Of a DNA stretch of 64,000 nt, positions 1 to 64,000 are shown piece by piece (position 1 is the stretch's first letter; the number at the start of each line of letters is the position of its first letter). The translations under genes were made by a program, and so were the position numbers. Source of the stretch: Arthrobacter yangruifuii (GTDB taxonomy: Bacteria > Actinomycetota > Actinomycetes > Actinomycetales > Micrococcaceae); the NCBI RefSeq assembly GCF_009192775.1, contig NZ_VTFX01000004.1, forward strand, positions 310,001 through 374,000, in the 5' to 3' direction. The notes under the pieces are model-generated. The model was not told where the DNA came from. It searched no databases and saw only the letters and a program-made list of their open reading frames with translations.

Positions 1-270
1 CACGGCTTCGGCGGACATGATGATCTGCCCCGGGGCGCTGCGGCCCTCCTGCGCCACCGAGCAGTAAGCCACCGTCGTCATGCCCACGCCGCCGCGGGCA
101 AACCCGACGTGGAAGTCGATGAGATCCTGGGTAACGAGTCCTTCCGGCGACCTGCCCTCCGACGTTGCGGCTTTAATGATCCGGTTGCGCAGGCGGACCG
201 GCCCCAGTGTCTCCGGGGACAGCGGCGACGGTACGGGCGGACGGGTACCCAGGGTGACATCAACAGACAT
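1..270 (-). CDS. NADH:flavin oxidoreductase (old yellow enzyme family), 3' part missing
   Basis: This is the first 90 codons of a gene that runs off the left edge of the window. The protein reads PETLGPVRLRNRIIKAATSE, then a glycine-rich GGVGMTTVAYCSV stretch, which is the usual N-terminal strand of the FMN-binding TIM barrel in old yellow enzymes (NADH:flavin oxidoreductase / NADH oxidase family). The ATG at 270 is preceded by GGAG at a sensible distance. Such enzymes reduce activated alkenes or enoates using FMN and NAD(P)H. The substrate cannot be told from this fragment. The family call is firm; everything after residue 90 is unseen. Confidence 0.85.
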   Translation of the reverse strand, partial: MSVDVTLGTRPPVPSPLSPETLGPVRLRNRIIKAATSEGRSPEGLVTQDLIDFHVGFARGGVGMTTVAYCSVAQEGRSAPGQIIMSAEAV

Positions 271-394
271 GGCAGAGACTCCTTGGTGGCGGGAAAGACG
301 CTCAGTACCAGGAACTGTAGACCACAGCCTCCGGCGGATCAGTTCATCCGGCGCCGGTAAATGGCCGTGGCGCCGCTGTGCGGCCGGAACCGGG

Positions 395-739
395 TTACCC
401 GTCCGCAGCCTCGTCCTCGCCCGCGAGGACGAACATGTCTCCGGACTTTACGATCAGCACCGGATGCAGGGCACCCATGATGAACACACAGGCGATGCTG
501 AACACCCAGGTGGGCAGGTCCGAATCCGCCGACAGCAGCAGTGCTGTCCACAGCAGCACACCGATGGCGCCGATGAACAGGACCACACCGCGGAATCCCC
601 GAGGGCGAAACCGGATCTGTGACCTCCGGTGCGGATGCTTTTTGTCCACCTTTCGGAGCTTTTTCAGGAAAAGGCCGAGCGCAATGATGCCAACCGTAAA
701 TGCCCCGCAGACAAACGTTGCAACAACTCCTGCCACCAT
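395..739 (-). CDS. Small membrane protein of unknown function
   Basis: A 114-residue protein with about three hydrophobic segments: residues 1-22, about 50-68 and about 75-95. A very basic loop (KKLRKVDKKHPHRR...) follows the first segment and the tail is acidic. The frame is open further upstream, but the ATG at 739 has GGGGGAG just before it and begins directly with the first membrane helix, so it is the better start. It lies between the flavin oxidoreductase and gltD on the same strand. I do not recognise the family. The basic loop after the first helix suggests a cytoplasmic loop there. Confidence 0.6.
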   Translation of the reverse strand: MVAGVVATFVCGAFTVGIIALGLFLKKLRKVDKKHPHRRSQIRFRPRGFRGVVLFIGAIGVLLWTALLLSADSDLPTWVFSIACVFIMGALHPVLIVKSGDMFVLAGEDEAADG

Positions 740-820
740 GCGCTCTCCCCCAACGTGCTCATCGGAAAACGCAGCCGCGTGATCCACCGCGTAGTCTACC
801 CAGTCCCGGCGGGAGCGGAC

Positions 821-2270
821 CTACAGTGCGGTGATGGCCCGGTCGGTCGGCGCCACCGGTGCCGGCAGGCGGGTGGAGCCCATGAGCCACTGGTCTACGG
901 CTGCCGCGGCCGCCCGTCCCTCGGCGATTGCCCACACGATCAGGGACTGCCCTCGCCCGGCGTCGCCGGCGGCGAACACGCCCGGGGTGCCGGTCATGTA
1001 ATACCCGTCGCGGACCACGTTGCCGCGCTCGTCGAATTCCGCGGAGACCTGATCGGCCAGCCCGGCGGGTTCCGGGCCGGTGAAGCCCAGGGACAGGAAC
1101 ACCAGGTCCGCCGGGAGAATCCGTTCAGTACCGGCCTTGGGCAGCCGCTTGCCGTCCACGAACTCGGTTTCAGCCACCTTCACCCCGGTGAGTTTCCCGT
1201 TCTCCCCCACGAACTCCACCGTGGAGGCCAGGAAGGTGCGTTCGCCGCCTTCCTCGTGGGCGCTGGCCATCTCGAACAGCGTGGGGTACATCGGCCAGGG
1301 CTGGTGGGCGGCACGCTCGGCGGGCGGCTGCTGGCCGATCGCCAGCGTGGTGACCGAGGCGGCCTGCTGGCGGTGCGCGGTGCCGAGGCAGTCCGCGCCG
1401 GTGTCGCCGCCGCCGAGGATGACCACGTGCTTGCCCTCGGCCGTGATCTGGTTCTTCACGGTGTCACCGGCCACGGCACGGTTGGACTGCACCAGGTAGT
1501 CCATGGCGAAGTGCACGCCGGACAGTTCCCGGCCGGGGATGGGCAGGTCACGGGGCACGGTGGCTCCGGTGGCGATCACCACGGCGTCGTAACGGCGGCG
1601 CAGCTGCTCCCAGCTGATGTCCTTACCCACTTCGACGCCGGTGCGGAAGCGGGTGCCCTCGGCGCGCATCTGTTCCAGCCGGCGGTCCACCTGGATCTTT
1701 TCCATCTTGAAGTCCGGAATGCCGTAGCGCAGCAGCCCGCCGATCCGGTCCTCCCGTTCGTACACGGCCACGGTGTGTCCGGCGCGGGTGAGCTGCTGGG
1801 CGGCGGCAAGGCCGGCGGGGCCGGAGCCGACGACGGCGATGGTCCGGTCCGTCAGCCGCTCCGGCGGGTGCGGGGTAACCCAGCCCTCGCCCCAGGCTTC
1901 GTCGATGATGGAGACCTCCACCTGCTTGATGGTCACCGGCGGCTGGTTGATGCCCAGCACGCAGGACGCTTCGCAGGGGGCCGGGCAGAGCCGGCCGGTG
2001 AACTCCGGGAAGTTGTTCGTGGCGTGCAGCCGTTCAATGGCTTCGGCGCCCTTGTCCCGCCACATCAGGTCATTCCATTCCGGAATGAGGTTGCCCAGCG
2101 GGCAGCCCTGGTGGCAGAACGGAATGCCGCAGTCCATGCAGCGTCCCGCCTGGGCCTGCAGCACGCCCTTTTCCTGCGCTTCGTAGACCTCCTTGTAGTC
2201 CATGATGCGCACGCTGACGGGTCGCCGCGGCTGGGTTTCACGATCGCGTACCTTCAGGAATCCGCGTGGG

Positions 2271-2278
<8 letters not shown>
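821..2278 (-). CDS. gltD: Glutamate synthase (NADPH) small subunit
   Basis: Beta subunit of NADPH-dependent glutamate synthase (GOGAT). It passes electrons from NADPH through FAD and iron-sulfur centres to the large subunit, which makes two glutamates from glutamine and 2-oxoglutarate. The N-terminal domain carries the cysteine motifs ([16 protein letters not shown] and CPAPCEASC) for 4Fe-4S clusters. Two dinucleotide-binding motifs follow ([15 protein letters not shown] and [12 protein letters not shown]). The length of 485 residues is normal. The GTG at 2278 is chosen because GGAGGT precedes it and it overlaps the gltB stop by 8 nt, indicating translational coupling; a longer frame to 2326 would lie inside gltB. 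Confidence 0.97.
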
Positions 2279-6860
<4,582 letters not shown>

Positions 6861-7048
6861 ACGTGAGTCCTTCCCCCTTGGTAGAGCGTTGGGAGGGGAC
6901 AGCGCTGGCCCCGGCGGAAATTCCCGAGAGGGACCTTCCGCGGCATTGATTGATTTTACGGCTCACTCCACCCTGATAAACCCGGAAACTGATCCGTTTT
7001 TATGAGGAATTCCTGTGCCGTCAACCGCCGCTTTCCGGAAAGGGGTGG

Positions 7049-7110
7049 CCCCGGTGCTGCAGCAGCGTTTTGGCGCCACGCCTATGTGGCTTCCGCCTGC
7101 AGCACCGGGG
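7049..7110. terminator. Large inverted repeat between lgt and gltB, probable terminator
   Basis: CCCCGGTGCTGCAG at 7049-7062 pairs perfectly with CTGCAGCACCGGGG at 7097-7110. The 34-nt loop contains a second small hairpin (GCCAC...GTGGC). It sits 11 nt beyond the lgt stop on the minus strand, where the end of the trp-lgt transcript is expected. There is no clear U-tract, so termination is inferred. The rest of 6861-7120 should hold the gltB promoter, but I cannot point to clear -35/-10 boxes. Confidence 0.55.
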
Positions 7111-7120
7111 TTACCGGGCT

Positions 7121-8155
7121 CTAGGCCGAAGGTCCGTTGTCCTTGGACCGGTGAGGATGGGACTCCTCGGTTTTTGTCTTTGCGAGATTAGCACGCACCG
7201 GACGGTCAGTTGGCGCGGATCCGGTATTCCCGGCTTCTGTTTCACTCTTGTTACCGGCGGTGCCAACACCGCCCGCGGGCTCCGGCTCATGGCCATGAAG
7301 GTACAGCGAGCCCTCACCGCCCTTGCGGGCCTTGCCGGTGAGGTAAATAAAGATGCCTACGGAGGCTGCCAGGATGAGCAGGCTGGTCCACACATTGAGG
7401 CGTTGTGTGACGCCGAGCAGCGTAATCATTTCGGCGTCATCAATGCGCAGCAGTTCAATCCAGAGCCGTCCGGCCGTGTAGAAGGCCGCGTAGATCCAGA
7501 ACAACCGGCCGCCGCGGAGCCGGAACCGGCGGTCCAGCAGCAGGAGCAGGGCAACGCCGGCGAGGTTCCAGAGCGACTCGTAGAGGAAGGTCGGGTGGAA
7601 GGTGGTGCCGGGGGCTGCGTCGGCGGGGAAATTCGCGTTGTCCGGATCGATCTCCAGCCCCCAGGGCAGGTCCGTTTCCGAGCCGAACAGTTCCTGGTTG
7701 AACCAGTTGCCCCAGCGGCCCACAGCCTGGGCCAGCAGCAGCCCGGGGGCGGCGGCGTCGGCAAAGGTGGAAAGCTTGATCCCGGCACGGCGGCAGCCGA
7801 TCCAGGCACCGACAGCACCCAGGGCCACTGCACCCCAGATACCCAGGCCGCCGCGCCAGATCTGCGGGATGAGGGACAGGTCCCCGTCCGCACCGAAGTA
7901 GGCGTCCGGGGAGGAGATGACGTGGTACAGCCGGCCGCCGATGATGCCGAAGGGAATGGCCCAGATGGCGATGTCCCAGACGGACTCCTCCGGCAGTCCG
8001 CGGGCCTTCCAGCGGCGGGAGGTCAGCCAGAGGGCGATCATGATGCCGGCCAGGATGCACAGCGCGTACGCGTGGATGGTCAGCGGCCCCAGCGAGAAGC
8101 TGCTGAACTCCGCAGGCGGGCTGGGGATGCCGGCGTACACGGACAGAGGGTTCAT
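7121..8155 (-). CDS. lgt: Prolipoprotein diacylglyceryl transferase
   Basis: Membrane enzyme that moves a diacylglyceryl group from phosphatidylglycerol to the lipobox cysteine of prolipoproteins, the first step of lipoprotein maturation. The Lgt signature is present (QAVGRWGNWFNQELFG), with GIMIALWLTSRRW and GGRLYHV upstream in a multi-helix membrane protein. At 344 residues it has a long hydrophilic C-terminal tail rich in charged residues and Gly/Ser/Thr, common in actinobacteria. Its start overlaps the trpA stop by 4 nt, so it is the last gene of the trp transcript. A lipoprotein substrate (the sugar-binding protein at 43864-44871) is encoded in this window. Confidence 0.97.
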   Translation of the reverse strand: MNPLSVYAGIPSPPAEFSSFSLGPLTIHAYALCILAGIMIALWLTSRRWKARGLPEESVWDIAIWAIPFGIIGGRLYHVISSPDAYFGADGDLSLIPQIWRGGLGIWGAVALGAVGAWIGCRRAGIKLSTFADAAAPGLLLAQAVGRWGNWFNQELFGSETDLPWGLEIDPDNANFPADAAPGTTFHPTFLYESLWNLAGVALLLLLDRRFRLRGGRLFWIYAAFYTAGRLWIELLRIDDAEMITLLGVTQRLNVWTSLLILAASVGIFIYLTGKARKGGEGSLYLHGHEPEPAGGVGTAGNKSETEAGNTGSAPTDRPVRANLAKTKTEESHPHRSKDNGPSA

Positions 8156-8961
8156 CGGCTCGCCTTCGCGGTTCCGGAGCTGAGGTCGCGGGTGAGGGCG
8201 GCCACGGCGTCGGTGCCGCCGTCGCGCAGGGCAGCCACCAGGGCGGTGCCCACAATGACGCCGTCGGCGTAGGCGCCGATCTCACGGACGTGCTCGGCGC
8301 GGGAGACGCCCAGCCCCACACAGACCCGCTCGGCACCGGCGCCGCGGGCGGCGCTGACCACGCTTTGGGCGGCGTCGCTGACACTGTCCCGGGCGCCGGT
8401 GACGCCCATGATCGAGACGGCGTAGACAAAGCCGCGGCTGGCGGCCACGGTGCTCTTCATCCGGGCTTCGGTGGAGGACGGGGCAACCAGGAACACCCGG
8501 TCCAGGCCGTATTTGTCGGAGGCTTCGAACCATTCGGATGCTTCGTCCGGGACCAGGTCCGGAGTGATCAACCCTGCTCCCCCGGCTTCGGCCAGGCGGC
8601 GGGAGAACTCGTCCACGCCCATCCGGACCACGGGATTCCAGTAGGTCATCACCAGCACGGCGGCATCGGTGGCGGCAGTGATGCCGGCGACGACGTCGAA
8701 CACCTGCGCTACCCGGAAGCCGTCTGCCAGCGCCTGCGTGGTGGCGGCCTGGATGACATGGCCGTCCATGACGGGATCCGAATAGGGAATGCCGATTTCA
8801 ATCAGGTCCGCGCCGTTCTCCGCCAGGGCGATGCCGGCGGCGATGGTGGCTTCCACCGTGGGATACCCGGCGGGCAGGTAGCCGATGAGCGCAGCGCGTC
8901 CTTCGGCGGCGGCCCGGTCAATGGCTGCGGCGGACTTGCTCTGCGGTGCCTCGGTGCTCAC
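8152..8961 (-). CDS. trpA: Tryptophan synthase alpha chain
   Basis: Cleaves indole-3-glycerol phosphate to indole and glyceraldehyde 3-phosphate; indole is channelled to TrpB. The motifs [12 protein letters not shown] and [14 protein letters not shown] carry the catalytic glutamate, and [11 protein letters not shown] matches the phosphate-binding region. The GTG at 8961 overlaps the trpB TGA by 4 nt and is preceded by GAAGGGGAA, so I prefer it to the longer frame reaching 9024. This gives 269 residues, the usual size. It is also overlapped by lgt downstream. Confidence 0.97.
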
Positions 8962-10307
8962 AGCTGTTCCCCTTCTTTGCCGATTTCCGCTTCGGCTGAT
9001 TCGTTGTCCAACAGGTTGAACCACTCCGCGGCGGTGGCCACATCCTTGTCGCCGCGGCCGGAGAGGTTCACCAGCACAATCTTTTCGGCGGCGTCACCCT
9101 CCTCGGCGGCAAGCCGCTGGCCCACCTTGATGGCGCCGGCAAGGGCGTGGGCGGATTCGATGGCCGGGATGATGCCTTCGGTGCGGCAGAGCAGCCGGAA
9201 GGCCTCCATGGCCTCGGCATCGGTGATCGGTTCGTAGCTGACCCGGCCAATATCGGCCAGGTAGGCGTGCTCGGGTCCGACTCCGGGGTAATCCAGACCG
9301 GCGGAGATGGAGTGGGACTCGACCGTCTGGCCGTCGTCATCCTGCATCAGGTAGGAGCGGGCGCCGTGCAGCACGCCGGGGCGGCCGAGGGTGATGGTGG
9401 CGGCGTGGCGGCCGGTTTCGACTCCGTCGCCACCTGCCTCGAAGCCGTAGATCCTCACTTCGGGATCATCGAGGAAACCGTGGAAGATGCCGATGGCGTT
9501 GGAGCCGCCGCCAATGCAGGCGCACACGGCGTCCGGCAGCCGGCCGGCCTGCTCCAGCATCTGGGCGCGGGCCTCTTCGCCGATGACCTCGTGGAAGTAG
9601 CGGACCATGGCCGGGAACGGGTGCGCCCCGGCGGCGGTGCCCAGCAGGTAGTGGGTTTTGTCCACATTGGCGACCCAGTCCCGCAGTGCCTCGTTAATGG
9701 CGTCCTTAAGGGTCTGGGAGCCGCTGGTCACCGGAATGACCTTGGCGCCGAGCAGTTCCATCCGGGCCACGTTCAGGGCCTGCCGGCGGCAGTCCTCGGC
9801 GCCCATGTAGACCACGCACTCGAGGCCGAGCAGGGCTGCGGCGGTGGCGCTGGCCACGCCGTGCTGTCCGGCTCCGGTCTCAGCGATGACCCGCGTTTTA
9901 CCCATCCGCTTGGCAAGCAGCGCCTGGCCCAGCACGTTGTTGATCTTGTGCGAGCCGGTGTGGTTGAGGTCTTCGCGCTTGAGGAAAATCCGCACTCCGC
10001 CGGCATGTTCGGAGAACCGCTTGGCTTCAGTGAGCAGGGACGGGCGGCCGGAGTAGTTCTTGTTGAGGTCCGCCACCTGGGCGGTGAACTCCGGATCGGC
10101 CTTGGCCTTCTCGAAGGTGTCTTCCAGCTCGTCCAGCGCCGCGATCAGGGACTCGGGCATCCAGCGGCCGCCGTACTCCCCGAAGTACGGGCCGGAGGCG
10201 TGGCGCAGCGAGGACACTCCCCCGTTCAGGAAGGCCTCCGTAACGCTTCCGCTTCCGGACTCCGCGGCAGCACCGGCTGCCTGTGCCTGTTCCGACTTCC
10301 CGATCAT
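8958..10307 (-). CDS. trpB: Tryptophan synthase beta chain
   Basis: PLP enzyme that condenses indole with serine to make tryptophan. The PLP lysine lies in [14 protein letters not shown], and the phosphate-binding glycine loop [10 protein letters not shown] is present. The 449-residue length includes an N-terminal extension of about 40 residues rich in Ala, Gly and Ser, as in related actinobacteria. It lies 68 nt after trpC and is translationally coupled to trpA. Nothing looks altered. Confidence 0.97.
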
Positions 10308-10375
10308 GGGCTTTGTGTCCTGTCCTGCTTGGGCCCGGGCCGTTCCTGCCCGGACAGGGGGTGTGGGGCGGAGCG

Positions 10376-11212
10376 TCAGCTTCCGCCGTTGTTCCGGCTG
10401 CGGGCAGCAATTGCCTTGGCGCCGATGGAGGTGAATTCGCCGATGGTTTCGGCCGGAGAGGAGTGCTTGACGAGGGCCTCGCCCACCAGCACGGCGTTGG
10501 CTCCGTTGGAGGCATAGTGTTCGACGTCGGCGGCGTCACGGACACCGGATTCGGCGATCACCACGGGGCCGGCCGGGATGCTTCCGGCGAGGGCGGCGAA
10601 CACCGAGCGGTCGACGTCGAGCGTCTTCAGGTTGCGCACGTTGATGCCGATGATCCGTGCACCCAGGGCCAGGGCCCGGTCCACTTCTTCGGCCGTGTGC
10701 GTTTCCACGAGCGCATTCATGCCCAGTTCGTGAGTGAGGTCCAGGAAGGTGCGCAGCTGCTCATCCTCCAGTGCGGCCACGATGAGCAGGACCAGGTCGG
10801 CGCCATGGGCGCGTGCTTCCCAGATCTGGTACTCGTCCACGGTGAAGTCCTTGCGCAGCACGGGAATCCCGACGGCGGTCCGGACGGCATCCAGATCCGC
10901 CAGGGATCCCCGGAAGCGGCGCTGCTCGGTGAGGACGCTGATCACAGCGGCTCCCCCGCGCTCATAGGCGGCCGCAAGGGACGCCGGATCGGCGATGTCT
11001 GCCAGTTCGCCCTTGGAAGGGCTGCTGCGCTTGACCTCGGCGATGACGTGCAGCCGGGTGCGCGGAGCCGCGGTTCCGCCCAGCGCAGCGTAGGCATCAA
11101 GCGGCGCCGGAGCCTGCAGCGCCAATCCGCGGACCTGCTCGAGCGAAACGCGTTGCCGGCGTTCGGAAAGATCCTCCCGCACGCCGGCAATGATGTCGTC
11201 GAGAACGCTCAC
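10376..11212 (-). CDS. trpC: Indole-3-glycerol phosphate synthase
   Basis: TIM-barrel enzyme closing the indole ring from carboxyphenylamino-deoxyribulose phosphate. The typical blocks are visible: [13 protein letters not shown] near residue 58, [36 protein letters not shown] and [12 protein letters not shown]. The GTG start at 11212 directly abuts the stop of the preceding small membrane gene, so the two are coupled. The 278-residue length is normal. Confidence 0.97.
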
Positions 11213-11506
11213 TCAGTGGCCGCTGTTCTTCAGCTTTGATCCGTTGACGCCGTAGCCTGCCTTGCGCATGATGAAACCGACGACCAGGCCGATCAGCATG
11301 ACGGCAATGCCGGCAAAGAAACCGATGAAGCTGGCCATGATGAAAGCAACGGAGGACACCGCGGCACCGACGATCATGATCAGGACGCAGGTCCACGCCG
11401 CAGGCGTGTTTCCGTGCCCGATGGTCTCATCGTGGATGCTGGCGTGGCTGGCGGTCCCGTTTTCCTGACCGGGCTTCAGGCGCTGGTCTGTGGCGTTTGT
11501 GCTCAT
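11213..11506 (-). CDS. HGxxPAAW family small membrane protein
   Basis: A 97-residue protein with the motif IGHGNTPAAWT near residue 32, followed by two hydrophobic helices and a short basic tail. Proteins of this type, named after the HGxxPAAW motif, are regularly found in actinobacterial trp clusters, but their role is unknown to me. The ATG at 11506 has GAGGAGA upstream; the frame continues to 11548 without a ribosome site. Its stop touches the trpC GTG, so it is co-translated with trpC. Confidence 0.85.
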   Translation of the reverse strand: MSTNATDQRLKPGQENGTASHASIHDETIGHGNTPAAWTCVLIMIVGAAVSSVAFIMASFIGFFAGIAVMLIGLVVGFIMRKAGYGVNGSKLKNSGH

Positions 11507-11633
11507 GATGAATCTCCTCGTTAACGAATCTGGTTTCCATTCTGCCATTACTGGCCGGAAACCCTTTCACATATTGCACCGGCGGTCCGGGGCAATCAGG
11601 TTCTCTGGCGGGCGGACGCAGGATCCGCGGGTC

Positions 11634-12370
11634 CTACTTGGTGTCGGTGGGGTCCTCGCCGCGGGTCAGCCGGTCCCAGCTGTCGATCTCGTCGACGGGC
11701 GGGCCTGCTGCTGAGTCCTTGCCCGGGTCTGCCGGGGCGGCCGCGGTGGTTCCGGGGCGGGAGCCCGCAGCGGACCCGGTGCGCCGGGCATCCGTGTCCG
11801 GGGCGTCCGTACCGGCGCCGTCAGTACCGGCGTCCGTCGTACCGGCGTCGGTCCCGGCGGCGCCGGGCTCGGCAGCCGGGGCGTAACGGCGCGACGTCGT
11901 CCAGTACCGGCCAGCGAGGGCCAGCCAGATGCCGGCCAGGGCAATCAGGATCCCGATGACCACTGCGGCGTACGGCATGGCTGTCAGTTCCGCTACGGTG
12001 CCTTCGGCGGAACTCACGCCGATGGCCTTGCCGATGGCGCCGGCGGCACCCTGCAGGGGGTCGCTGATGATCCGGTAGCTGGACACGGCTACACCTACCC
12101 CGGAGACCGTGACAATGACGGCAATGATCCAGCGGGCAATCCGGCCGGCTATTCCGGCCGCCAGAGCGGCAGCCACACCCACCACGGCGAAGGCCGTGAC
12201 GGCGGTGGCAGCATCACTGCCGGAGACGGCGACGTCGGGCGTCACCACACCCGTGGCGGGCAGGGTGACGTTGAGCCAGGTACGGGTGGTGGTGCCGAAG
12301 GCCAGGGCTGCCAGCAGGACGGTCCCCATGATGACGGTGCCCTTGCGGCCCCAGCGGGGGGTGGTGGTGC

Positions 12371-12374
<4 letters not shown>
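11634..12374 (-). CDS. Trp biosynthesis-associated membrane protein
   Basis: A 246-residue membrane protein with four hydrophobic segments in the first 160 residues (the first at about 12-30, then pairs near 55-95 and 130-152). A long, low-complexity cytoplasmic-type tail follows, with repeated Ala-Gly-Thr-Asp units (for example AGTDAGTTDAGTDGAGTDA). The family occurs next to trpE/trpC in many actinobacteria; the function is not established. It starts 4 nt inside trpE, showing coupling. The tail repeats are reflected in the DNA and may vary in length between strains. Confidence 0.85.
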
Positions 12375-13945
<1,571 letters not shown>

Positions 13946-13986
13946 GTTTTTCTACTTCTTCCCTGCGTTGGTGGTGGAGCGGGGTC

Positions 13987-14373
13987 TTAGGCGGCGCCGA
14001 CGACGGCGGGCAGCTCACGGCCGTCGAAGCAGGTGCGGGTGCCTGTGTGGCAGGCGGCGCCTACCTGGTCTACACGGATCAGGAGGGCGTCGCCGTCACA
14101 GTCCAGGGCCACGGACTTCACCCACTGCACATGCCCGGAGGTATCCCCCTTGCGCCAGTACTCCTGCCGGGAGCGGGACCAGAAGGTCACCCGTCCGGAG
14201 GTCAGGGTGCGGTGCAGTGCCTCGTCATCCATCCAACCGAGCATGAGGACCTGGTTGGTATCGAACTGCTGGACGACGGCGGCCACCAGGCCGGCGTCGT
14301 CGCGCTTGAGTGCCGCCGCGAGCTCCGGATCGAGGACAGCCGGCGGATTCTGGGGGGAAGGTGTGGGAAGCAT
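13987..14373 (-). CDS. hisI: Phosphoribosyl-AMP cyclohydrolase
   Basis: Histidine-pathway enzyme opening the adenine ring of phosphoribosyl-AMP. Family motifs are [30 protein letters not shown] and the metal-binding [11 protein letters not shown]...[12 protein letters not shown]. At 128 residues it is the monofunctional form; the partner hisE is a separate gene at 37101-37364. It heads the hisI-trpE-trpC-trpB-trpA-lgt transcript and is divergent from the gene at 14474. Confidence 0.96.
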
Positions 14374-14473
14374 CGCTACCGATTCTACTGCCCGGCGCTA
14401 AAACGCCGCGTTACGCGCGGATTAGAGCCGAAGCCCCGGCGAAAAGCAGGGTTCCATGCTAGTTTCAGCAGTG

Positions 14474-15118
14474 ATGCATTTTGTTGACCCGTCCCGTGAA
14501 GTCCTGGCCGAGACGCTGCTTGCAGCCGGGCCCCATGCACCCACGCTTTGCGAGGGGTGGCAGACGAAAGAGCTCGCAGCCCACCTCTACCTGCGCGAGC
14601 ACCGTATGAGTACTGCCCTGGGCATGTTCATCAAGCCCCTGGCAGCGCGGACGGACAAGGCCCTGGAGGAAACAGCGCAGAAGGCATCCACCACGGAGAG
14701 CTACGGCAAACTGGTCCGCGCGTTCCGGGCCGGGCCGCCGCGCCTGTCCCCCATGCACCTCAAATCAGTGGACAACAGCGCCAACCTCAGCGAGTACTTT
14801 GTGCACACCGAAGACATCCGGCGCGCCTCGGACCGCTGGGCGCCGCGCGCCCTCGATTCCGATTATTCTGACGCGTTGTGGGCGGAGCTCATCAAACGTG
14901 CGGCCATCCTGTACCGCGGCGTGGACCTGGGCATAGTGCTGGTGCGTCCGGACGGTCCCCGGCATGTGGCAAAGCGCGCTCCGGTGTCCGTGGCGATTGT
15001 CGGCGAACCGTGCGAGCTGCTGCTGCACGCCCACGGCCGGACCGGGCATGCCCTGGTGATGTACGAGGGCCAGCCGGACGCCGTCGCACTGCTGGAAAGC
15101 GCCGACATCGGGCTTTAG
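14474..15118 (+). CDS. TIGR03085-type metal-binding protein (DinB/maleylpyruvate isomerase-like fold)
   Basis: A 214-residue actinobacterial protein beginning MHFVDPSREVLAETLLAAGP, with the TLCEGWQTKELAAHL motif typical of DinB-like four-helix proteins related to mycothiol-dependent maleylpyruvate isomerase. A histidine in AAHLYLRE and later histidines (EYFVHTEDIRR) could bind metal. The substrate is unknown. I start it at the ATG at 14474, which matches the family N-terminus; an in-frame ATG at 14456 exists but neither has a strong ribosome site. Confidence 0.8.
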   Translation: MHFVDPSREVLAETLLAAGPHAPTLCEGWQTKELAAHLYLREHRMSTALGMFIKPLAARTDKALEETAQKASTTESYGKLVRAFRAGPPRLSPMHLKSVDNSANLSEYFVHTEDIRRASDRWAPRALDSDYSDALWAELIKRAAILYRGVDLGIVLVRPDGPRHVAKRAPVSVAIVGEPCELLLHAHGRTGHALVMYEGQPDAVALLESADIGL

Positions 15119-15267
15119 ACGGTTTCGCCATGACAACGGACCGGACTCGACGCTGATTGGCGCGGCTGGTGGGGCGAGGATCCGCCCTTCCATATTCCCG
15201 TTTTTGTGCTGGAGCGAGCCTGACGCTGCCCGGTCTGCTCCTGGATTGTAGAGAATCCGCACGCACG

Positions 15268-15306
15268 CAAAAAGGGGCGGCCCCCTTAGCAAAGGAGGCC
15301 GCCCCT
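15268..15306 (-). terminator. Rho-independent terminator of the DUF808 gene
   Basis: On the minus strand AGGGGCGGCC (complement of 15297-15306) pairs with GGCCGCCCCT (complement of 15273-15282) across a 14-nt loop and is followed by TTTTTGC. It lies 17 nt after the stop of the gene at 15323-16342. Stem, loop and U-run are all present. The rest of 15119-15267 shows no gene. Confidence 0.85.
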
Positions 15307-15322
15307 GAGACAGGAGTCCAGG

Positions 15323-16342
15323 TTAGCCGGCGGGGTCGGCGTCCGGTTTCTCCGGGTTGTGCCCGGCTGCTGCGGCCCTGGAGTCACCGTCCTCATGTCC
15401 GTCCTTCTTGCCGAAGGGCAGTACCTTTTTCAGCGGGTGCAGAATCGCCATGACAACCAGGCCCCAGGCCAGTCCGACGATGGCCGAGCAGAGCGTATTC
15501 ACGAGCCAGCCCAGGATGCCGCCCACAACTGCAAGGCCGGCCACGGGGTGCTCCAGCGTGTGGACCAGGTCATACGGCGCGTGCCAGCCGAGGTCGGAGA
15601 CACCCACCAGCATGATGTGGCCGCCCACCCAGAGCATGGCGATGGTTCCCACGAAAGTAATGGCTGCCAGGACGGCCGGCATTCCCTTCACCAGCAGACC
15701 GCCGATTCGCTGGGATCCTGCTGAGTCCTTTTTGGCGAGATGCAGGCCGATGTCGTCCATCTTGACGATCAGCCCGACGGCCCCGTAGACGAGGATGGTG
15801 ATCGCAATAGCCACGACCACGAGGATGACCGCGCGGACCCAGATGGACGCGTCGCCCACCTCGTTCATGGAGATGACCATGATCTCGCAGGACAGGATGA
15901 AGTCGGTGGTGATGGCACCCTTGACCACCTTGGACTCGGCGTCGGGCCCCCGCTCTACCGCAGGGGCCTCCTTGTCCTCATGGTGGCCGAAGAACTTGTG
16001 CCAGACCTTCTCTGCGCCCTCGTAGCAGAGGTACGTGCCGCCGAGCATCAGGATGAACGGGATCACACCCGGAATGAAGGCGCTGATCAGCAGCAGTGCC
16101 GGAAGGATAAAGAGCAGTTTGTTGCGCAGCGAACCCCAGAAGATCTTTTTGATCATCGGCAGTTCACGGGACGGGTCGGCACCGGATACGTACTGGGGGG
16201 TCACTGCGGCATCGTCAATCACGACGCCGGCGGCCTTGGCTCCAGCTTTCGCGGCTCCCGCGGCAATGTCATCCACGGAGGCGGCGGCTATGCGTGCAAG
16301 CGCGGCAACGTCATCCAGCAGGGCGACGAGTCCCCCGCTCAC
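15323..16342 (-). CDS. DUF808 (YedI-like) inner-membrane protein
   Basis: A 339-residue membrane protein with the features of the DUF808 family: MSGGLVALLDDVAALARIAAASVDD at the start, DDAAVTPQYVSG, NKLLFILPALLLISAF, GGTYLCYEGAEKVWHKF and TDFILSCEIMVI. There are about six to eight hydrophobic helices and a hydrophilic C-terminal tail. The family is widespread; its function is unknown. It starts with GTG at 16342 after a GGAG sequence and ends in a clear terminator, so it is a single-gene transcript. Confidence 0.88.
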   Translation of the reverse strand: MSGGLVALLDDVAALARIAAASVDDIAAGAAKAGAKAAGVVIDDAAVTPQYVSGADPSRELPMIKKIFWGSLRNKLLFILPALLLISAFIPGVIPFILMLGGTYLCYEGAEKVWHKFFGHHEDKEAPAVERGPDAESKVVKGAITTDFILSCEIMVISMNEVGDASIWVRAVILVVVAIAITILVYGAVGLIVKMDDIGLHLAKKDSAGSQRIGGLLVKGMPAVLAAITFVGTIAMLWVGGHIMLVGVSDLGWHAPYDLVHTLEHPVAGLAVVGGILGWLVNTLCSAIVGLAWGLVVMAILHPLKKVLPFGKKDGHEDGDSRAAAAGHNPEKPDADPAG

Positions 16343-16490
16343 AGTCCGGCTCCGTGCTGCGGGACGGGCAGGTGTTCGTAGATGGCGTCCTCGAGACGCA
16401 GAATTGGCATAACGAAATTATAGGTGGGCCGGGATAGTCGTCGGGAACCGATACCGGGCCGAACCTGGTCCGTGTTGTATTCTCCCTGCC

Positions 16491-16877
16491 ATGAGCTACG
16501 ACATTTTGGCGTTCGACGCGGACAGTGTCACGGACACGGATTTTCCTGCCTGGTGGCGCGAGCAGTCCAGTTGGTCGGAGAGCCATTCCTATGACGACGT
16601 CGCTGTAACCACTCCGGCCTTGAGGGAGTTTTACAGGGAGCTTATTGCAGCGTTTCCCCCGATGAACGGCCCGGGCTCTCCGACCGATGACGAATTCGAT
16701 GAGGACCCTGAGTTGGAGACCCGGGTCACCGATTACACCATCGGAACGGCTGTGGTCTATGCGGCGTTTGCGTGGAGCCATGATGCAGAGGCAAGGTCGC
16801 TTTTCACCTCCCTTGCTGCCAAGCACGGTGTTGCCGTGGCTTTGGTGAGCGACGGTGATGAGATCCTGCGGCCATAG
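16491..16877 (+). CDS. Hypothetical protein at the edge of the toxin/immunity region
   Basis: A 128-residue, acidic, soluble protein (MSYDILAFDADSVTDTDF...). Noticeable stretches are TPALREFYRELIAAFPPMNGPG, DYTIGTAVVYAAFAWSHDAEA and AAKHGVAVALVSDGDEI. I have a general recollection of similar stand-alone proteins among actinobacterial immunity-like genes, but I cannot name the family. It lies on the plus strand, opposite to the immunity-like genes downstream. No clear ribosome site precedes the ATG. Confidence 0.6.
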   Translation: MSYDILAFDADSVTDTDFPAWWREQSSWSESHSYDDVAVTTPALREFYRELIAAFPPMNGPGSPTDDEFDEDPELETRVTDYTIGTAVVYAAFAWSHDAEARSLFTSLAAKHGVAVALVSDGDEILRP

Positions 16878-17004
16878 GCGTCCCGGAGCGCTTCATACAC
16901 TCGGTCTCCATCTGCTCTGGCACTGTCCATCCGCGAGTCCTCAGGGCTTGTCGCAACGACCCTCGACCCCGCTGCCTTGCTCCGAAGGGTGCAGGGTCTC
17001 CGGC

Positions 17005-17307
17005 CTAATACTCAGCCAACTCGCTACCCGGAAACACAAACCCTGTTGAGAACTCGACCCAGTCCTCGTACTTGCCCTCCTTGTAGAGACGACCGGCGAT
17101 CCTCTGACATTCCTGCAGGTCATTCTGAGTGCCCTTCGGGTCTAGTCCCAGGGCTTTATCCAACCGTTTCGCTGGCACCGTTTCAACTACTCCGGGACTC
17201 GTCATCACGTCGTACACATAATCCCCCCAGACCAGCAGGCCACGACGCTCAGGTACACGTACTTGCCGAACATGTCTTTTCCCCCTAACCGCTACTCCAC
17301 TCTCCAT
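17005..17307 (-). pseudogene. Immunity-like gene with a probable 5' frameshift
   Basis: The open frame gives 100 residues ending ...YEDWVEFSTGFVFPGSELAEY. A much better ribosome site (AGGGGGAAAAG) stands before an ATG at about 17271 in another frame, encoding MFGKYVYLSVV. The sensible protein would begin MFGKYVYL and continue as ERRGLLVWGDYVYDVMTSPG, needing a one-base shift near 17240. Its middle resembles the ~90-residue proteins at 17380 and 20222 (RRGLxxWG/FGxxxxY pattern). A 5' fragment of a relative lies at about 20017-20063. It may be broken, or translation may use the weaker upstream ATG at 17307. Confidence 0.5.
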
Positions 17308-17379
17308 AACAACAGGGGTTCACGCACGGAGGGCTAGGCTGCCTGGGCCGCATCAGCTACTGGCCATCCGAGCCGGCTC

Positions 17380-17658
17380 CTAGGGGTATAACAACTCATC
17401 AATCACAGCCCCTGACGGATAGCCTACCCAGGCCGACCGCCCCTGGAGGAAAAGTTCACTAGCCCTATCAAGGCACATATAGGCATCTGTTCGTGAGCTG
17501 TCGTGATCGGGAACGAGGACTCTGAGTAAGTCGATTGTATTCAAGCGGTCTTCCGTGCCTTGCTCATTAATAAGCGCATACATCCAGTGGTGCGACAAAC
17601 CAAACAAACCGGCACGCCGATGCTCGACGGCCTTTAAATACCTTTCCCGGTAAGCCAT
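17380..17658 (-). CDS. Immunity-like protein, 92-residue family, copy A
   Basis: A 92-residue soluble protein. It aligns end to end with the protein at 20222-20500: YRERYLKAVEHRRAGLFGLSHHW against YREKFFKVVQHTRTGAFGLKHQW, then a conserved CLDRASELFLQGRSAWVGYPSGAV tail. A decayed third copy is at 20518-20700. Size, low GC, tandem copies and position behind RHS toxin pieces point to an immunity protein, but no named family is recognised. The ribosome site before the ATG at 17658 is weak. Confidence 0.6.
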   Translation of the reverse strand: MAYRERYLKAVEHRRAGLFGLSHHWMYALINEQGTEDRLNTIDLLRVLVPDHDSSRTDAYMCLDRASELFLQGRSAWVGYPSGAVIDELLYP

Positions 17659-17792
17659 AACCCACTACTCGCATTCCATGATGCTTGCGGACCAAACTAT
17701 CGCCACGATAGCCCGAACCCCACCCCCACCACCAGAACACCAATGACGTTCCCTGGTATGAGTACCAGCCAAGGCTGAGGAGGTGTACACGT

Positions 17793-18056
17793 TTATTCCG
17801 AGACGGGCCGACCGTACGGATAGTCCACCCAAGTGCCGGGGGTTCCGTCTCCCGCGACCGCCTGCGCACCGTTCTTTACCGTCTGGTAATCGGCCGGGTA
17901 ACGGGCACCCTGCAATACGTCGTCCAAATTCACATCATTTTGAACTCGGCCATCCTGAAACTGAACATCATACGAGTAATATGTCCTACCGAATACGAGA
18001 GAAGGTCGCTTTCTCGTTACCCTGGTGGCCCTGACCTGTACGGGCATGCCTCTCAT
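17793..18056 (-). CDS. Small immunity-like protein
   Basis: An 87-residue basic protein. The start at 18056 is supported by GGAGATATAC directly before the ATG; the frame continues upstream to 18110 without support. It contains TRKRPSLVFGRTYYSYDVQF and ends in GTWVDYPYGRPVSE. The order of FG, aromatic Y-x-Y and a late W-x-x-YP-x-G is reminiscent of the 92-residue family next door, but the similarity is too weak to call paralogy. Role inferred only from position. Confidence 0.5.
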   Translation of the reverse strand: MRGMPVQVRATRVTRKRPSLVFGRTYYSYDVQFQDGRVQNDVNLDDVLQGARYPADYQTVKNGAQAVAGDGTPGTWVDYPYGRPVSE

Positions 18057-18183
18057 GTATATCTCCGAAAAACCTGACCGCCCGGGTGGGGTCGACGGTC
18101 CACATGTCACTGTTCGGTGAGAAGTTACCTATATCCGTGCATGTCAGCGCAAGGAGTGACACGACCCTCCATCCATCAACCCA

Positions 18184-18492
18184 TCACCTTAGGGGTCCGC
18201 CCGTAGCCAGCTCGATCGCCGTTGTTCGAAGCTGCCTTAATAAGAGAGTCAGCTCATCGTTGGCCGACATATCGACTTGGCCATCAGCCATAATAACTAA
18301 ATCATTGAGACTGCCCATTCCCCGATAGGCCGAGAGAATACTCCTAGAGACATCCTTCAGCGCGTCAGGGTCACCTTCTGCCCTCGCCAGGGAAGCGCGA
18401 ACCGATTTGAAATAACGTTCTTCCGACTCGTAACCATAACGTCCCAGAAGCATCGCCAAATCTGCTGCTCGTTGTGCCATTCGTGAAGTCAC
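18184..18492 (-). CDS. Immunity-like protein with GxGSLND motif, copy 1
   Basis: About 102 residues, helical, with the segment SILSAYRGMGSLNDLVIMADG near the C-terminus. It resembles the next gene upstream (18565-18861) over most of its length, so the two look like tandem paralogs. I recall such GMGSxNDLV proteins as a small uncharacterised family (possibly DUF6966) found near polymorphic toxins; that name needs a search. GTG at 18492 is preferred because AAGGGG lies five bases before it; GTG at 18513 is an alternative. Confidence 0.55.
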   Translation of the reverse strand: MTSRMAQRAADLAMLLGRYGYESEERYFKSVRASLARAEGDPDALKDVSRSILSAYRGMGSLNDLVIMADGQVDMSANDELTLLLRQLRTTAIELATGGPLR

Positions 18493-18564
18493 TTGAGCCC
18501 CTTGATTCGCCACACCACCTGTATGTACGACAGTACCTGCGGGAGACTGGACGTAACGGGACCC

Positions 18565-18861
18565 CTAAGCACCATTTGCGAAGTCGGTCAGTTTTTGAAG
18601 GAGGGTTTCGTATTCGGCGTTCAATGCCTCATCGATTACTCCATCACGATAAACATACCGATCGCCGAGGCTGCTACTGCCTCGTCCGAAACTGCTCGCG
18701 ACCCAACCCCGCGCCTCCTTCACAGCCTCACGCGACTGATCATTTCGCAGCTTCCCGGCAAGTTGCTCATACTTCTGAGCCAAATCAGATAAACCCATCA
18801 CTCTTAGAATAAAAGCGAAGCGAGACATATCTTCAGTCAACAAACCAATTTTATTCTGCAT
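18565..18861 (-). CDS. Immunity-like protein with GxGSSSLGD motif, copy 2
   Basis: A 98-residue protein starting MQNKIGLLTEDMSRFAFILR, with AAAGGA eight bases before the ATG. Its C-terminal part (WVASSFGRGSSSLGDRYVYRDG) lines up with AYRGMGSLNDLVIMADG of the 18184-18492 protein. The frame is open back to 19077, but that upstream stretch reads YPGDTHQLYIPDAKNVGG, which belongs to the C-terminus of a decayed toxin. The immunity gene thus begins right at the end of its former toxin, as expected for a toxin/immunity pair. Confidence 0.6.
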   Translation of the reverse strand: MQNKIGLLTEDMSRFAFILRVMGLSDLAQKYEQLAGKLRNDQSREAVKEARGWVASSFGRGSSSLGDRYVYRDGVIDEALNAEYETLLQKLTDFANGA

Positions 18862-18864
18862 GAC

Positions 18865-19411
18865 CCATTCCTTTAAACCCGAGTTTCCTATAGTCCCTCC
18901 GACATTCTTAGCATCCGGAATGTACAACTGGTGAGTATCACCAGGGTAGACACGTCCATCAGCACTCGTCTGGGGTGCCGTAGATCGTTCAGAGACAGCT
19001 GTACCGGGCTGGGAAGCTGGCAACATAACCGCTATCGATGGGGTTGCTATGTCATCGGGCACGATAATAGGTCGCATCTTCGGTCAGGTAACGACCCGTA
19101 TAGACACCATCGGTAAAGTTGTCTACCGGATTACCCGGCATACCCTCCATTTTCGGCGGAAGTTCCCGAGGTTTGGGTCACTTAACTTGTGATTCCGGCT
19201 TGGCAGAAAGCCCTCCAAATGGCGCAGCGCCAGTGGCCCCGCCCACCGCGGCGGCTTCCAACGCACCCGGGTCTGTGTGCGGACCCGGTCCGGCGCAATA
19301 CTCTCCTGCCCCGGTGACTGCGCCCTCGACCTCGTTCTCCACGGCCTGCTGGATCACGGGATTGCTGACGATCTTGCCGGCCGCCGCGCCGAGACCCAAT
19401 CCACTTCTCAT
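18865..19411 (-). pseudogene. Decayed RHS toxin tip with in-frame stops and frameshifts
   Basis: The 5' part (SNPVIQQAVENEVEGAVTGA, then GPGPHTDPGALEAAAVGGAT) is nearly the same as the pre-toxin region of the intact RHS protein (SNPVIRMAVENGVEGAITGA). A TGA at 19178-19180 then interrupts the frame; the same frame continues with LPPKMEGMPGNPVDNFTDGV and YTGRYLTEDATYYRAR before a second TGA. The end of the tip (DTHQLYIPDAKNVGG) is in a shifted frame. I do not recognise the toxin class; the xDNFxDGxY...YYRA pattern may belong to an NAD-using or nuclease tip. It is not expressed as a functional toxin. Confidence 0.7.
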
Positions 19412-19526
19412 TCGCCCATACGTGTAGGCCGATGTGATGCGGTTCTGACAGGTGCTTTCTCATGAACTGATAAATGGCGTCCGGCGACGACTCGTAATAA
19501 CCCATAGAAGCCAAACCCACCGTCAT
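19395..19526 (-). pseudogene. Fragment of a second toxin tip (KWI type)
   Basis: About 44 codons read MGYYESSPDAIYQFMRKHL and GLHVWANEKWIGS. They match the tip of the orphan RHS module at 20744 (GMGYYKALPDKFYDFTQDYL, then HLWANKKWID). The fragment runs directly into the pre-toxin region of the neighbouring remnant (KWIGS then GLGAAAGKIVSNP, in another frame). Two different toxin tips have therefore been fused by recombination or deletion. Upstream to about 20000 I see no intact gene. Confidence 0.6.
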
Positions 19527-20016
19527 TGGCCAGATTCTCCACTATTGGCACTCCATCAAGCAGATGAACAGAGAGGAGCTCATCCAGTCGTTGGTCACCG
19601 TGACCGGATCGACCTGACAGCGGCTTTCCAACAACGCTTTGGCAACCCGCTGCCAGGAACCGTGAACGAATCTCCGGCTCTCATGATCATCGGAGAGTCT
19701 ATCCAGCACGAGACCGCAACCAGCATCCTTGTGCTGCGGGTAGGGGGTGGTCGGTCACGACGTTCTGTCGGGTCCCCATTGACCAGAACGACCGACGCTT
19801 TTAGCTAACCAATGCCCAAAACTTCACGCCTTTCGTGACCTTCAGCTTCGTGTACGAGCGGTACCGCGACTGGGTTCATGCACAGGCGGACGAAGGCATG
19901 CACCTCCACCAAAGCGGGCTATTTGCCCGTCAGCTGTCAGCAATCACCGCCCAATCCGGCGAGTGGACACGCGTTTACGTCGCTCATCGCAGCGATATGG
20001 CGGCCTACAACACTCC

Positions 20017-20063
20017 TCGGACCAACAGACCACGGCGTACAGGGACGTGAACTTGATGAACAT
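20017..20063 (-). pseudogene. 5' fragment of an immunity-like gene
   Basis: On the minus strand an ATG with AGGAGCACTC before it begins a stretch that matches the start of the gene at 17005-17271 at about three of four bases (MF.K....L..RRGLLV-like). Similarity stops after about 45 nt, where stops appear. The rest of 19530-20220 holds no gene I can defend; a 71-codon plus-strand frame at 19835-20050 has no ribosome site or relatives here. Confidence 0.35.
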
Positions 20064-20221
20064 GAGTGCTCCTATTGCTTGCGGAGATTCCCAAACACGT
20101 TGGGCGAGTTGCCTTCACAACGTGTGCCCGGGATCAGCCTCTGCATACGCCTCCTGCGGCACGCCACAAATGGGTCAGTGGTTGATGTATTCTCCCTGCC
20201 AGCCATCAAGCCATCAAGCCA

Positions 20222-20500
20222 TCAGAGATAATCGCCTAAATCGGCGACTACCGCCCCGGACGGATACCCGACCCACTCAGGCCTGCCCTCCCGGAAGAGC
20301 TCGACGGCACGATCCATACATCTGAACACGTCCTGATTCGCTGCATCCGGTCGATGCTTCAGGGCTTGCCGCAGCTCGGCTCTATCCATTATGAATTCGT
20401 CCCCATTGGGACCGATAAGCACAAACGTCCATTGGTGTTTCAACCCGAAGGCGCCCGTCCTCGTATGTTGAACCACCTTGAAGAACTTTTCCCTATACAT
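20222..20500 (-). CDS. Immunity-like protein, 92-residue family, copy B
   Basis: A 92-residue protein, MYREKFFKVVQHTRTGAFGLKHQW...RPEWVGYPSGAVVADLGDYL, homologous over its whole length to the gene at 17380-17658. The ATG at 20500 has GAGGTGG at ideal distance; the frame open to 20536 runs backward into the tail of a decayed sister copy. It is the first intact small gene behind the orphan RHS tip at 20744, so it is the best candidate for that toxin's immunity protein. No named family recognised. Confidence 0.65.
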   Translation of the reverse strand: MYREKFFKVVQHTRTGAFGLKHQWTFVLIGPNGDEFIMDRAELRQALKHRPDAANQDVFRCMDRAVELFREGRPEWVGYPSGAVVADLGDYL

Positions 20501-20517
20501 GCCATCCACCTCGGAGT

Positions 20518-20700
20518 TTTCCAACTCATCAATCACAGCCCCTGAAGGATCGCCTACTCACACCGATCAAGCTTGGAGAAAGAGCGCCTTGGCCCTATCG
20601 AGACACATATAGGCATCGGTTCGTGAGCGATTTTTATCGGGAACGAGCGCGCCTTCAGGTATCTCTCTATACGCAGTATCAACTCCTCAAATTCCATGAT
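20518..20700 (-). pseudogene. Decayed third copy of the 92-residue immunity-like family
   Basis: Reading the minus strand, the 5' end keeps a RYLKA block, the middle is deleted, and the 3' part keeps LVPDKNRSRTDAYMCLDRAK and then PSGAVIDEL. These match LVPDHDSSRTDAYMCLDRAS and PSGAVIDEL of the gene at 17380. A frameshift after RYLKA and stops after ALFLQA make it non-functional. DNA just upstream (ATTCCATGATGC, then TGCGG) also matches the flank of 17380-17658, so the duplication included upstream sequence. Confidence 0.75.
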
Positions 20701-20743
20701 GCCTGCGGATCCTGACTATAGCCAGGATAACCTGACACTTGCT

Positions 20744-22080
20744 CTAGTCCATATCATAGTAAGGACTCGGATCTGTCGGTATCCCCCGGACCGCAGGTCC
20801 CATCGGGGCTCCTATGTCAACAAGAGACTTTCCCTGTTTCATTTGATAATCGATCCATTTCTTGTTGGCCCAGAGATGGATTCTTTCATGACTATTCGGG
20901 AGATAGTCCTGAGTGAAGTCATAAAACTTATCCGGCAGGGCTTTGTAATAGCCCATGCCGTTCGCATCAGCGTAAGGCACCACGAGGTACTCCATGCTCC
21001 GGCCCATCGCCATTGTGCCCGCATCAGGGCGCGCGGTGACCGCCGCCATCAATTTATTCTCGATCTTCTGTCCGACTACACGGATGAGGTTCGGGATAGG
21101 AAGCGCACCCGCCCCTGCCCCGGTCGCCGCAGCTTTGAAAAATCCTGTAGGAGTATGCGGGGCCGGCCCAGTGAAATAACCGCCGGCTCCGCTTACTGCC
21201 CCCTCGACACCGTTCGTCATGGCCTCACGCACCAGCGGATTGTTAAACGCCCTGCCCACCGCCGCGCCGGCACCGAAACCAAGCATTCCCAGGCCGCCGT
21301 TGATCCCCGCCTGGGTCCAGTTCACCTCCCCCGTGGTGGCTTTCTGGATGACGACGTCGGCACCGAAACTGATCAAACCCGCGCCGAAGATCTGTCCGCC
21401 GGGAACAAACATCAGCGCGGCTCCGCCAATAATCGCCACACCGCCGACGATGTATTCCCAGTTGTCCTTAACCCAGTCCCCCGCAGCGGCCAACGCGCCG
21501 CGGTTGGCCGCGTCGTAGGCTTTCAGATCCTCATCCGTGAGCGGACGCAGACCCGTCGGGTCACTGGCATTCAGCGGGTCATTCCCCGCATACGCGTAGG
21601 GGTTACCGTCCCAACCCGCACCCAGCACCGGGGCCAGCGGATCTATGGAAAGGAAACCGCGGGCCGCCGGATCATAGGCACGGGCACCGAGCCATTCCAG
21701 GCCGGCAACATCCAGGCCACCGCTACCGGTCAAACTGATCCCGCCCGGCAAACCGCCGGACATCGCGCCCGCCCCGGACATAGCACCCGTTCCGGATACT
21801 CCGTCCGGGATCCGTCCGCCTCCGGCACCGAGAGCAGCTGGCCGGCGGCATCGTAGGCATAGGTTCGCGGCCCGGTGGGAGGCGAGGACCAGCCGGCCGC
21901 CAGCGTCGTACTCCCTCTCCGAGACCTGCGCCCTGACGGTCGGCGCGGCATCCCACTTCCCCAAATTCGAGTCGCAGCAGCGACCACCTGACTCGCCCCG
22001 TCGGACCCGTACCGGGTCACCGGGCCCGCCCGGGTCAGCCCCGTGATCCGGCCGCCCCCATCCCCGTGGCAATCGGCATC
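20744..22080 (-). pseudogene. Orphan RHS C-terminal module with a toxin tip
   Basis: A second copy of the last third of the RHS gene at 23159-28792, without any N-terminus. From about 21790 down it is open and close to the intact gene: GLEWLGARAYDPAARGFLS, the DPTGLRPLTDEDL element and the NWEYIVGG helices. It ends in a different tip with NGMGYYKALPDKFYDF, HERIHLWANKKWIDYQMKQG and LVDIGAPMGP. Upstream of 21790, YD-repeat pieces occur in two frames, and about 375 bp present in the intact gene (about 24300-24675) are missing. It is a displaced tip cassette, silent unless recombined onto a full RHS gene. The tip class is unknown; W-I...DIG resembles nuclease-like RHS tips. Confidence 0.8.
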
Positions 22081-22117
22081 CGCCGGTTCAATCTAACCCG
22101 GACGCTACCGGCAGACG

Positions 22118-22684
22118 TCAGCCGGTAGCGTCCAGGACCTCTACCGCCGTCGCGGGAACGGGACCGGACAGCCAAACTCCGGAATCCGACCGATAAAAGG
22201 AAACACCGCGCGAGACCGCCATACCGGTGTCAATGGCAAGAATCATGGGAGAGCTGTCCTTACGCTGCCCGACTTCCCTCGCCTGCTCCACGGTCTCAGC
22301 CAAATGCACATACCGGCGCCCCATAGGCAAGATCCCGGCGACCCGAATCACCGGGACAGTATCTCGCGCGGTCCCGTGGAAAAGCACCGCGGGCGGCTCA
22401 GCGGGTTCCTCCGCCGGTCGGACCGGCACGGAATGTCCGTGCACCGCGCGAATCCGTCCATCACTTATCTGATGGCGCTTTTTCCCAGCAGCCTCAAGCA
22501 CCCCGTGAAGCATCACCTCGTCAACGGCTTCCCACTCCGGACCTAACCGATGCAGGGCAGCAAGCACTCGAGGAACCGGCGCCCAGCCTTCCGGATCCAG
22601 CACCAGCCCATACTCACCCGGGGCATGACGAAGCGCATGGGACAACACCCTGCTGATCTCGGACCGGCTCGGAGTACTCGTCAA
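22118..22684 (-). CDS. kptA: RNA 2'-phosphotransferase (KptA/Tpt1 family)
   Basis: A 188-residue Tpt1/KptA protein. Family members transfer an internal RNA 2'-phosphate to NAD+, via an ADP-ribosylated RNA intermediate. All hallmark blocks are present: SHALRH (residues 15-20), KKRHQISDGRIRAVHGHS (68-85), LFHGT (101-105), GRRYVHLAE (122-130) and SGVWL (168-172), so the usual Arg, His, Arg, Arg active-site set is intact. The start is probably TTG at 22684. It sits on the toxin strand between the RHS immunity gene and the orphan tip. Bacteria lack the tRNA splicing this enzyme serves in fungi, so its role here is open. Confidence 0.88.
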   Translation of the reverse strand: MTSTPSRSEISRVLSHALRHAPGEYGLVLDPEGWAPVPRVLAALHRLGPEWEAVDEVMLHGVLEAAGKKRHQISDGRIRAVHGHSVPVRPAEEPAEPPAVLFHGTARDTVPVIRVAGILPMGRRYVHLAETVEQAREVGQRKDSSPMILAIDTGMAVSRGVSFYRSDSGVWLSGPVPATAVEVLDATG

Positions 22685-22791
22685 TTGCGTGGTGCCTTTC
22701 GGTGTGCCGGGCGGAACTGTTCATTTTCTCCCCTGGGAGCAATCCGGGTACAAGGGCCAACCCCCCTATCAGACCCTTCTGGGGGCCCAGG

Positions 22792-23133
22792 TCAACTCCA
22801 GTCGAACTCGATGAAGTCTCGGGCGGCAGCAAGGAACCATTCCTCCATGGAGGCGTACTCCCGCCCCACACGGCGTATCGGCATCCCGTTCTCATCCGGC
22901 CAGACATCCCAGTCATCTATCACAACAACCTTGCTGCCGGTCCAGCACGCCACGTCGTCATCATCGGTCCTCCGCGCAAAAGGAATGATCCCCCAACCTG
23001 GGAGTACCTCGTCGATATGTTGTGCGCGCCGCATCTGGGCTTCTCCCTGCAGGAGAAACCAAGGATGAAGATCGATTATCCCGCACTCGATCATGTGGGA
23101 ATACAGAGCAGGCAGCGATTGAGTTTCTGTCAT
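22792..23133 (-). CDS. Probable immunity protein of the RHS toxin (SMI1/KNR4-like)
   Basis: A 113-residue acidic protein starting 25 nt after the RHS stop, the classic position for a cognate immunity gene. It contains IDEVLPGWGIIPFARRTDDD, then SKVVVIDDWDVWPDENGMP, and ends in REYASMEEWFLAAARDFIEF. The DWDVW and EWFLxAAxDFIEF pattern recalls SUKH (SMI1/KNR4) immunity proteins, an assignment I hold loosely. The 3' end of a paralog survives at 29446-29530. The gap 22685-22791 before kptA has no gene. Confidence 0.65.
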   Translation of the reverse strand: MTETQSLPALYSHMIECGIIDLHPWFLLQGEAQMRRAQHIDEVLPGWGIIPFARRTDDDDVACWTGSKVVVIDDWDVWPDENGMPIRRVGREYASMEEWFLAAARDFIEFDWS

Positions 23134-23158
23134 TAAATTCTCAGTCTCCTAAAAACTG

Positions 23159-26100
23159 TTAGTCCCCGGCCCAACCGATAAACGGTGACCCCTGTGGGTA
23201 AGTATTCCTAAAGATAGAACCTTGATCATTGATTCTATTCTCAATCGCTTGCCCCCACGTCTCAGCAGGCTGGCCTTTGTTTTTCCCTCGGGGCACAGGG
23301 AAACGCTCGCCCACTTCTGGTTTCTCAAAAGGGTCAGAGTGATGATGGACATGAGCATAAAGGGGATTATCCGTCGCGCGTGCGGCCAGCACTCGCCTAT
23401 GGTCCAGTGTCGTGTACCCGCCGTCAGGCATGATGACAACGTCCGCAGGATCCAGGTCCCTTGTCCAGCCATGCTCGGCCATGTTATCAATTCGGTTTTG
23501 CAAGTCCTTGACACTTCGCTGACTGAAACGCACATCGGCAGGGTCAAGCACAGTTACCGGAAAGTCTCCAAGTTTTTTGTACGGCAGCCCTCCTATAGGC
23601 GCCGCGCTCGTGGCCCCGCCTGTTGCGGCGGCTCTCAACGCACCCGAGGCTGTATGCGGACCCGGACCGTTGTAATAGTCCCCCGCCCCGGTAATTGCCC
23701 CTTCTACCCCATTCTCCACGGCCATCCGGATCACGGGATTGCTGACCATCCTGCCTGCGATCATTCCCACGCCGGCGCCGGCCATACCCAGACCGCCGGA
23801 AATTCCGGCCTGGACCCAGTTCACGTCCCCCGTGGTGGCTTTCTGGATGACGACGTCGGCACCAAAGCTGATCAGACCGGCGCCGAAGACCTGGCCGCCG
23901 GGAACAAACATCAGAGCCGTCCCGCCGATGATCGCGGCACCGCCGACAATGTATTCCCAGTTGTCCTTAACCCAGTCCCCTGCAGCTGCCAGCATGCCGC
24001 GGTTGGCCGCGTCGTAGGCCTTCAAATCCTCATCGGTCAGCGGACGCAGACCCGTAGGGTCACTGGCGTTCAGCGGATTATTGCCCGCATAGGAGTACGG
24101 GTTGCCGTCCCAGCCGGCGCCCAGGACCGGCGACAGCGGGTCGGTGGAGAGGAAACCACGGGCTGTCGGGTCATACGCCCGGGCGCCCAGCCACTCCAAG
24201 CCAGCAACATCCAGGCCGCCGTTACCGGTCAGACCGATGCCGGCCGGCGAACCGCCGGCCATCACACCAGCGCCGGACATAGCACCCGTTCCGGACACGG
24301 CACCCGGCTCCGGAATGACCGAGGCACCCAGCACCGCCCACGGATCAGCCTGGTCCGTTGCCCGGGCAGCACGCCACCCCGGAGCGATCCACGCCTCACT
24401 GATCCCGGTCACCCCGCCGGGCAGGCTCACCACCTGCTCCTCACCGACGCCGGCCAGCGTGGGAATGGGGTTCGCACTGTCCCACCACACCGGGCAGCCG
24501 TCCACCGCCGCCAGCTCGCCCAGGGCATCTACCCACAAGCGGTGCCGGGCTGTTTCGGCGCCGTCCGGGGTGCGGTCCACGGTTCCGTGCAGGTACCCGG
24601 TCTCGCCCCAGGCGTATTCGGTCCAGGACCCGTCCGCGCGAATCAGCCGCGACCTCCGGCCAAGCCCGTCGTAGACATATTCCGTCCGGGACCCGTCCGG
24701 CTCGATGACGGAGGTCAGTTCACCGGCAACGTCATAGGCATACAGCCGCGAACCAGCGGGTGTGAACTCGCGGACCAGCCGGCCGCCGGCGTCGTACTCC
24801 CACTCCGAAACCTGCGCGCGGGCGGTGGCCGCGGCATCCGACTTCCCCACAGGCGTGGTGGCAGCAGCCACGAGCTGGCCTGCCCCGTCGTAGCCGTACC
24901 GGGTCACGGCACCGGCACGGGTCAGACCCGTTATCCGGCCGTCCTCATCCCGGCCGATCATCGTGATATCTGCAGGACTGTCGGTATCACCCCGGTTGGT
25001 GCGCGTGTGTTCGGCCAGGTAGCCGTTGCGGTACGCCCATTCCTGGACCAGGTCCCCGGCCATGACAGCGGTCAGCCGGCCGGAGGCGTCATGGGTGAAC
25101 TGCGCTGACCCCAGCCGGGGGTTGTGCACTGTCCTGATCCGGCCGGCTGCGTCCCGGGCATAGGTGGTGGTGGTCCCGGCGGTGTCAGTGAAGGACGAAC
25201 GGTTCCCGTCGGCGTCATAGGACCATGACATGCCTTCGGCGCCTCGGGCGCGGGAAGTCAGCTGGCCCCGGCGGTTGAAGCCGAGTTCATGCTCGACCGT
25301 CAGCCCGTCGTCCCCGGTGAAGTCGGTGACCACCACCCGCCGGTTCATCCGGTCGCGGTCCACCGATGCCAGCAACCTCCCGTTCCACGAGGTGCTCTGC
25401 TCCCGGCCTGCCGCGTCATACGTCCAGGTGGTGGTGTTTCCGTCCGGGTCGGTCTGGGAGAGCTGCCGTCCCGCCGGATCATAGGTGGCCGTGGTGACCC
25501 GGCCCAGCGGATCACTAACCGAATCCACCTTATCCGTCTCGGTATAGGTGCGGGCGGTCACCCCGCCCAGCGGATCGGTGATCCGGATCAGCCGGCCGCG
25601 GACGTCGTACTCGAACCGGGTCCGCCCGCCCACACCGTTGACGGTTTCGGTCAGTTCCCCGGCCACGTTGTAGCGGAAACGCCGCGTCCCGTACCAGGAA
25701 TCCTGCGAGAAACTCAGCCGTCCCGCCTTGTCATACCCGTAGCGGGCATTGCCGCGGCCCGGCGTGACGCGCAGGATGAGCCGGCCGCAGGCATCGTACT
25801 CGAACGTCTCCGTCTCCCCCGTGGGAAGGATCCGGGCCGTGACGCGCTGATCGGCGTCGTAAACCAGTTCCGTGACAGCACCTAGCGGGTCGATGGTCTT
25901 CCACGGCCGGCCGCAGACATCGTACTCGTACCGGGTCACAGCCCCGGAGGGCGAGGTCACCGAAGTGATTTTCCCGGCGGGGTCGCGTTCCAGGCGGGTC
26001 AGCCCGCCTTCGCCGTCGAGCAGTTCCACGGGGTTGCCGGCGGCGTCATAGGTGGTCAGTTCCGCGGACCCGTCTGCGGCTTCGGCACGCACCGGGCGGC

Positions 26101-28792
26101 CGTATTCGTCGAAGCTGTAGGTCGAGGAGGAGAACGCATCCGCGACGGTGGCAGTGCCTGCCCCGCGGTCGGTCACGGTATCGGAGCGCACGCCGGTGGG
26201 GTCGACGACGGCGGTGAGGTTGCCGACCTTGTCGTACTCCCGGATCCAGTCGTGCCCGGCCGGGTCGGTGATGCCGGTCAGCCGGGAGAGCGTGTCATGG
26301 GTGAAGCCCCAGCGGGCACCATCGGGCAGGATCGCCGCGGTGACGTTGCCCAGTTCATCGAAGACCCGCTCAATGGCCCGGCTGAGCGGGTCAATGGTTC
26401 GGACCAGTTCCCCGTTGGCCGCGTATTCCAGTGCGGTCCGGCCCCCATCGGGGGCGACGGAGGCGGTGAGCCGCCCGGCGGCGTCGTACTCGAAGGCCCA
26501 GACTGCACCATCCGGGTCTTCGCGCCGGACCAGCAGGCCCGCAGTGTCATATGTGAAGCGGGTCTCCGCGCCCGAGGGAGTGATCGAGGCAACTGGGCGG
26601 CCGGCAGAATCGCGCACTATCCGTGCCGTGTCACCGAGGGCGTTGCGTGTCGCAATCAGGTCGCCGTAGTTGTCATAGTCGAACTCAACGGATACCCCGG
26701 CCGGGTCCGTGACCCGGGTTAGGAGTCCGTGGTCCCAGGTCAGTTCGGTGCGGCCGCCCAGCGGATCCTCGATCACTGACGGGTCCCGGGTGAACTCATC
26801 GCCGTATTCGTAGCTGACGACGGACCCGGATTCGGTGACCAGGGTGGTGATCCGGTCCTGCTCATCCCAGCCGTAGGTCAGGTCCGCCCCCTCGGGCGTG
26901 ACGGTACGGATCTTCCGGCCCCGGTCATCGTAGGCGTGCACGGTAACGGACCCGTCCCGTTCAGTGAGGGACACCAGGTTGCCGTGCCGGTCATAGGCCA
27001 TGGACTGACGCTGGTCATGCGAATCCAGCACCCCGACCAGCCGGCCCTTGGGATCGGCGATCCAGGAGTTGGAGCGGGTGCCGTCTTCATCCGAAACCAC
27101 GGTGACCCGGCCTGAGAGGTAGGCGAAGCGGGTGCGGCGGCCGTGCTGGGTGACCTGCAGGATTACCCGGCCCTGCTCGTCATAGGTGTTCTCCGCTTCC
27201 AGCACACCGGCGGCAGAGTAAACGGCGTCGATCAGCCCCTGCTCGTTCCACCGGTAGGAGCGGGTGCCGGTCTCGGTAGTGACCGACACGAGGCGGCCGG
27301 CGTCGTTGTACCCGTATTCGGCCCGGCGCCCGTCCGAGGCCCGGACGACGACGGCACGGCCGCCCACGTAGTCGACGTCCAGGAACCGGCCGCGCACATG
27401 GGACAGGCGGGTTACTTGGCCGGCGCCGTCGTCGGTGTCTGCCCATGCCATCGGCTCCCGGTGGACAGAGACTGTCCGGCCGGGACCGGACCCGGCTCCG
27501 AGCCAGACCCCGGACAGGCTATACGCCCACCAACCGCCCTGGTTGTCCCGGACCACCAGCAGGTCCGTGCTGTCCTCAGGCAGGGATGCCAGTTCCGCGA
27601 GTACTCCCACGGTGGCCGGTTCGCGGGTCAACCAGTAGCTCTCCCCCACCGCCCGTCCCCAGATCTCGCCCTCGCGGGGGAAATCCACGGCCCGGCCGTC
27701 AGCCACGATCCACCGGCAGCCCTCATCCGAGAGCACCAGCTGCTGGTCCAGGACCGAGGACCAGCCCGGACCGAAGACACCGGAAGCCTCCTGCGGCGCC
27801 AGAGAGTTGTACATCCGGGACAGAACCAGGTTCGAGGCGGTGCCCGCGAATCCGAGGTCCGTTTCCGGCTCCACGAAGTTACCCGTGGCCGTGTTCACCG
27901 GGTCATTGGCGTACCCGGTGGTCGGGACCGCGCCGTAGGCTGTGGGCGGGTCAATCTTCAGTCCATCGCGGGTCGCATCCACGCCCGCAGCGGCGAGGGC
28001 GGCCGCCAGCGCAGCGTCAGAAACCGTTGAGACGTTGCCTTCTCCTCCGGCCTTGGCGAAATTATCCGCCAGAGTCAGCGCCCACTGTGCATCATTCTCG
28101 TTGGCATCCAGATAGGCCCTATAGGCAGTCATCACCCCATCCGCCTCGATCCGTCCCCATCCGCAGCGGGCCGCGAAGTCAGTTAGGTGTCCCTCCAGCA
28201 TGCCGGGCACGGCGGTCAGGGCGTCATCCAGGGAACGGGAATTTGTTGCGAACGTGCGCAGGTTCTGCGGCCGTGCCGAGGACGTGCCGCCGCTGCCTCC
28301 CATTCCGGGCTGGGTGTCCCGGGACCCCACGGAAGCCGTGGTCGAATCAAACGTGGGAGCCGGGCCCCGTTCGGCGTTGGGCCGCTCTTCCCCGCCCCCG
28401 AATGCATCCCCGATACGCTCGGCAAGATCGCGTTCGTTTTGCCGCCGGACCCACTCGTTGTTCTCCCTGCGGCGGGCGTCCTCCTCCCGCGCTGCACGGA
28501 TCATCGTCCCCACATAGTCGGCAACAGTGCCCAGCGCCTGTGCCAATGCCTGCGCATCATTGGCCGCCGTGTCAGCATTGGCCTGGAACACCTCGGAGAA
28601 GAACCCCGCGAAATCCTCCTTCGCCGCGGATACATACGACGTCCGCGACGCTGCTTGATCGGTCAGACGAGAAGCTTCGGCCCTGAATGCGGACCTCATT
28701 GCCACCGCCACACCGTAATCAAACCGGCCCCGGGAATCCTCCGGCAACAACGGCACCTCAACGAAACGATCTTCCAACCCAAACATGCGCAA
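23159..28792 (-). CDS. RHS/YD-repeat polymorphic toxin
   Basis: A 1877-residue secreted-type toxin. Residues 1-120 are helical, resembling WXG/LXG export domains. A Gly/Ser-rich linker follows. A DUF6531-like start of the cage lies near residue 295 (NDPVNTATGNFVEPETDLGF). Dozens of YD repeats (for example YDAAGRLTASV, GYDKAGRLSFS) run to about residue 1500. The RHS core end is at about 1530-1590 (GARAYDPTARGFLSTDPL). A hydrophobic pre-toxin segment (NWEYIVGGAAIIGG) leads to a tip at about 1741-1877. The tip has DVRFSQRSVKDLQNRI, then VVIMPDGGYTTLDHRRVLAA, which looks like a ParB-fold-type toxin. There is no signal peptide; export by a type VII (ESX-like) system is inferred from the WXG100 gene upstream. 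Confidence 0.9.
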   Translation of the reverse strand: MRMFGLEDRFVEVPLLPEDSRGRFDYGVAVAMRSAFRAEASRLTDQAASRTSYVSAAKEDFAGFFSEVFQANADTAANDAQALAQALGTVADYVGTMIRAAREEDARRRENNEWVRRQNERDLAERIGDAFGGGEERPNAERGPAPTFDSTTASVGSRDTQPGMGGSGGTSSARPQNLRTFATNSRSLDDALTAVPGMLEGHLTDFAARCGWGRIEADGVMTAYRAYLDANENDAQWALTLADNFAKAGGEGNVSTVSDAALAAALAAAGVDATRDGLKIDPPTAYGAVPTTGYANDPVNTATGNFVEPETDLGFAGTASNLVLSRMYNSLAPQEASGVFGPGWSSVLDQQLVLSDEGCRWIVADGRAVDFPREGEIWGRAVGESYWLTREPATVGVLAELASLPEDSTDLLVVRDNQGGWWAYSLSGVWLGAGSGPGRTVSVHREPMAWADTDDGAGQVTRLSHVRGRFLDVDYVGGRAVVVRASDGRRAEYGYNDAGRLVSVTTETGTRSYRWNEQGLIDAVYSAAGVLEAENTYDEQGRVILQVTQHGRRTRFAYLSGRVTVVSDEDGTRSNSWIADPKGRLVGVLDSHDQRQSMAYDRHGNLVSLTERDGSVTVHAYDDRGRKIRTVTPEGADLTYGWDEQDRITTLVTESGSVVSYEYGDEFTRDPSVIEDPLGGRTELTWDHGLLTRVTDPAGVSVEFDYDNYGDLIATRNALGDTARIVRDSAGRPVASITPSGAETRFTYDTAGLLVRREDPDGAVWAFEYDAAGRLTASVAPDGGRTALEYAANGELVRTIDPLSRAIERVFDELGNVTAAILPDGARWGFTHDTLSRLTGITDPAGHDWIREYDKVGNLTAVVDPTGVRSDTVTDRGAGTATVADAFSSSTYSFDEYGRPVRAEAADGSAELTTYDAAGNPVELLDGEGGLTRLERDPAGKITSVTSPSGAVTRYEYDVCGRPWKTIDPLGAVTELVYDADQRVTARILPTGETETFEYDACGRLILRVTPGRGNARYGYDKAGRLSFSQDSWYGTRRFRYNVAGELTETVNGVGGRTRFEYDVRGRLIRITDPLGGVTARTYTETDKVDSVSDPLGRVTTATYDPAGRQLSQTDPDGNTTTWTYDAAGREQSTSWNGRLLASVDRDRMNRRVVVTDFTGDDGLTVEHELGFNRRGQLTSRARGAEGMSWSYDADGNRSSFTDTAGTTTTYARDAAGRIRTVHNPRLGSAQFTHDASGRLTAVMAGDLVQEWAYRNGYLAEHTRTNRGDTDSPADITMIGRDEDGRITGLTRAGAVTRYGYDGAGQLVAAATTPVGKSDAAATARAQVSEWEYDAGGRLVREFTPAGSRLYAYDVAGELTSVIEPDGSRTEYVYDGLGRRSRLIRADGSWTEYAWGETGYLHGTVDRTPDGAETARHRLWVDALGELAAVDGCPVWWDSANPIPTLAGVGEEQVVSLPGGVTGISEAWIAPGWRAARATDQADPWAVLGASVIPEPGAVSGTGAMSGAGVMAGGSPAGIGLTGNGGLDVAGLEWLGARAYDPTARGFLSTDPLSPVLGAGWDGNPYSYAGNNPLNASDPTGLRPLTDEDLKAYDAANRGMLAAAGDWVKDNWEYIVGGAAIIGGTALMFVPGGQVFGAGLISFGADVVIQKATTGDVNWVQAGISGGLGMAGAGVGMIAGRMVSNPVIRMAVENGVEGAITGAGDYYNGPGPHTASGALRAAATGGATSAAPIGGLPYKKLGDFPVTVLDPADVRFSQRSVKDLQNRIDNMAEHGWTRDLDPADVVIMPDGGYTTLDHRRVLAARATDNPLYAHVHHHSDPFEKPEVGERFPVPRGKNKGQPAETWGQAIENRINDQGSIFRNTYPQGSPFIGWAGD

Positions 28793-28940
28793 TGCCCCCC
28801 ACTGGACAAACCGAAAAAGTCAAAAATGCGACGCCGCTGTTCCACCCCGGGACGTAACACCGGAGGCAAAACTGCAGGAACAACTCTCGCGGATCTAGCT
28901 CCCCGGACACCGGCCGCGAAAACCGGGACAGGCGGCCAGT

Positions 28941-28991
28941 AACTGCAGCGCAGCCGGCCGCTCGCGTGAGCGGACCGGCTGCGCTGCAGTT
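28941..28991. terminator. Strong hairpin between the WXG100 gene and the RHS gene
   Basis: A 17-bp perfect stem, AACTGCAGCGCAGCCGG at 28941-28957 with its complement at 28975-28991, is extended by an inner CCGCTC-GCGT-GAGCGG stem with one bulged base. It begins 21 nt after the WXG100 stop on the minus strand and has no U-tract. It could end or weaken transcription into the RHS gene, giving more small partner than toxin. The function is inferred. Confidence 0.55.
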
Positions 28992-29012
28992 ACCTAGAGA
29001 CGAAGGGAAACT

Positions 29013-29294
29013 TTAAGCACCGCCACCGGCGGAGAAAATGTCCTGCGAGATCTTCTCCAGCTGGGTCCGCAGTTCTTCCAGTTCCTGCTTGGCCTTGTCC
29101 AGGGCGGCCTTGGTTTCCGGCCAGGTGGATCCGCGGAACTGTGACGCCAGCGGGCCGTCCCAGATGTTCGGGTCCGAGAGGATCTTGCCCTGCGCATCAA
29201 GCGCCGAGATCTGGTCTGTAAAGCCGCCGTTGACGATGGACTGTACCTGGCCGATGGCAGACTTGGCCTGCTCTGTAGACAACACACGTGACAT
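29013..29294 (-). CDS. WXG100-like small secreted protein
   Basis: A 93-residue helical protein: a first helix (TEQAKSAIGQVQSIVNGGF), a turn with IWDGPLASQFRGS, and a second helix (TKAALDKAKQELEELRTQL). Length, two-helix hairpin and central W-x-G fit the WXG100/ESAT-6 superfamily carried by type VII secretion. ATG at 29294 has GGGGGAA before it; an in-frame ATG at 29318 lacks one. Placed directly upstream of the RHS toxin, it is probably its export partner. No ESX secretion genes are in this window. Confidence 0.75.
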   Translation of the reverse strand: MSRVLSTEQAKSAIGQVQSIVNGGFTDQISALDAQGKILSDPNIWDGPLASQFRGSTWPETKAALDKAKQELEELRTQLEKISQDIFSAGGGA

Positions 29295-29445
29295 AAGAAT
29301 TCCCCCAATTCGAGACATTTATGCGCCGGGCACATTATGCCGGCGACCGGTCGTGGAAGAACCTACCAATGCCGACGGATAAAGCCAATAGGCAATTTAA
29401 AACCACTCGGTTGGGTCGGTGACACGGCGAGGCCTCTACGCAGGC

Positions 29446-29530
29446 TCAACTCAACGAGAACTCGACGAAACCCTCGGCGGGAGCATGGAACCAGTCCTTT
29501 ATTGAGGCATATTCCCGTCGGCACTACCGG
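29446..29530 (-). pseudogene. 3' remnant of a paralogous immunity gene
   Basis: On the minus strand about 25 codons read RREYASIKDWFHAPAEGFVEFSLS then stop. The end of the immunity protein at 22792-23133 is GREYASMEEWFLAAARDFIEFDWS then stop. Frames upstream of the RREY block contain stops. It is upstream of the WXG100 gene, so it looks like the trailing immunity gene of another, lost RHS locus that once stood in tandem. Confidence 0.65.
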
Positions 29531-29588
29531 TTCACGGCCCGAACCGGACGTCGTCCGCTCCTGGCCATGGGGATACCTTCCTTCGCCT

Positions 29589-30926
29589 TTAGATTCTTGC
29601 GATTTTGGTAAACCGAACCCGGACCGGGACTGCTGCGGTGGATTGCGGGCCGGTCCAATTCAAATAAATCCGGAACCGGACTCTTTCACCGGCAGCGCGC
29701 GGCTTGAACGTCGCCATGCTAAATGAGAAAACGTCCTCCGCTCCCCCAGCCTGCCGCATATGAATCGTTCTGCCATCTTCACTGACCATCTCAATGAACG
29801 AACGTGTTATACCCGTAACTCCGACGGCGGCGGCAGTCATGACAATCGCGTAATTGCAGTACTCATTCAAGGTGAACGTTCCGCCGTCCTCAAACGCAAC
29901 CAGGTTTGGGTTCACGCTTTCGGATTCATCGGGAACCACCCAGCTCATAACGGTAGGCCTACCCTTTGGAACCGGTACCCCTGGCGGATTCTGCCACTCC
30001 GAATGGTTGCCGCCGGTAACCGGCATGGAAAGAGCCGCAATGATCTTGTTTCGGGCCATGGGTGAGGAAAGCGCATAGACGCTTCCATGCCGGAGGGTCT
30101 GGTCCCGGTGGAGGACATAGGGGGCAGTCACTACCTTGGTTGCTGGGGACCACGGCCCGTTGAGGCTGGCGGCTTCGCTCCAGTGCAGCCCCAGATTGTT
30201 TACGTACCGGTCAAAATACATCCGGTATGTGTCCCCGTCCTTCAAAACGGCAGGTCCCTCGATACCGCTTCCCCACCCGGCCCAGTTGCCTGAACGATCG
30301 GTTCGCCAGGGGCCCGTGATGGTGTCGCTTGCGGCCCGGTCAATACTGTTTCCTGTGGAATAGAACAGATACCATCGCCCGTCCGTCCCGCTGACCGGTA
30401 CACCGTCAATGTAACTCACGGGTTCGTTCGCAAAGGTAACGGCAACGGGAGTGCTCCAGGCAGTCAAGGCGGCATTGGCCGCCTTGACGTAGTACATATC
30501 GCCTACGTTTGCGGACGTGATCCGGCTGAAGAACACGTAAACGTCATTGCCATCCACCACCAGTTCCGGGGCCCACGCTTTGACGAGTCCGGGCGCGGCG
30601 GCAACAGAAACCCTGGTCAGCAGACTCCACGACCCGGGGTGTCCTGTGGAGCTCGACGCAATGGCAAAGTCCTTATTCCGGCCATCCATACTGGTGTAAG
30701 CCACATACCAACGATCATTCCGGTACAGGATGGACGGGTCCCGGAGTCCGCCACCATCCGCCGGCACATACACCGGGTTATTGTCTCCGCCGAACAGCGT
30801 TTTCCCGTCCGGTGAGTAAAACAGGTTCAGGGTTTCCCCTGCTGAACCGTTTCCAACAAAGGTGGCAAAAACAAAACCAGTCTCTGCACCCTCTTCAGTA
30901 GCGGCTTCCTCAAAGTCGGTTTCCAT
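29589..30926 (-). CDS. GH43-like beta-propeller protein with a C-terminal jelly-roll-like domain
   Basis: About 445 residues. The first ~300 residues carry repeated blade motifs of five-bladed glycosidases: GLRDPSILYRNDRWYVAYTS, APELVVDGNDVYVFFS, GRWYLFYST, GIEGPAVLKDGDTYRMYFDR. The Asp in RDPS and Glu in IEGP are plausible catalytic residues, suggesting a glycan-cleaving enzyme of the GH43 type. The last ~110 residues (DGGTFTLNEYCNYAIVMTAA...) look like a TNF/C1q-type jelly roll as seen on phage tail tips. No signal peptide is visible from the chosen ATG at 30926; the frame is open to 31163 but that part looks non-coding. Confidence 0.65.
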   Translation of the reverse strand: METDFEEAATEEGAETGFVFATFVGNGSAGETLNLFYSPDGKTLFGGDNNPVYVPADGGGLRDPSILYRNDRWYVAYTSMDGRNKDFAIASSSTGHPGSWSLLTRVSVAAAPGLVKAWAPELVVDGNDVYVFFSRITSANVGDMYYVKAANAALTAWSTPVAVTFANEPVSYIDGVPVSGTDGRWYLFYSTGNSIDRAASDTITGPWRTDRSGNWAGWGSGIEGPAVLKDGDTYRMYFDRYVNNLGLHWSEAASLNGPWSPATKVVTAPYVLHRDQTLRHGSVYALSSPMARNKIIAALSMPVTGGNHSEWQNPPGVPVPKGRPTVMSWVVPDESESVNPNLVAFEDGGTFTLNEYCNYAIVMTAAAVGVTGITRSFIEMVSEDGRTIHMRQAGGAEDVFSFSMATFKPRAAGERVRFRIYLNWTGPQSTAAVPVRVRFTKIARI

Positions 30927-31098
30927 AACCTGCCGTTCCCGTTGGTGGAAGGGCAAACTATCAATCCGTGCGGATAAAGCCAAGAGGAAACAACTAACCG
31001 CAGCACCACCTATGTCACTGCGAGACCGCGCCGGATCATGTGCGGGCCCAGAAGGGAGGCCGCCGGCGTCGTCGGACCATCTAAGCCGGGTGAAACGC

Positions 31099-31131
31099 AA
31101 AAGGCACCCCGCCAACCGGCGGGGTGCCTTT
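31099..31131. terminator. Terminator of the alcohol dehydrogenase gene
   Basis: AAAGGCACCCCGCC (31100-31113) and its perfect complement (31118-31131) enclose a 4-nt AACC loop. On the minus strand the stem is followed by TTTTGCG, 13 nt after the dehydrogenase stop. A classic rho-independent terminator. The remaining 30927-31098 carries no gene I can support. Confidence 0.85.
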
Positions 31132-31143
31132 GACTCTAAGAAA

Positions 31144-32184
31144 TTAGATAGTCGCTGCGTCAATGACGAACCGGTAGCGGACGTCGGATTTCAGCACACG
31201 CTCGTAGGCGGTGTTGATGTCCTCGGCCTTGATCAGCTCGATCTCGGGGGCGATGTTGTGCTCGGCGCAGAAGTCCAGCATTTCCTGGGTTTCGCGGATG
31301 CCGCCGATGTTCGAGGCGGCGTAGGAGCGCCGCTTGCTCATCAGCGTGAAGACGGAGATCGGCAGCGCCTCGGGCGGGGCACCCACGCTGACCATGGTGC
31401 CGTCCAGACGCAGCAGGGACAGGTACTGCTGCAGGTCGATCGGCGCACTGACCGTGTTGATAATCAGGTCAAACGTGTTCGCGAGCTTCTCGAACGTGCT
31501 CTCGTCACTGGTGGCGTAGTAGTGCTCGGCACCGAAGCGCAGGCCGTCTTCCTGCTTGCTCAGCGTCTGGGACAGCACGGTAACCTCGGCGCCCATGGCG
31601 ACGGCGATCTTCACGGCCATGTGGCCGAGCCCGCCCATGCCGACGACGGCGACCCGCTTGCCCGGACCCGCGTTCCAGTGTGCGAGGGGCGAGTAGGTGG
31701 TGATGCCGGCGCAGAGCAGCGGAGCGGCTGCTTCATACGGGATGCTTTCCGGAACGCGGAGCACGAAGCCGTCATTCACAACCACGGAGGTGGCGTAACC
31801 GCCCTGGGTGATGGTGCCGTCGCGGTCCTTGCTGGCATAGGTGCCGACGTTGCCGTTCAGGCAGTAGTTCTCCATGCCTGCCTGGCAGTTTTCGCATTCG
31901 CCGCAGGAGTTGACCATGCAGCCCACGCCTACGCGGTCGCCGATCTTGTGTGCGGTGACCTCGGTGCCGACCTCCGCCACGGTGCCCACGATTTCGTGGC
32001 CGACAACCTGCGGGTACGCGATGGGTCCCCATTCGCCGCGGACGGTGTGGATGTCCGAGTGGCAGACACCGGCATAGGCAATGTCGATGAGGACGTCATG
32101 CGGGCCGACCTCGCGGCGTTCGATCGTGGTGGGAACCAGAGGATCGGTGGCGGAGGTGGCTGCGTAAGCGCGTGCGGTAGTCAT
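31144..32184 (-). CDS. NAD(P)-dependent zinc alcohol dehydrogenase (YahK/AdhA type)
   Basis: A 346-residue medium-chain dehydrogenase. The catalytic zinc ligands are in [15 protein letters not shown] and GHEIVG, and the structural zinc cysteines are in [15 protein letters not shown]. The Rossmann motif [14 protein letters not shown] is intact. The GHEIVGTV and WGPIAYP blocks resemble cinnamyl-alcohol/aldehyde reductases such as YahK, which reduce a broad range of aldehydes with NADPH. It is a single gene with its own terminator, downstream of the MFS transporter gene. Confidence 0.9.
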
Positions 32185-32250
32185 ATTTCTCCAAGCTGTG
32201 GGGGAACCGTGCCGTAGGGCACTTAAAGCACAAGTCCGATCCGGCGTCGT

Positions 32251-33465
32251 TTATTTCCTCCGGGTTCCGACGACGGCGGATCCGGCCCGCGTTGAGCCCA
32301 GCCGCCGGTACGCCAGGCCGATGCCGCCGCACATCAGATGGGCCGCGCCGATGCACAACCACCCGGCGAGGAAACCGCCGGAGTACTGGAGCAGCAGGCC
32401 CATGGCCAGCGGCCCCAGCGCGAAACCGGAGTACATGCCCAGCGAGACCGCCCCGGATGCCGCACCCACCCGTTCCGGCGGCACTTCCCGGAGCACCCCG
32501 GCCATCACCACCACGTTCACGCCCAGTACGGAGGCGCCGTGGAAGACGACGCCGGACCACAGCAGCCCGGGTGCTCCGGTCTGTCCGGCGGCGAGCAGCA
32601 GGGCGGCTCCGCAGACGGCGCCGGCGGACAGGATCAGCAGCAGGGTGGAGGCGCGGACGCCGTCGGCCATCCTTCGTCCCCAGAGCACCCGGGAGGTCAC
32701 GCCGACGACGCCGGCCACTGCCGCGGTGACGCCGCCCATCAGCAGCGAGAAGCCGATCTCCCGCTGGGCGAACAGGGGCAGGTAGACGTTGGTGGCCTGC
32801 ATGCCCGCACCGGAAAACAGGGCGAACGCGGCCAGCAGCCAGACCGCGCCCGGGAACTTGCGGTCTGCCGCCCGTCCTGCCGAGGCCGGCCGGTGTGCGA
32901 GCCGCGGTTCGGGAGGCACCCGGAACCACGCGTAGGCCAGCAGCAGGAACAGCACGACGACGGCGCCGACGGCGGCTCCGCGCCACCCGGCGACCAGCGC
33001 GGCTGCCGGGAAGAAGAGGCTGGAGAACAGCTGGCTGGCCTGTACACCGGACTGCTTGATGCCCATCCAGCCGGGCCGTTTGCCCGGTTCGACCGCGTGG
33101 ATAATGATCCGGTTCGTGGTGGGATTGGATATGGCCTGCGCCGGACCGGAAAGCAGAACGGCGGCCAGCAGCCACAGATAGTTGCCGGACAAGGCGGCGA
33201 AGCCGAGGGCGAGGGCGGTGCCGCCGAAGATGATCAGCAGTTGGGAGCGGGCGCTGATCCTGTCGCTCAGCCGGCCCAGCCACATCGAGAACACTGCAGC
33301 CCCGGCGAAGCAGGTGGCCGCCAACACGCCGAACTGCGCGTCGCTGATCCCCAGATCGGCCATGATCAGGGTGCTCGTGGCGGAGAGCCCGTAGTTCATC
33401 ATCGGGCCGGCGCCCATGGCGCAGACCAGCACAAACAGGAGGCCGGGTCCGGCTGTGGAGCGCAC
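32251..33465 (-). CDS. MFS transporter
   Basis: A 404-residue inner-membrane transporter with about 12 hydrophobic helices. The MFS signature after helix 2 appears as WLGRLSDRISARSQLL, and SGPAQAISNPTTNRII lies near helix 4-5. The GTG at 33465 has AAGGGA upstream. The substrate is unknown; the fold resembles small-molecule or sugar permeases of the cyanate/CynX-like type. Its promoter region is shared with the divergent gene at 33525. Confidence 0.85.
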   Translation of the reverse strand: MRSTAGPGLLFVLVCAMGAGPMMNYGLSATSTLIMADLGISDAQFGVLAATCFAGAAVFSMWLGRLSDRISARSQLLIIFGGTALALGFAALSGNYLWLLAAVLLSGPAQAISNPTTNRIIIHAVEPGKRPGWMGIKQSGVQASQLFSSLFFPAAALVAGWRGAAVGAVVVLFLLLAYAWFRVPPEPRLAHRPASAGRAADRKFPGAVWLLAAFALFSGAGMQATNVYLPLFAQREIGFSLLMGGVTAAVAGVVGVTSRVLWGRRMADGVRASTLLLILSAGAVCGAALLLAAGQTGAPGLLWSGVVFHGASVLGVNVVVMAGVLREVPPERVGAASGAVSLGMYSGFALGPLAMGLLLQYSGGFLAGWLCIGAAHLMCGGIGLAYRRLGSTRAGSAVVGTRRK

Positions 33466-33524
33466 GCTTATCCCTTCGTGGAGTAACAGGATCCATTGTG
33501 GCCTGTGACTCCGGAGGTTAACGA

Positions 33525-34109
33525 GTGAGACACCCGGGGCGTCCGGATATCATTGGTGGGCGCAGCATCTCCCCACTGCCGATCGCAACCCGCCGCTTCA
33601 CCGCTAGGAAACCGTTGAACAGGAAAACACTCAAGGACGACGGCTTCACGGGATTCCGTCCCATCAAGAGTCTCGAGATCAACCGGATCCCGCAGCGCCA
33701 GGGAATGTTCGCCGTCGTGCGGCCGGAGGGGTTTGAACCGCGGTTCCTCTCCAAAAGCACTGCCGGGGTCTTCAAGCGCAGGAATCCTTCCCTGTCCCAG
33801 ACTGATCTCGCCGCCGAGTGGGTCGCGGACGCGGACATCCTCTTCTTCGGCAAGGCCGGCTCCGGCAGCAAGGGCAACCGCGGTCTCCGGCGCCAGATAT
33901 CCGAGTTCATCGATTTCGGAAACGGCAAGCCGCCGGGCCACTGGGACGGCCGGCTGATCTGGCAGCTGGCGGATGCAGGGAATCTTCTTGTGGCCTGGAA
34001 GGAACTGCCGTTGGACGCGCTCAATGCGGCGCTTTCGGACTGCCAGTCGGACTTCCGCCGGCAGTACGGCAGCCTGCCCTTCGCCAATCTCGTCCAGGCA
34101 CGCGCTTAG
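33525..34109 (+). CDS. GIY-YIG-like protein
   Basis: A 194-residue protein. The core reads IKSLEINRIPQRQGMFAVVR, then ADADILFFGKAGSGSKGNRGLRRQI and PPGHWDGRLIWQLADAGNLLVAW, ending RRQYGSLPFANLV. This follows the shape of GIY-YIG nuclease-like domains (a GxY/GxF strand, a second strand with GKAG, then a basic helix), although canonical GIY is replaced by GMFAVV. Whether it cuts DNA is unknown. GTG at 33525 is preceded by GGAGGTTA, but the first ~30 residues look unlike coding sequence; TTG at 33615 with AGGAAACC is an alternative. Confidence 0.55.
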   Translation: MRHPGRPDIIGGRSISPLPIATRRFTARKPLNRKTLKDDGFTGFRPIKSLEINRIPQRQGMFAVVRPEGFEPRFLSKSTAGVFKRRNPSLSQTDLAAEWVADADILFFGKAGSGSKGNRGLRRQISEFIDFGNGKPPGHWDGRLIWQLADAGNLLVAWKELPLDALNAALSDCQSDFRRQYGSLPFANLVQARA

Positions 34110-34249
34110 GAGTTTTTACCCCGGTTGGATAGGCAAACATCACATAGAGCCAGGCCGCTCTAGCCGGTTCCTCTGCGGCGGAACTGGCTAGAATTTAAAA
34201 GATCGAGTGTGTCCGTGTAGGGCCCACTGGTTCCCCATTAACTTCCTTT

Positions 34250-35386
34250 ATGTCCACTCTGGTGATGTTAGTGACCCACGTGCGTACTGGTTCTGATCTC
34301 TCAAGGTCCGTAGCATCCGCTCGCCGGCTTTTGCCACTGTCCTCCCGCGGCCTGCTGATCGACTGGGATCCCGCGACGTACCGGCAAACGCTGGAGCGGT
34401 TCGCCGGAGATCGGCCGGTCAAAGTCCCCCATCCGGAAGCCGGCACCGGCTCACCGTTTCCCTTCCGCCTCTGCGTGGTGGATGCCGACGTTCCACCGCC
34501 GATCATGCTGCACCCGCACTGGGAGCAGGCGCTGGCGGGTTTCGTGCGGGAACAGGCCCGGGGCGTGCCGCTGGGTGCGGATAACCGTAACTACAAGGAC
34601 CGCAACCCGAAGTGCGAGGTGGCCGTAGCCCTCACGCCCCTGCGCGTGCTCGCCGGGGAACGGTCCACGGAAGAACTACAGGCCATCGCTTCGGGGCTGG
34701 AACTGCCCTGGCTGGGTTCGTACCTCCGCTTCCGCCATGAGACCGTCATCCACTCCGTACTGCGTATGTCGCCTGCAGAAACCGCAGCTGCACTGCGGGA
34801 AACAGCCGACGCTGTGGACCGGGTCCGGCACGTTGAAGGACCGGCGGCCGAGGCGGTCACCGTCGTACGCAGGCTGCAGCAACTTTTCCCCCACGACCGG
34901 GGCATCCTGCTGGCTATCTGCATGAAGTTTATTGAGCTGAAACCCGGGCAGGCAGCCGTGATCCCTCCCGGGTGCCTGCATACCTATTTGTCCGGCCAGG
35001 CAGTGCTGGTTATGGGCCACTCCAATAATGCGCTGCAGGCCGGCCTGGCCAACGGGTACGTGGACCTATGCGAACTGCAGCTCCTGACGGGGGACGGACA
35101 GCCGCAGCCTTCTCCCCTGCCCGTGCTCGACGCCGGCGACGGCGAGCAGCGCATTCCGCTCTGGAGCGAGGACATGGACCTGCGACGGGTGGTCGTAGGC
35201 GATGATCCAAAGCCCGTCCGTTTGGGGCCGTTCAGCGTAGTGCTGGCCGCAATGGAACCTGCTGCCATCACCATGGACGACGTTACGACGGACATGGAGC
35301 CCGAAGAGAAGATCCTGTACGCCGGGGAACCTGTGACGGCCACGTTCACGGGGCCGTCACAGATCTTCGTGGCCTCCACACGCTAG
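34250..35386 (+). CDS. Type I mannose-6-phosphate isomerase family protein
   Basis: A 378-residue cupin-type enzyme. The family blocks are visible: LHPHWEQAL (usually HPNKxxA), NYKDRNPKCEVAVALTPL (usually NYKDxNHKPE), PGCLHTYLSGQAVLVMGHSNNALQAGL, and YVDLCELQ. The metal-binding His and Glu in HP, KCE and LHTY are kept, although the usual QxHPNK reads MLHPHW. It should interconvert mannose-6-P and fructose-6-P, or act on a related sugar. The N-terminus is divergent, and the ATG at 34250 has no good ribosome site. A CGCTAGC-TGCT-GCTAGCG inverted repeat spans its stop and that of convergent hisF. Confidence 0.75.
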   Translation: MSTLVMLVTHVRTGSDLSRSVASARRLLPLSSRGLLIDWDPATYRQTLERFAGDRPVKVPHPEAGTGSPFPFRLCVVDADVPPPIMLHPHWEQALAGFVREQARGVPLGADNRNYKDRNPKCEVAVALTPLRVLAGERSTEELQAIASGLELPWLGSYLRFRHETVIHSVLRMSPAETAAALRETADAVDRVRHVEGPAAEAVTVVRRLQQLFPHDRGILLAICMKFIELKPGQAAVIPPGCLHTYLSGQAVLVMGHSNNALQAGLANGYVDLCELQLLTGDGQPQPSPLPVLDAGDGEQRIPLWSEDMDLRRVVVGDDPKPVRLGPFSVVLAAMEPAAITMDDVTTDMEPEEKILYAGEPVTATFTGPSQIFVASTR

Positions 35387-35392
35387 CTGCTG

Positions 35393-36163
35393 CTAGCGGA
35401 CGTCGAACCCGGCGTCGCGGATGGCCTGCTTGACCTGGTGGATCGCGTCATCCGGGCCGAAGTGAAACACCGAGGCGGCCAGGACGGCGTCGGCACCGGC
35501 GATCACCGCGGCCGGGAAGTGCTCGGGCTTGCCGGCCCCGCCGGAGGCGATCAGCGGCACGTCCACGGCGGCGCGGACGGCCCGGATCATCTCGATGTCG
35601 AAGCCCTCGCGGGTGCCGTCGGCGTCGATGGAGTTCAGCAGGATCTCCCCCACGCCGCGGTCGGCCGCCTCCTTGGCCCAGGCGACGGCATCGATCCCGG
35701 TTCCGGTGCGCCCGCCGTGCGTGGTGACCTCGAAGCCTGACGGCGTGGCGCCGTCGTGCGTGCGCCTCGCGTCCACGGAGAGCACCAGCACCTGCGAGCC
35801 GAAGTGCCGGGTAATTTCGTCGATCACGTCGGGGCGTGCGACGGCGGCGGTGTTGATGGAGGCCTTGTCCGCGCCGTAACGCAGCAGCTTATCCACGTCC
35901 GCGATGGAGCGCACTCCCCCGCCGACGGTCAGCGGAATGAAGACCTCTTCGGCGGTACGCGCGACCACGTCGAACGTGGTGTCCCGGTTCCCGGAGGAGG
36001 CGGTGACGTCCAGGAAGGTCAGCTCGTCGGCGCCGGCACGGTCATACCGGTGCGCGAGTTCCACCGGGTCTCCGGCGTCGCGCAGGCCTTCGAAGTTGAT
36101 GCCCTTGACCACCCGGCCGGCGTCGACGTCCAGGCAGGGGATAACGCGGATGGCAACACTCAT
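35393..36163 (-). CDS. hisF: Imidazole glycerol phosphate synthase, cyclase subunit
   Basis: TIM-barrel subunit that, with HisH, forms imidazole glycerol phosphate and [25 protein letters not shown] opens the barrel. [38 protein letters not shown] and LIASGGAG follow, with the catalytic Asp residues in DVD and DADG. ATG at 36163 with AAAGGGAA is chosen; the frame extends to 36232 inside the hisG region. It lies 13 nt after hisG. No hisH is in the window. Confidence 0.97.
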
Positions 36164-36176
36164 GGCGTTCCCTTTC

Positions 36177-37019
36177 CTAGATCCGGCAGGCGTGGATGCT
36201 GCTGACCAGGATGGCGCGGGCGCCGATGTCATAGAGCTCGTCCATGATGCGGTTGGTCTCGGACTTCTTGATCATGGAACGCACGGCCACCCAGTCGCTG
36301 TTCTGCAGCGGGGAGACGGTGGGCGATTCCAGTCCCGGGGTTAATGCGGCAGCCTGCTCCACAAGGTCCTTGCGGACGTCGTAGTCCATCATCACGTACT
36401 GCCGGGCCACCAGCACGCCGCGCAGGCGGCGGATGAGGACGTCGACGCCGGCCGGGTTGGCGCCGGGGCGGCCGATCAGCACGGCCTCGGACTTCAGGAT
36501 CGGGTCCCCGAAGATTTCCATGCCGGCGGCGCGCAGAGTGGTGCCGGTTTCGACGACGTCGGCAATCGCGTCCGCGACGCCGAGCCGGACGGAGGACTCC
36601 ACCGCGCCGTCGAGCCGGACCACGGAGGCGTTGATGCCGCGTTCGGCCAGGTAGGAGCGCAGCAGGCCGTCGTAGCTGGTGGCCAGGCGCTTGCCTTCGA
36701 GCTGGTCAATGGAGGAGAAGTCCCCCACGGGGCCTGCGAAGCGGAAGGTGGAGGCGCCGAACCCGAGGCTCAGCACTTCCTCGGCGTCCACCTGCGCGTC
36801 CAGGAACAGGTCGCGGCCGGTGATGCCGACGTCGAGAGTTCCGGCGCCAACGTACACGGCAATGTCGCGGGGGCGGAGGAAGAAGAACTCGACGTCGTTA
36901 TCGGGGTCCACCATGACGAGTTCGCGGGTGTCGCGGCGCTGGCGGTAGCCCGCCTCGTTGAGCATGGCGGAGGCGGATTCGGACAGGGCACCCTTGTTGG
37001 GTACGGCTACACGGAGCAT
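36177..37019 (-). CDS. hisG: ATP phosphoribosyltransferase (long form)
   Basis: First and feedback-regulated step of histidine synthesis: ATP plus [20 protein letters not shown] at the start and the PRPP-binding region [11 protein letters not shown] are typical. The length of 280 residues includes the C-terminal regulatory ACT-like domain of the long form. The start at 37019 gives the family N-terminus; ATG at 37028 is three codons longer. It sits between hisE and hisF on the same strand. Confidence 0.96.
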
Positions 37020-37100
37020 GGGAGGCATCTTTCGCTGGAAGTTCGTTTTACTGAGAAAGTTCGACCGGCGGGCCACACGCTGAAACGGGTCAGCGCGCGG

Positions 37101-37364
37101 CTAGAGATGCTTGTAGACGTCCTGCAGGGTCAGGCCTTTAGCGAGCATCAGGACCTGGAGGTGGTACAGCAGCTGGGAAATTTCTTCGGCGCATTCGGCA
37201 TCGGATTCGTATTCGGCGGCCATCCAGACTTCGGCGGCTTCCTCAACAACCTTCTTACCGATGCCATGCACGCCCGACTCGAATTCGGCCACGGTGCGTG
37301 ACCCGGCGGGGCGGTCCTGAACTTTCCGGCTCAGCTCGGCAAAGAGGTCTTCGAAGGTTTTCAC
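37101..37364 (-). CDS. hisE: Phosphoribosyl-ATP pyrophosphatase
   Basis: An 87-residue all-helical MazG-like enzyme removing pyrophosphate from phosphoribosyl-ATP. [19 protein letters not shown] carries the metal-binding EExxE pattern, and [15 protein letters not shown] the second helix. Stand-alone form, matching the stand-alone hisI. First gene of hisE-hisG-hisF. In several actinobacteria ribH follows hisE directly on the other side; here a 24-kb block intervenes. Confidence 0.96.
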
Positions 37365-37590
37365 ATGGTCAAGGGTACGCCGTGGCGCGGTGTGGAACGG
37401 AATCGTGGGGCGTGGTGTGACGGTCGTCGAGGGGCAGTTATCGACACGAAGCTCGTCTGACCTCTGTCTTGAAGTCTCGCATCAGCCACGTGCTGCTCCG
37501 CAACTCAAGGCTCTTCCGCAATTACCGAAGTGGATATATCGTCAGCCGGGACTTGCCAATTCTTGAAGCCTAAGTGTTAGGGGTGGCGAT

Positions 37591-39828
37591 ATGACAGGGA
37601 CTATGAAGCACGCGGTGGTGGTGGGCGTTGACGGATATCTTCATGCACCTCCCCTCCGCGGATGCGTAAATGATGCTGGCGACATAGCTGAGTGCCTAAG
37701 TCTCGAGCAATACGATTTCGACGTAACTACGCTGTTTAATCGTGATGCTACTCGTTCAAATATTCTCGAAGCGCTTGGCCAAATTGCCTATGGATCCGTC
37801 AGTGGCGACACCCTACTATTTTACTTCGCTGGGCATGGTGCTGTCGTGGGCAATTCCGGTCACCTCGTCACGCACGACGCAACAACCTTCGACCCGGGCC
37901 TGTCCCTTTCTCACCTGTCAGACATCATGGAGTCTGCCAGCCACTACTTTACAAACGTTGTAACTATACTCGACTGCTGCCACGCAGGTTCGGCACCCAT
38001 ATGGACACATAGCCGCGTCATGGCAGCCTCTGATATCGAACGGGAGTTACGCGTAGTAAATTCAAGCCGCAGCATTCTGGGTGCATGCACGGCGGACGAT
38101 ACGGCCAAAGAACATGCTGACCCAGCACGGGGTGTCTTCACAGAGGCTCTCGTCCAGGGACTGCTGGGCGATGCCGTGAACTTCGAAGGTGAGGTTACGC
38201 TCCTACACCTGCACGAATACGTTTCACGAGCGGTAGATCCTCTATACCAAACACCTGTTTTTAAGGGCGACCTCACAGGGACCGTCGTCTTGGGTAAGGG
38301 CTTCGAACCCCGTCGTGGAGCTCCCATCGCTGTGGATGATCGCCGGCGCATCCTTGCGAAGGCCCAACTTCTAATGGATAAGCACTTCGAACTACAAAAC
38401 CGGGAACTTTTTGAGAAAGAAACACGAATCCACGGAGGCAGTCGACGCTGCGCCAAGGACCTCGAAGGAGTGGTTCGATGGTTTGAAGACACACAAGTAA
38501 GTCTGCCTGACCTTGGACGCGAGCCAGATTGGAGGCGACTCTACGATTCCATGCTCGACGCACAACGGAGGGTATCCGAAGTGGTGCAGGGTGAGGAGAC
38601 CGCCGTTGGAACCCTTGTCCGTAAGATTGGTCAAGGTGGATTCGGCCAGGTGTGGGAGGTCAAGACGCCCTCCGGCGAATCAGCGGCCCTGAAGATCTTT
38701 CACGGTGGAGAACTGCATGATCAGGTGAAGGCGGCACGCTTCCGCAATGGCTTTCAGAACATGCGCAAACTCCAGCATCCGAATATTGTTGGAGTATCCT
38801 CAATGACCCTGGCTCCGCTCGCATTCGTCATGGAATATGTTCCGGGGCCCGACCTAAGAGACTTCTATGTTGATCGTTCCGAGGTCGAACCAATGGTTCA
38901 ACTTGTACGGGACATCGCGGAGACTTTAGTTCATGCCCACCACCATAAGGTGCGACATCGAGACATTAAGCCCGAGAACATTATTGTTGTACAAGACCTA
39001 TACGGCAATTTGACCCCCCATCTCACGGACTTTGACCTCGCCTACCACGAAACTAACCGCACGGTCACAACGAACCTCGGAGTAGGGGGAGTAATCAACT
39101 ATGCGGCTCCGGAACAGCTCTACGAACCCAATGCTGGCACATCACGGGAAGTCACAGTCGATGTTTACAGTCTCGGCCAACTCATGTACTTCATCTTTGT
39201 CGGAACCGATCCTAGCGGGGAGAACCAGCAAAGAAATACAAAGGAATTACGGAGGGTGCTCTCCGAGTGGACGGACGAACGAGCTGCGAAAATAATATTG
39301 GAACTATATGGCGCCTCGACGGCACGGAACCCCAAGGACCGTCCAGCTAGCGTCAGTGAAGTCGTCGGACAGCTTTCCCTTGCATTGGGTTACATCCAAG
39401 CCGCGAGCGGGACGAACATTATCGAACGCGCAAACTTCTGCAACCGTATCGCCTATTTGTATGGCGGATTAGATATCCATGACGGTAGTCGATTCGACGA
39501 AAACATCGCAATTAGAAGCAAGTCTGGACAAATTGACATTCAGCTAGCACTACGTGAGGAAACCGGTAAGGGCAACTCAGGACTCGAATTGCGTTTCGCC
39601 GTAGAGCGACTATCTCTCACGGATATAAGTTCTTCATCTAACGCCCGGAATGCGCTCAATCAACGTCTCGATAAGGTGGCTTCTCGCTTCCCGGGGGCAT
39701 CGCGCAGGAATGGTAAGCACGGCCAGTATGAAGTATTTATTGATATGAAATCGGTTCCGCTTTCTGTTGAGGGGGCAGCGACGGTCAGAGAACTAATTTC
39801 GGATGCAATCGGAGCGATCGAAAGATGA
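37591..39828 (+). CDS. Caspase-like protease fused to a Ser/Thr protein kinase
   Basis: A 745-residue three-part protein. Residues 5-235 form a caspase-like (C14) domain: VVVGVDGY, the catalytic His82 in YFAGHG and Cys130 in ILDCCHAGS. Residues 255-330 are a charged linker. Residues 338-600 form a complete kinase: GQGGFGQV (347-354), Lys368 in AALK, HRDIKPEN (456-463, Asp458), DFD in place of DFG (480-482), APE (506-508) and DVYSLG (524-529). Residues 605-745 are a domain I do not recognise. There is no membrane helix, so it should act in the cytoplasm. AGGGGTGG precedes the ATG. The gene is AT-richer than its neighbours and stands alone, which suggests transfer. A conflict or defence role is inferred. 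Confidence 0.88.
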   Translation: MTGTMKHAVVVGVDGYLHAPPLRGCVNDAGDIAECLSLEQYDFDVTTLFNRDATRSNILEALGQIAYGSVSGDTLLFYFAGHGAVVGNSGHLVTHDATTFDPGLSLSHLSDIMESASHYFTNVVTILDCCHAGSAPIWTHSRVMAASDIERELRVVNSSRSILGACTADDTAKEHADPARGVFTEALVQGLLGDAVNFEGEVTLLHLHEYVSRAVDPLYQTPVFKGDLTGTVVLGKGFEPRRGAPIAVDDRRRILAKAQLLMDKHFELQNRELFEKETRIHGGSRRCAKDLEGVVRWFEDTQVSLPDLGREPDWRRLYDSMLDAQRRVSEVVQGEETAVGTLVRKIGQGGFGQVWEVKTPSGESAALKIFHGGELHDQVKAARFRNGFQNMRKLQHPNIVGVSSMTLAPLAFVMEYVPGPDLRDFYVDRSEVEPMVQLVRDIAETLVHAHHHKVRHRDIKPENIIVVQDLYGNLTPHLTDFDLAYHETNRTVTTNLGVGGVINYAAPEQLYEPNAGTSREVTVDVYSLGQLMYFIFVGTDPSGENQQRNTKELRRVLSEWTDERAAKIILELYGASTARNPKDRPASVSEVVGQLSLALGYIQAASGTNIIERANFCNRIAYLYGGLDIHDGSRFDENIAIRSKSGQIDIQLALREETGKGNSGLELRFAVERLSLTDISSSSNARNALNQRLDKVASRFPGASRRNGKHGQYEVFIDMKSVPLSVEGAATVRELISDAIGAIER

Positions 39829-39971
39829 CAAATTTGTGACTTATGTCTAGGACCCACTACGTGTTCGAGCGTGGGCGCAGACCTGTTGCTCACTACCCTG
39901 GCGGGTCCTGGACGACTCTTCGAGTGGCAGAGCAAAAGAACGACGACGAGGCACCCGCATGCAGTTCATGT

Positions 39972-40010
39972 ATGGCTCTACCACCGACCGAAGGGCAGCG
40001 GTAGAGCCAT
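39972..40010. repeat. Inverted repeat after the caspase-kinase gene
   Basis: ATGGCTCTACC at 39972-39982 and its exact complement GGTAGAGCCAT at 40000-40010 flank a 17-nt loop, 144 nt after the stop of the caspase-kinase gene. No U-run follows. It may be a terminator or an insertion scar. The 311-bp gap 39829-40139 otherwise contains nothing I recognise; no direct repeats bracketing the gene were found by eye. Confidence 0.4.
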
Positions 40011-40139
40011 TGAGGGCCAGGCGGTCTCCCCCCGGTACATTTCGTGCGGTACGGGGTGGAGGCCCGCGGGCGCCGGGGCTTTGTTCAGCAAGGACTACGT
40101 GGGCTACGTCCTGCCGCTAGACGCGGCGTATGCTGAGCT

Positions 40140-40934
40140 ATGGAATCCGAGGTGCGGAATCTTCCGCTTTACACCGGCATCACGGTGCCCTGCCTCGTCC
40201 AGGGCGACGCCGATGCACCGCCGGTACTGCTGCTGCACGCCTGGGCCGAATCCCGCCGGAGCTTCGACCGGCTGGTGCCCCGACTGGCCGGCTTCCGGAT
40301 TTACGCCCCCGATCTCCGCGGCCAAGGCGATGCCGACAAACCGCAGGACGGATACTCACTGGCAGAACAAGCCCAGGATGCCGCCGCTGTTCTAGATGCG
40401 CTGGAGGTGCCGACGGCTTCGGTCCTTGGGTCCTCGAGCGGCGGTTATGTGGCCCAGCAGCTGGCCGTTGCGCACCCCGACCGGGTGGCGGCGCTCGTGC
40501 TGGTGGCCGCTCCCTTGACCCTCCAGGGCCAACCCCCTTTCGCCGAATACGTCGACAACCTGACGGATCCGGTCGCCGAGGACTGGGTGCGCGGTTTCCT
40601 CGCCTCGTTTCCCCTGATTCAGGAGGTTCCTGCACGGTTCATCGAGGACCGGGTGACCGACGGCGTAAAGATGCCCGCGTACGCGTGGAAGCTTAGCCTT
40701 CGCGGTTTGTACACGGCAGCTCCGCCCACCGAAACCGGATCCATCTCCGTTCCCACGCTGATCCTGCGGGGTGGGCAGGACGGCCTGCTGCCCCGCGCGG
40801 ACCAGGACACCCTGGCCGCCAAAATTGACGGCGCAGAACTGAAGATCTATCCCGATGCCGCCCACTTGGTCTTGTGGGAATGCCCGGACCAGGTGGCAGC
40901 GGATGCGGCGGCGTTCCTGAGTTCTCTCGCTTGA
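40140..40934 (+). CDS. Alpha/beta-fold hydrolase
   Basis: A 264-residue soluble hydrolase. PPVLLLHAWAESRRSFDRLV forms the oxyanion region, DLRGQGDADKP follows, and the nucleophile serine lies in VLGSSSGGYVAQQ. The acid and base are probably the Asp in LRGGQDGLLP and the His in DAAHLVLWE. Helical cap sequence lies between. The substrate is unknown; sequence style is that of esterase, lactonase or haloperoxidase-like enzymes. No close operon partner. Confidence 0.85.
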   Translation: MESEVRNLPLYTGITVPCLVQGDADAPPVLLLHAWAESRRSFDRLVPRLAGFRIYAPDLRGQGDADKPQDGYSLAEQAQDAAAVLDALEVPTASVLGSSSGGYVAQQLAVAHPDRVAALVLVAAPLTLQGQPPFAEYVDNLTDPVAEDWVRGFLASFPLIQEVPARFIEDRVTDGVKMPAYAWKLSLRGLYTAAPPTETGSISVPTLILRGGQDGLLPRADQDTLAAKIDGAELKIYPDAAHLVLWECPDQVAADAAAFLSSLA

Positions 40935-41203
40935 GGCCAGGTCCCGCCCGAAAACCCGTCAGGCGTCGGCAGGCACCCGGCGGGCCTGCCCCGCACCCAC
41001 CAGGCGACTGGGTTCCGCCGGCCAGATCGAGGATGGACGCGCTGCCCCAGCAGCCAAGCGTCAGATCTGTAAGCGGCGGATGGATCGAATGACTGAGGAC
41101 GCCGGTATGGAACGGACTTTTCCATGCCCACTCGAGAACCGGCCTGTAGCAAAACCTCCCCCGCAGTCGGCGCACGCCCCGGCCTTTTACCGAGAACACC
41201 TGT

Positions 41204-41235
41204 ATGCAAACTTCCCGACAGCATGTCGGTATAAT
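41204..41235 (+). promoter_or_regulatory. Promoter with an inverted repeat before the monooxygenase gene
   Basis: A perfect TATAAT at 41230-41235 lies 48 nt before the ATG at 41283. Directly upstream is CCGACAgcaTGTCGG (41215-41229), a 6-bp inverted repeat in the -35/-10 spacer, where a repressor would bind. No good -35 box is seen, which fits a regulated promoter. The rest of the 348-bp gap 40935-41282 holds no gene. Confidence 0.5.
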
Positions 41236-41282
41236 AATCCGGGCGGGTAGCTCTGCCCGCCCAGACCGTTGAGAGGACGCAA

Positions 41283-41585
41283 ATGTACGTAGTGGTCAAC
41301 ACCTTGGAAGTCGGGCCCGAAACCGCCGAGGCCTTTGAAAAGGCCTTCATTGACAGCATGGTGAATCTGGAAGGCGTCCAGGGACTGGGCCGCAGCACGC
41401 TGATGCGTCCCGAGGGAAAGAGCAAAACTTATCTTTCCACCATGGAATTCGACTCCAAGGAAAGCTTCTTCGCCTGGCTGAAGTCCGATTCCTTCAAAGC
41501 TTCGCACTCCGACGACCAGGCGCCGGGTATGCAGGCACCGAACGCCGTCGCTTCCTACACCGTCATCAAGGACACCGCTGCGTGA
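41283..41585 (+). CDS. Antibiotic biosynthesis monooxygenase / heme-degrading-like protein
   Basis: A 100-residue dimeric ferredoxin-like fold protein of the ABM superfamily. MYVVVNTLEVGPETAEAFEKAF opens it, followed by GVQGLGRSTLMRPEGKSKTYLSTMEFDSKESFFAWLKSDSFKASH. The late SxxFxxSH segment is like that of HmoA/IsdG heme monooxygenases, whose His binds heme, so heme breakdown is possible but unproven. GAGAGGAC is the ribosome site. Its last 31 nt overlap a minus-strand hemerythrin-like remnant. Confidence 0.8.
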   Translation: MYVVVNTLEVGPETAEAFEKAFIDSMVNLEGVQGLGRSTLMRPEGKSKTYLSTMEFDSKESFFAWLKSDSFKASHSDDQAPGMQAPNAVASYTVIKDTAA

Positions 41586-42124
41586 CTGCCCGGGGTGCTG
41601 ACGAACCGGCTAAAGCGTCTCCGGGATTTTGCGCCCGGGAAAGAGCGTCGAATATTGTCGCCGAACATTCGGCGCCCCACGAGGCGGTAGGCAAGTCGGA
41701 CCGGCGCAGGGATTTCCTTGAAGAAAGCCTTTCGGTCTTCCAGGGGGTTCGTGGCCATCATCATCCCGAGGTAGCCCATCAAAAACTTCTTGTCGAACTG
41801 TTCGATCCCGTGCTGACCGACCGCGACCATTTCCTTTTCGCTCAACACCCTGTCCACCACGGGCATCACTTCAGTGACTTCGCGGAGCAGGTTCACTTTA
41901 AGCAGTGTGGAGAGGTCCTCGTAGCGTTCAGCGAGTTCCTCGCCGGCCGCCGCGTCTGCCGTCTCCATCCAGTGTCGCCGGACCGGTTCGATGCGTTCAA
42001 GCCGCTGCCCCACCTGCCGATGCTGTTCCAGCATCTGCGCTACATGCAGGGCGCACCCCGGTGCTCGGCCAGCCAGCTGGGCATACGCGAGCAGGTCCTC
42101 ACCCTCGTGGCGGATGTGCAGCAC
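41555..42124 (-). pseudogene. Hemerythrin-like protein lacking its 5' end
   Basis: The minus-strand frame reads VLHIRHEGEDLLAYAQLAGR, then MLEQHRQVGQRLERIEPVRRHW, LLREVTEVMPVV and ending near RLVGRRMFGDNIRRSFPG. This is the HHE-hemerythrin layout seen in actinobacteria. Upstream of about 42124 the sequence abruptly becomes antisense of a sigma-factor gene, so promoter and start are gone. The His normally preceding EE (HxxxEE) reads NLLREVTE, another sign of decay. The C-terminus also runs on for about 25 unlikely residues. Confidence 0.65.
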
Positions 42125-42126
42125 GC

Positions 42127-43008
42127 GACGACACGCTGCAGCTGTATTTCCTCTGTGCGCATCCGTCGCTGTCCCCGTCCTCGGCGGTGGCATTGACCCT
42201 GCGCGCAGTCTGCGGGCTTACAACCCTGCAGATCGCCTCCGCGTATCTGGTGCGCGAGGCCACCATGGCGCAGCGGATCAGCCGGGCTAAACGGACCGTT
42301 GCCGGCGTCCGCTTCGACGCCCCCGGCGACATTGCCACGGTGCTGCGGGTGCTGTACCTGGTGTTCAACGAGGGCTACTCGGGCAACGTCGACCTCGCCG
42401 CCGAAGCCATCCACCTCACGCGCCATCTGGCCGCCGCCGTCGACCATCCGGAGGTGCGGGGCCTGCTGGCACTCATGTCGCTGCACCACGCCCGGCGGGC
42501 CGCACGGACCGACGACGGCGGACGGCTTGTTCCGCTGGCCCAGCAGGACCGCATTCGCTGGGATACCCGGGGAATCATTGAGGGAATGGCCATCCTGCAA
42601 CCGGCCTTGGTCCGCGACCGGCTGGGCGAGTATCAGGCCCAGGCTGCCATTACGGCCCTGCACGCGGACGCGCAGACGGCGGAGGACACCGATTGGCCGC
42701 AGATTGTTCAGTGGTACGACGAGCTGGTCCGGCACACGGACAGCCCGGTCGCCCTGTTGAACCGGGCCGTCGCCGTCGGCGAGGCGGACGGGCCGCGTGC
42801 AGGCTTGGCCGCACTGGAGGAACTGGATCCGTCGCTCCCCCGATACACCGCGGCTCGGGAATACCTGCAGGAGAAGAGCGGCGACGTCGAACAAGCCGCG
42901 CGGCTCTACGCGGAGGCGGCCCGGCTGGCACCGAACCTAGCCGAGCATGACCACACGATCCTGCAGCCCGCGCGGCTCAATGCTGCCGGCCACGAGGGAC
43001 ATTCGTAG
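42127..43008 (+). pseudogene. ECF sigma factor (ECF42/DUF6596 type) lacking its N-terminus
   Basis: From codon GAC at 42127 the frame matches the family: DDTLQLYFLCAHPSLSPSSA, then ALTLRAVCGLTTLQIASAYL and ATMAQRISRAKRT (region 4 helix-turn-helix). VLYLVFNEGYSGN and the DUF6596 C-terminal repeat domain (QDRIRWDTRGIIEG, LLNRAVAVGEADGP) follow. The sigma-2 region that binds the -10 element, about 90 residues, is missing. The frame continues to 41905 only as antisense of the hemerythrin-like gene. Such factors normally have an adjacent YCII-type gene; none remains. Confidence 0.75.
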
Positions 43009-43042
43009 CGGTGCGGCTCATTTAGCGAAGGCGACGCAAGTG

Positions 43043-43810
43043 CTAAAACACGGTGTACCCGCCATCGACGACCAGCACGGAACCCGTAATGAAACTCGCC
43101 GCATCAGAGGCTAGGAAAACTACTGATGGGCTGACCTCGTCGGGGTCTGCATAACGCTGCTGCGGTGCGTCTTCGATCCAATAGCGCCGGAACCGGGGCT
43201 CATCCACCGGTGACATATCCGTTTTCACGTAACCAGGCGCTACGGCATTCACTCGGACACCGAGGGGAGCCCATTCGGCCGCCAGCGATTTCGTCAGCTG
43301 ATGCACGGCGGCCTTGGATGCGTTGTATGCCGGCTGCATTTGCGGGCGGTTTACGATCATTCCCGAGATTGATCCAATATTCACGATGCTCCCGGATCGG
43401 CGCTCGGTCATATGAGCGCCGACTTGCTGGGACATGTGCCAGAGTGCCGTGAGGTTCGTATCGATCACATGAGACCACTCGTCCTCCGTGACCTTCAGCG
43501 CCTCGTGGTGAATACAGGCACCCGCATTGTTGACGAGGACGTCAATGCGTCCCACCTTGCTGAGCGCCTCGGCAACAATGCGCTCGATGCTTGACCTCTC
43601 CGTCAGCTCCCCTAGGACAACGTGGGAAGTGCTGCCGCGCGCCTCGATCTCGCTCTGCAGTTTGGCTGCGGCTTCTGCATCGCGTCCGTGCACGACGACG
43701 TCGGCGCCAGCTTCGGCGAGGGCAAGGGCAAACGATCGGCCGAGGCCGCGGGTCGCACCGGTCACCAGAGCAACACGGCCGTCCAGGCGGAACTTATTAA
43801 GTACGGTCAC
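43043..43810 (-). CDS. Short-chain dehydrogenase/reductase (gluconate 3/5-dehydrogenase-like)
   Basis: A 255-residue classical SDR. It has NAD(P)-binding VTGATRGLGRSFA, NNAG at the middle strand, catalytic Ser in IGSISGM, Tyr-Lys in YNASKAA, and PGYVKTDM. Sequence style resembles 2-deoxy-D-gluconate 3-dehydrogenase or gluconate 5-dehydrogenase. GTG at 43810 has GGGAGAGA upstream; the frame to 43858 is less likely. It is the last gene of the sugar operon (47449 dehydrogenase, ABC transporter, this gene), suggesting it oxidises or reduces the imported sugar acid or polyol. Confidence 0.9.
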   Translation of the reverse strand: MTVLNKFRLDGRVALVTGATRGLGRSFALALAEAGADVVVHGRDAEAAAKLQSEIEARGSTSHVVLGELTERSSIERIVAEALSKVGRIDVLVNNAGACIHHEALKVTEDEWSHVIDTNLTALWHMSQQVGAHMTERRSGSIVNIGSISGMIVNRPQMQPAYNASKAAVHQLTKSLAAEWAPLGVRVNAVAPGYVKTDMSPVDEPRFRRYWIEDAPQQRYADPDEVSPSVVFLASDAASFITGSVLVVDGGYTVF

Positions 43811-43863
43811 AGGTCTCTCCCATCTCTTCGGTCCATTTGGAGTTTCCGGCGTAACCACGGATG

Positions 43864-44871
43864 CTAGTTGCCGATAAGCCCGGCTTCCTTGTACAAGTCG
43901 ATGTACTCCTGTGTGTTGTCCTTCGTGATGAGCGGATTGCCTACGTTCACCGAGACATTGTCTTCAGCCCCGGACAAAAGGTCGTGCACTGCTTTGAGGT
44001 TCAGCTGGGCCAGCTCCGCGGCGTCCTGCAGTGAAGTAGCGGTCATCGTGCCCTCCTGGATGAGGAGGGTGGCTTCGGGTGTGCCGTCGACGCCGTATGC
44101 CAGCATCCCGTCGAAACCGGACTTGCCCTTCACCGCTTCGAGCGCCCCCGAAGCCATGTTGTCGTTCATTGAAATGACCGCGTCGATCTTCGGGTTGGCC
44201 AGCGACCAGTCCTCCATAAGGGTGAGCGCCTCATCCTTATTCCAATTGGCAGTGTCCTCAGCAACGATCGTGACATCCGGGCGCTGATCAAAGAACTCCT
44301 TTTCCCATGCCTCACGGCGGGCAGTGCCGTGGAAGTTCGCGGCTGGCCCGTTGAGGACCACAACATTGGCGTTCTCAGGGACTTGTTCCAAGGCAGCCTG
44401 AGCAACTATTGCGCCCTGGTCGTACGGATTGGCGTCCACGGAGCTCGCGCCGTCGATTCCCTCCACACGAGGATTGGTAGTGACCGTGACGATGCCGGCG
44501 TCGACGGCCTGCTGGATGTACGGAAGTTGGGCATCGGCGTTATTGGGCTGAATGATGATGGCGTCAAATTTGTTGGCGATCGCGTTCTCGATCAGTCGGT
44601 TCTCGATTTCATCGTCGGCCTGCCCATCGAAAACCTCCAAGGTGATGTCTTCATAGTTCGCAGCCTCGGCCTTCATTTCGTTCGCGAGCCACGCGGCGAA
44701 GGAATCCGCCTGTGCCCGGGCGATGTACGCAACCCGGTATTCATCTTTCTGTTCGCGTTCTCCGCCACCGTCGGAGGTGGGGTTGCCCGTGGTTACTGAA
44801 CAACCAGCAACGTTGAGTGCCAAAAAGGCTGCCGCGCTGACCGCGGCGATCCTGCGGGTGAGGTTCTTCAT
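43864..44871 (-). CDS. Sugar ABC transporter substrate-binding lipoprotein
   Basis: A 335-residue RbsB-type periplasmic-binding-protein homolog. The signal peptide MKNLTRRIAAVSAAAFLALN ends in the lipobox VAGC (Cys23), so it is lipid-anchored by Lgt, which is encoded in this window. Ribose-binding-protein-like blocks follow: IENAIANKFDAIIIQPNNAD, GIVTVTTNPRV, VISMNDNMASGAL and VDGTPEATLLIQEG. The ligand cannot be read from sequence. It precedes the SDR gene and follows the permease gene. Confidence 0.92.
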   Translation of the reverse strand: MKNLTRRIAAVSAAAFLALNVAGCSVTTGNPTSDGGGEREQKDEYRVAYIARAQADSFAAWLANEMKAEAANYEDITLEVFDGQADDEIENRLIENAIANKFDAIIIQPNNADAQLPYIQQAVDAGIVTVTTNPRVEGIDGASSVDANPYDQGAIVAQAALEQVPENANVVVLNGPAANFHGTARREAWEKEFFDQRPDVTIVAEDTANWNKDEALTLMEDWSLANPKIDAVISMNDNMASGALEAVKGKSGFDGMLAYGVDGTPEATLLIQEGTMTATSLQDAAELAQLNLKAVHDLLSGAEDNVSVNVGNPLITKDNTQEYIDLYKEAGLIGN

Positions 44872-44915
44872 TGAAGTCTCCTAGTGGACGTTGAAGGCAG
44901 AACGATTGGGATAGG

Positions 44916-45956
44916 TCATTGCTTGGGATTGGCGTTTTCCAGGGCACCGGGTGACTCTCCGGCGGATGGTGGGGGCTGAACCGGCGGGGCCGACTTGAGG
45001 ATGGTGGTCTTGGTCCTGCCCCGCTTGCTGAACACGTCGTAGGCCACGGCGACAACGATGATCAGCCCCATCACGATCTGCTGCACATAAGAGCCGATAC
45101 CGATGAGATTCATAATGTTTCCGAGTACACCGACGATAAGTGCGCCGGCGAGCGTGCCGAAGACCGTCCCGACCCCGCCGGAAAAGCTGGTTCCACCGAT
45201 AATCGGTGCGGTGATGGCCTGCAGTTCATAGCCGATGCCCGCATTGGGGAGGCCCGCGTTGACGCGTGACATGAAGATAACTCCGGCGATCCCGACCAAC
45301 GCGCCGTTGATCAAGAACGCCTGATACTTCACACGCTCCACCGCAATGCCGGCCGCACGTGCCGCTTCCTCGTTGCCGCCCACGGCGTATACGGACCGGC
45401 CGTAACGGGTCTGGTTCATCAAGTACCAGATGACGGCAGTGATGATGAGCAATATCAGGACCGGTATCGGCAGCAATCCGAGGTTGCCCTGGCCGATCAA
45501 GATGAAATCCCCCAGCTGCAGGACGTTCTGCCCCTGCGTGAGTTCGAGGACCGCGCCTCGGGCCATCAGCATCATTCCAAGAGTGACGATGAAGGCCGGG
45601 GTGTGCAGAGTGGCTACGAGGAACGCATTGATGAGATTGCAGATCACGCCCACCGCTATCCCGGCTAGGAAGGCGAGAAGCATGCTATTGCTCGACTTAT
45701 AGATCAGGACCGAAGCGACACCTGCGAATGCCATCACGGCGCCGGCAGAAAGGTCGATCATTCCGCCGATAATCAGCGTCATGGCACCGTACGCCAGGAT
45801 CGTGATCACCGCGACTTGCCGCAGTACGTTGAAGACGTTGTCACCACTGAGAAAATTGGGGCTTAGGAAACTCGCTGCCACGAGTACCACTACCAGGATG
45901 ATGAAAATGGAGTAGCGGCTTGCTTCGAAAGATCTCAGCCTGGACAACATAGTCAT
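44916..45956 (-). CDS. Sugar ABC transporter permease
   Basis: A 346-residue RbsC-type permease with about 8-10 hydrophobic helices. ITILAYGAMTLIIGGMIDLSAGAVMAF is the conserved early helix pair, and AVGGNEEAARAAGIAVERVK is the cytoplasmic coupling loop. ATG at 45956 overlaps the ATPase stop by 4 nt (ATGA) and has GAGGTGG before it; the longer frame to 46067 lies inside the ATPase gene. The hydrophilic proline-rich tail (PPVQPPPSAGESPG) is unusual but short. Confidence 0.92.
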   Translation of the reverse strand: MTMLSRLRSFEASRYSIFIILVVVLVAASFLSPNFLSGDNVFNVLRQVAVITILAYGAMTLIIGGMIDLSAGAVMAFAGVASVLIYKSSNSMLLAFLAGIAVGVICNLINAFLVATLHTPAFIVTLGMMLMARGAVLELTQGQNVLQLGDFILIGQGNLGLLPIPVLILLIITAVIWYLMNQTRYGRSVYAVGGNEEAARAAGIAVERVKYQAFLINGALVGIAGVIFMSRVNAGLPNAGIGYELQAITAPIIGGTSFSGGVGTVFGTLAGALIVGVLGNIMNLIGIGSYVQQIVMGLIIVVAVAYDVFSKRGRTKTTILKSAPPVQPPPSAGESPGALENANPKQ

Positions 45957-47452
45957 GCCACCTCGATTTGATTCATGGCGTGTTTGAGGATGGTTTCCTG
46001 TGAGAACTGATGCGGCTCCAACTCGGCGGTCATCCGCCCTGCCGACATGACGTAGATGCGGTCGCACATACCGATCAGCTCGGGCAACTCGGAAGAGATC
46101 ATCAGGATGGCGCGGCCCTGGCGGGCCAGTGCGGTCATGAGCTTGTAGATCTCGAACTTGGCGCCCACGTCGATCCCCCGCGTGGGCTCATCGAGGAGCA
46201 TGACTTTGGGATCGGCAATAAGCCAGCGGGCCAGGAGAACTTTCTGCTGGTTGCCTCCGCTGAGCGATTCGATGCGGGTCTCGGTGCTCGGCGCCTTTAC
46301 ATTCATCTTCTGGAAGTACTCAGTGACTAATTGCTCTTCGACACTTGATCGATGAAACCCGCCGTGTATGACTTTCTTGAGACTGGCGAGCGTCGCGTTC
46401 TTTTTGATGCTGAGTTTCGGAATGATGCCCACCAGTCTGCGGTCCTCGGACAACATCGCTATTCCGTGCTCGATCGCCTTCTTCGGTGTATTGGTCCTGA
46501 CCAGCACTCCGTCCACTTCGACGGTTCCTGAATCGAGAGGGTCGAGTCCGAAAACTGCTCGAACCACTTCGCTCCTGCCGGCACCGATCAGGCCCGCAAG
46601 GCCGACGATCTCGCCCGCCCGGATCTCGAGGTTGATGTCCTCGAAGGCATTCTCCCGGGACAGTCGCGAAGCTTTGAAGACCATGGCTCCCAGCTCAACA
46701 CGTTCTTTTGGATAGCTTTGGTGGTCCAGGTCGCGTCCCACCATCTGGGCAATCACCCGGGCCGAGGTGGTTTCCTGTGCCGGTTGAGAACTGACGATCG
46801 CGCCGTCGCGGAGAACGCTGACATCATCTGCGAGCTGGAACACCTCGTCCATTTTGTGGGAGATGTAGATGATCGACTTGCCTTCATCCCGAAGCGCCCG
46901 GATCTTCGCGAAAAGCGACTCGACTTCCTTGTGCGCGATCGCCGAGGTGGGCTCGTCCATGATGAGAATCTCGGCACTGTGATAGACAGCGCGCAAGATC
47001 TCCAGCGTTTGAATCTCGGATACCGTCAGCGTGTTGAGACGGCGGTTGCCGGAAAAATCCAGCCCCTCCTCTGTCATCACCCTTTTCGCTTCGCCGCGGA
47101 TATAGCGCCAGTTCACCCTGCCGTACTTGAGGGGAAGACGTCCCATGAAGAAGCTCTCCGCGATTGTCATCTCCGGGACATAGTTCAATTCCTGGGAGAT
47201 CATCGCAATACCGTGGGCCCGTGCATCGATCGGGCTCTTGATGTGCACCTCCTCGCCGCGAACGTGGATCGTTCCGCTGTCGGGCTGGTAGATGCCGTTG
47301 ATGATCTTCATGAGCGTGGACTTGCCCGCGCCGTTCTCACCGCAGACTGCGTGCACGGAACCGGGACGCACATCAAACGAGACCTGGTTCAGCGCCTTCA
47401 CCCCGGGAAAGGACTTATTCAGGTCCCGGACCGACAGCAGGGTGCTGCTCAT
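45953..47452 (-). CDS. Sugar ABC transporter ATP-binding protein
   Basis: A 499-residue RbsA/XylG-type protein with two nucleotide-binding domains. The first has Walker A GENGAGKST and Walker B ILIMDEPTSAI. The second has a degenerate Walker A (GLIGAGRSE, no Lys) with a normal SGGNQQKVLLARWL signature and VMLLDEPTRGID. The first domain's signature reads LTVSEIQTLEI, also degenerate. This asymmetry is usual for the carbohydrate CUT2 family. It overlaps both neighbours by 4 nt, so the three genes are translated together. Confidence 0.94.
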   Translation of the reverse strand: MSSTLLSVRDLNKSFPGVKALNQVSFDVRPGSVHAVCGENGAGKSTLMKIINGIYQPDSGTIHVRGEEVHIKSPIDARAHGIAMISQELNYVPEMTIAESFFMGRLPLKYGRVNWRYIRGEAKRVMTEEGLDFSGNRRLNTLTVSEIQTLEILRAVYHSAEILIMDEPTSAIAHKEVESLFAKIRALRDEGKSIIYISHKMDEVFQLADDVSVLRDGAIVSSQPAQETTSARVIAQMVGRDLDHQSYPKERVELGAMVFKASRLSRENAFEDINLEIRAGEIVGLAGLIGAGRSEVVRAVFGLDPLDSGTVEVDGVLVRTNTPKKAIEHGIAMLSEDRRLVGIIPKLSIKKNATLASLKKVIHGGFHRSSVEEQLVTEYFQKMNVKAPSTETRIESLSGGNQQKVLLARWLIADPKVMLLDEPTRGIDVGAKFEIYKLMTALARQGRAILMISSELPELIGMCDRIYVMSAGRMTAELEPHQFSQETILKHAMNQIEVA

Positions 47453-48504
47453 GCTGTGCCCCGCATATGCGGATTCTCCACGGTGCGCACGCCCGGGAGG
47501 ACCATCCGCTTGAGGGAATTTCCGGCGCCTTCACCTACGAGAGCGTCCTCGACCTGCTCAATTCCGTATTCGTGGGTGACAAGCGAATCGACTTCCACAA
47601 GACCGGATATAAGAAGCGACCGTGCTATCGGCCACGTATTCGTATATCTAAACGTCCCGGTGACACTCAGCTCCCGCATGGCGATTTCGGGCACGGAAAG
47701 CGGAAACTCATCAGCGCTGCCGACCAGTACTACTGTCCCGCCTGCACGCGTGGAACGGATTCCGTTGAGAATGGCCGGCGTCGCCCCCGAGGCGTCAACG
47801 AATACATGCGCACCCAGTTGCTCCGTGGAATCCACAGCTGGATCCACGACGCGGAGGCCATAACCTGCAGCAAGAGCGCGGCGGCCAGCGTTAATGTCGG
47901 CGACGACGACGTCGGTGGCGCCGAAGGCCCGCGCGACCTGGCCCGTCAGGATCCCAATTGGACCGCCTCCGGCGATGAGTACGGTATTTCCCACCTCTAT
48001 CCCGCCCTTTTGTGCAGCGGCGATGCCGACGGACAACGGTTCCATAAGAGCCGCAGCATGATCGCTGATCGAGTCCGGCACGTCGTACGCGAAATCGTCT
48101 TGGATCAGGACGTATTCACAGAACGCTCCGTCAATCGGGGGCGTGGCATAAAACTCCATCTTCGGGCACAAGTTGTAGGCGCCCTCTCGGCAGAATTCAC
48201 ACACTCTGCAGGGACGCTGCGGCTCGATTGCCACCCGGCGGCCAACCCGGGACTCATCTACATCTGCACCGACGGCAACGATGGTGCCGCTCGCTTCGTG
48301 GCCGAGAACCAACGGGGACTCCACAACATAGGGACCGATACGGCCATGCTGGAAGTAGTGCACGTCTGACCCGCACACCCCCACGCTGTGAACCCGGATC
48401 AGCACCTCATCGGCCGCGGGAACCGGCACCGGCCGCTCCTCGACGATCAGGTCTTTCACTCCTCGAAGTACGCTCGCAGTCATCGTCGACGGGATCAGCA
48501 CCAT
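47449..48504 (-). CDS. Zinc-dependent polyol/sorbitol-type dehydrogenase
   Basis: A 351-residue medium-chain dehydrogenase. VGVCGSDVHYFQHGRIGPYVV and GHEASG match sorbitol/xylitol dehydrogenases, EPQRPCRVCEFCREGAYNLC holds the structural zinc cysteines, and IAGGGPIGILTGQVARA is the cofactor motif. It should oxidise a polyol taken up by the downstream ABC transporter. AAGGAG lies just before ATG 48504 (a GTG one codon later is equally placed). First gene of the operon; divergent from the LacI gene, with a palindromic operator in between. Confidence 0.92.
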   Translation of the reverse strand: MVLIPSTMTASVLRGVKDLIVEERPVPVPAADEVLIRVHSVGVCGSDVHYFQHGRIGPYVVESPLVLGHEASGTIVAVGADVDESRVGRRVAIEPQRPCRVCEFCREGAYNLCPKMEFYATPPIDGAFCEYVLIQDDFAYDVPDSISDHAAALMEPLSVGIAAAQKGGIEVGNTVLIAGGGPIGILTGQVARAFGATDVVVADINAGRRALAAGYGLRVVDPAVDSTEQLGAHVFVDASGATPAILNGIRSTRAGGTVVLVGSADEFPLSVPEIAMRELSVTGTFRYTNTWPIARSLLISGLVEVDSLVTHEYGIEQVEDALVGEGAGNSLKRMVLPGVRTVENPHMRGTA

Positions 48505-48641
48505 GAACTCCTTCGTTCCAGGTCTGCGCTTCAGTAGCGGGATGCGGTGAACATTAGAACGGTTTACGTAGAGCGGTCAATGTCTCCTCAAGGCCTGTAC
48601 TTCGCATGGAACTTTTCTACTCAGGTAGTCGTGGCAGCGTT

Positions 48642-48651
48642 TAAACGTTTA
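48642..48651. promoter_or_regulatory. LacI-family operator
   Basis: TAAACGTTTA is a perfect 10-bp palindrome with the central CG typical of LacI/GalR operators. It is 18 nt before the GTG of the LacI-type regulator and in the 165-bp gap to the sugar operon. It overlaps a second palindrome, GTTTAAAC. Autoregulation and control of the divergent operon are inferred. Confidence 0.65.
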
Positions 48652-48669
48652 GGTTGTTAGCATCGCGCA

Positions 48670-49758
48670 GTGACTAGGCAACCGAATCCCTCTAAGGCAC
48701 CGACACTGACGAGCATCGCCCGGTCCCTGGGGCTTTCTCCTGCGACGGTCTCCAACGTCTACAACCACCCCGAGCGGGTCTCAACGTCGGTAAGCGAGCG
48801 TGTACTCGCCGCAGCGGATGCGGTCGGGTACGCGGGACCGGATCCAGTCGCCCGCCAATTTCGGCGCGGGAAATCGGAGACCATCGGCATTGTCTTCACA
48901 GACGAGATGTCCTTCGCCTTGCGCGATCCTGCCTCGGTCTCCCTCCTCGCGGGCCTTTCGACGGCCCTGCAGGACGCCCAGCTGAACCTGCTCCTGCTGC
49001 CGGCCGGGTCACCTGTTGGCAACTCACGCGTATCAAACGTGATGGGCGCGGTGGTGGACGGCTTCGTGTTCTATTCGGTACCCGAAGATGACCCGCATTT
49101 GGCTGCTGCGCTCAAGAGAAGGTTGCCGATTGTCGTCGTCGACGAGCCGGAAGTTGTGGGAGACGCCGACTGGTTGGGCCTCGACGACCATTTGGCAGCA
49201 GCTGATCTTGGCCGCTACTTGAGCCGCTTGGGCCACCGGAAAGTGGGGGTGATTACCTCCAGGTTGGGCCGCAGCCGGCATAACGGGCCAGCCGATGAAG
49301 AGATGTGGAAGAACGCTGTCTACCCAGTCCAGCGCAATCGCATCCATGGTTTAAGGGAAGGCCTCTTCGGCGCGGAAGTTGGGTCAATTGCGGTCGAGGA
49401 GCGCTTCGAAAACTCGGTTGATGCCGGGCTTACGGCTCTTCACGCACTTCTGCAACGGGACCCGGATATCACTGCGGTCTGCTGCTTCGGCGATGTCCTG
49501 GCAATAGGCGCCCTTGAGGGGGCACGCCAGCGCGGATTGAGTGTGCCCGGAGACCTGACAGTCACAGGATTCGACGACGTGCCGGAAGCAGCACGGGCGG
49601 GTCTGACCACTGTGCGTCAGCCGCTGTTCGAGAAGGGCCGCATCGCTGGTGAAATGCTGCTCAGCCATCCGTTCTCCGATCGCCCCCGTCGCAGGTATCT
49701 GCCGACGTCACTGGAGGTTCGATCGACAAGCGGCCGCCCGAACAGCAATTCCATGTGA
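48670..49758 (+). CDS. LacI-family transcriptional regulator
   Basis: A 362-residue repressor. The N-terminal helix-turn-helix TLTSIARSLGLSPATVSNVY and hinge helix (PVARQFRRGKSETIGIV) are standard. A periplasmic-binding-protein-like effector domain follows (DGFVFYSVPEDDPHLAAAL, HRKVGVITSRLGRSR, VTGFDDVPEAARAGLTTVRQP). The GTG at 48670 gives the expected N-terminus. Being divergent from the sugar operon with a LacI palindrome between, it probably represses that operon until its sugar or phosphate derivative binds. Confidence 0.93.
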   Translation: MTRQPNPSKAPTLTSIARSLGLSPATVSNVYNHPERVSTSVSERVLAAADAVGYAGPDPVARQFRRGKSETIGIVFTDEMSFALRDPASVSLLAGLSTALQDAQLNLLLLPAGSPVGNSRVSNVMGAVVDGFVFYSVPEDDPHLAAALKRRLPIVVVDEPEVVGDADWLGLDDHLAAADLGRYLSRLGHRKVGVITSRLGRSRHNGPADEEMWKNAVYPVQRNRIHGLREGLFGAEVGSIAVEERFENSVDAGLTALHALLQRDPDITAVCCFGDVLAIGALEGARQRGLSVPGDLTVTGFDDVPEAARAGLTTVRQPLFEKGRIAGEMLLSHPFSDRPRRRYLPTSLEVRSTSGRPNSNSM

Positions 49759-49927
49759 ACCGGGGCCGTTCAACTCGTCGGGTCCCCGCTGCCCGGAACG
49801 ACAACACGCCTGGACTGAACGCGTGACCGCGACACCATCTTCCTTCCCTTAGCCGAGAAGTATTTAGCTGGGACTTCCTTGGCCTGATACGGTTTTTAGT
49901 CTAATTCACGCCCGTTGTGAGGACCGC

Positions 49928-50584
49928 ATGACGCCGCACATCGCTGCGACCACGTCAGCCCCCGCGGCCCGCTGCCCCACCAACACCAAAGCACCGAGAG
50001 TAAAACCCCACATGAGCAAGCACGCTGCAACCCCCGAACGTCCCGAACCGACACCGATCCCGAACCCCGGCCGGACTCTCACCGTCTGGGAGGACGGCGT
50101 GCAGCTGGACTTCACCTTCGCCGACTGCATGAAGTACCACGGCCCGGGTTTCCCCGGCGGGGTGGCACATGCCTTCGCTGCACTGGGAAGGGCTCTGCCG
50201 GAGCTGGCCTCCCGTAACCCGGGCGGCCGGCTTCAGCGCCGGGAGATCCGCGTACGGACCCCCTTCGGCGGTCCCGGCGCCCGGGACGCCTTTGAGCTCG
50301 TGACCCGCGCAGTGACCGGGGACCGCTACGCCGTGCTGCCCGAGCTCGCCCGTCCCGAACGCGGCAGCACCCTGGCCCGCTACGTGTTCGAGCTGAGCAC
50401 CCGGGAGGCCTCCGTGACGTGCGTGCTCCGGGATGACGGAATTGTTGCGGACGAGTTCATCGAGCTGACGGGCAAACCGGAAAAGAGCCCGGAGGAGCTG
50501 GCCCATCTGGAGGTCCTGAAGCTGGAAATGCGGGACCGGATCCTCCAACGGGATCCCGCGCTGGTCTATGACCTAGAGGGCTGA
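49928..50584 (+). CDS. Conserved hypothetical protein (FmdE-like pattern)
   Basis: A protein of up to 218 residues. After a Pro-rich N-terminus come RTLTVWEDGVQLDFTFADCM, KYHGPGFPGGVAHAFAALGRAL, RREIRVRTPFGGPGARDAFEL and VTRAVTGDRYAV. The DCMKYHGPGFPGG stretch recalls the C-x-x-x-HGH-x-CPG motif of FmdE-type proteins, but the second Cys is absent, so this is only a resemblance. ATG at 49928 has GAGGACC before it; ATG at 50012 would drop a low-complexity start. Function unknown. Confidence 0.6.
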   Translation: MTPHIAATTSAPAARCPTNTKAPRVKPHMSKHAATPERPEPTPIPNPGRTLTVWEDGVQLDFTFADCMKYHGPGFPGGVAHAFAALGRALPELASRNPGGRLQRREIRVRTPFGGPGARDAFELVTRAVTGDRYAVLPELARPERGSTLARYVFELSTREASVTCVLRDDGIVADEFIELTGKPEKSPEELAHLEVLKLEMRDRILQRDPALVYDLEG

Positions 50585-50786
50585 ACCGGATTCCGCAGGC
50601 ACTTGCCCGGCGCATTAATCCGTCCCGGCGCCATGCCCCGTGCCTCCAAACGCTCATCGAGGCGGCAACGGATGCCGGACGGATCATCCCCGGACCCTAG
50701 ACCTGCCCCTCCAGCTCCAGCTCATCCGGCAGCATTTCCCCGGGTACCTGCCTGCTCTGGCCACCCCGCCCGGCCGCGGCTAGGCT

Positions 50787-50843
50787 CCTTCACCGGGACG
50801 CGTTTCCTTCACCGGGACGGGTCCCCTTCGCCGGGGCCAGCTT
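50787..50843. repeat. Three 19-bp tandem repeats
   Basis: Units CCTTCACCGGGACGCGTTT, CCTTCACCGGGACGGGTCC and CCTTCGCCGGGGCCAGCTT stand head to tail at 50787, 50806 and 50825. They lie in the 309-bp gap 50585-50893, which holds no gene I can support. The function is unknown; they could be a regulator site array or slippage product. Confidence 0.6.
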
Positions 50844-50893
50844 CCTGCTCCGAGCCCCTGAATCCGGGGGCCAGCTCTCCTGGAAGGACAACC

Positions 50894-51043
50894 ATGCGCA
50901 TCGTGCGGACGTGGAGCGGCGTCATCCACTGCGAAAACCCCGCCCGGTCTGCGGAGTACCCCAAGGCGGTGCATTACTTCGGGGACGATCACACCCCGTC
51001 GGAGTGCGACACCACGGCGTCGCCGTACCCGCCCGCCGTTTAG
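50894..51043 (+). CDS. 49-residue small protein before the MFS exporter gene
   Basis: The ATG at 50894 has an excellent ribosome site (GGAAGGACAACC) and the frame ends at 51043, directly before the GTG of the exporter gene. The protein is MRIVRTWSGVIHCENPARSA...YFGDDHTPSECDTTASPYPPAV, with two Cys and two His. I do not recognise it. Its spacing suggests co-translation with the transporter, either as a leader ORF or a small partner. Confidence 0.6.
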   Translation: MRIVRTWSGVIHCENPARSAEYPKAVHYFGDDHTPSECDTTASPYPPAV

Positions 51044-52438
51044 GTGCCTGGAGTGTCCGGCACCGCCGGCGAGCAGCCGGGCACCTCAGGGAACACCCGG
51101 CTGCTCGCCGTCGCCGTCCTGGCCACCTTTGTGGCGTTCCTCGACGGGTCCATCGTCACCGTGGCACTGCCCGCCATCAGCGCCGACCTCGGCGGCGGCC
51201 TGCCCACCCAGCAGTGGACCGTCAACGCCTATCTGCTGACCCTCGGCGCGTTTATCCTGCTGGCAGGTTCGCTCTCGGACTCCTTCGGCAGGCTGCGGAT
51301 CCTGCGGATCGGGATACTCGGCTTCGGAACCGCGTCTCTGGCGTGTGCCCTGGCCTGGAGCCCAGGCCTCCTCATCGCCGCCCGCGCCGTCCAGGGCCTC
51401 ACCGCGGCACTGCTGGTTCCGGGCTCACTGGCGCTCATTACGACGGCGTACCGGGACGCCGCCCGCGCGGCCGCGATCGGCCGGTGGACGGCCTGGACCG
51501 GCACAGCCGCGATCATCGGCCCGCTGCTGGGCGGGGTGCTGGTGGACGTGGGAAGCTGGCGGCTGATCTTCGCGGTGAACGTGCTGCCGGTGGCCGTCTG
51601 CCTGCTGCTGATGACGGGCCTGCAGGAGAGCGCGGGGCGCCGGACGGCCGGGTTTGACCTGCCCGGCGTCGTACTGGCCGTCACCGGACTGGCCGGTTCC
51701 GTCTATGCGCTGATCGAACAGGAAAGGCTCGGCTGGGGGCATCCCGCCATCGTTGTTCCCCTGGCCGCGGGACTGGCCGCCCTGGTGGTGTTCGTGCTGC
51801 ACGAGGCACGGGCACCGTCGCCGATGATGCCGCTGTCCCTGTTTCGGGCGCGGAACTTCCGCTACGGCAACCTGGTGACCGCCGGCGCGTATGCCGGGCT
51901 CTCGCTGGGAACGTTCGCTGTGACCGTCTTCGTGCAGGAGGCTGCCGGGTTCTCCGCCACCGCTGCCGGGTTCACCGCACTGCCTCTGCCGCTGGCGATG
52001 CTGCTGCTCTCCGCCCGGATGGGCCGGCTGGCAGGAACCTTCGGTCCTCGGCTGTTCATGGCGGCCGGACCGGTGCTCTGCGCCGGAGGGTTCCTGCTGA
52101 TGCTCGGAGTGCGGCCGCCGCTGGATTTCCCCACCGAACTCCTGCCCGGCCTCGTGTTGTGCGGACTGGGCCTTGCGGTGATGGTGGCGCCGCTGACCTC
52201 GGCGGTGCTGGGCGCCCTGAACGAGGACGACGCCGGGATAGGCTCTGCGGTCAACAATGCCGTATCGCGTGTGGCCGGGCTAATCGCGATTGCGCTGGCC
52301 GGAACCGTGTCCGGCGGTGCCCTGGATTTCCCCGGCTTCCGGCAGACCGTGCTGGTGAGCGCCGTGCTGTTCCTGGCCGCCGGGCTCACAGCGTGGCTGG
52401 GGATCCGGAATCCGGACACCTCCGGCCGGTCGGGGTAA
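51044..52438 (+). CDS. MFS drug exporter (DHA2/EmrB-QacA type)
   Basis: A 464-residue proton-driven exporter with about 14 hydrophobic helices. FVAFLDGSIVTVALPAISAD is the DHA2 helix-1 signature, and LAGSLSDSFGRLRILRIG the conserved loop after helix 2. PGSLALITTAYRDAARA and GPLLGGVLVDVGSWRLIFAVNV belong to helix 4-5. GTG at 51044 or 51053 is the start, right after the 49-residue gene. It probably exports toxic compounds or dyes; the substrate is unknown. Confidence 0.88.
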   Translation: MPGVSGTAGEQPGTSGNTRLLAVAVLATFVAFLDGSIVTVALPAISADLGGGLPTQQWTVNAYLLTLGAFILLAGSLSDSFGRLRILRIGILGFGTASLACALAWSPGLLIAARAVQGLTAALLVPGSLALITTAYRDAARAAAIGRWTAWTGTAAIIGPLLGGVLVDVGSWRLIFAVNVLPVAVCLLLMTGLQESAGRRTAGFDLPGVVLAVTGLAGSVYALIEQERLGWGHPAIVVPLAAGLAALVVFVLHEARAPSPMMPLSLFRARNFRYGNLVTAGAYAGLSLGTFAVTVFVQEAAGFSATAAGFTALPLPLAMLLLSARMGRLAGTFGPRLFMAAGPVLCAGGFLLMLGVRPPLDFPTELLPGLVLCGLGLAVMVAPLTSAVLGALNEDDAGIGSAVNNAVSRVAGLIAIALAGTVSGGALDFPGFRQTVLVSAVLFLAAGLTAWLGIRNPDTSGRSG

Positions 52439-52479
52439 GCAGGGCAGCACGCGGCGGGCGGTGCCGGCCGTCCCCGCGC

Positions 52480-52612
52480 GGTGCCCGCCGTCGCCGTCGT
52501 CGCCGGCCGTGCGAGCCGTCCGCGCGCCGGCCGCCGTCGTCGCCCGGCCCTCCGTCGTCGTCCGCGCGCCGGCCGTCGTCGTCGTGCCCTTCGCCGTCGT
52601 CGCCGCCTGCGT
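52480..52612. repeat. GC-rich low-complexity repeat tract
   Basis: Imperfect repeats built on GCCGTCGTCG and CGCGCGCCGGCC run through the gap between the exporter gene and the next gene. Open frames here translate to nonsense such as RRRRPALRRRPRAGRRR, so I read it as non-coding. It may form strong structure in RNA. Confidence 0.55.
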
Positions 52613-52627
52613 GCGAGGATGCAGTCC

Positions 52628-53017
52628 ATGGACGCAGGTCAGGAATTCATCAGGTATCAGGCAGCCGAGCCCAACGCCCGCGGTGCCCGGATCGGCATCT
52701 TCGGACTGGCCAACGCACTGGCGGGCGAGGGCGTGCTGAGCCGGGAAGACTACGAGTGGTGGCGCAGCTCCAATACCTGGTACAACGACGCCTATCCGGA
52801 TCCGAGCATTACCCATCCCTCGGTGTATGACCGGGGCATTCACCCCTACGCGCAGGCATGGTTCAAGACCTCCGCCGGCCATCTGCTGGCGAAGATCCCC
52901 GGCTATCTTGAGCTGCTCACCCGGTACGGGGTTCGCTGGGAGGAGTCCCGGTCATCGGATCCGGGGCGGGTCCTCTACATGGACGATGTGCAGGTGGTGG
53001 TGGATCCCTACCGGTGA
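52628..53017 (+). CDS. Conserved hypothetical protein
   Basis: A 129-residue soluble protein: MDAGQEFIRYQAAEPNARGA, WWRSSNTWYNDAYPDPSITH, YDRGIHPYAQAWFKTSAGHL and RVLYMDDVQVVVDPYR. It is rich in Trp and Tyr. I have seen this sequence pattern as an uncharacterised actinobacterial protein. GAGGA stands eight bases before ATG 52628; upstream in-frame sequence is the low-complexity tract. Confidence 0.7.
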   Translation: MDAGQEFIRYQAAEPNARGARIGIFGLANALAGEGVLSREDYEWWRSSNTWYNDAYPDPSITHPSVYDRGIHPYAQAWFKTSAGHLLAKIPGYLELLTRYGVRWEESRSSDPGRVLYMDDVQVVVDPYR

Positions 53018-53030
53018 CCCCGCACCACTC

Positions 53031-53072
53031 TTGACAACGGCCGACATGTAAAGCTCACTAGACATGTAAAGC
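53031..53072 (+). promoter_or_regulatory. Promoter region with two direct repeats
   Basis: TTGACA at 53031-53036 is a consensus -35 box. GACATGTAAAGC occurs at 53043-53054 and again at 53061-53072, 18 bp apart (nearly two helical turns), between that box and the ribosome site GAGGAGGAG of the gene at 53100. The repeats are likely binding sites for the HTH regulator encoded by the second gene. No strong -10 box is visible. Confidence 0.6.
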
Positions 53073-53099
53073 ACGCTGTACACCCGAGGAGGAGCGGCC

Positions 53100-53567
53100 A
53101 TGTCTGTGGGGCAAGCACGTTCGAAGTGGGGATATGCCAGGTTCGGAACCGGCCGGATACCCGCCCTGGCTGTCGCCGTTCCCTCGGGGATGATCCTGGG
53201 CGGGGCTGCAGGATTGCTGGCTGTCCTCGCGGGTGTCAGCGGACCGAGTCCTGTCCTCGGTTTCGCCGTGTTTGCCGTCTTCTTCGCGTCGCCCGCCGCG
53301 GGCCTGGTGTACGTCCTCGTGGTGGACCGCAGCACTTTGGCCGGAGCACCCGCACGCCCGGATGACTCCGTTGAAGCGGGCTGGCTCGACAAGGCTGCTG
53401 CAGGCTCCTTCACGGACCTGGTCCTCGTGCTCGGAATAACCGCGACCGTCCTGGCCCTCATCCCCCGGGATTTCCCCGTGGACCTCAAGCTCGTTCTGCC
53501 TGCCGTGATCCTCCTCGGCTTTGCCTGTTTCGGCATCCGTTACCTGGTGCTGCGGGGAAAAAACTGA
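53100..53567 (+). CDS. Four-helix membrane protein, paired with an HTH regulator
   Basis: A 155-residue protein with four hydrophobic helices (about 22-45, 53-75, 102-120, 128-148). Only its position is informative: its stop is 2 nt before the GTG of a Cro/CI-type regulator. This two-gene layout (membrane protein plus small YozG-like regulator) is widespread in Gram-positives and of unknown purpose. Confidence 0.7.
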   Translation: MSVGQARSKWGYARFGTGRIPALAVAVPSGMILGGAAGLLAVLAGVSGPSPVLGFAVFAVFFASPAAGLVYVLVVDRSTLAGAPARPDDSVEAGWLDKAAAGSFTDLVLVLGITATVLALIPRDFPVDLKLVLPAVILLGFACFGIRYLVLRGKN

Positions 53568-53568
53568 C

Positions 53569-53769
53569 GTGAACAACCGGGTTCACGAATCCCGCCAACG
53601 GCTGGGCTGGTCCCAGCAACGGCTCGCCGATGAGCTGGGCGTCTCACGGCAAACCGTCATCTCCATTGAACGCGGCCGGTTCGATCCGTCGCTTCCGCTG
53701 GCGTTCCGGATCGCGGCCGTCTTCAACAGCACCATCGAGGAGTTGTTCTTTCCCGACGACATGGTGTGA
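53569..53769 (+). CDS. Small HTH transcriptional regulator (XRE, YozG-like)
   Basis: A 66-residue single-domain regulator: VHESRQRLGWSQQRLADELG, then VSRQTVISIERGRFDPSLPL and a C-terminal EELFFPDD. This is the compact YozG type. GTG at 53569 gives the family N-terminus; the frame is open to 53521 inside the preceding gene. It probably controls its own operon through the direct repeats at 53043-53072. Confidence 0.88.
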   Translation: MNNRVHESRQRLGWSQQRLADELGVSRQTVISIERGRFDPSLPLAFRIAAVFNSTIEELFFPDDMV

Positions 53770-53801
53770 GCACGCTGCCCGCGGTCCAGCGCGGCTTCCG
53801 G

Positions 53802-55112
53802 TCAGGAAGGTGCGACGCCGGTCCTTACCGTCCCGCGGCGGCTCCAGGCCAGAACCGGAAGCAGCACCAGGGCCAGCACTCCCCCGGAGAAGGCGAGGGT
53901 GGCATAGCTGGTTCCGGCAACCACAAAGCCTGACAGCGATGCTCCGCCCGCTCCCGCCAGGGCCACCAGGACATCGATCTTGCCCTGTACCCGCGGGCGG
54001 ACCTCGGGAGAGGTGTTGTCGACCACGAGGGCCGTGCCGGAAATCAGACCGAAATTCCAGCCGAGCCCGAGCAGTGCCAGGGCCGCGATCATCGGCCCCA
54101 GGGAATCGCCGGAGGCGAGGGCAGCGGTGGTTCCGGCGCACAGCAGGGTCACGGCGGAAGCCACTGCCATAGGGGTGCGGCCAATCCGGTCCACCAGCAC
54201 ACCCGTGACCAGGGAGGGCAGGTACATCGACCCGATGTGCACGCCGATCACCAGGCCGACGTCGGCCAGGTCATGGTGATGCGCCCGCATGTGGACCGGC
54301 GTCATGGTCATGATCGCCACCATCGCTATCTGGGTCAGGACCATCACCGCTGCGCCCACATACCTCCCGGTCCCCTGCGCGCCGGCCGGTTCACCGGGCT
54401 CACCTTCGCCGCTCTGCCCCGCATTTCGGGCCGCCCAGGCCGCTTTGTCCGAGTCCAGCTTCCGGGCCAGGAGAAACGGATCGGGCCGCATCAGCAGCAG
54501 GAGTACGACGGCGGCGGCCAGGTAGGCGGCTCCCGCCAGCAGGAAGGGTCCGGCTAGCGCGGGTATGCCCAGCTCCGCCGCCAGGCGGCCCATGGGCAGA
54601 ACGAGGTTCGGTCCGGCAACGGCGCCGAGGGTCGTGGACACCATGGCGATGCTGATCGCCTGCCCCCTCCGGTCAGGTACGGCCAGATCCGTGCCTGCGT
54701 ACCGCGCCTGCAGGTTGGTTGCCGTTCCCGCCCCATAGACAAACAGGGCGGCGAACAGCAGGACCGGGCTGTCAAGCACCGCGGCGAGGACAACGCCGAA
54801 GGCACCCACGCTGCCGGCGGTGAAGCCGGCCCCGAGCCCGATTCGGCGTCCGACCCGTTGGGTCATCCGCCCCACAAGATAGGCGGCCAGTGCAGAACCC
54901 AGTGTGAACAGCCCTGCGGGAAGTCCGGTCAGACCCGCGGAGCCGAGCATCTCCTGGGCCAGGAGCGAACCCACGGTGACGCCTGCAGCCAGGCCTGCCC
55001 CGCCAAGGACCTGGCTGACAACAACCACAGTCAACGTCCGGCGCTGCACGCCCGCCCGGGAGGACTCGTCGTCGTGCGGCGCTGCTGCAGCGTCACGGGG
55101 TGCATCTTTCAT
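53802..55112 (-). CDS. MFS transporter
   Basis: A 436-residue transporter with about 12 hydrophobic helices. The helix 2-3 loop reads YLVGRMTQRVGRRIGLG, and the central loop (about residues 205-245) is long and hydrophilic. The second half repeats the signature as GVLVDRIGRTPMAVAS. MRAHHHDLADVGLVIGVHIGSMY carries a histidine cluster near a membrane entrance. The substrate is unknown; the layout resembles actinobacterial drug or metabolite exporters. Single gene. Confidence 0.85.
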   Translation of the reverse strand: MKDAPRDAAAAPHDDESSRAGVQRRTLTVVVVSQVLGGAGLAAGVTVGSLLAQEMLGSAGLTGLPAGLFTLGSALAAYLVGRMTQRVGRRIGLGAGFTAGSVGAFGVVLAAVLDSPVLLFAALFVYGAGTATNLQARYAGTDLAVPDRRGQAISIAMVSTTLGAVAGPNLVLPMGRLAAELGIPALAGPFLLAGAAYLAAAVVLLLLMRPDPFLLARKLDSDKAAWAARNAGQSGEGEPGEPAGAQGTGRYVGAAVMVLTQIAMVAIMTMTPVHMRAHHHDLADVGLVIGVHIGSMYLPSLVTGVLVDRIGRTPMAVASAVTLLCAGTTAALASGDSLGPMIAALALLGLGWNFGLISGTALVVDNTSPEVRPRVQGKIDVLVALAGAGGASLSGFVVAGTSYATLAFSGGVLALVLLPVLAWSRRGTVRTGVAPS

Positions 55113-55227
55113 GCTCCGAGGATAACCAGCCGTTCCCGCCGGCGGAGTATCCGCGGCGGGACCGGACGGCAGGGGACGGCCCGGGGCCGGTGCGCCGCCC
55201 CGCCGGACCTCCGGATACCGCCGCAGC

Positions 55228-55482
55228 GTGAGAGGATCGGCCCATCAATGGTCCAGTACCGCCGAATATGCCTATGCCGCCGCCGGGGCGGAACTTGGGG
55301 ACGTCGTCAGCACGCGGGTCCTGGTCGCTTCGAGCTCCCAGTCCGATCTGGTGGCCGCCTGGGAGGTGGTGCGTGATGCCTTTGGCAGCCATGACGTACC
55401 CGGCACGCTGCTGGGTGTGACCGTGCTGGGCTATGACCATCAACTGGTTGAAATCGAAGCGGTGGCAGCCCTGCCCGAATAA
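55228..55482 (+). pseudogene. RidA-family gene with a large internal deletion
   Basis: The frame gives 84 residues: WSSTAEYAYAAAGAELGDVV, then STRVLVASSSQSDLVAAWEV and LGVTVLGYDHQLVEIEAVA. The ends match RidA/YjgF deaminases, but the part from the AEYAYAA strand to the AGAELGDVV helix, including the catalytic-site strands (about 45 residues), is gone. The junction lies in a GCCGCCGCCGGG tract, so a replication-slippage deletion is likely. Without that core the trimer active site cannot form. Confidence 0.65.
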
Positions 55483-55495
55483 GTCCCGAAATCCC

Positions 55496-55508
55496 CTACC
55501 GTAGGTAG
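55496..55508. promoter_or_regulatory. Palindromic candidate operator for the PadR regulator
   Basis: CTACC-GTA-GGTAG is a perfect 5-bp inverted repeat 25 nt before the ATG of the membrane-protein gene whose partner is a PadR-family regulator. PadR proteins bind such short palindromes, so autoregulation is plausible but inferred. Confidence 0.5.
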
Positions 55509-55532
55509 TGTCCCATTGGTACAGTGCCAGCC

Positions 55533-55973
55533 ATGGACACTAATGCACTGCCTCAGGCACCCGCTAACGCCCGTTCCATTTTGCTGCCGTACACCCTGGT
55601 TCTGGTGACAGCCATGCTGCTCATACAGATCGGCATCGCGCTGAACGACGGCGCCGTCGGCCTCCTCGCCGGGATCCTCACCGCCGCGGTGGCGGCGGGA
55701 ACCGCTGCCTGGATGTGGCGCAGCTACCGCAGGCTGATCCGCGTCCGGTTCGGCTTCGCCGTCGCGCACGCCATCGCCTTCGTGACCGTGACAACCTCGT
55801 TCAATCTGCACGCCGCCTTCCTGGTCTTCGCGGCCGGCAGCGGCACGGAGGCAGCGGATATCCTGCTTGGTTCGCCCTGGTTCGGAGCCACCGTGCTCAT
55901 GAGTGCTGCCTGGGGCATGGGCCTTTTGGTCCACCTTGCGGGCTCGGTCCTGGGCCGCGGCTGGGAGGACTGA
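55533..55973 (+). CDS. Four-helix membrane protein, paired with a PadR regulator
   Basis: A 146-residue protein with about four hydrophobic helices (around 18-35, 40-60, 75-100 and 118-140). The ATG at 55533 is chosen; GTG at 55524 is also open. Its stop is followed after one base by the PadR regulator ATG, so the pair is an operon. I do not recognise the family. Confidence 0.65.
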   Translation: MDTNALPQAPANARSILLPYTLVLVTAMLLIQIGIALNDGAVGLLAGILTAAVAAGTAAWMWRSYRRLIRVRFGFAVAHAIAFVTVTTSFNLHAAFLVFAAGSGTEAADILLGSPWFGATVLMSAAWGMGLLVHLAGSVLGRGWED

Positions 55974-55974
55974 G

Positions 55975-56328
55975 ATGACCCGCCCCACGGAGGACCGGGA
56001 ATGGCTGGAGGCCCGGATTGAGTCCTGGGTGGAGACCTACAAGAAATCGATGCTGACGCCGGTGATCCTCCAGATCGTGGCGGACCGGCAACCGGCAACG
56101 GTGGCTGAAGTTGCCGCCGAGGTCGGCTCGGCAACCGGATGGCGGATCACCGAGCGCAGTCTGTACCGGACACTGAAGCGACTGCAGGAGGCCGGTTTCC
56201 TTCACAGTGAGGAGGTGGATGCTCCCCGGACCGGTGCGAAACGCAAGGAGCTGTCCCTGACGGCGGAGGGCATGCGGTTCCTTGTCGGCATCAACACCAA
56301 CCTGCTCGGTCCGCGGTTTTCAGGCTAG
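55975..56328 (+). CDS. PadR-family transcriptional regulator
   Basis: A 117-residue winged-helix protein: SMLTPVILQIVADRQPATVA, GWRITERSLYRTLKRLQEAG (recognition helix and wing), and AKRKELSLTAEGMRFL. This is the PadR/PF03551 layout. GGGAGGACTGAG gives an ideal ribosome site. It follows the membrane-protein gene and probably represses it through the palindrome at 55496. Confidence 0.85.
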   Translation: MTRPTEDREWLEARIESWVETYKKSMLTPVILQIVADRQPATVAEVAAEVGSATGWRITERSLYRTLKRLQEAGFLHSEEVDAPRTGAKRKELSLTAEGMRFLVGINTNLLGPRFSG

Positions 56329-56406
56329 TTGGCCACCGCCACCCATCTGTGTTGCCCCGCAGCCGGGCTTCGCGGCGGGTTCGGGTTTCCGGTCTTCCGC
56401 CAACCC

Positions 56407-56440
56407 TTGACTTAACTGCTAGGCAAGTAAAAGACTTGCC
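56407..56440 (+). promoter_or_regulatory. Promoter with an inverted repeat touching the start codon
   Basis: TTGACT at 56407-56412 is a good -35 box. GGCAAGTAAAAGACTTGCC at 56422-56440 is a perfect 7-bp inverted repeat with a 5-nt spacer, covering the expected -10 and start region, only 3 nt before the ATG at 56444. No ribosome site separates it from the ATG, so the repeat may act as operator and limit translation of a short-leader mRNA. Confidence 0.55.
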
Positions 56441-56443
56441 ACC

Positions 56444-56920
56444 ATGAAAAACAACTTTGGATCCGGAATGAACGGCGATGCGGATCGCGCAGGTGCACGG
56501 GAGACACTCGATGCCCTGTCCAATGACCGCCTTGCCCTTGCGGAGCGGGTGAAGACTCCTCCTTGGTACTATCCGCTGCTCGGTGTGGCAACGGTGTTCA
56601 TCATCGGCTCGCCCGGCGTGGAACAGCCCTCGCGGTCCGTGCTGGTTGCATTTGGCGTCATAGCACTGGTCGCCCTTACCGTGGCATCTCAAAAGAAGAC
56701 CGGCGTGACTATCAACCGGACGGCAGGGCCGCGGAGCTTGGGCATTGCGGTGACCCTGGGCGTCGCCGTTGCGTTCTTACTCGGAGTCTCTCTCACCTTG
56801 GAGTCCACCGGCCATGAAGCCTGGATTGCCTTGACTGCAGCGGTCGCGTTCCTGGCGGTGTGGCTCCTCGGCAGGCTTTACGACCGTGCCTATTACCTTG
56901 AGCTCCGTAGTGGCCGCTGA
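56444..56920 (+). CDS. Membrane protein paired with a winged-helix regulator
   Basis: A 158-residue protein. A hydrophilic head (RETLDALSNDRLALAERVKT) is followed by four hydrophobic helices (about 41-60, 65-83, 98-118, 124-146). The gene overlaps the start of the next, a DNA-binding regulator, so the two are translated together. The head, with DxLxxDRxALAxR, may contact the partner. No named family recognised. Confidence 0.65.
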   Translation: MKNNFGSGMNGDADRAGARETLDALSNDRLALAERVKTPPWYYPLLGVATVFIIGSPGVEQPSRSVLVAFGVIALVALTVASQKKTGVTINRTAGPRSLGIAVTLGVAVAFLLGVSLTLESTGHEAWIALTAAVAFLAVWLLGRLYDRAYYLELRSGR

Positions 56921-57239
56921 CTGCGGCGTGGAGGCCGAGCCGGCCTTCAACGAGGCGATCCACGCTCCGAACCGCCTCCGGATCTGCGGGATCCTGCGGC
57001 CCGTGGATAGTGCCGAGTTCTCCGTTATCCGCGAGGCCTTGGATCTATCCGAGGCTAACCTCTCGAAGACGGTCCGCAGCCTGGCCGACGTCGGGTACGT
57101 CCGGGTGACCAAATCTGCGTCCACCAGCCGGACCGATAACCGCCGCACCACACGCCTCAGCCTCACCTCCGCCGGCCGGCAGGCCTTCGATGCGCACGTC
57201 GCGGCTCTGAAACGGATGGTCGAGGGCGCCCTCGATTGA
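56886..57239 (+). CDS. Winged-helix transcriptional regulator (MarR/HTH_34-like)
   Basis: About 110-117 residues: IHAPNRLRICGILRPVDSAE, FSVIREALDLSEANLSKTVR and TRLSLTSAGRQAFDAHVAAL. This matches the small winged-helix proteins (HTH_34 type) that lack an effector domain. The start may be GTG 56886 or GTG 56910, both inside the preceding gene; I cannot decide. It likely regulates its own operon through the inverted repeat at 56422-56440. Confidence 0.8.
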   Translation: MPITLSSVVAADCGVEAEPAFNEAIHAPNRLRICGILRPVDSAEFSVIREALDLSEANLSKTVRSLADVGYVRVTKSASTSRTDNRRTTRLSLTSAGRQAFDAHVAALKRMVEGALD

Positions 57240-57406
57240 CGGAATTGACGGATGCGGCGGCTGGCCCGGCCAGCGGAGCGCTCCGACCGTGCCCGGTCCT
57301 CGCGGGCAAGGGCCGACGTCGGTACCCGGGTTCGTCGGCGCCCTGGCTCGTCGGTGCCCGGGGCTCGGGGTAAACATGGCCGGACCCATGCGGTAGGCTC
57401 CCCGGC

Positions 57407-57874
57407 ATGCCACTGATCAGGCGATCGATTGACCCTGTGCTGGAAGGCGTTTCGCTGACGTGGTCCATGCCTGTGCTTCCCGAGCGCGTGTGGTGGGGCC
57501 TGACGGATCCTGAGGCCTTGCCACACTGGCTGGGGACACTTGCCGCTGGCGAGTTCGCAGCGGACAACACCGTGAGGATCAAGCACGCGGAGGACTACTA
57601 CTCCGTGAGCACGATTCTGGACTGCGAACCGGAACGGCTCCTCTCGATGACCTGGGATTTTCCGGACGAACCGCGCTCGGCGCTTCGGATTTCCCTTAGT
57701 TCCGACGCCGGTGCGACGCAGATGACGCTGCTGCACACAGGATTGGGTGCCGAGACAGCTTCCTACCTGCCCGGCTGGCATACGCACCTGCTGTATCTGG
57801 AAGGATTGCTGACCGGTCGGCCACTGGATCCAGCCGGGTTTTGGGGCACCTACGAGCAACTCGCCACTCCCTAG
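57407..57874 (+). CDS. SRPBCC-family (AHSA1-like) protein
   Basis: A 155-residue START-like ligand-binding fold protein: SMPVLPERVWWGLTDPEALP, HWLGTLAAGEF, SMTWDFPDEPRSALRISLSS, TLLHTGLG, and GWHTHLLYLEGLLTGRP near the end. The VWxxLTDPEALxxWL opening and GWxxHLxxLExLL end are typical of AHSA1/SRPBCC proteins. Ligand unknown. Single gene; 57240-57406 before it holds GTCGG-type low-complexity sequence only. Confidence 0.85.
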   Translation: MPLIRRSIDPVLEGVSLTWSMPVLPERVWWGLTDPEALPHWLGTLAAGEFAADNTVRIKHAEDYYSVSTILDCEPERLLSMTWDFPDEPRSALRISLSSDAGATQMTLLHTGLGAETASYLPGWHTHLLYLEGLLTGRPLDPAGFWGTYEQLATP

Positions 57875-58028
57875 GCGAACCGCTTTCGGGGTGGTTTGGG
57901 GTTCCATCGCGTGGTCGGAAGCATCCAAGTAGTCGTTTGAGAAAGACGGGTATTTTCGGTTTTTTCGGAGGGCTGTTTTGGCCTGTTTTTGGGCCGGAAA
58001 TGTCAGTGCCGGGTGAAATCCTGAGGGT

Positions 58029-59894
58029 ATGGATCAGCTCGGGAATACCGAACGGACAACCGAAGAGCAGGGCAGTGAAGACCAGCAGCCGAAAGGCTCC
58101 GCTGGCGACACGGATGCTCCGCGCACGCCCTGCACGCTGGCGGTGTATCGGGCGGTTCCGGACGTCAGTGGCGACGCTGGCGACGGTACGGACTCCGACG
58201 ACGACGGCATCCAGACCGATTCCACGGAGTCCAGCTCCGGCACCGGGTCTACGGGTACCGGTTCAACGCCTTCTGCCACTCTCTTTGATGTACCCATACC
58301 GAGTCCCGAATCTCCACAGGTTCCCACCGAAGCGCCGGCAGCAGGATCCGCACCTAATTCGACCGGCGGGCTGGACGCCGGGTCCGCATCCGCCGCCGCT
58401 GACACAACGCCTGCAGCTACCGAACCCGGGTTCGTTCCGGAGGACACCACAGGCTCGGCAGGCTCTAAACCGACGGATCCGGCGGAACCCAGCTCCGTTC
58501 CAACGGACACCGCCGGGAGAGATGGCTTCCCGGACGGTTTTACCGGGGTGCTGGCGATGGCGAATCTGGAGTCCTTCGACGAACAGGCTACCGGTGAGGT
58601 GTTGGCCCGTTTGGCGCATTTGGTGCGGTGGACGCAGGCCCAGCAGGCCCGGGCGATCAACCATATGGAGGAACTGTTCCGCAAGGACGTATGCAGGCAC
58701 TTCGGCAGTGAAGGTCCGGGGCTGGCGTTCAGCGTCGCCGCCTCCGAATGCGCTGCGATCCTGAACGTTCCGCAGACCACCGCCCAAGGCATGATGGTCG
58801 AAGCCGGCAGACTCTGCAGCACCCATACCGCCACCCTGACCGGACTGGAAGAAGGACGCTTCTCCTACGCGCACGCCCAGGTGGTCCTGGATCAGTGCGA
58901 GAACATACCCTCCGCGGAACTTCCCGAGTTCGAGGCCGAACTGCTCGCCACAGCCGAAGGCATAACCCGGCCACAGTTCTGCGCCAAAGCCCGCCGGCTG
59001 CGGGAGGAAAAGTATCCCGAGACCATTCCCGAACGGCACCGGACCGCGTTCGAGAAACGCAAGGTGATCCTGGAACGGGACGAGGACGGCATGTCCTGGC
59101 TGTCGGCCAATCTACGGGCCGAGCATGCCCAGCAGATCTACACCGCACTGTGTACGTCGGCTAGGGGTGAGCAGGCGGATGGGGACCTGCGGACAGCGGA
59201 CCAGCTGCGGGCCGACATCCTGACCCAACTGCTCATGGGCGGGCTCGGTTCACCCCGCGCCGGCGGTTCCAACGGCGGGACCGCATCCGCCGGCAGGACC
59301 GACAAAGTCGGTGGCCCCAAATCTGAGGAGTCATCCGGGTCCATGGGTGTTCTGCCGCGCGCGGAGATCATGGTGCTGATCAACGCCGAAACGTTGTTCG
59401 GTGCCGACGAACAGCCCGCTGAACTGCACGGCTACGGGCCGATCAGCGCCGAAGCCGCCCGCAGACTCGCCCGCAACGCCGCCCACTGGACCGGACTGGC
59501 TCAAGACCCAACCACCGGGGAGATCCTCGGGGTCGGACGCCGCCGGAAAGTCCCCGCCGGACTCGCCCGCTGGCTACGGGCACGCGACGGAACCTGCAGG
59601 TTTCCCGGCTGCCGGGTCAGCACCGCGGTCACGGAGATCGACCACACCACCGACTGGGCGAAAGGCGGCGACACCGAACACGGCAACCTGGAACACCTTT
59701 GCCGCCGACACCACCGCTTCAAAACCCTGGGCTACTGGAAAGCCGCCCAACCCACACCGGGAGTGATGGAATGGACGTCCCCTACCGGGCGGGTCTACCG
59801 GACCGACCCCTTCCTGGAACTGAACCCAACCAGTTCATCCTCGATGTCAGGTCAACAGGCCACAGACCAGCGGGAGTCGGTACCGCCGTTCTAA
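58029..59894 (+). CDS. DUF222 / HNH endonuclease protein (13E12-repeat type)
   Basis: A 621-residue protein. Residues 1-170 are low complexity (Ser, Thr, Glu, Pro). Residues ~175-420 are the DUF222 domain (LAMANLESFDEQATGEVLAR, YAHAQVVLDQCENIP). A C-terminal HNH nuclease follows: ARDGTCRFPGC, TAVTEIDHTTDWAKGGDTEH, NLEHLCRRHHRFK, with the catalytic His in DHTT and zinc Cys residues. Such genes occur in many diverged copies in actinobacterial genomes and are probably selfish or mobile-element-like; a clear cellular role is unknown. No flanking repeats seen. Confidence 0.9.
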   Translation: MDQLGNTERTTEEQGSEDQQPKGSAGDTDAPRTPCTLAVYRAVPDVSGDAGDGTDSDDDGIQTDSTESSSGTGSTGTGSTPSATLFDVPIPSPESPQVPTEAPAAGSAPNSTGGLDAGSASAAADTTPAATEPGFVPEDTTGSAGSKPTDPAEPSSVPTDTAGRDGFPDGFTGVLAMANLESFDEQATGEVLARLAHLVRWTQAQQARAINHMEELFRKDVCRHFGSEGPGLAFSVAASECAAILNVPQTTAQGMMVEAGRLCSTHTATLTGLEEGRFSYAHAQVVLDQCENIPSAELPEFEAELLATAEGITRPQFCAKARRLREEKYPETIPERHRTAFEKRKVILERDEDGMSWLSANLRAEHAQQIYTALCTSARGEQADGDLRTADQLRADILTQLLMGGLGSPRAGGSNGGTASAGRTDKVGGPKSEESSGSMGVLPRAEIMVLINAETLFGADEQPAELHGYGPISAEAARRLARNAAHWTGLAQDPTTGEILGVGRRRKVPAGLARWLRARDGTCRFPGCRVSTAVTEIDHTTDWAKGGDTEHGNLEHLCRRHHRFKTLGYWKAAQPTPGVMEWTSPTGRVYRTDPFLELNPTSSSSMSGQQATDQRESVPPF

Positions 59895-60016
59895 CCACAA
59901 CAGGACTTCCTCGCTCCTGGCTGCCGGGGAAGATCCGTTGCACCGAGCCTTCGCTAGCCAAGGAGCAGCAAGCCGTCAGGAGAAAAGCCCCTTCCCTTTT
60001 CGCCGCCGTCGAGCGG

Positions 60017-61111
60017 TTAAATCTTCAGCTCAAACTCGAGCCGGCCGTGCCGGACGCCGTTGACCTGGAGTTCGAGGGCGTGGAGCCCGGTATAATGCCG
60101 ACGGGTGGTCATTTGCCGGAAGGCATGCCGGCCGGAAAGACTGCGGGACTCCCCCGGCGCGAGCTCCACAGTGGCCAGCTTGAACACCTTCTCGGTGGTC
60201 GCTCCGCTGGCTTTCACGTAATGGACGGCATAATCCACCGCCAGCCGCGCCGAGACATCCCCGGTATTGGCCAGAAGGAACCCGAAGACCAGATCCGCAG
60301 GCAAGGCGAGAACCTCAGCCTCGGCTTGCAGCTCGGTAACGCTTACCGAGGCCGGAGCGAAGCCCATCAGCTCCAGTGCCCCCGGATTGCCTTTCTTGAT
60401 CAGAGTGCGCAAGGCGTGACGCACCACCCATGTGCTGCCCGGGGTGCCGGTCTGCTGCCATCGCGCAGCAGCCTCCAGCACCAACTCCGGGGCATGCCGG
60501 GCCAGATCATTGGTGTGGTTGGCTACGGACCGGCGGACATAGTCCTCGGGATCGTTGTGCATGGCTTCCAGGATCGGCAGCGTAGCCTCGGGCCGGACCA
60601 TCAGCTGCGGAACCCGGACGGCCCAAGGCAGGTATGGACGGGTACCCTCGCTAGCCAGCCTGCGAACATGCTGATCCGGATGGACGGTCCACGACTGGAT
60701 GATCTCCAGCGCCCGGTCCGGCCGTTCCCGCAGCAGCCTGCGGATGGCAAACTCGCTGGTTAGCCGCGGCGTCAGCTCCGCCAAGAGGGCCAGCGCGTCG
60801 TCGAAGTCTGCATCCCTGCCGGACCGCAGGGCGAGCGTGACGGCAGCCTCGGTGACAGGCCAAAGCATCCATCCGCTGAACGCCGGTTCGGCCATGCCCG
60901 CACGAAACGCCGAAGCGGCTGTCGGATAGGAAACCAGCGTTTCCACCAGGGCATTGGCGACGACGTCGGTTCGTCCGCGAAGCGATAACGGCTCCAGCTT
61001 CTCCCCGGCGGCCAGCAGCTCGTCCCATTCACAGGCCGGGGCTGCGGCGGTAAGCACGTGCTGCAGCACGCGGACCTCGCCGATTCCGATCAGGTCATCC
61101 ATCGCACCCAA
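60017..61111 (-). CDS. AlkD-like DNA alkylation repair protein
   Basis: A 364-residue all-helical HEAT-repeat-like protein. RRLLRERPDRALEIIQSWTV, DQHVRRLASEGTRPYLPWAV, and DPEDYVRRSVANHTNDLARH match the AlkC/AlkD-type DNA glycosylase fold, which removes alkylated bases. The last ~100 residues (LAVDYAVHYVKASGATTEKV, then VELAPGESRSL) look like an added beta domain, as in AlkC-like proteins. TTG at 61111 is well placed after AAGGGGG; ATG at 61102 is the alternative. Confidence 0.8.
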   Translation of the reverse strand: MGAMDDLIGIGEVRVLQHVLTAAAPACEWDELLAAGEKLEPLSLRGRTDVVANALVETLVSYPTAASAFRAGMAEPAFSGWMLWPVTEAAVTLALRSGRDADFDDALALLAELTPRLTSEFAIRRLLRERPDRALEIIQSWTVHPDQHVRRLASEGTRPYLPWAVRVPQLMVRPEATLPILEAMHNDPEDYVRRSVANHTNDLARHAPELVLEAAARWQQTGTPGSTWVVRHALRTLIKKGNPGALELMGFAPASVSVTELQAEAEVLALPADLVFGFLLANTGDVSARLAVDYAVHYVKASGATTEKVFKLATVELAPGESRSLSGRHAFRQMTTRRHYTGLHALELQVNGVRHGRLEFELKI

Positions 61112-61238
61112 AGATGTGTCCCCCTTTTTCTACCTTCTGAAACCCTACGCCCCGCCGTCGTGCAGCTATTGTGCGGCAAGGCCGGAGCGCAGAATCGACC
61201 CGTGGCCCAGCTCCGTCGTATCCAACAGGTCAGGACGG

Positions 61239-61805
61239 TTATCCGTTTGCAGGGTGCCGCGTCATCTGGAGATCTCCTCCGTTTTGATCAGGGTCGTCCA
61301 CGAATCCGTATCGCCTGTATAGACGCGCACTGGCCTCGGTGGTGGACTCCAAATGCACCGGTTCGGTACACCCATCCAGCCGGTGCGAGAGCAGCAAGCT
61401 GCCTATCCCTTTGCTTCGGCCGTGGGCGGAAACAGCGATGCCTTCCAGGAGCCACCCGTTCCGGCCCGTCCGCTCTGGCTGGTTGTCCGGCCTCCTCCGG
61501 CTCTGCCGCTTCCACGCAGAAAACAACCGCGGGATCCGGCCAAGCAGCCCGTCCGGACGCTGACGCGGCGGATACCAGAGCGCCACCCCCACAAGCCGAT
61601 CGCCGTCCCAGGCACCATCGGCGTTGGACTCCGGAATCAGATCCCGAAGGCAGCGGCGGTAGTAACGCGTCAGCAGAGGCCTAACCAGACGGCGGACGCG
61701 GATCACGCGCTGCCAGCTGGGATCGGCTGCAAAAACATCCACCAGGATGGCTAGCGCCGCAGCCTGCTCACCGCGAGTCAGCGGCCGGACACTAATATCC
61801 GCCAT
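61239..61805 (-). CDS. GNAT-family N-acetyltransferase
   Basis: A 188-residue acetyltransferase. The acetyl-CoA loop appears as EGIAVSAHGRSKGIGSLLLSH, with the strand before it (GWLLEGIAV) and the late LESTTEASARLYRRYGF that closes the fold. The acceptor is unknown. It starts 2 nt after the ribH stop on the same strand, so it may be co-transcribed with the riboflavin genes. Confidence 0.85.
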   Translation of the reverse strand: MADISVRPLTRGEQAAALAILVDVFAADPSWQRVIRVRRLVRPLLTRYYRRCLRDLIPESNADGAWDGDRLVGVALWYPPRQRPDGLLGRIPRLFSAWKRQSRRRPDNQPERTGRNGWLLEGIAVSAHGRSKGIGSLLLSHRLDGCTEPVHLESTTEASARLYRRYGFVDDPDQNGGDLQMTRHPANG

Positions 61806-61807
61806 TC

Positions 61808-62290
61808 CTAGACTCCTGCGCCGCGAAGCTCCGCCACGGTCAGCACCGCTGCTGCCGTTGCCTCATAACCCTTGTCCTCCGAGGATCCCGGCAGGCCGGC
61901 ACGGTCCAGGCCCTGCTGCTCGGTGTCGCAGGTCAGGACTCCAAAGCCAATCGGGGTGCCGGTGCGGACGCTGACCTCGGTGAGGCCGGTGGTTGCAGCG
62001 GAGCAGACGTACTCGAAGTGCGGGGTGCCGCCGCGGATCACGACGCCGAGGGCCACCACCGCGTCATAGTGCGGTGCCAGCCGGGCAGCAGCAACGGGCA
62101 GTTCGAAGCTGCCGGGAACCCGGATCAGCTTCGGTTCCAGTCCGCCTTCTTCGACGGCGCGCAGGGCCCCGGCGATGAGTCCGTCCATGATTTCGGTGTG
62201 CCAGCTGGCGGCAACGATGGCCAGCCGAACGGGTATGCCCGCCAACTTGATACCGCTGAGGTTGGTGGCAGGGGCGCCGTGTCCACTCAT
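61808..62290 (-). CDS. ribH: 6,7-dimethyl-8-ribityllumazine synthase
   Basis: A 160-residue subunit of the lumazine synthase capsid, condensing the RibA-derived pyrimidine with the RibB product. Hallmarks are [53 protein letters not shown] (with the catalytic His) and [14 protein letters not shown]. It lies 125 nt after ribA; that gap shows no FMN riboswitch. Confidence 0.96.
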
Positions 62291-62415
62291 GATGCTGCTC
62301 CTTGGTGTTGGGGTCGGGGGTGTTTTGATGCCGGGGATGTTCCCGGGTTACGACTGCTCCCGGGAGCGTGGGGGCCCCGGGATTTCCGGGAACGGGGTCA
62401 GTCGAAAGATCTCAT

Positions 62416-63075
62416 TCAGCTCTGCCGCACGGGCTTGGTGCGCAGCAGGGTGAGGTGATGGTCCATCCGGTCCCGCTTGGTCTGCAGGTACCGTTCATTC
62501 TCGGCACGGACGGGCACCTCGGAAGGCACCATGGCCTCCACCTCCACCCCGTAACGGCGCATCCAGTCCCGCTTCGCCGGGTTGTTGGTCAGCAGCCGGA
62601 TCCGGTGCAGGCCCAGCTGGTGCAGGATCTCGGCAGCAGCCTGGTAGTCACGGGCGTCCACAGGCAGGCCAAGCTGTTCGTTGGCCTCCACAGTGTCCGC
62701 ACCGGCTTCCTGCAGAGCATAGGCGCGCAGCTTATTGGCCAGCCCGATCCCCCGGCCTTCCTGGCCGCGCAGGTACACAATGGTTCCGCCGTACAGTGCT
62801 ACCAGTTCCATGGCCTGCTCCAGCTGTTCTCCGCAGTCGCAGCGGAAGGATCCGAACACGTCTCCGGTGAGGCATTCCGAATGCAGCCGGACCAAAGGCG
62901 CTCCCTCGCCCAGAGTGCCGGATTGTTCGGTTGACGTGCCGGGCGCAGAAAGGGTCAGATGTTCGACGCCGGTGCGGGAGTCAGTCCAGGCGATGGCAGT
63001 GAAGTCTCCGGCCGCGGTGGGCAGATGCACTGCGGGCCCGGGCAGAACCGGCGAGGTGGCTGCGGCTTCGCTCAT
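62416..63075 (-). CDS. ribA: GTP cyclohydrolase II
   Basis: A 219-residue enzyme opening GTP for riboflavin synthesis. The zinc cysteines are in [21 protein letters not shown], and the catalytic region [21 protein letters not shown] is intact, with [12 protein letters not shown] at the end. It is separate from ribB rather than a ribBA fusion, but its ATG overlaps the ribB stop by 4 nt, so the two are coupled. Confidence 0.96.
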
Positions 63076-63707
63076 GCGCCGGCCCTCCGCTCCTGGACGT
63101 ACTGGACCAGGTCCTCGATGGAGACCAGCGGAATCCCGTGGGTATCCGCGAACGTGCGAAGCGCAGGCAGGCGCATCATCTCGCCGTCATCATGCACGAG
63201 TTCGGCAATGACGCCCACCGGAGCGCAGCCGGCCAGCCCGGCCAGCTCCACGGCAGCTTCGGTATGGCCGCGGCGTTCGCGCACGCCGCCGTCGGCAGCG
63301 CGCAGGGGAAAGACATGTCCGGGGCGGTGCAGATCGCCCGGCCCGGCAGCAGGATCAGCCAGCACCCGGGCGGTGAGGGCACGGTCCGAGGCGCTGACCC
63401 CGGTGCTGGTGCCCTCCGCGGCGTCGCAGGAGACGGTGTAGGCGGTGCCTTTCGCGTCCTGGTTGACCGCCGTCATGGGCGGCAGCTCCAGCCGGTCCGC
63501 ATAGCTGCGGGGAAGCGGCACGCAGACAACACCGGAGCTGTAGCGGATGGTCCACCCCATCAGCGCCGGGGTGGCATGCTGGGCGGCAAAGACGATGTCG
63601 CCCTCGTTCTCACGGTCTGCATCATCCACAACGACGACGGCCCGGCCGGCCGCAATCGCTTCGACGGCTTCGGAGACGGGGTTCAAAACAATGGCGGGAG
63701 CGTTCAT
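63072..63707 (-). CDS. ribB: 3,4-dihydroxy-2-butanone 4-phosphate synthase
   Basis: A 211-residue enzyme making the four-carbon unit of lumazine from ribulose 5-phosphate. The acidic metal-binding loop [20 protein letters not shown] and [20 protein letters not shown] are diagnostic, with [14 protein letters not shown] and [16 protein letters not shown] following. It overlaps ribE by 4 nt and ribA by 4 nt. Confidence 0.96.
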
Positions 63708-64000
63708 TGAGCCTCCTTCGCAGAGCTGTTGGACGGGGTGGCGTCGGACAGGGCGCCGTCGGACGAGGTCCCCCCGGATGCAGCGCCGTCAGACAAGGAT
63801 CCCCCGGATGCAGCGCCGTCGGACAAGGTCCCCCCGGATCCGGCACCGGCAGACGAACCGGGCGTACGCGGACCGGCGAACGCGAGCAGCCGTTCGGCGT
63901 ACTTGGCCAGCACGTCCACCTCCAGGTTCACCTGGCTGCCCGGCACCAGTGCCCCGAGCCCGGTTTCAGCCAGCGTGGTGGGGATCAGGCCCACCTCGAA
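63704..64000 (-). CDS. ribE: Riboflavin synthase alpha chain, 3' part only
   Basis: The gene runs off the right edge; the last 98 codons are visible. [20 protein letters not shown], then [16 protein letters not shown] is the end of the second lumazine-binding barrel and the trimerisation helix. Beyond the normal C-terminus it carries about 45 extra residues of Gly/Ser/Asp repeats ([18 protein letters not shown]), encoded by a 30-bp DNA repeat. The tail is probably disordered and dispensable. Confidence 0.93.
63753..63842. repeat. Three 30-bp tandem repeats in the ribE tail
   Basis: Three near-identical 30-bp units begin GCGCCGTCxGACxAGG at 63753, 63783 and 63813. Each keeps the reading frame and adds about ten residues to the riboflavin synthase tail. 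Such in-frame repeats usually differ in number between strains. Confidence 0.8.

What the first reader, a model, noticed from the sequence alone, without database searches (positions are those of the whole stretch)
37591..39828. Single-gene caspase-kinase fusion, candidate defence or programmed-death protein
The sequence shows an intact caspase-like domain (His82 in YFAGHG, Cys130 in DCCHAGS) in front of a complete Ser/Thr kinase (Lys368, HRDIKPEN, APE) and an unrecognised 140-residue C-terminus. Established knowledge: bacterial caspase-like proteases and Ser/Thr kinases both occur as effectors or sensors in phage defence and other conflict systems. Inference: one domain may control the other, for example protease activation releasing the kinase, or kinase signalling arming the protease, with the C-terminal domain as sensor. 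The gene is AT-richer than its neighbours, has no partner gene, and lies in a variable block between two conserved operons. The DFD in place of DFG may alter kinase regulation.
Basis: partly seen in the sequence, partly recalled or inferred. Interest (0 to 1): 0.85.

Follow-up and report, generated by a model that had tools for sequence, protein, structure and literature searches.

The report
Caspase-kinase fusion, likely phage defence
This bacterium carries a rare, probably acquired gene that joins a caspase-like protein-cutting enzyme to an unusual kinase and a probable protein-binding tail, and it sits where some related species keep known anti-virus genes, so it may be a one-protein self-destruct defence against viruses.

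The parts
37591..39828 (+). caspase - helical linker - atypical kinase - C-terminal alpha/beta domain fusion gene, 745 aa
   Evidence: ORF; Pfam; full-length relatives
37606..38277 (+). caspase-like (Peptidase_C14) domain, residues 6-229; His82 at 37834-37836, Cys130 at 37978-37980
   Evidence: Pfam E 1.3e-21; His82 and Cys130 invariant in 4 of 4 members
38323..38595 (+). conserved linker, residues 245-335, predicted helical
   Evidence: about 40% identical among three members; helices in a low-confidence full-length AlphaFold2 model; its profile found the fourth member
38611..39393 (+). protein-kinase domain, residues 341-601: Lys368, HRD Asp458, Asn463 and Asp480 kept; Gly387 for the alphaC Glu, DFD for DFG, Val501 at P+1
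   Evidence: Pfam; comparison with 7 other kinases of the same genome; four-member alignment
39403..39825 (+). C-terminal domain, residues 605-745, predicted type III secretion chaperone-like fold
37423..40121 (.). species-specific insert between hisE and the hydrolase gene; left DNA homology to 20 sister loci stops at 37384-37428, right homology starts at 40113-40124 in the 12 loci where the hydrolase gene is near
   Evidence: blastn against 20 sister loci; interval contents
37101..37364 (-). hisE, conserved left flank
   Evidence: found in 29 of 29 genus genomes
40140..40934 (+). alpha/beta hydrolase gene, right flank
   Evidence: Pfam Abhydrolase_1 2e-31; found in the stretch fetched beside hisE in 12 of 28 sister genomes, a 27-residue match in L110 not counted
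39972..40010 (.). inverted repeat (18-nt arms, 83% complementary) downstream of the gene, possible terminator

Best explanation
A mobile, single-gene immune protein that acts by abortive infection with the caspase as output (the stated confidence is for this core). Shown: an intact caspase-type protease domain, a conserved linker, a kinase-fold domain with a family-wide non-canonical active site, and a C-terminal domain predicted to have a secretion-chaperone-like fold; sporadic presence; a position used by known defence systems in a few sister species. Inferred: the C-terminal domain detects an infection-derived polypeptide or changes its pairing; the kinase-fold domain, as an unusual kinase or as an ATP-binding switch, passes the change through the linker; the caspase is released and cuts cell or phage proteins, stopping the infected cell. 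It would thus do in one chain what type IV Thoeris does with two genes, a TIR enzyme whose signal molecule switches on a caspase.
For: Domain content and catalytic residues in 4 of 4 members. Present in 1 of 29 genus genomes and in none of 28 sister loci, with the lowest GC3 of 37 window ORFs: probable acquisition. The spot beside hisE holds Lamassu LmuA/B/C (E 2e-137, 1.5e-175, 1e-83), HEC-06/GmrSD (E 2e-68) and HEC-04 (E 1e-198) in 3 of 28 sister genomes, and a weaker AAA ATPase scoring to NsnB, AriA, GajA and Old models (best E 1e-20) in a fourth. The Actinomadura relative lies among IS110 and rve-integrase transposases and NikA/MobC and relaxase genes. Nearest outside caspases found: 20 of 20 loci of that clade have a ThsB-type TIR gene (19 of 20 when only TIR queries from other loci count; the remaining one, L140, is annotated as a TIR gene), against 0 of 46 other caspase loci. 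A starred branch (100/99) puts the fusions, the TIR-linked caspases and nine others apart from the remaining 35 caspases. Passages of PMC12847820 state that type IV Thoeris uses N7-cADPR to activate a caspase-like protease that degrades cell proteins. Fold of the C-terminus.
Against: No activity or phage assay exists. Ten neighbours of the window gene (2) and of its relatives (8) gave no PADLOC match; the G312 and G307 copies lie among apparently ordinary genes. In the caspase tree the window, Actinomadura and G312 caspases form their own clade and are not nested within the TIR-linked clade; the fork joining them is unresolved, and the G307 caspase falls elsewhere on a very long branch. The hisE spot also takes up metabolic genes (sugar-transport-like genes in L112, L114, L120); of 18 interval proteins that I chose and scanned, 11 had no PADLOC match, and I ran no control on other chromosomal spots. 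The C-terminal fold rests on a three-sequence model; Foldseek gave no E below 0.025 and profile comparison with YbjN failed. The control of caspase by kinase is not shown by any data here.
Confidence: 0.6

Rival explanations
1. The kinase is the output and the caspase is its processing switch: on a signal the caspase cuts the linker and frees an active kinase that phosphorylates host targets and halts growth. This is the auto-proteolysis idea proposed by Kaur et al. 2020 for caspases with variable C-terminal domains.
For: PMC7159879 section 33 proposes that the EACC1 sensor activates the constant caspase, which facilitates effector deployment via auto-proteolysis, and lists signalling enzymes among the fused domains. 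The caspase domain scores E 8e-23 to the EACC1-associated caspase model. Lys368, Asp458, Asn463 and Asp480 are kept.
Against: The family-wide loss of the alphaC Glu, of the DFG Gly and (3 of 3) of the P+1 Thr argues against an ordinary Ser/Thr kinase output. The model score, 81 bits, is under the 140-bit cut-off, and no EACC1-like gene was seen upstream in the window.
Confidence: 0.17
2. A developmental or stress-signalling protein of the actinobacterial cell (regulated proteolysis with kinase control) without a role against phage.
For: Two relatives (G312, G307) sit in apparently ordinary chromosomal context, and no PADLOC family was found among 10 neighbours scanned. GC and position suggest transfer, not function. 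Actinobacteria are rich in kinases (general knowledge).
Against: Rarity (family found in 3 of 394 class genomes by the linker profile; C-terminal domain alone 2 of 394), absence from 28 of 29 genus genomes, and position beside hisE, where 3 of 28 sister species have known or candidate defence systems.
Confidence: 0.15
3. A selfish stabilisation or toxin-like gene of a mobile element, with the caspase as poison and the kinase or C-terminal domain as built-in antidote.
For: Transposase and relaxase neighbours of the Actinomadura copy.
Against: Single gene; the window insert holds no other gene of note and no direct repeat at its two borders was found.
Confidence: 0.06

Closest known systems
Type IV Thoeris (TIR + caspase-like protease; Rousset et al. 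2025, seen only as cited in passages of PMC12847820)
   Same: Closest outside caspase relatives found (28-36% identity over roughly residues 4-289) are stand-alone caspases directly behind ThsB-type TIR genes
   Different: No TIR gene at 0 of 4 fusion loci; a kinase domain and a chaperone-like domain are fused to the caspase instead; separate clade in the caspase tree. I have no direct proof that the TIR-caspase pairs found here are the published type IV system; the match is by gene order and domain.
EACC1-caspase 'System 4' (Kaur et al. 2020, PMC7159879; passages and section 33 read)
   Same: N-terminal caspase followed by up to 50 different C-terminal domains, signalling enzymes among them, prevalent in actinobacteria. 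The passages I read do not say whether protein kinases are among those domains, so the bare caspase-kinase fusion may already be on their list.
   Different: Below the NCBIfam cut-off of caspase_w_EACC1 (81 against 140 bits); no EACC1-like membrane gene upstream in the window; no transmembrane segment by a simple hydropathy scan
MAD6 and PD-T4-6 antiphage kinases, PknB-type kinases
   Same: Kinase domain matches MAD6, PD-T4-6 and PknB models at E 1e-34 to 2e-37
   Different: Far below the MAD6 and PknB curated cut-offs (123 against 460 and 119 against 450 bits); Gly387, DFD and Val501 depart from the canonical pattern
Type III secretion chaperones / YbjN / DR_1245 fold
   Different: No detectable sequence relation to two small YbjN alignments; no secretion system implied

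Membership tests
Peptidase C14 (caspase-like) | Caspase domain over the Pfam cut-off with His/Cys dyad | tested here: met
   77.8 bits against 21.4; His82 and Cys130 invariant in 4 of 4
Type IV Thoeris | TIR gene in the same operon | tested here: not met
   tblastn with nine TIR queries: 0 of 4 fusion loci (the whole window, L031, L036, L132), 20 of 20 TIR-caspase loci
Type IV Thoeris | Caspase lies within the TIR-linked caspase clade | tested here: not met
   Separate clades, 100/99 and 98/99; the fork joining them is unresolved
Type IV Thoeris | Activation by N7-cADPR | not testable with these tools
   needs biochemistry
EACC1-caspase System 4 | Caspase over the NCBIfam NF047832 cut-off | tested here: not met
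   81.0, 73.8, 69.6 and 47.4 bits in the four members against 140
EACC1-caspase System 4 | Upstream EACC1 gene with one transmembrane helix | tested here: not met
   In the window only ORFs of 58 aa or less overlap 37365-37590, none evidently hydrophobic by eye; the same-strand upstream ORF of L031 has no Pfam match; small upstream ORFs of L036 and L132 were not scanned
Canonical Ser/Thr protein kinase | Lys, HRD Asp, Asn and DFx Asp catalytic residues | tested here: met
   Kept in 4 of 4
Canonical Ser/Thr protein kinase | alphaC Glu, DFG Gly, P+1 Thr/Ser | tested here: not met
   Gly, Asp, Val in 3 of 3 members; Glu, Gly, Thr in 7 of 7 other kinases of the genome that were compared; the fourth member also has Gly at alphaC and DFD, with a gap at P+1
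MADS kinase MAD6 | NCBIfam NF047741 cut-off | tested here: not met
   123.4 bits against 460
Type III secretion chaperone / YbjN fold | Fold match over the whole domain | tested here: inconclusive

The most novel reading that the evidence does not exclude
A previously undescribed antiphage family: a one-protein caspase in which an atypical, possibly non-catalytic kinase fold works as an in-cis activation switch and a secretion-chaperone-like domain captures a phage or host polypeptide, replacing the diffusible TIR signal of type IV Thoeris. It would be the first case known to me of a kinase fold directly gating a caspase within one bacterial immune protein.
Probability: 0.4. Interest if true: 0.78.

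Novelty: new variant of a known kind. Interest (0 to 1): 0.6.

Why it matters
Caspases in animals are switched on by large assemblies (general knowledge), and in type IV Thoeris by a small molecule made by a TIR enzyme. A single chain that joins protease, kinase fold and likely sensor would be a compact, testable model of how phosphotransfer folds can gate caspases in immunity. The conserved loss of the alphaC Glu and of the DFG Gly in a kinase that keeps its other catalytic residues poses a clear question: signalling enzyme or ATP-binding switch? The hisE spot may also help to find more defence genes in this genus.

Tried and rejected
Wider family search: relatives are very rare in what I could search. 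Viral contigs gave no full-length member (none; 19 loci, caspase part only, query residues 1-299). Plasmids: 548 records match some part, 0 cover 80%, and the C-terminal domain has no match. Phages: 30 records, 0 covering 80%. The single genome-contig scan used only two peptide patterns, so it has low recall; 24 loci, 1 full-length. C-terminal profile in the phylum: 3 of 396 genomes, the window's own among them; the other two are weak (E 1.7e-4 and 4.5e-4), one in a histidine-kinase-like ORF and one in a 134-aa frame, and I judged both spurious. The genus and order of G312 gave only G312 (1 of 8; 1 of 35). The kinase-profile search (3 of 394, all fusions) used a strict 1e-45 limit and scored at most 6 candidates a genome, so it does not show that DFD kinases occur only in these fusions.

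Full-length AlphaFold2 model: mean pLDDT 52.6, not used beyond secondary structure. Membership of the C-terminus in YbjN: not supported (the pooled six-sequence YbjN alignment A8 mixed two groups and was replaced by two alignments of three). The PDB sequence search with the C-terminus gave nothing. A direct-repeat or att-like border of the insert was not found. In one search two control kinases (L003, L008) were read on the wrong strand; one search repeats it with both corrected and is the one cited. Of eight other kinase matches, the eighth had no locus and was not compared. The caspase of the fourth member (L132) has a very long branch (3.58) and could not be placed with the other fusions; it may be of separate origin. 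In one search the 17 of 46 comparison loci that came from the genome search carry only 1.5 kb of flank each, and L078 was left out of both the tree and the comparison.

Hot spot: of 18 interval proteins that I picked by eye and scanned with PADLOC, 7 had a match: five in L108, L111 and L117, the L151 ATPase and an L118 methyltransferase-like protein that scores to mad2 (E 1e-19), which I take as a generic match. My notebook gave 13 sister genomes with a nearby hydrolase gene; recounting one search gives 12, and 12 is used here.

Literature: searches showed no listed title or abstract start on a caspase-kinase single-protein defence family; most subscription papers are not in this library, so it may be in print. 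Passages only were seen of PMC8195603, PMC4933709, PMC12847820 and PMC13373217; passages and section 33 of PMC7159879; everything else as search listings.

Full report
Observation. The gene is as described: ATG at 37591, stop ending at 39828, 745 aa, with a caspase domain at residues 6-229 (E 1.3e-21) and a kinase domain at 343-555 (E 2e-32), both over Pfam's cut-offs, and no match for the last 140 residues. A GGGGTGG stretch precedes the ATG. GC3 is 0.536, the lowest of 37 ORFs chosen in the window (others mean 0.780). On the left hisE runs the other way; on the right an alpha/beta hydrolase gene begins 311 bp after the stop.

A family with fixed architecture. A C-terminal search of 394 genomes of the class found one more genome, G312; its gene has the same four parts and is 47% identical end to end. 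The one genome-contig scan gave a third member in Actinomadura sp. 6K520 (50%). A profile of the linker between caspase and kinase found a divergent fourth, G307 (28%), so that 3 of 394 class genomes hold the family by this profile. In 4 of 4, His82, Cys130, Lys368, Asp458, Asn463 and Asp480 are kept. The linker itself is about 40% identical among the first three, so it is a conserved part and not a loose tether.

An atypical kinase. Compared with seven other kinases of the same genome, all of which have the alphaC Glu, DFG and the P+1 Thr, the window, G312 and Actinomadura proteins have Gly387, DFD and Val501; G307 shares the Gly and the DFD. The other nucleotide- and metal-binding residues remain. 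From general knowledge of kinases, loss of the alphaC Glu usually disables the normal active state; so this is either a kinase with a different mechanism or an ATP-binding switch. Nothing here decides between them.

Where the gene sits. Of 29 genomes in the genus only this one has the caspase part, and 0 of 28 sister loci hold any part of the gene in the stretch of 8-9 kb fetched beside hisE. DNA homology to 20 sister loci stops at window 37384-37428 on the left and resumes at 40113-40124 in the 12 where the hydrolase gene is near. The distance from hisE to the hydrolase gene is 587 bp to 7.8 kb in the 12 of 28 genomes where both lie in the fetched stretch, and the content differs between most species (three, L112, L114 and L120, share one set). 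Beside hisE, 3 of 28 carry PADLOC-recognised systems: all three Lamassu genes in L108, HEC-06/GmrSD in L111 and HEC-04 in L117; a fourth, L151, has an OLD/Gabija-like ATPase with weaker scores. I scanned 10 proteins of 7 loci and 8 proteins of 7 loci, chosen by eye; 11 of the 18 had no match, and the rest of the interval content looks metabolic or short by eye. The spot is therefore an insertion site that sometimes holds defence genes; I made no comparison with other spots.

Other members' surroundings. The Actinomadura copy lies between IS110- and rve-type transposases and NikA/MobC and relaxase genes. The G312 and G307 copies lie among apparently ordinary genes. Ten neighbours, two in the window and eight beside the relatives, gave no PADLOC match. 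I saw no neighbour shared between members, by eye.

Link to TIR-caspase immunity. The two caspases of the same bacterial family that matched best after the window itself (E 6e-27 and 4e-23) are 328-aa proteins directly behind a ThsB-type TIR gene (Pfam ThsB_TIR 1.3e-9 and 3.8e-9). Two of the TIR proteins (L010, L138) also match PADLOC's ThsB (1.5e-7 and 3.7e-7). Six plasmid loci chosen from the hits show the same order; five are annotated as TIR genes, and the sixth, unnamed, is 88% identical to an annotated one. In all, 20 of 20 loci of this caspase group have the TIR gene; with queries from other loci only, 19 of 20, the last being annotated as TIR. It is absent at 0 of 46 loci with other caspases and 0 of 4 fusion loci, in the sense that no TIR match was found there. 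In a tree of 68 caspase domains the three close fusions form one clade (100/99) and the TIR-linked caspases another (98/99); a starred branch (100/99) holds both with G307 and nine others apart from the other 35; how they join within that set is unresolved, and the fourth fusion is too divergent to place. [quoted passage not shown]

Mechanism. I commit to this: a soluble protein (no transmembrane segment in the window, G312 and Actinomadura copies by hydropathy; G307 has a borderline stretch near its chosen start), a single-protein caspase effector held inactive by the linker, kinase fold and C-terminal domain, and released when the C-terminal domain meets an infection-derived polypeptide; the result is abortive infection by proteolysis. 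Shown: parts, residues, rarity, atypical composition, position. Inferred: a defence role (about 0.75), caspase as its output (about 0.6), kinase fold as in-cis switch (about 0.45), C-terminal domain as sensor (about 0.45). The main rival makes the kinase the output freed by self-cleavage, as Kaur et al. 2020 propose for caspases with variable tails; the altered kinase site speaks against it.

Novelty. The parts are known, caspase-based immunity is known, and caspases with many fused C-terminal domains are known from Kaur et al. 2020 (the text that I read does not say whether kinases are among them). The fixed combination with a conserved atypical kinase and a chaperone-like tail, without TIR or EACC1 partner, is to my knowledge undescribed. 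My literature searches listed no description, within the limits of an open-access library. I therefore call it a new variant of a known kind.

Noticed in passing
L108 (G007) beside hisE: Complete Lamassu system (LmuA, LmuB, LmuC) at the same chromosomal spot in a sister species.
   Followed up: yes
L117 (G028) beside hisE: HEC-04 ATPase (PADLOC E 1e-198) next to an unrecognised 245-aa gene, possibly a two-gene defence system.
   Followed up: partly
L122:6005-7843 (G016): 613-aa protein beside hisE with a weak AAA match and, by eye, a STAND/NACHT-like look; no PADLOC match. Candidate new defence gene at the same spot.
   Followed up: partly
L113 (G018), L118 (G010), L116 (G009) beside hisE: Further species-specific genes without PADLOC or Pfam matches (a probable membrane protein in L116, a 366-aa protein in L113, a 214-aa protein in L118) at the insertion spot.
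   Followed up: partly
L138 (Paenarthrobacter plasmid pYJN5-2): A TIR-caspase pair followed, about 1.7 kb downstream, by a second TIR gene on a conjugative plasmid, with a tyrosine recombinase gene nearby.
   Followed up: no
window 23162-28792 (-): 1877-aa RHS-repeat protein (27 RHS repeat stretches, DUF6531), a possible polymorphic contact-system protein.
   Followed up: no
L036 (Actinomadura) 11618-14218 (-): An 866-aa ORF that looks by eye like an alanyl-tRNA synthetase, close to mobilisation genes, perhaps a second, mobile copy.
   Followed up: no
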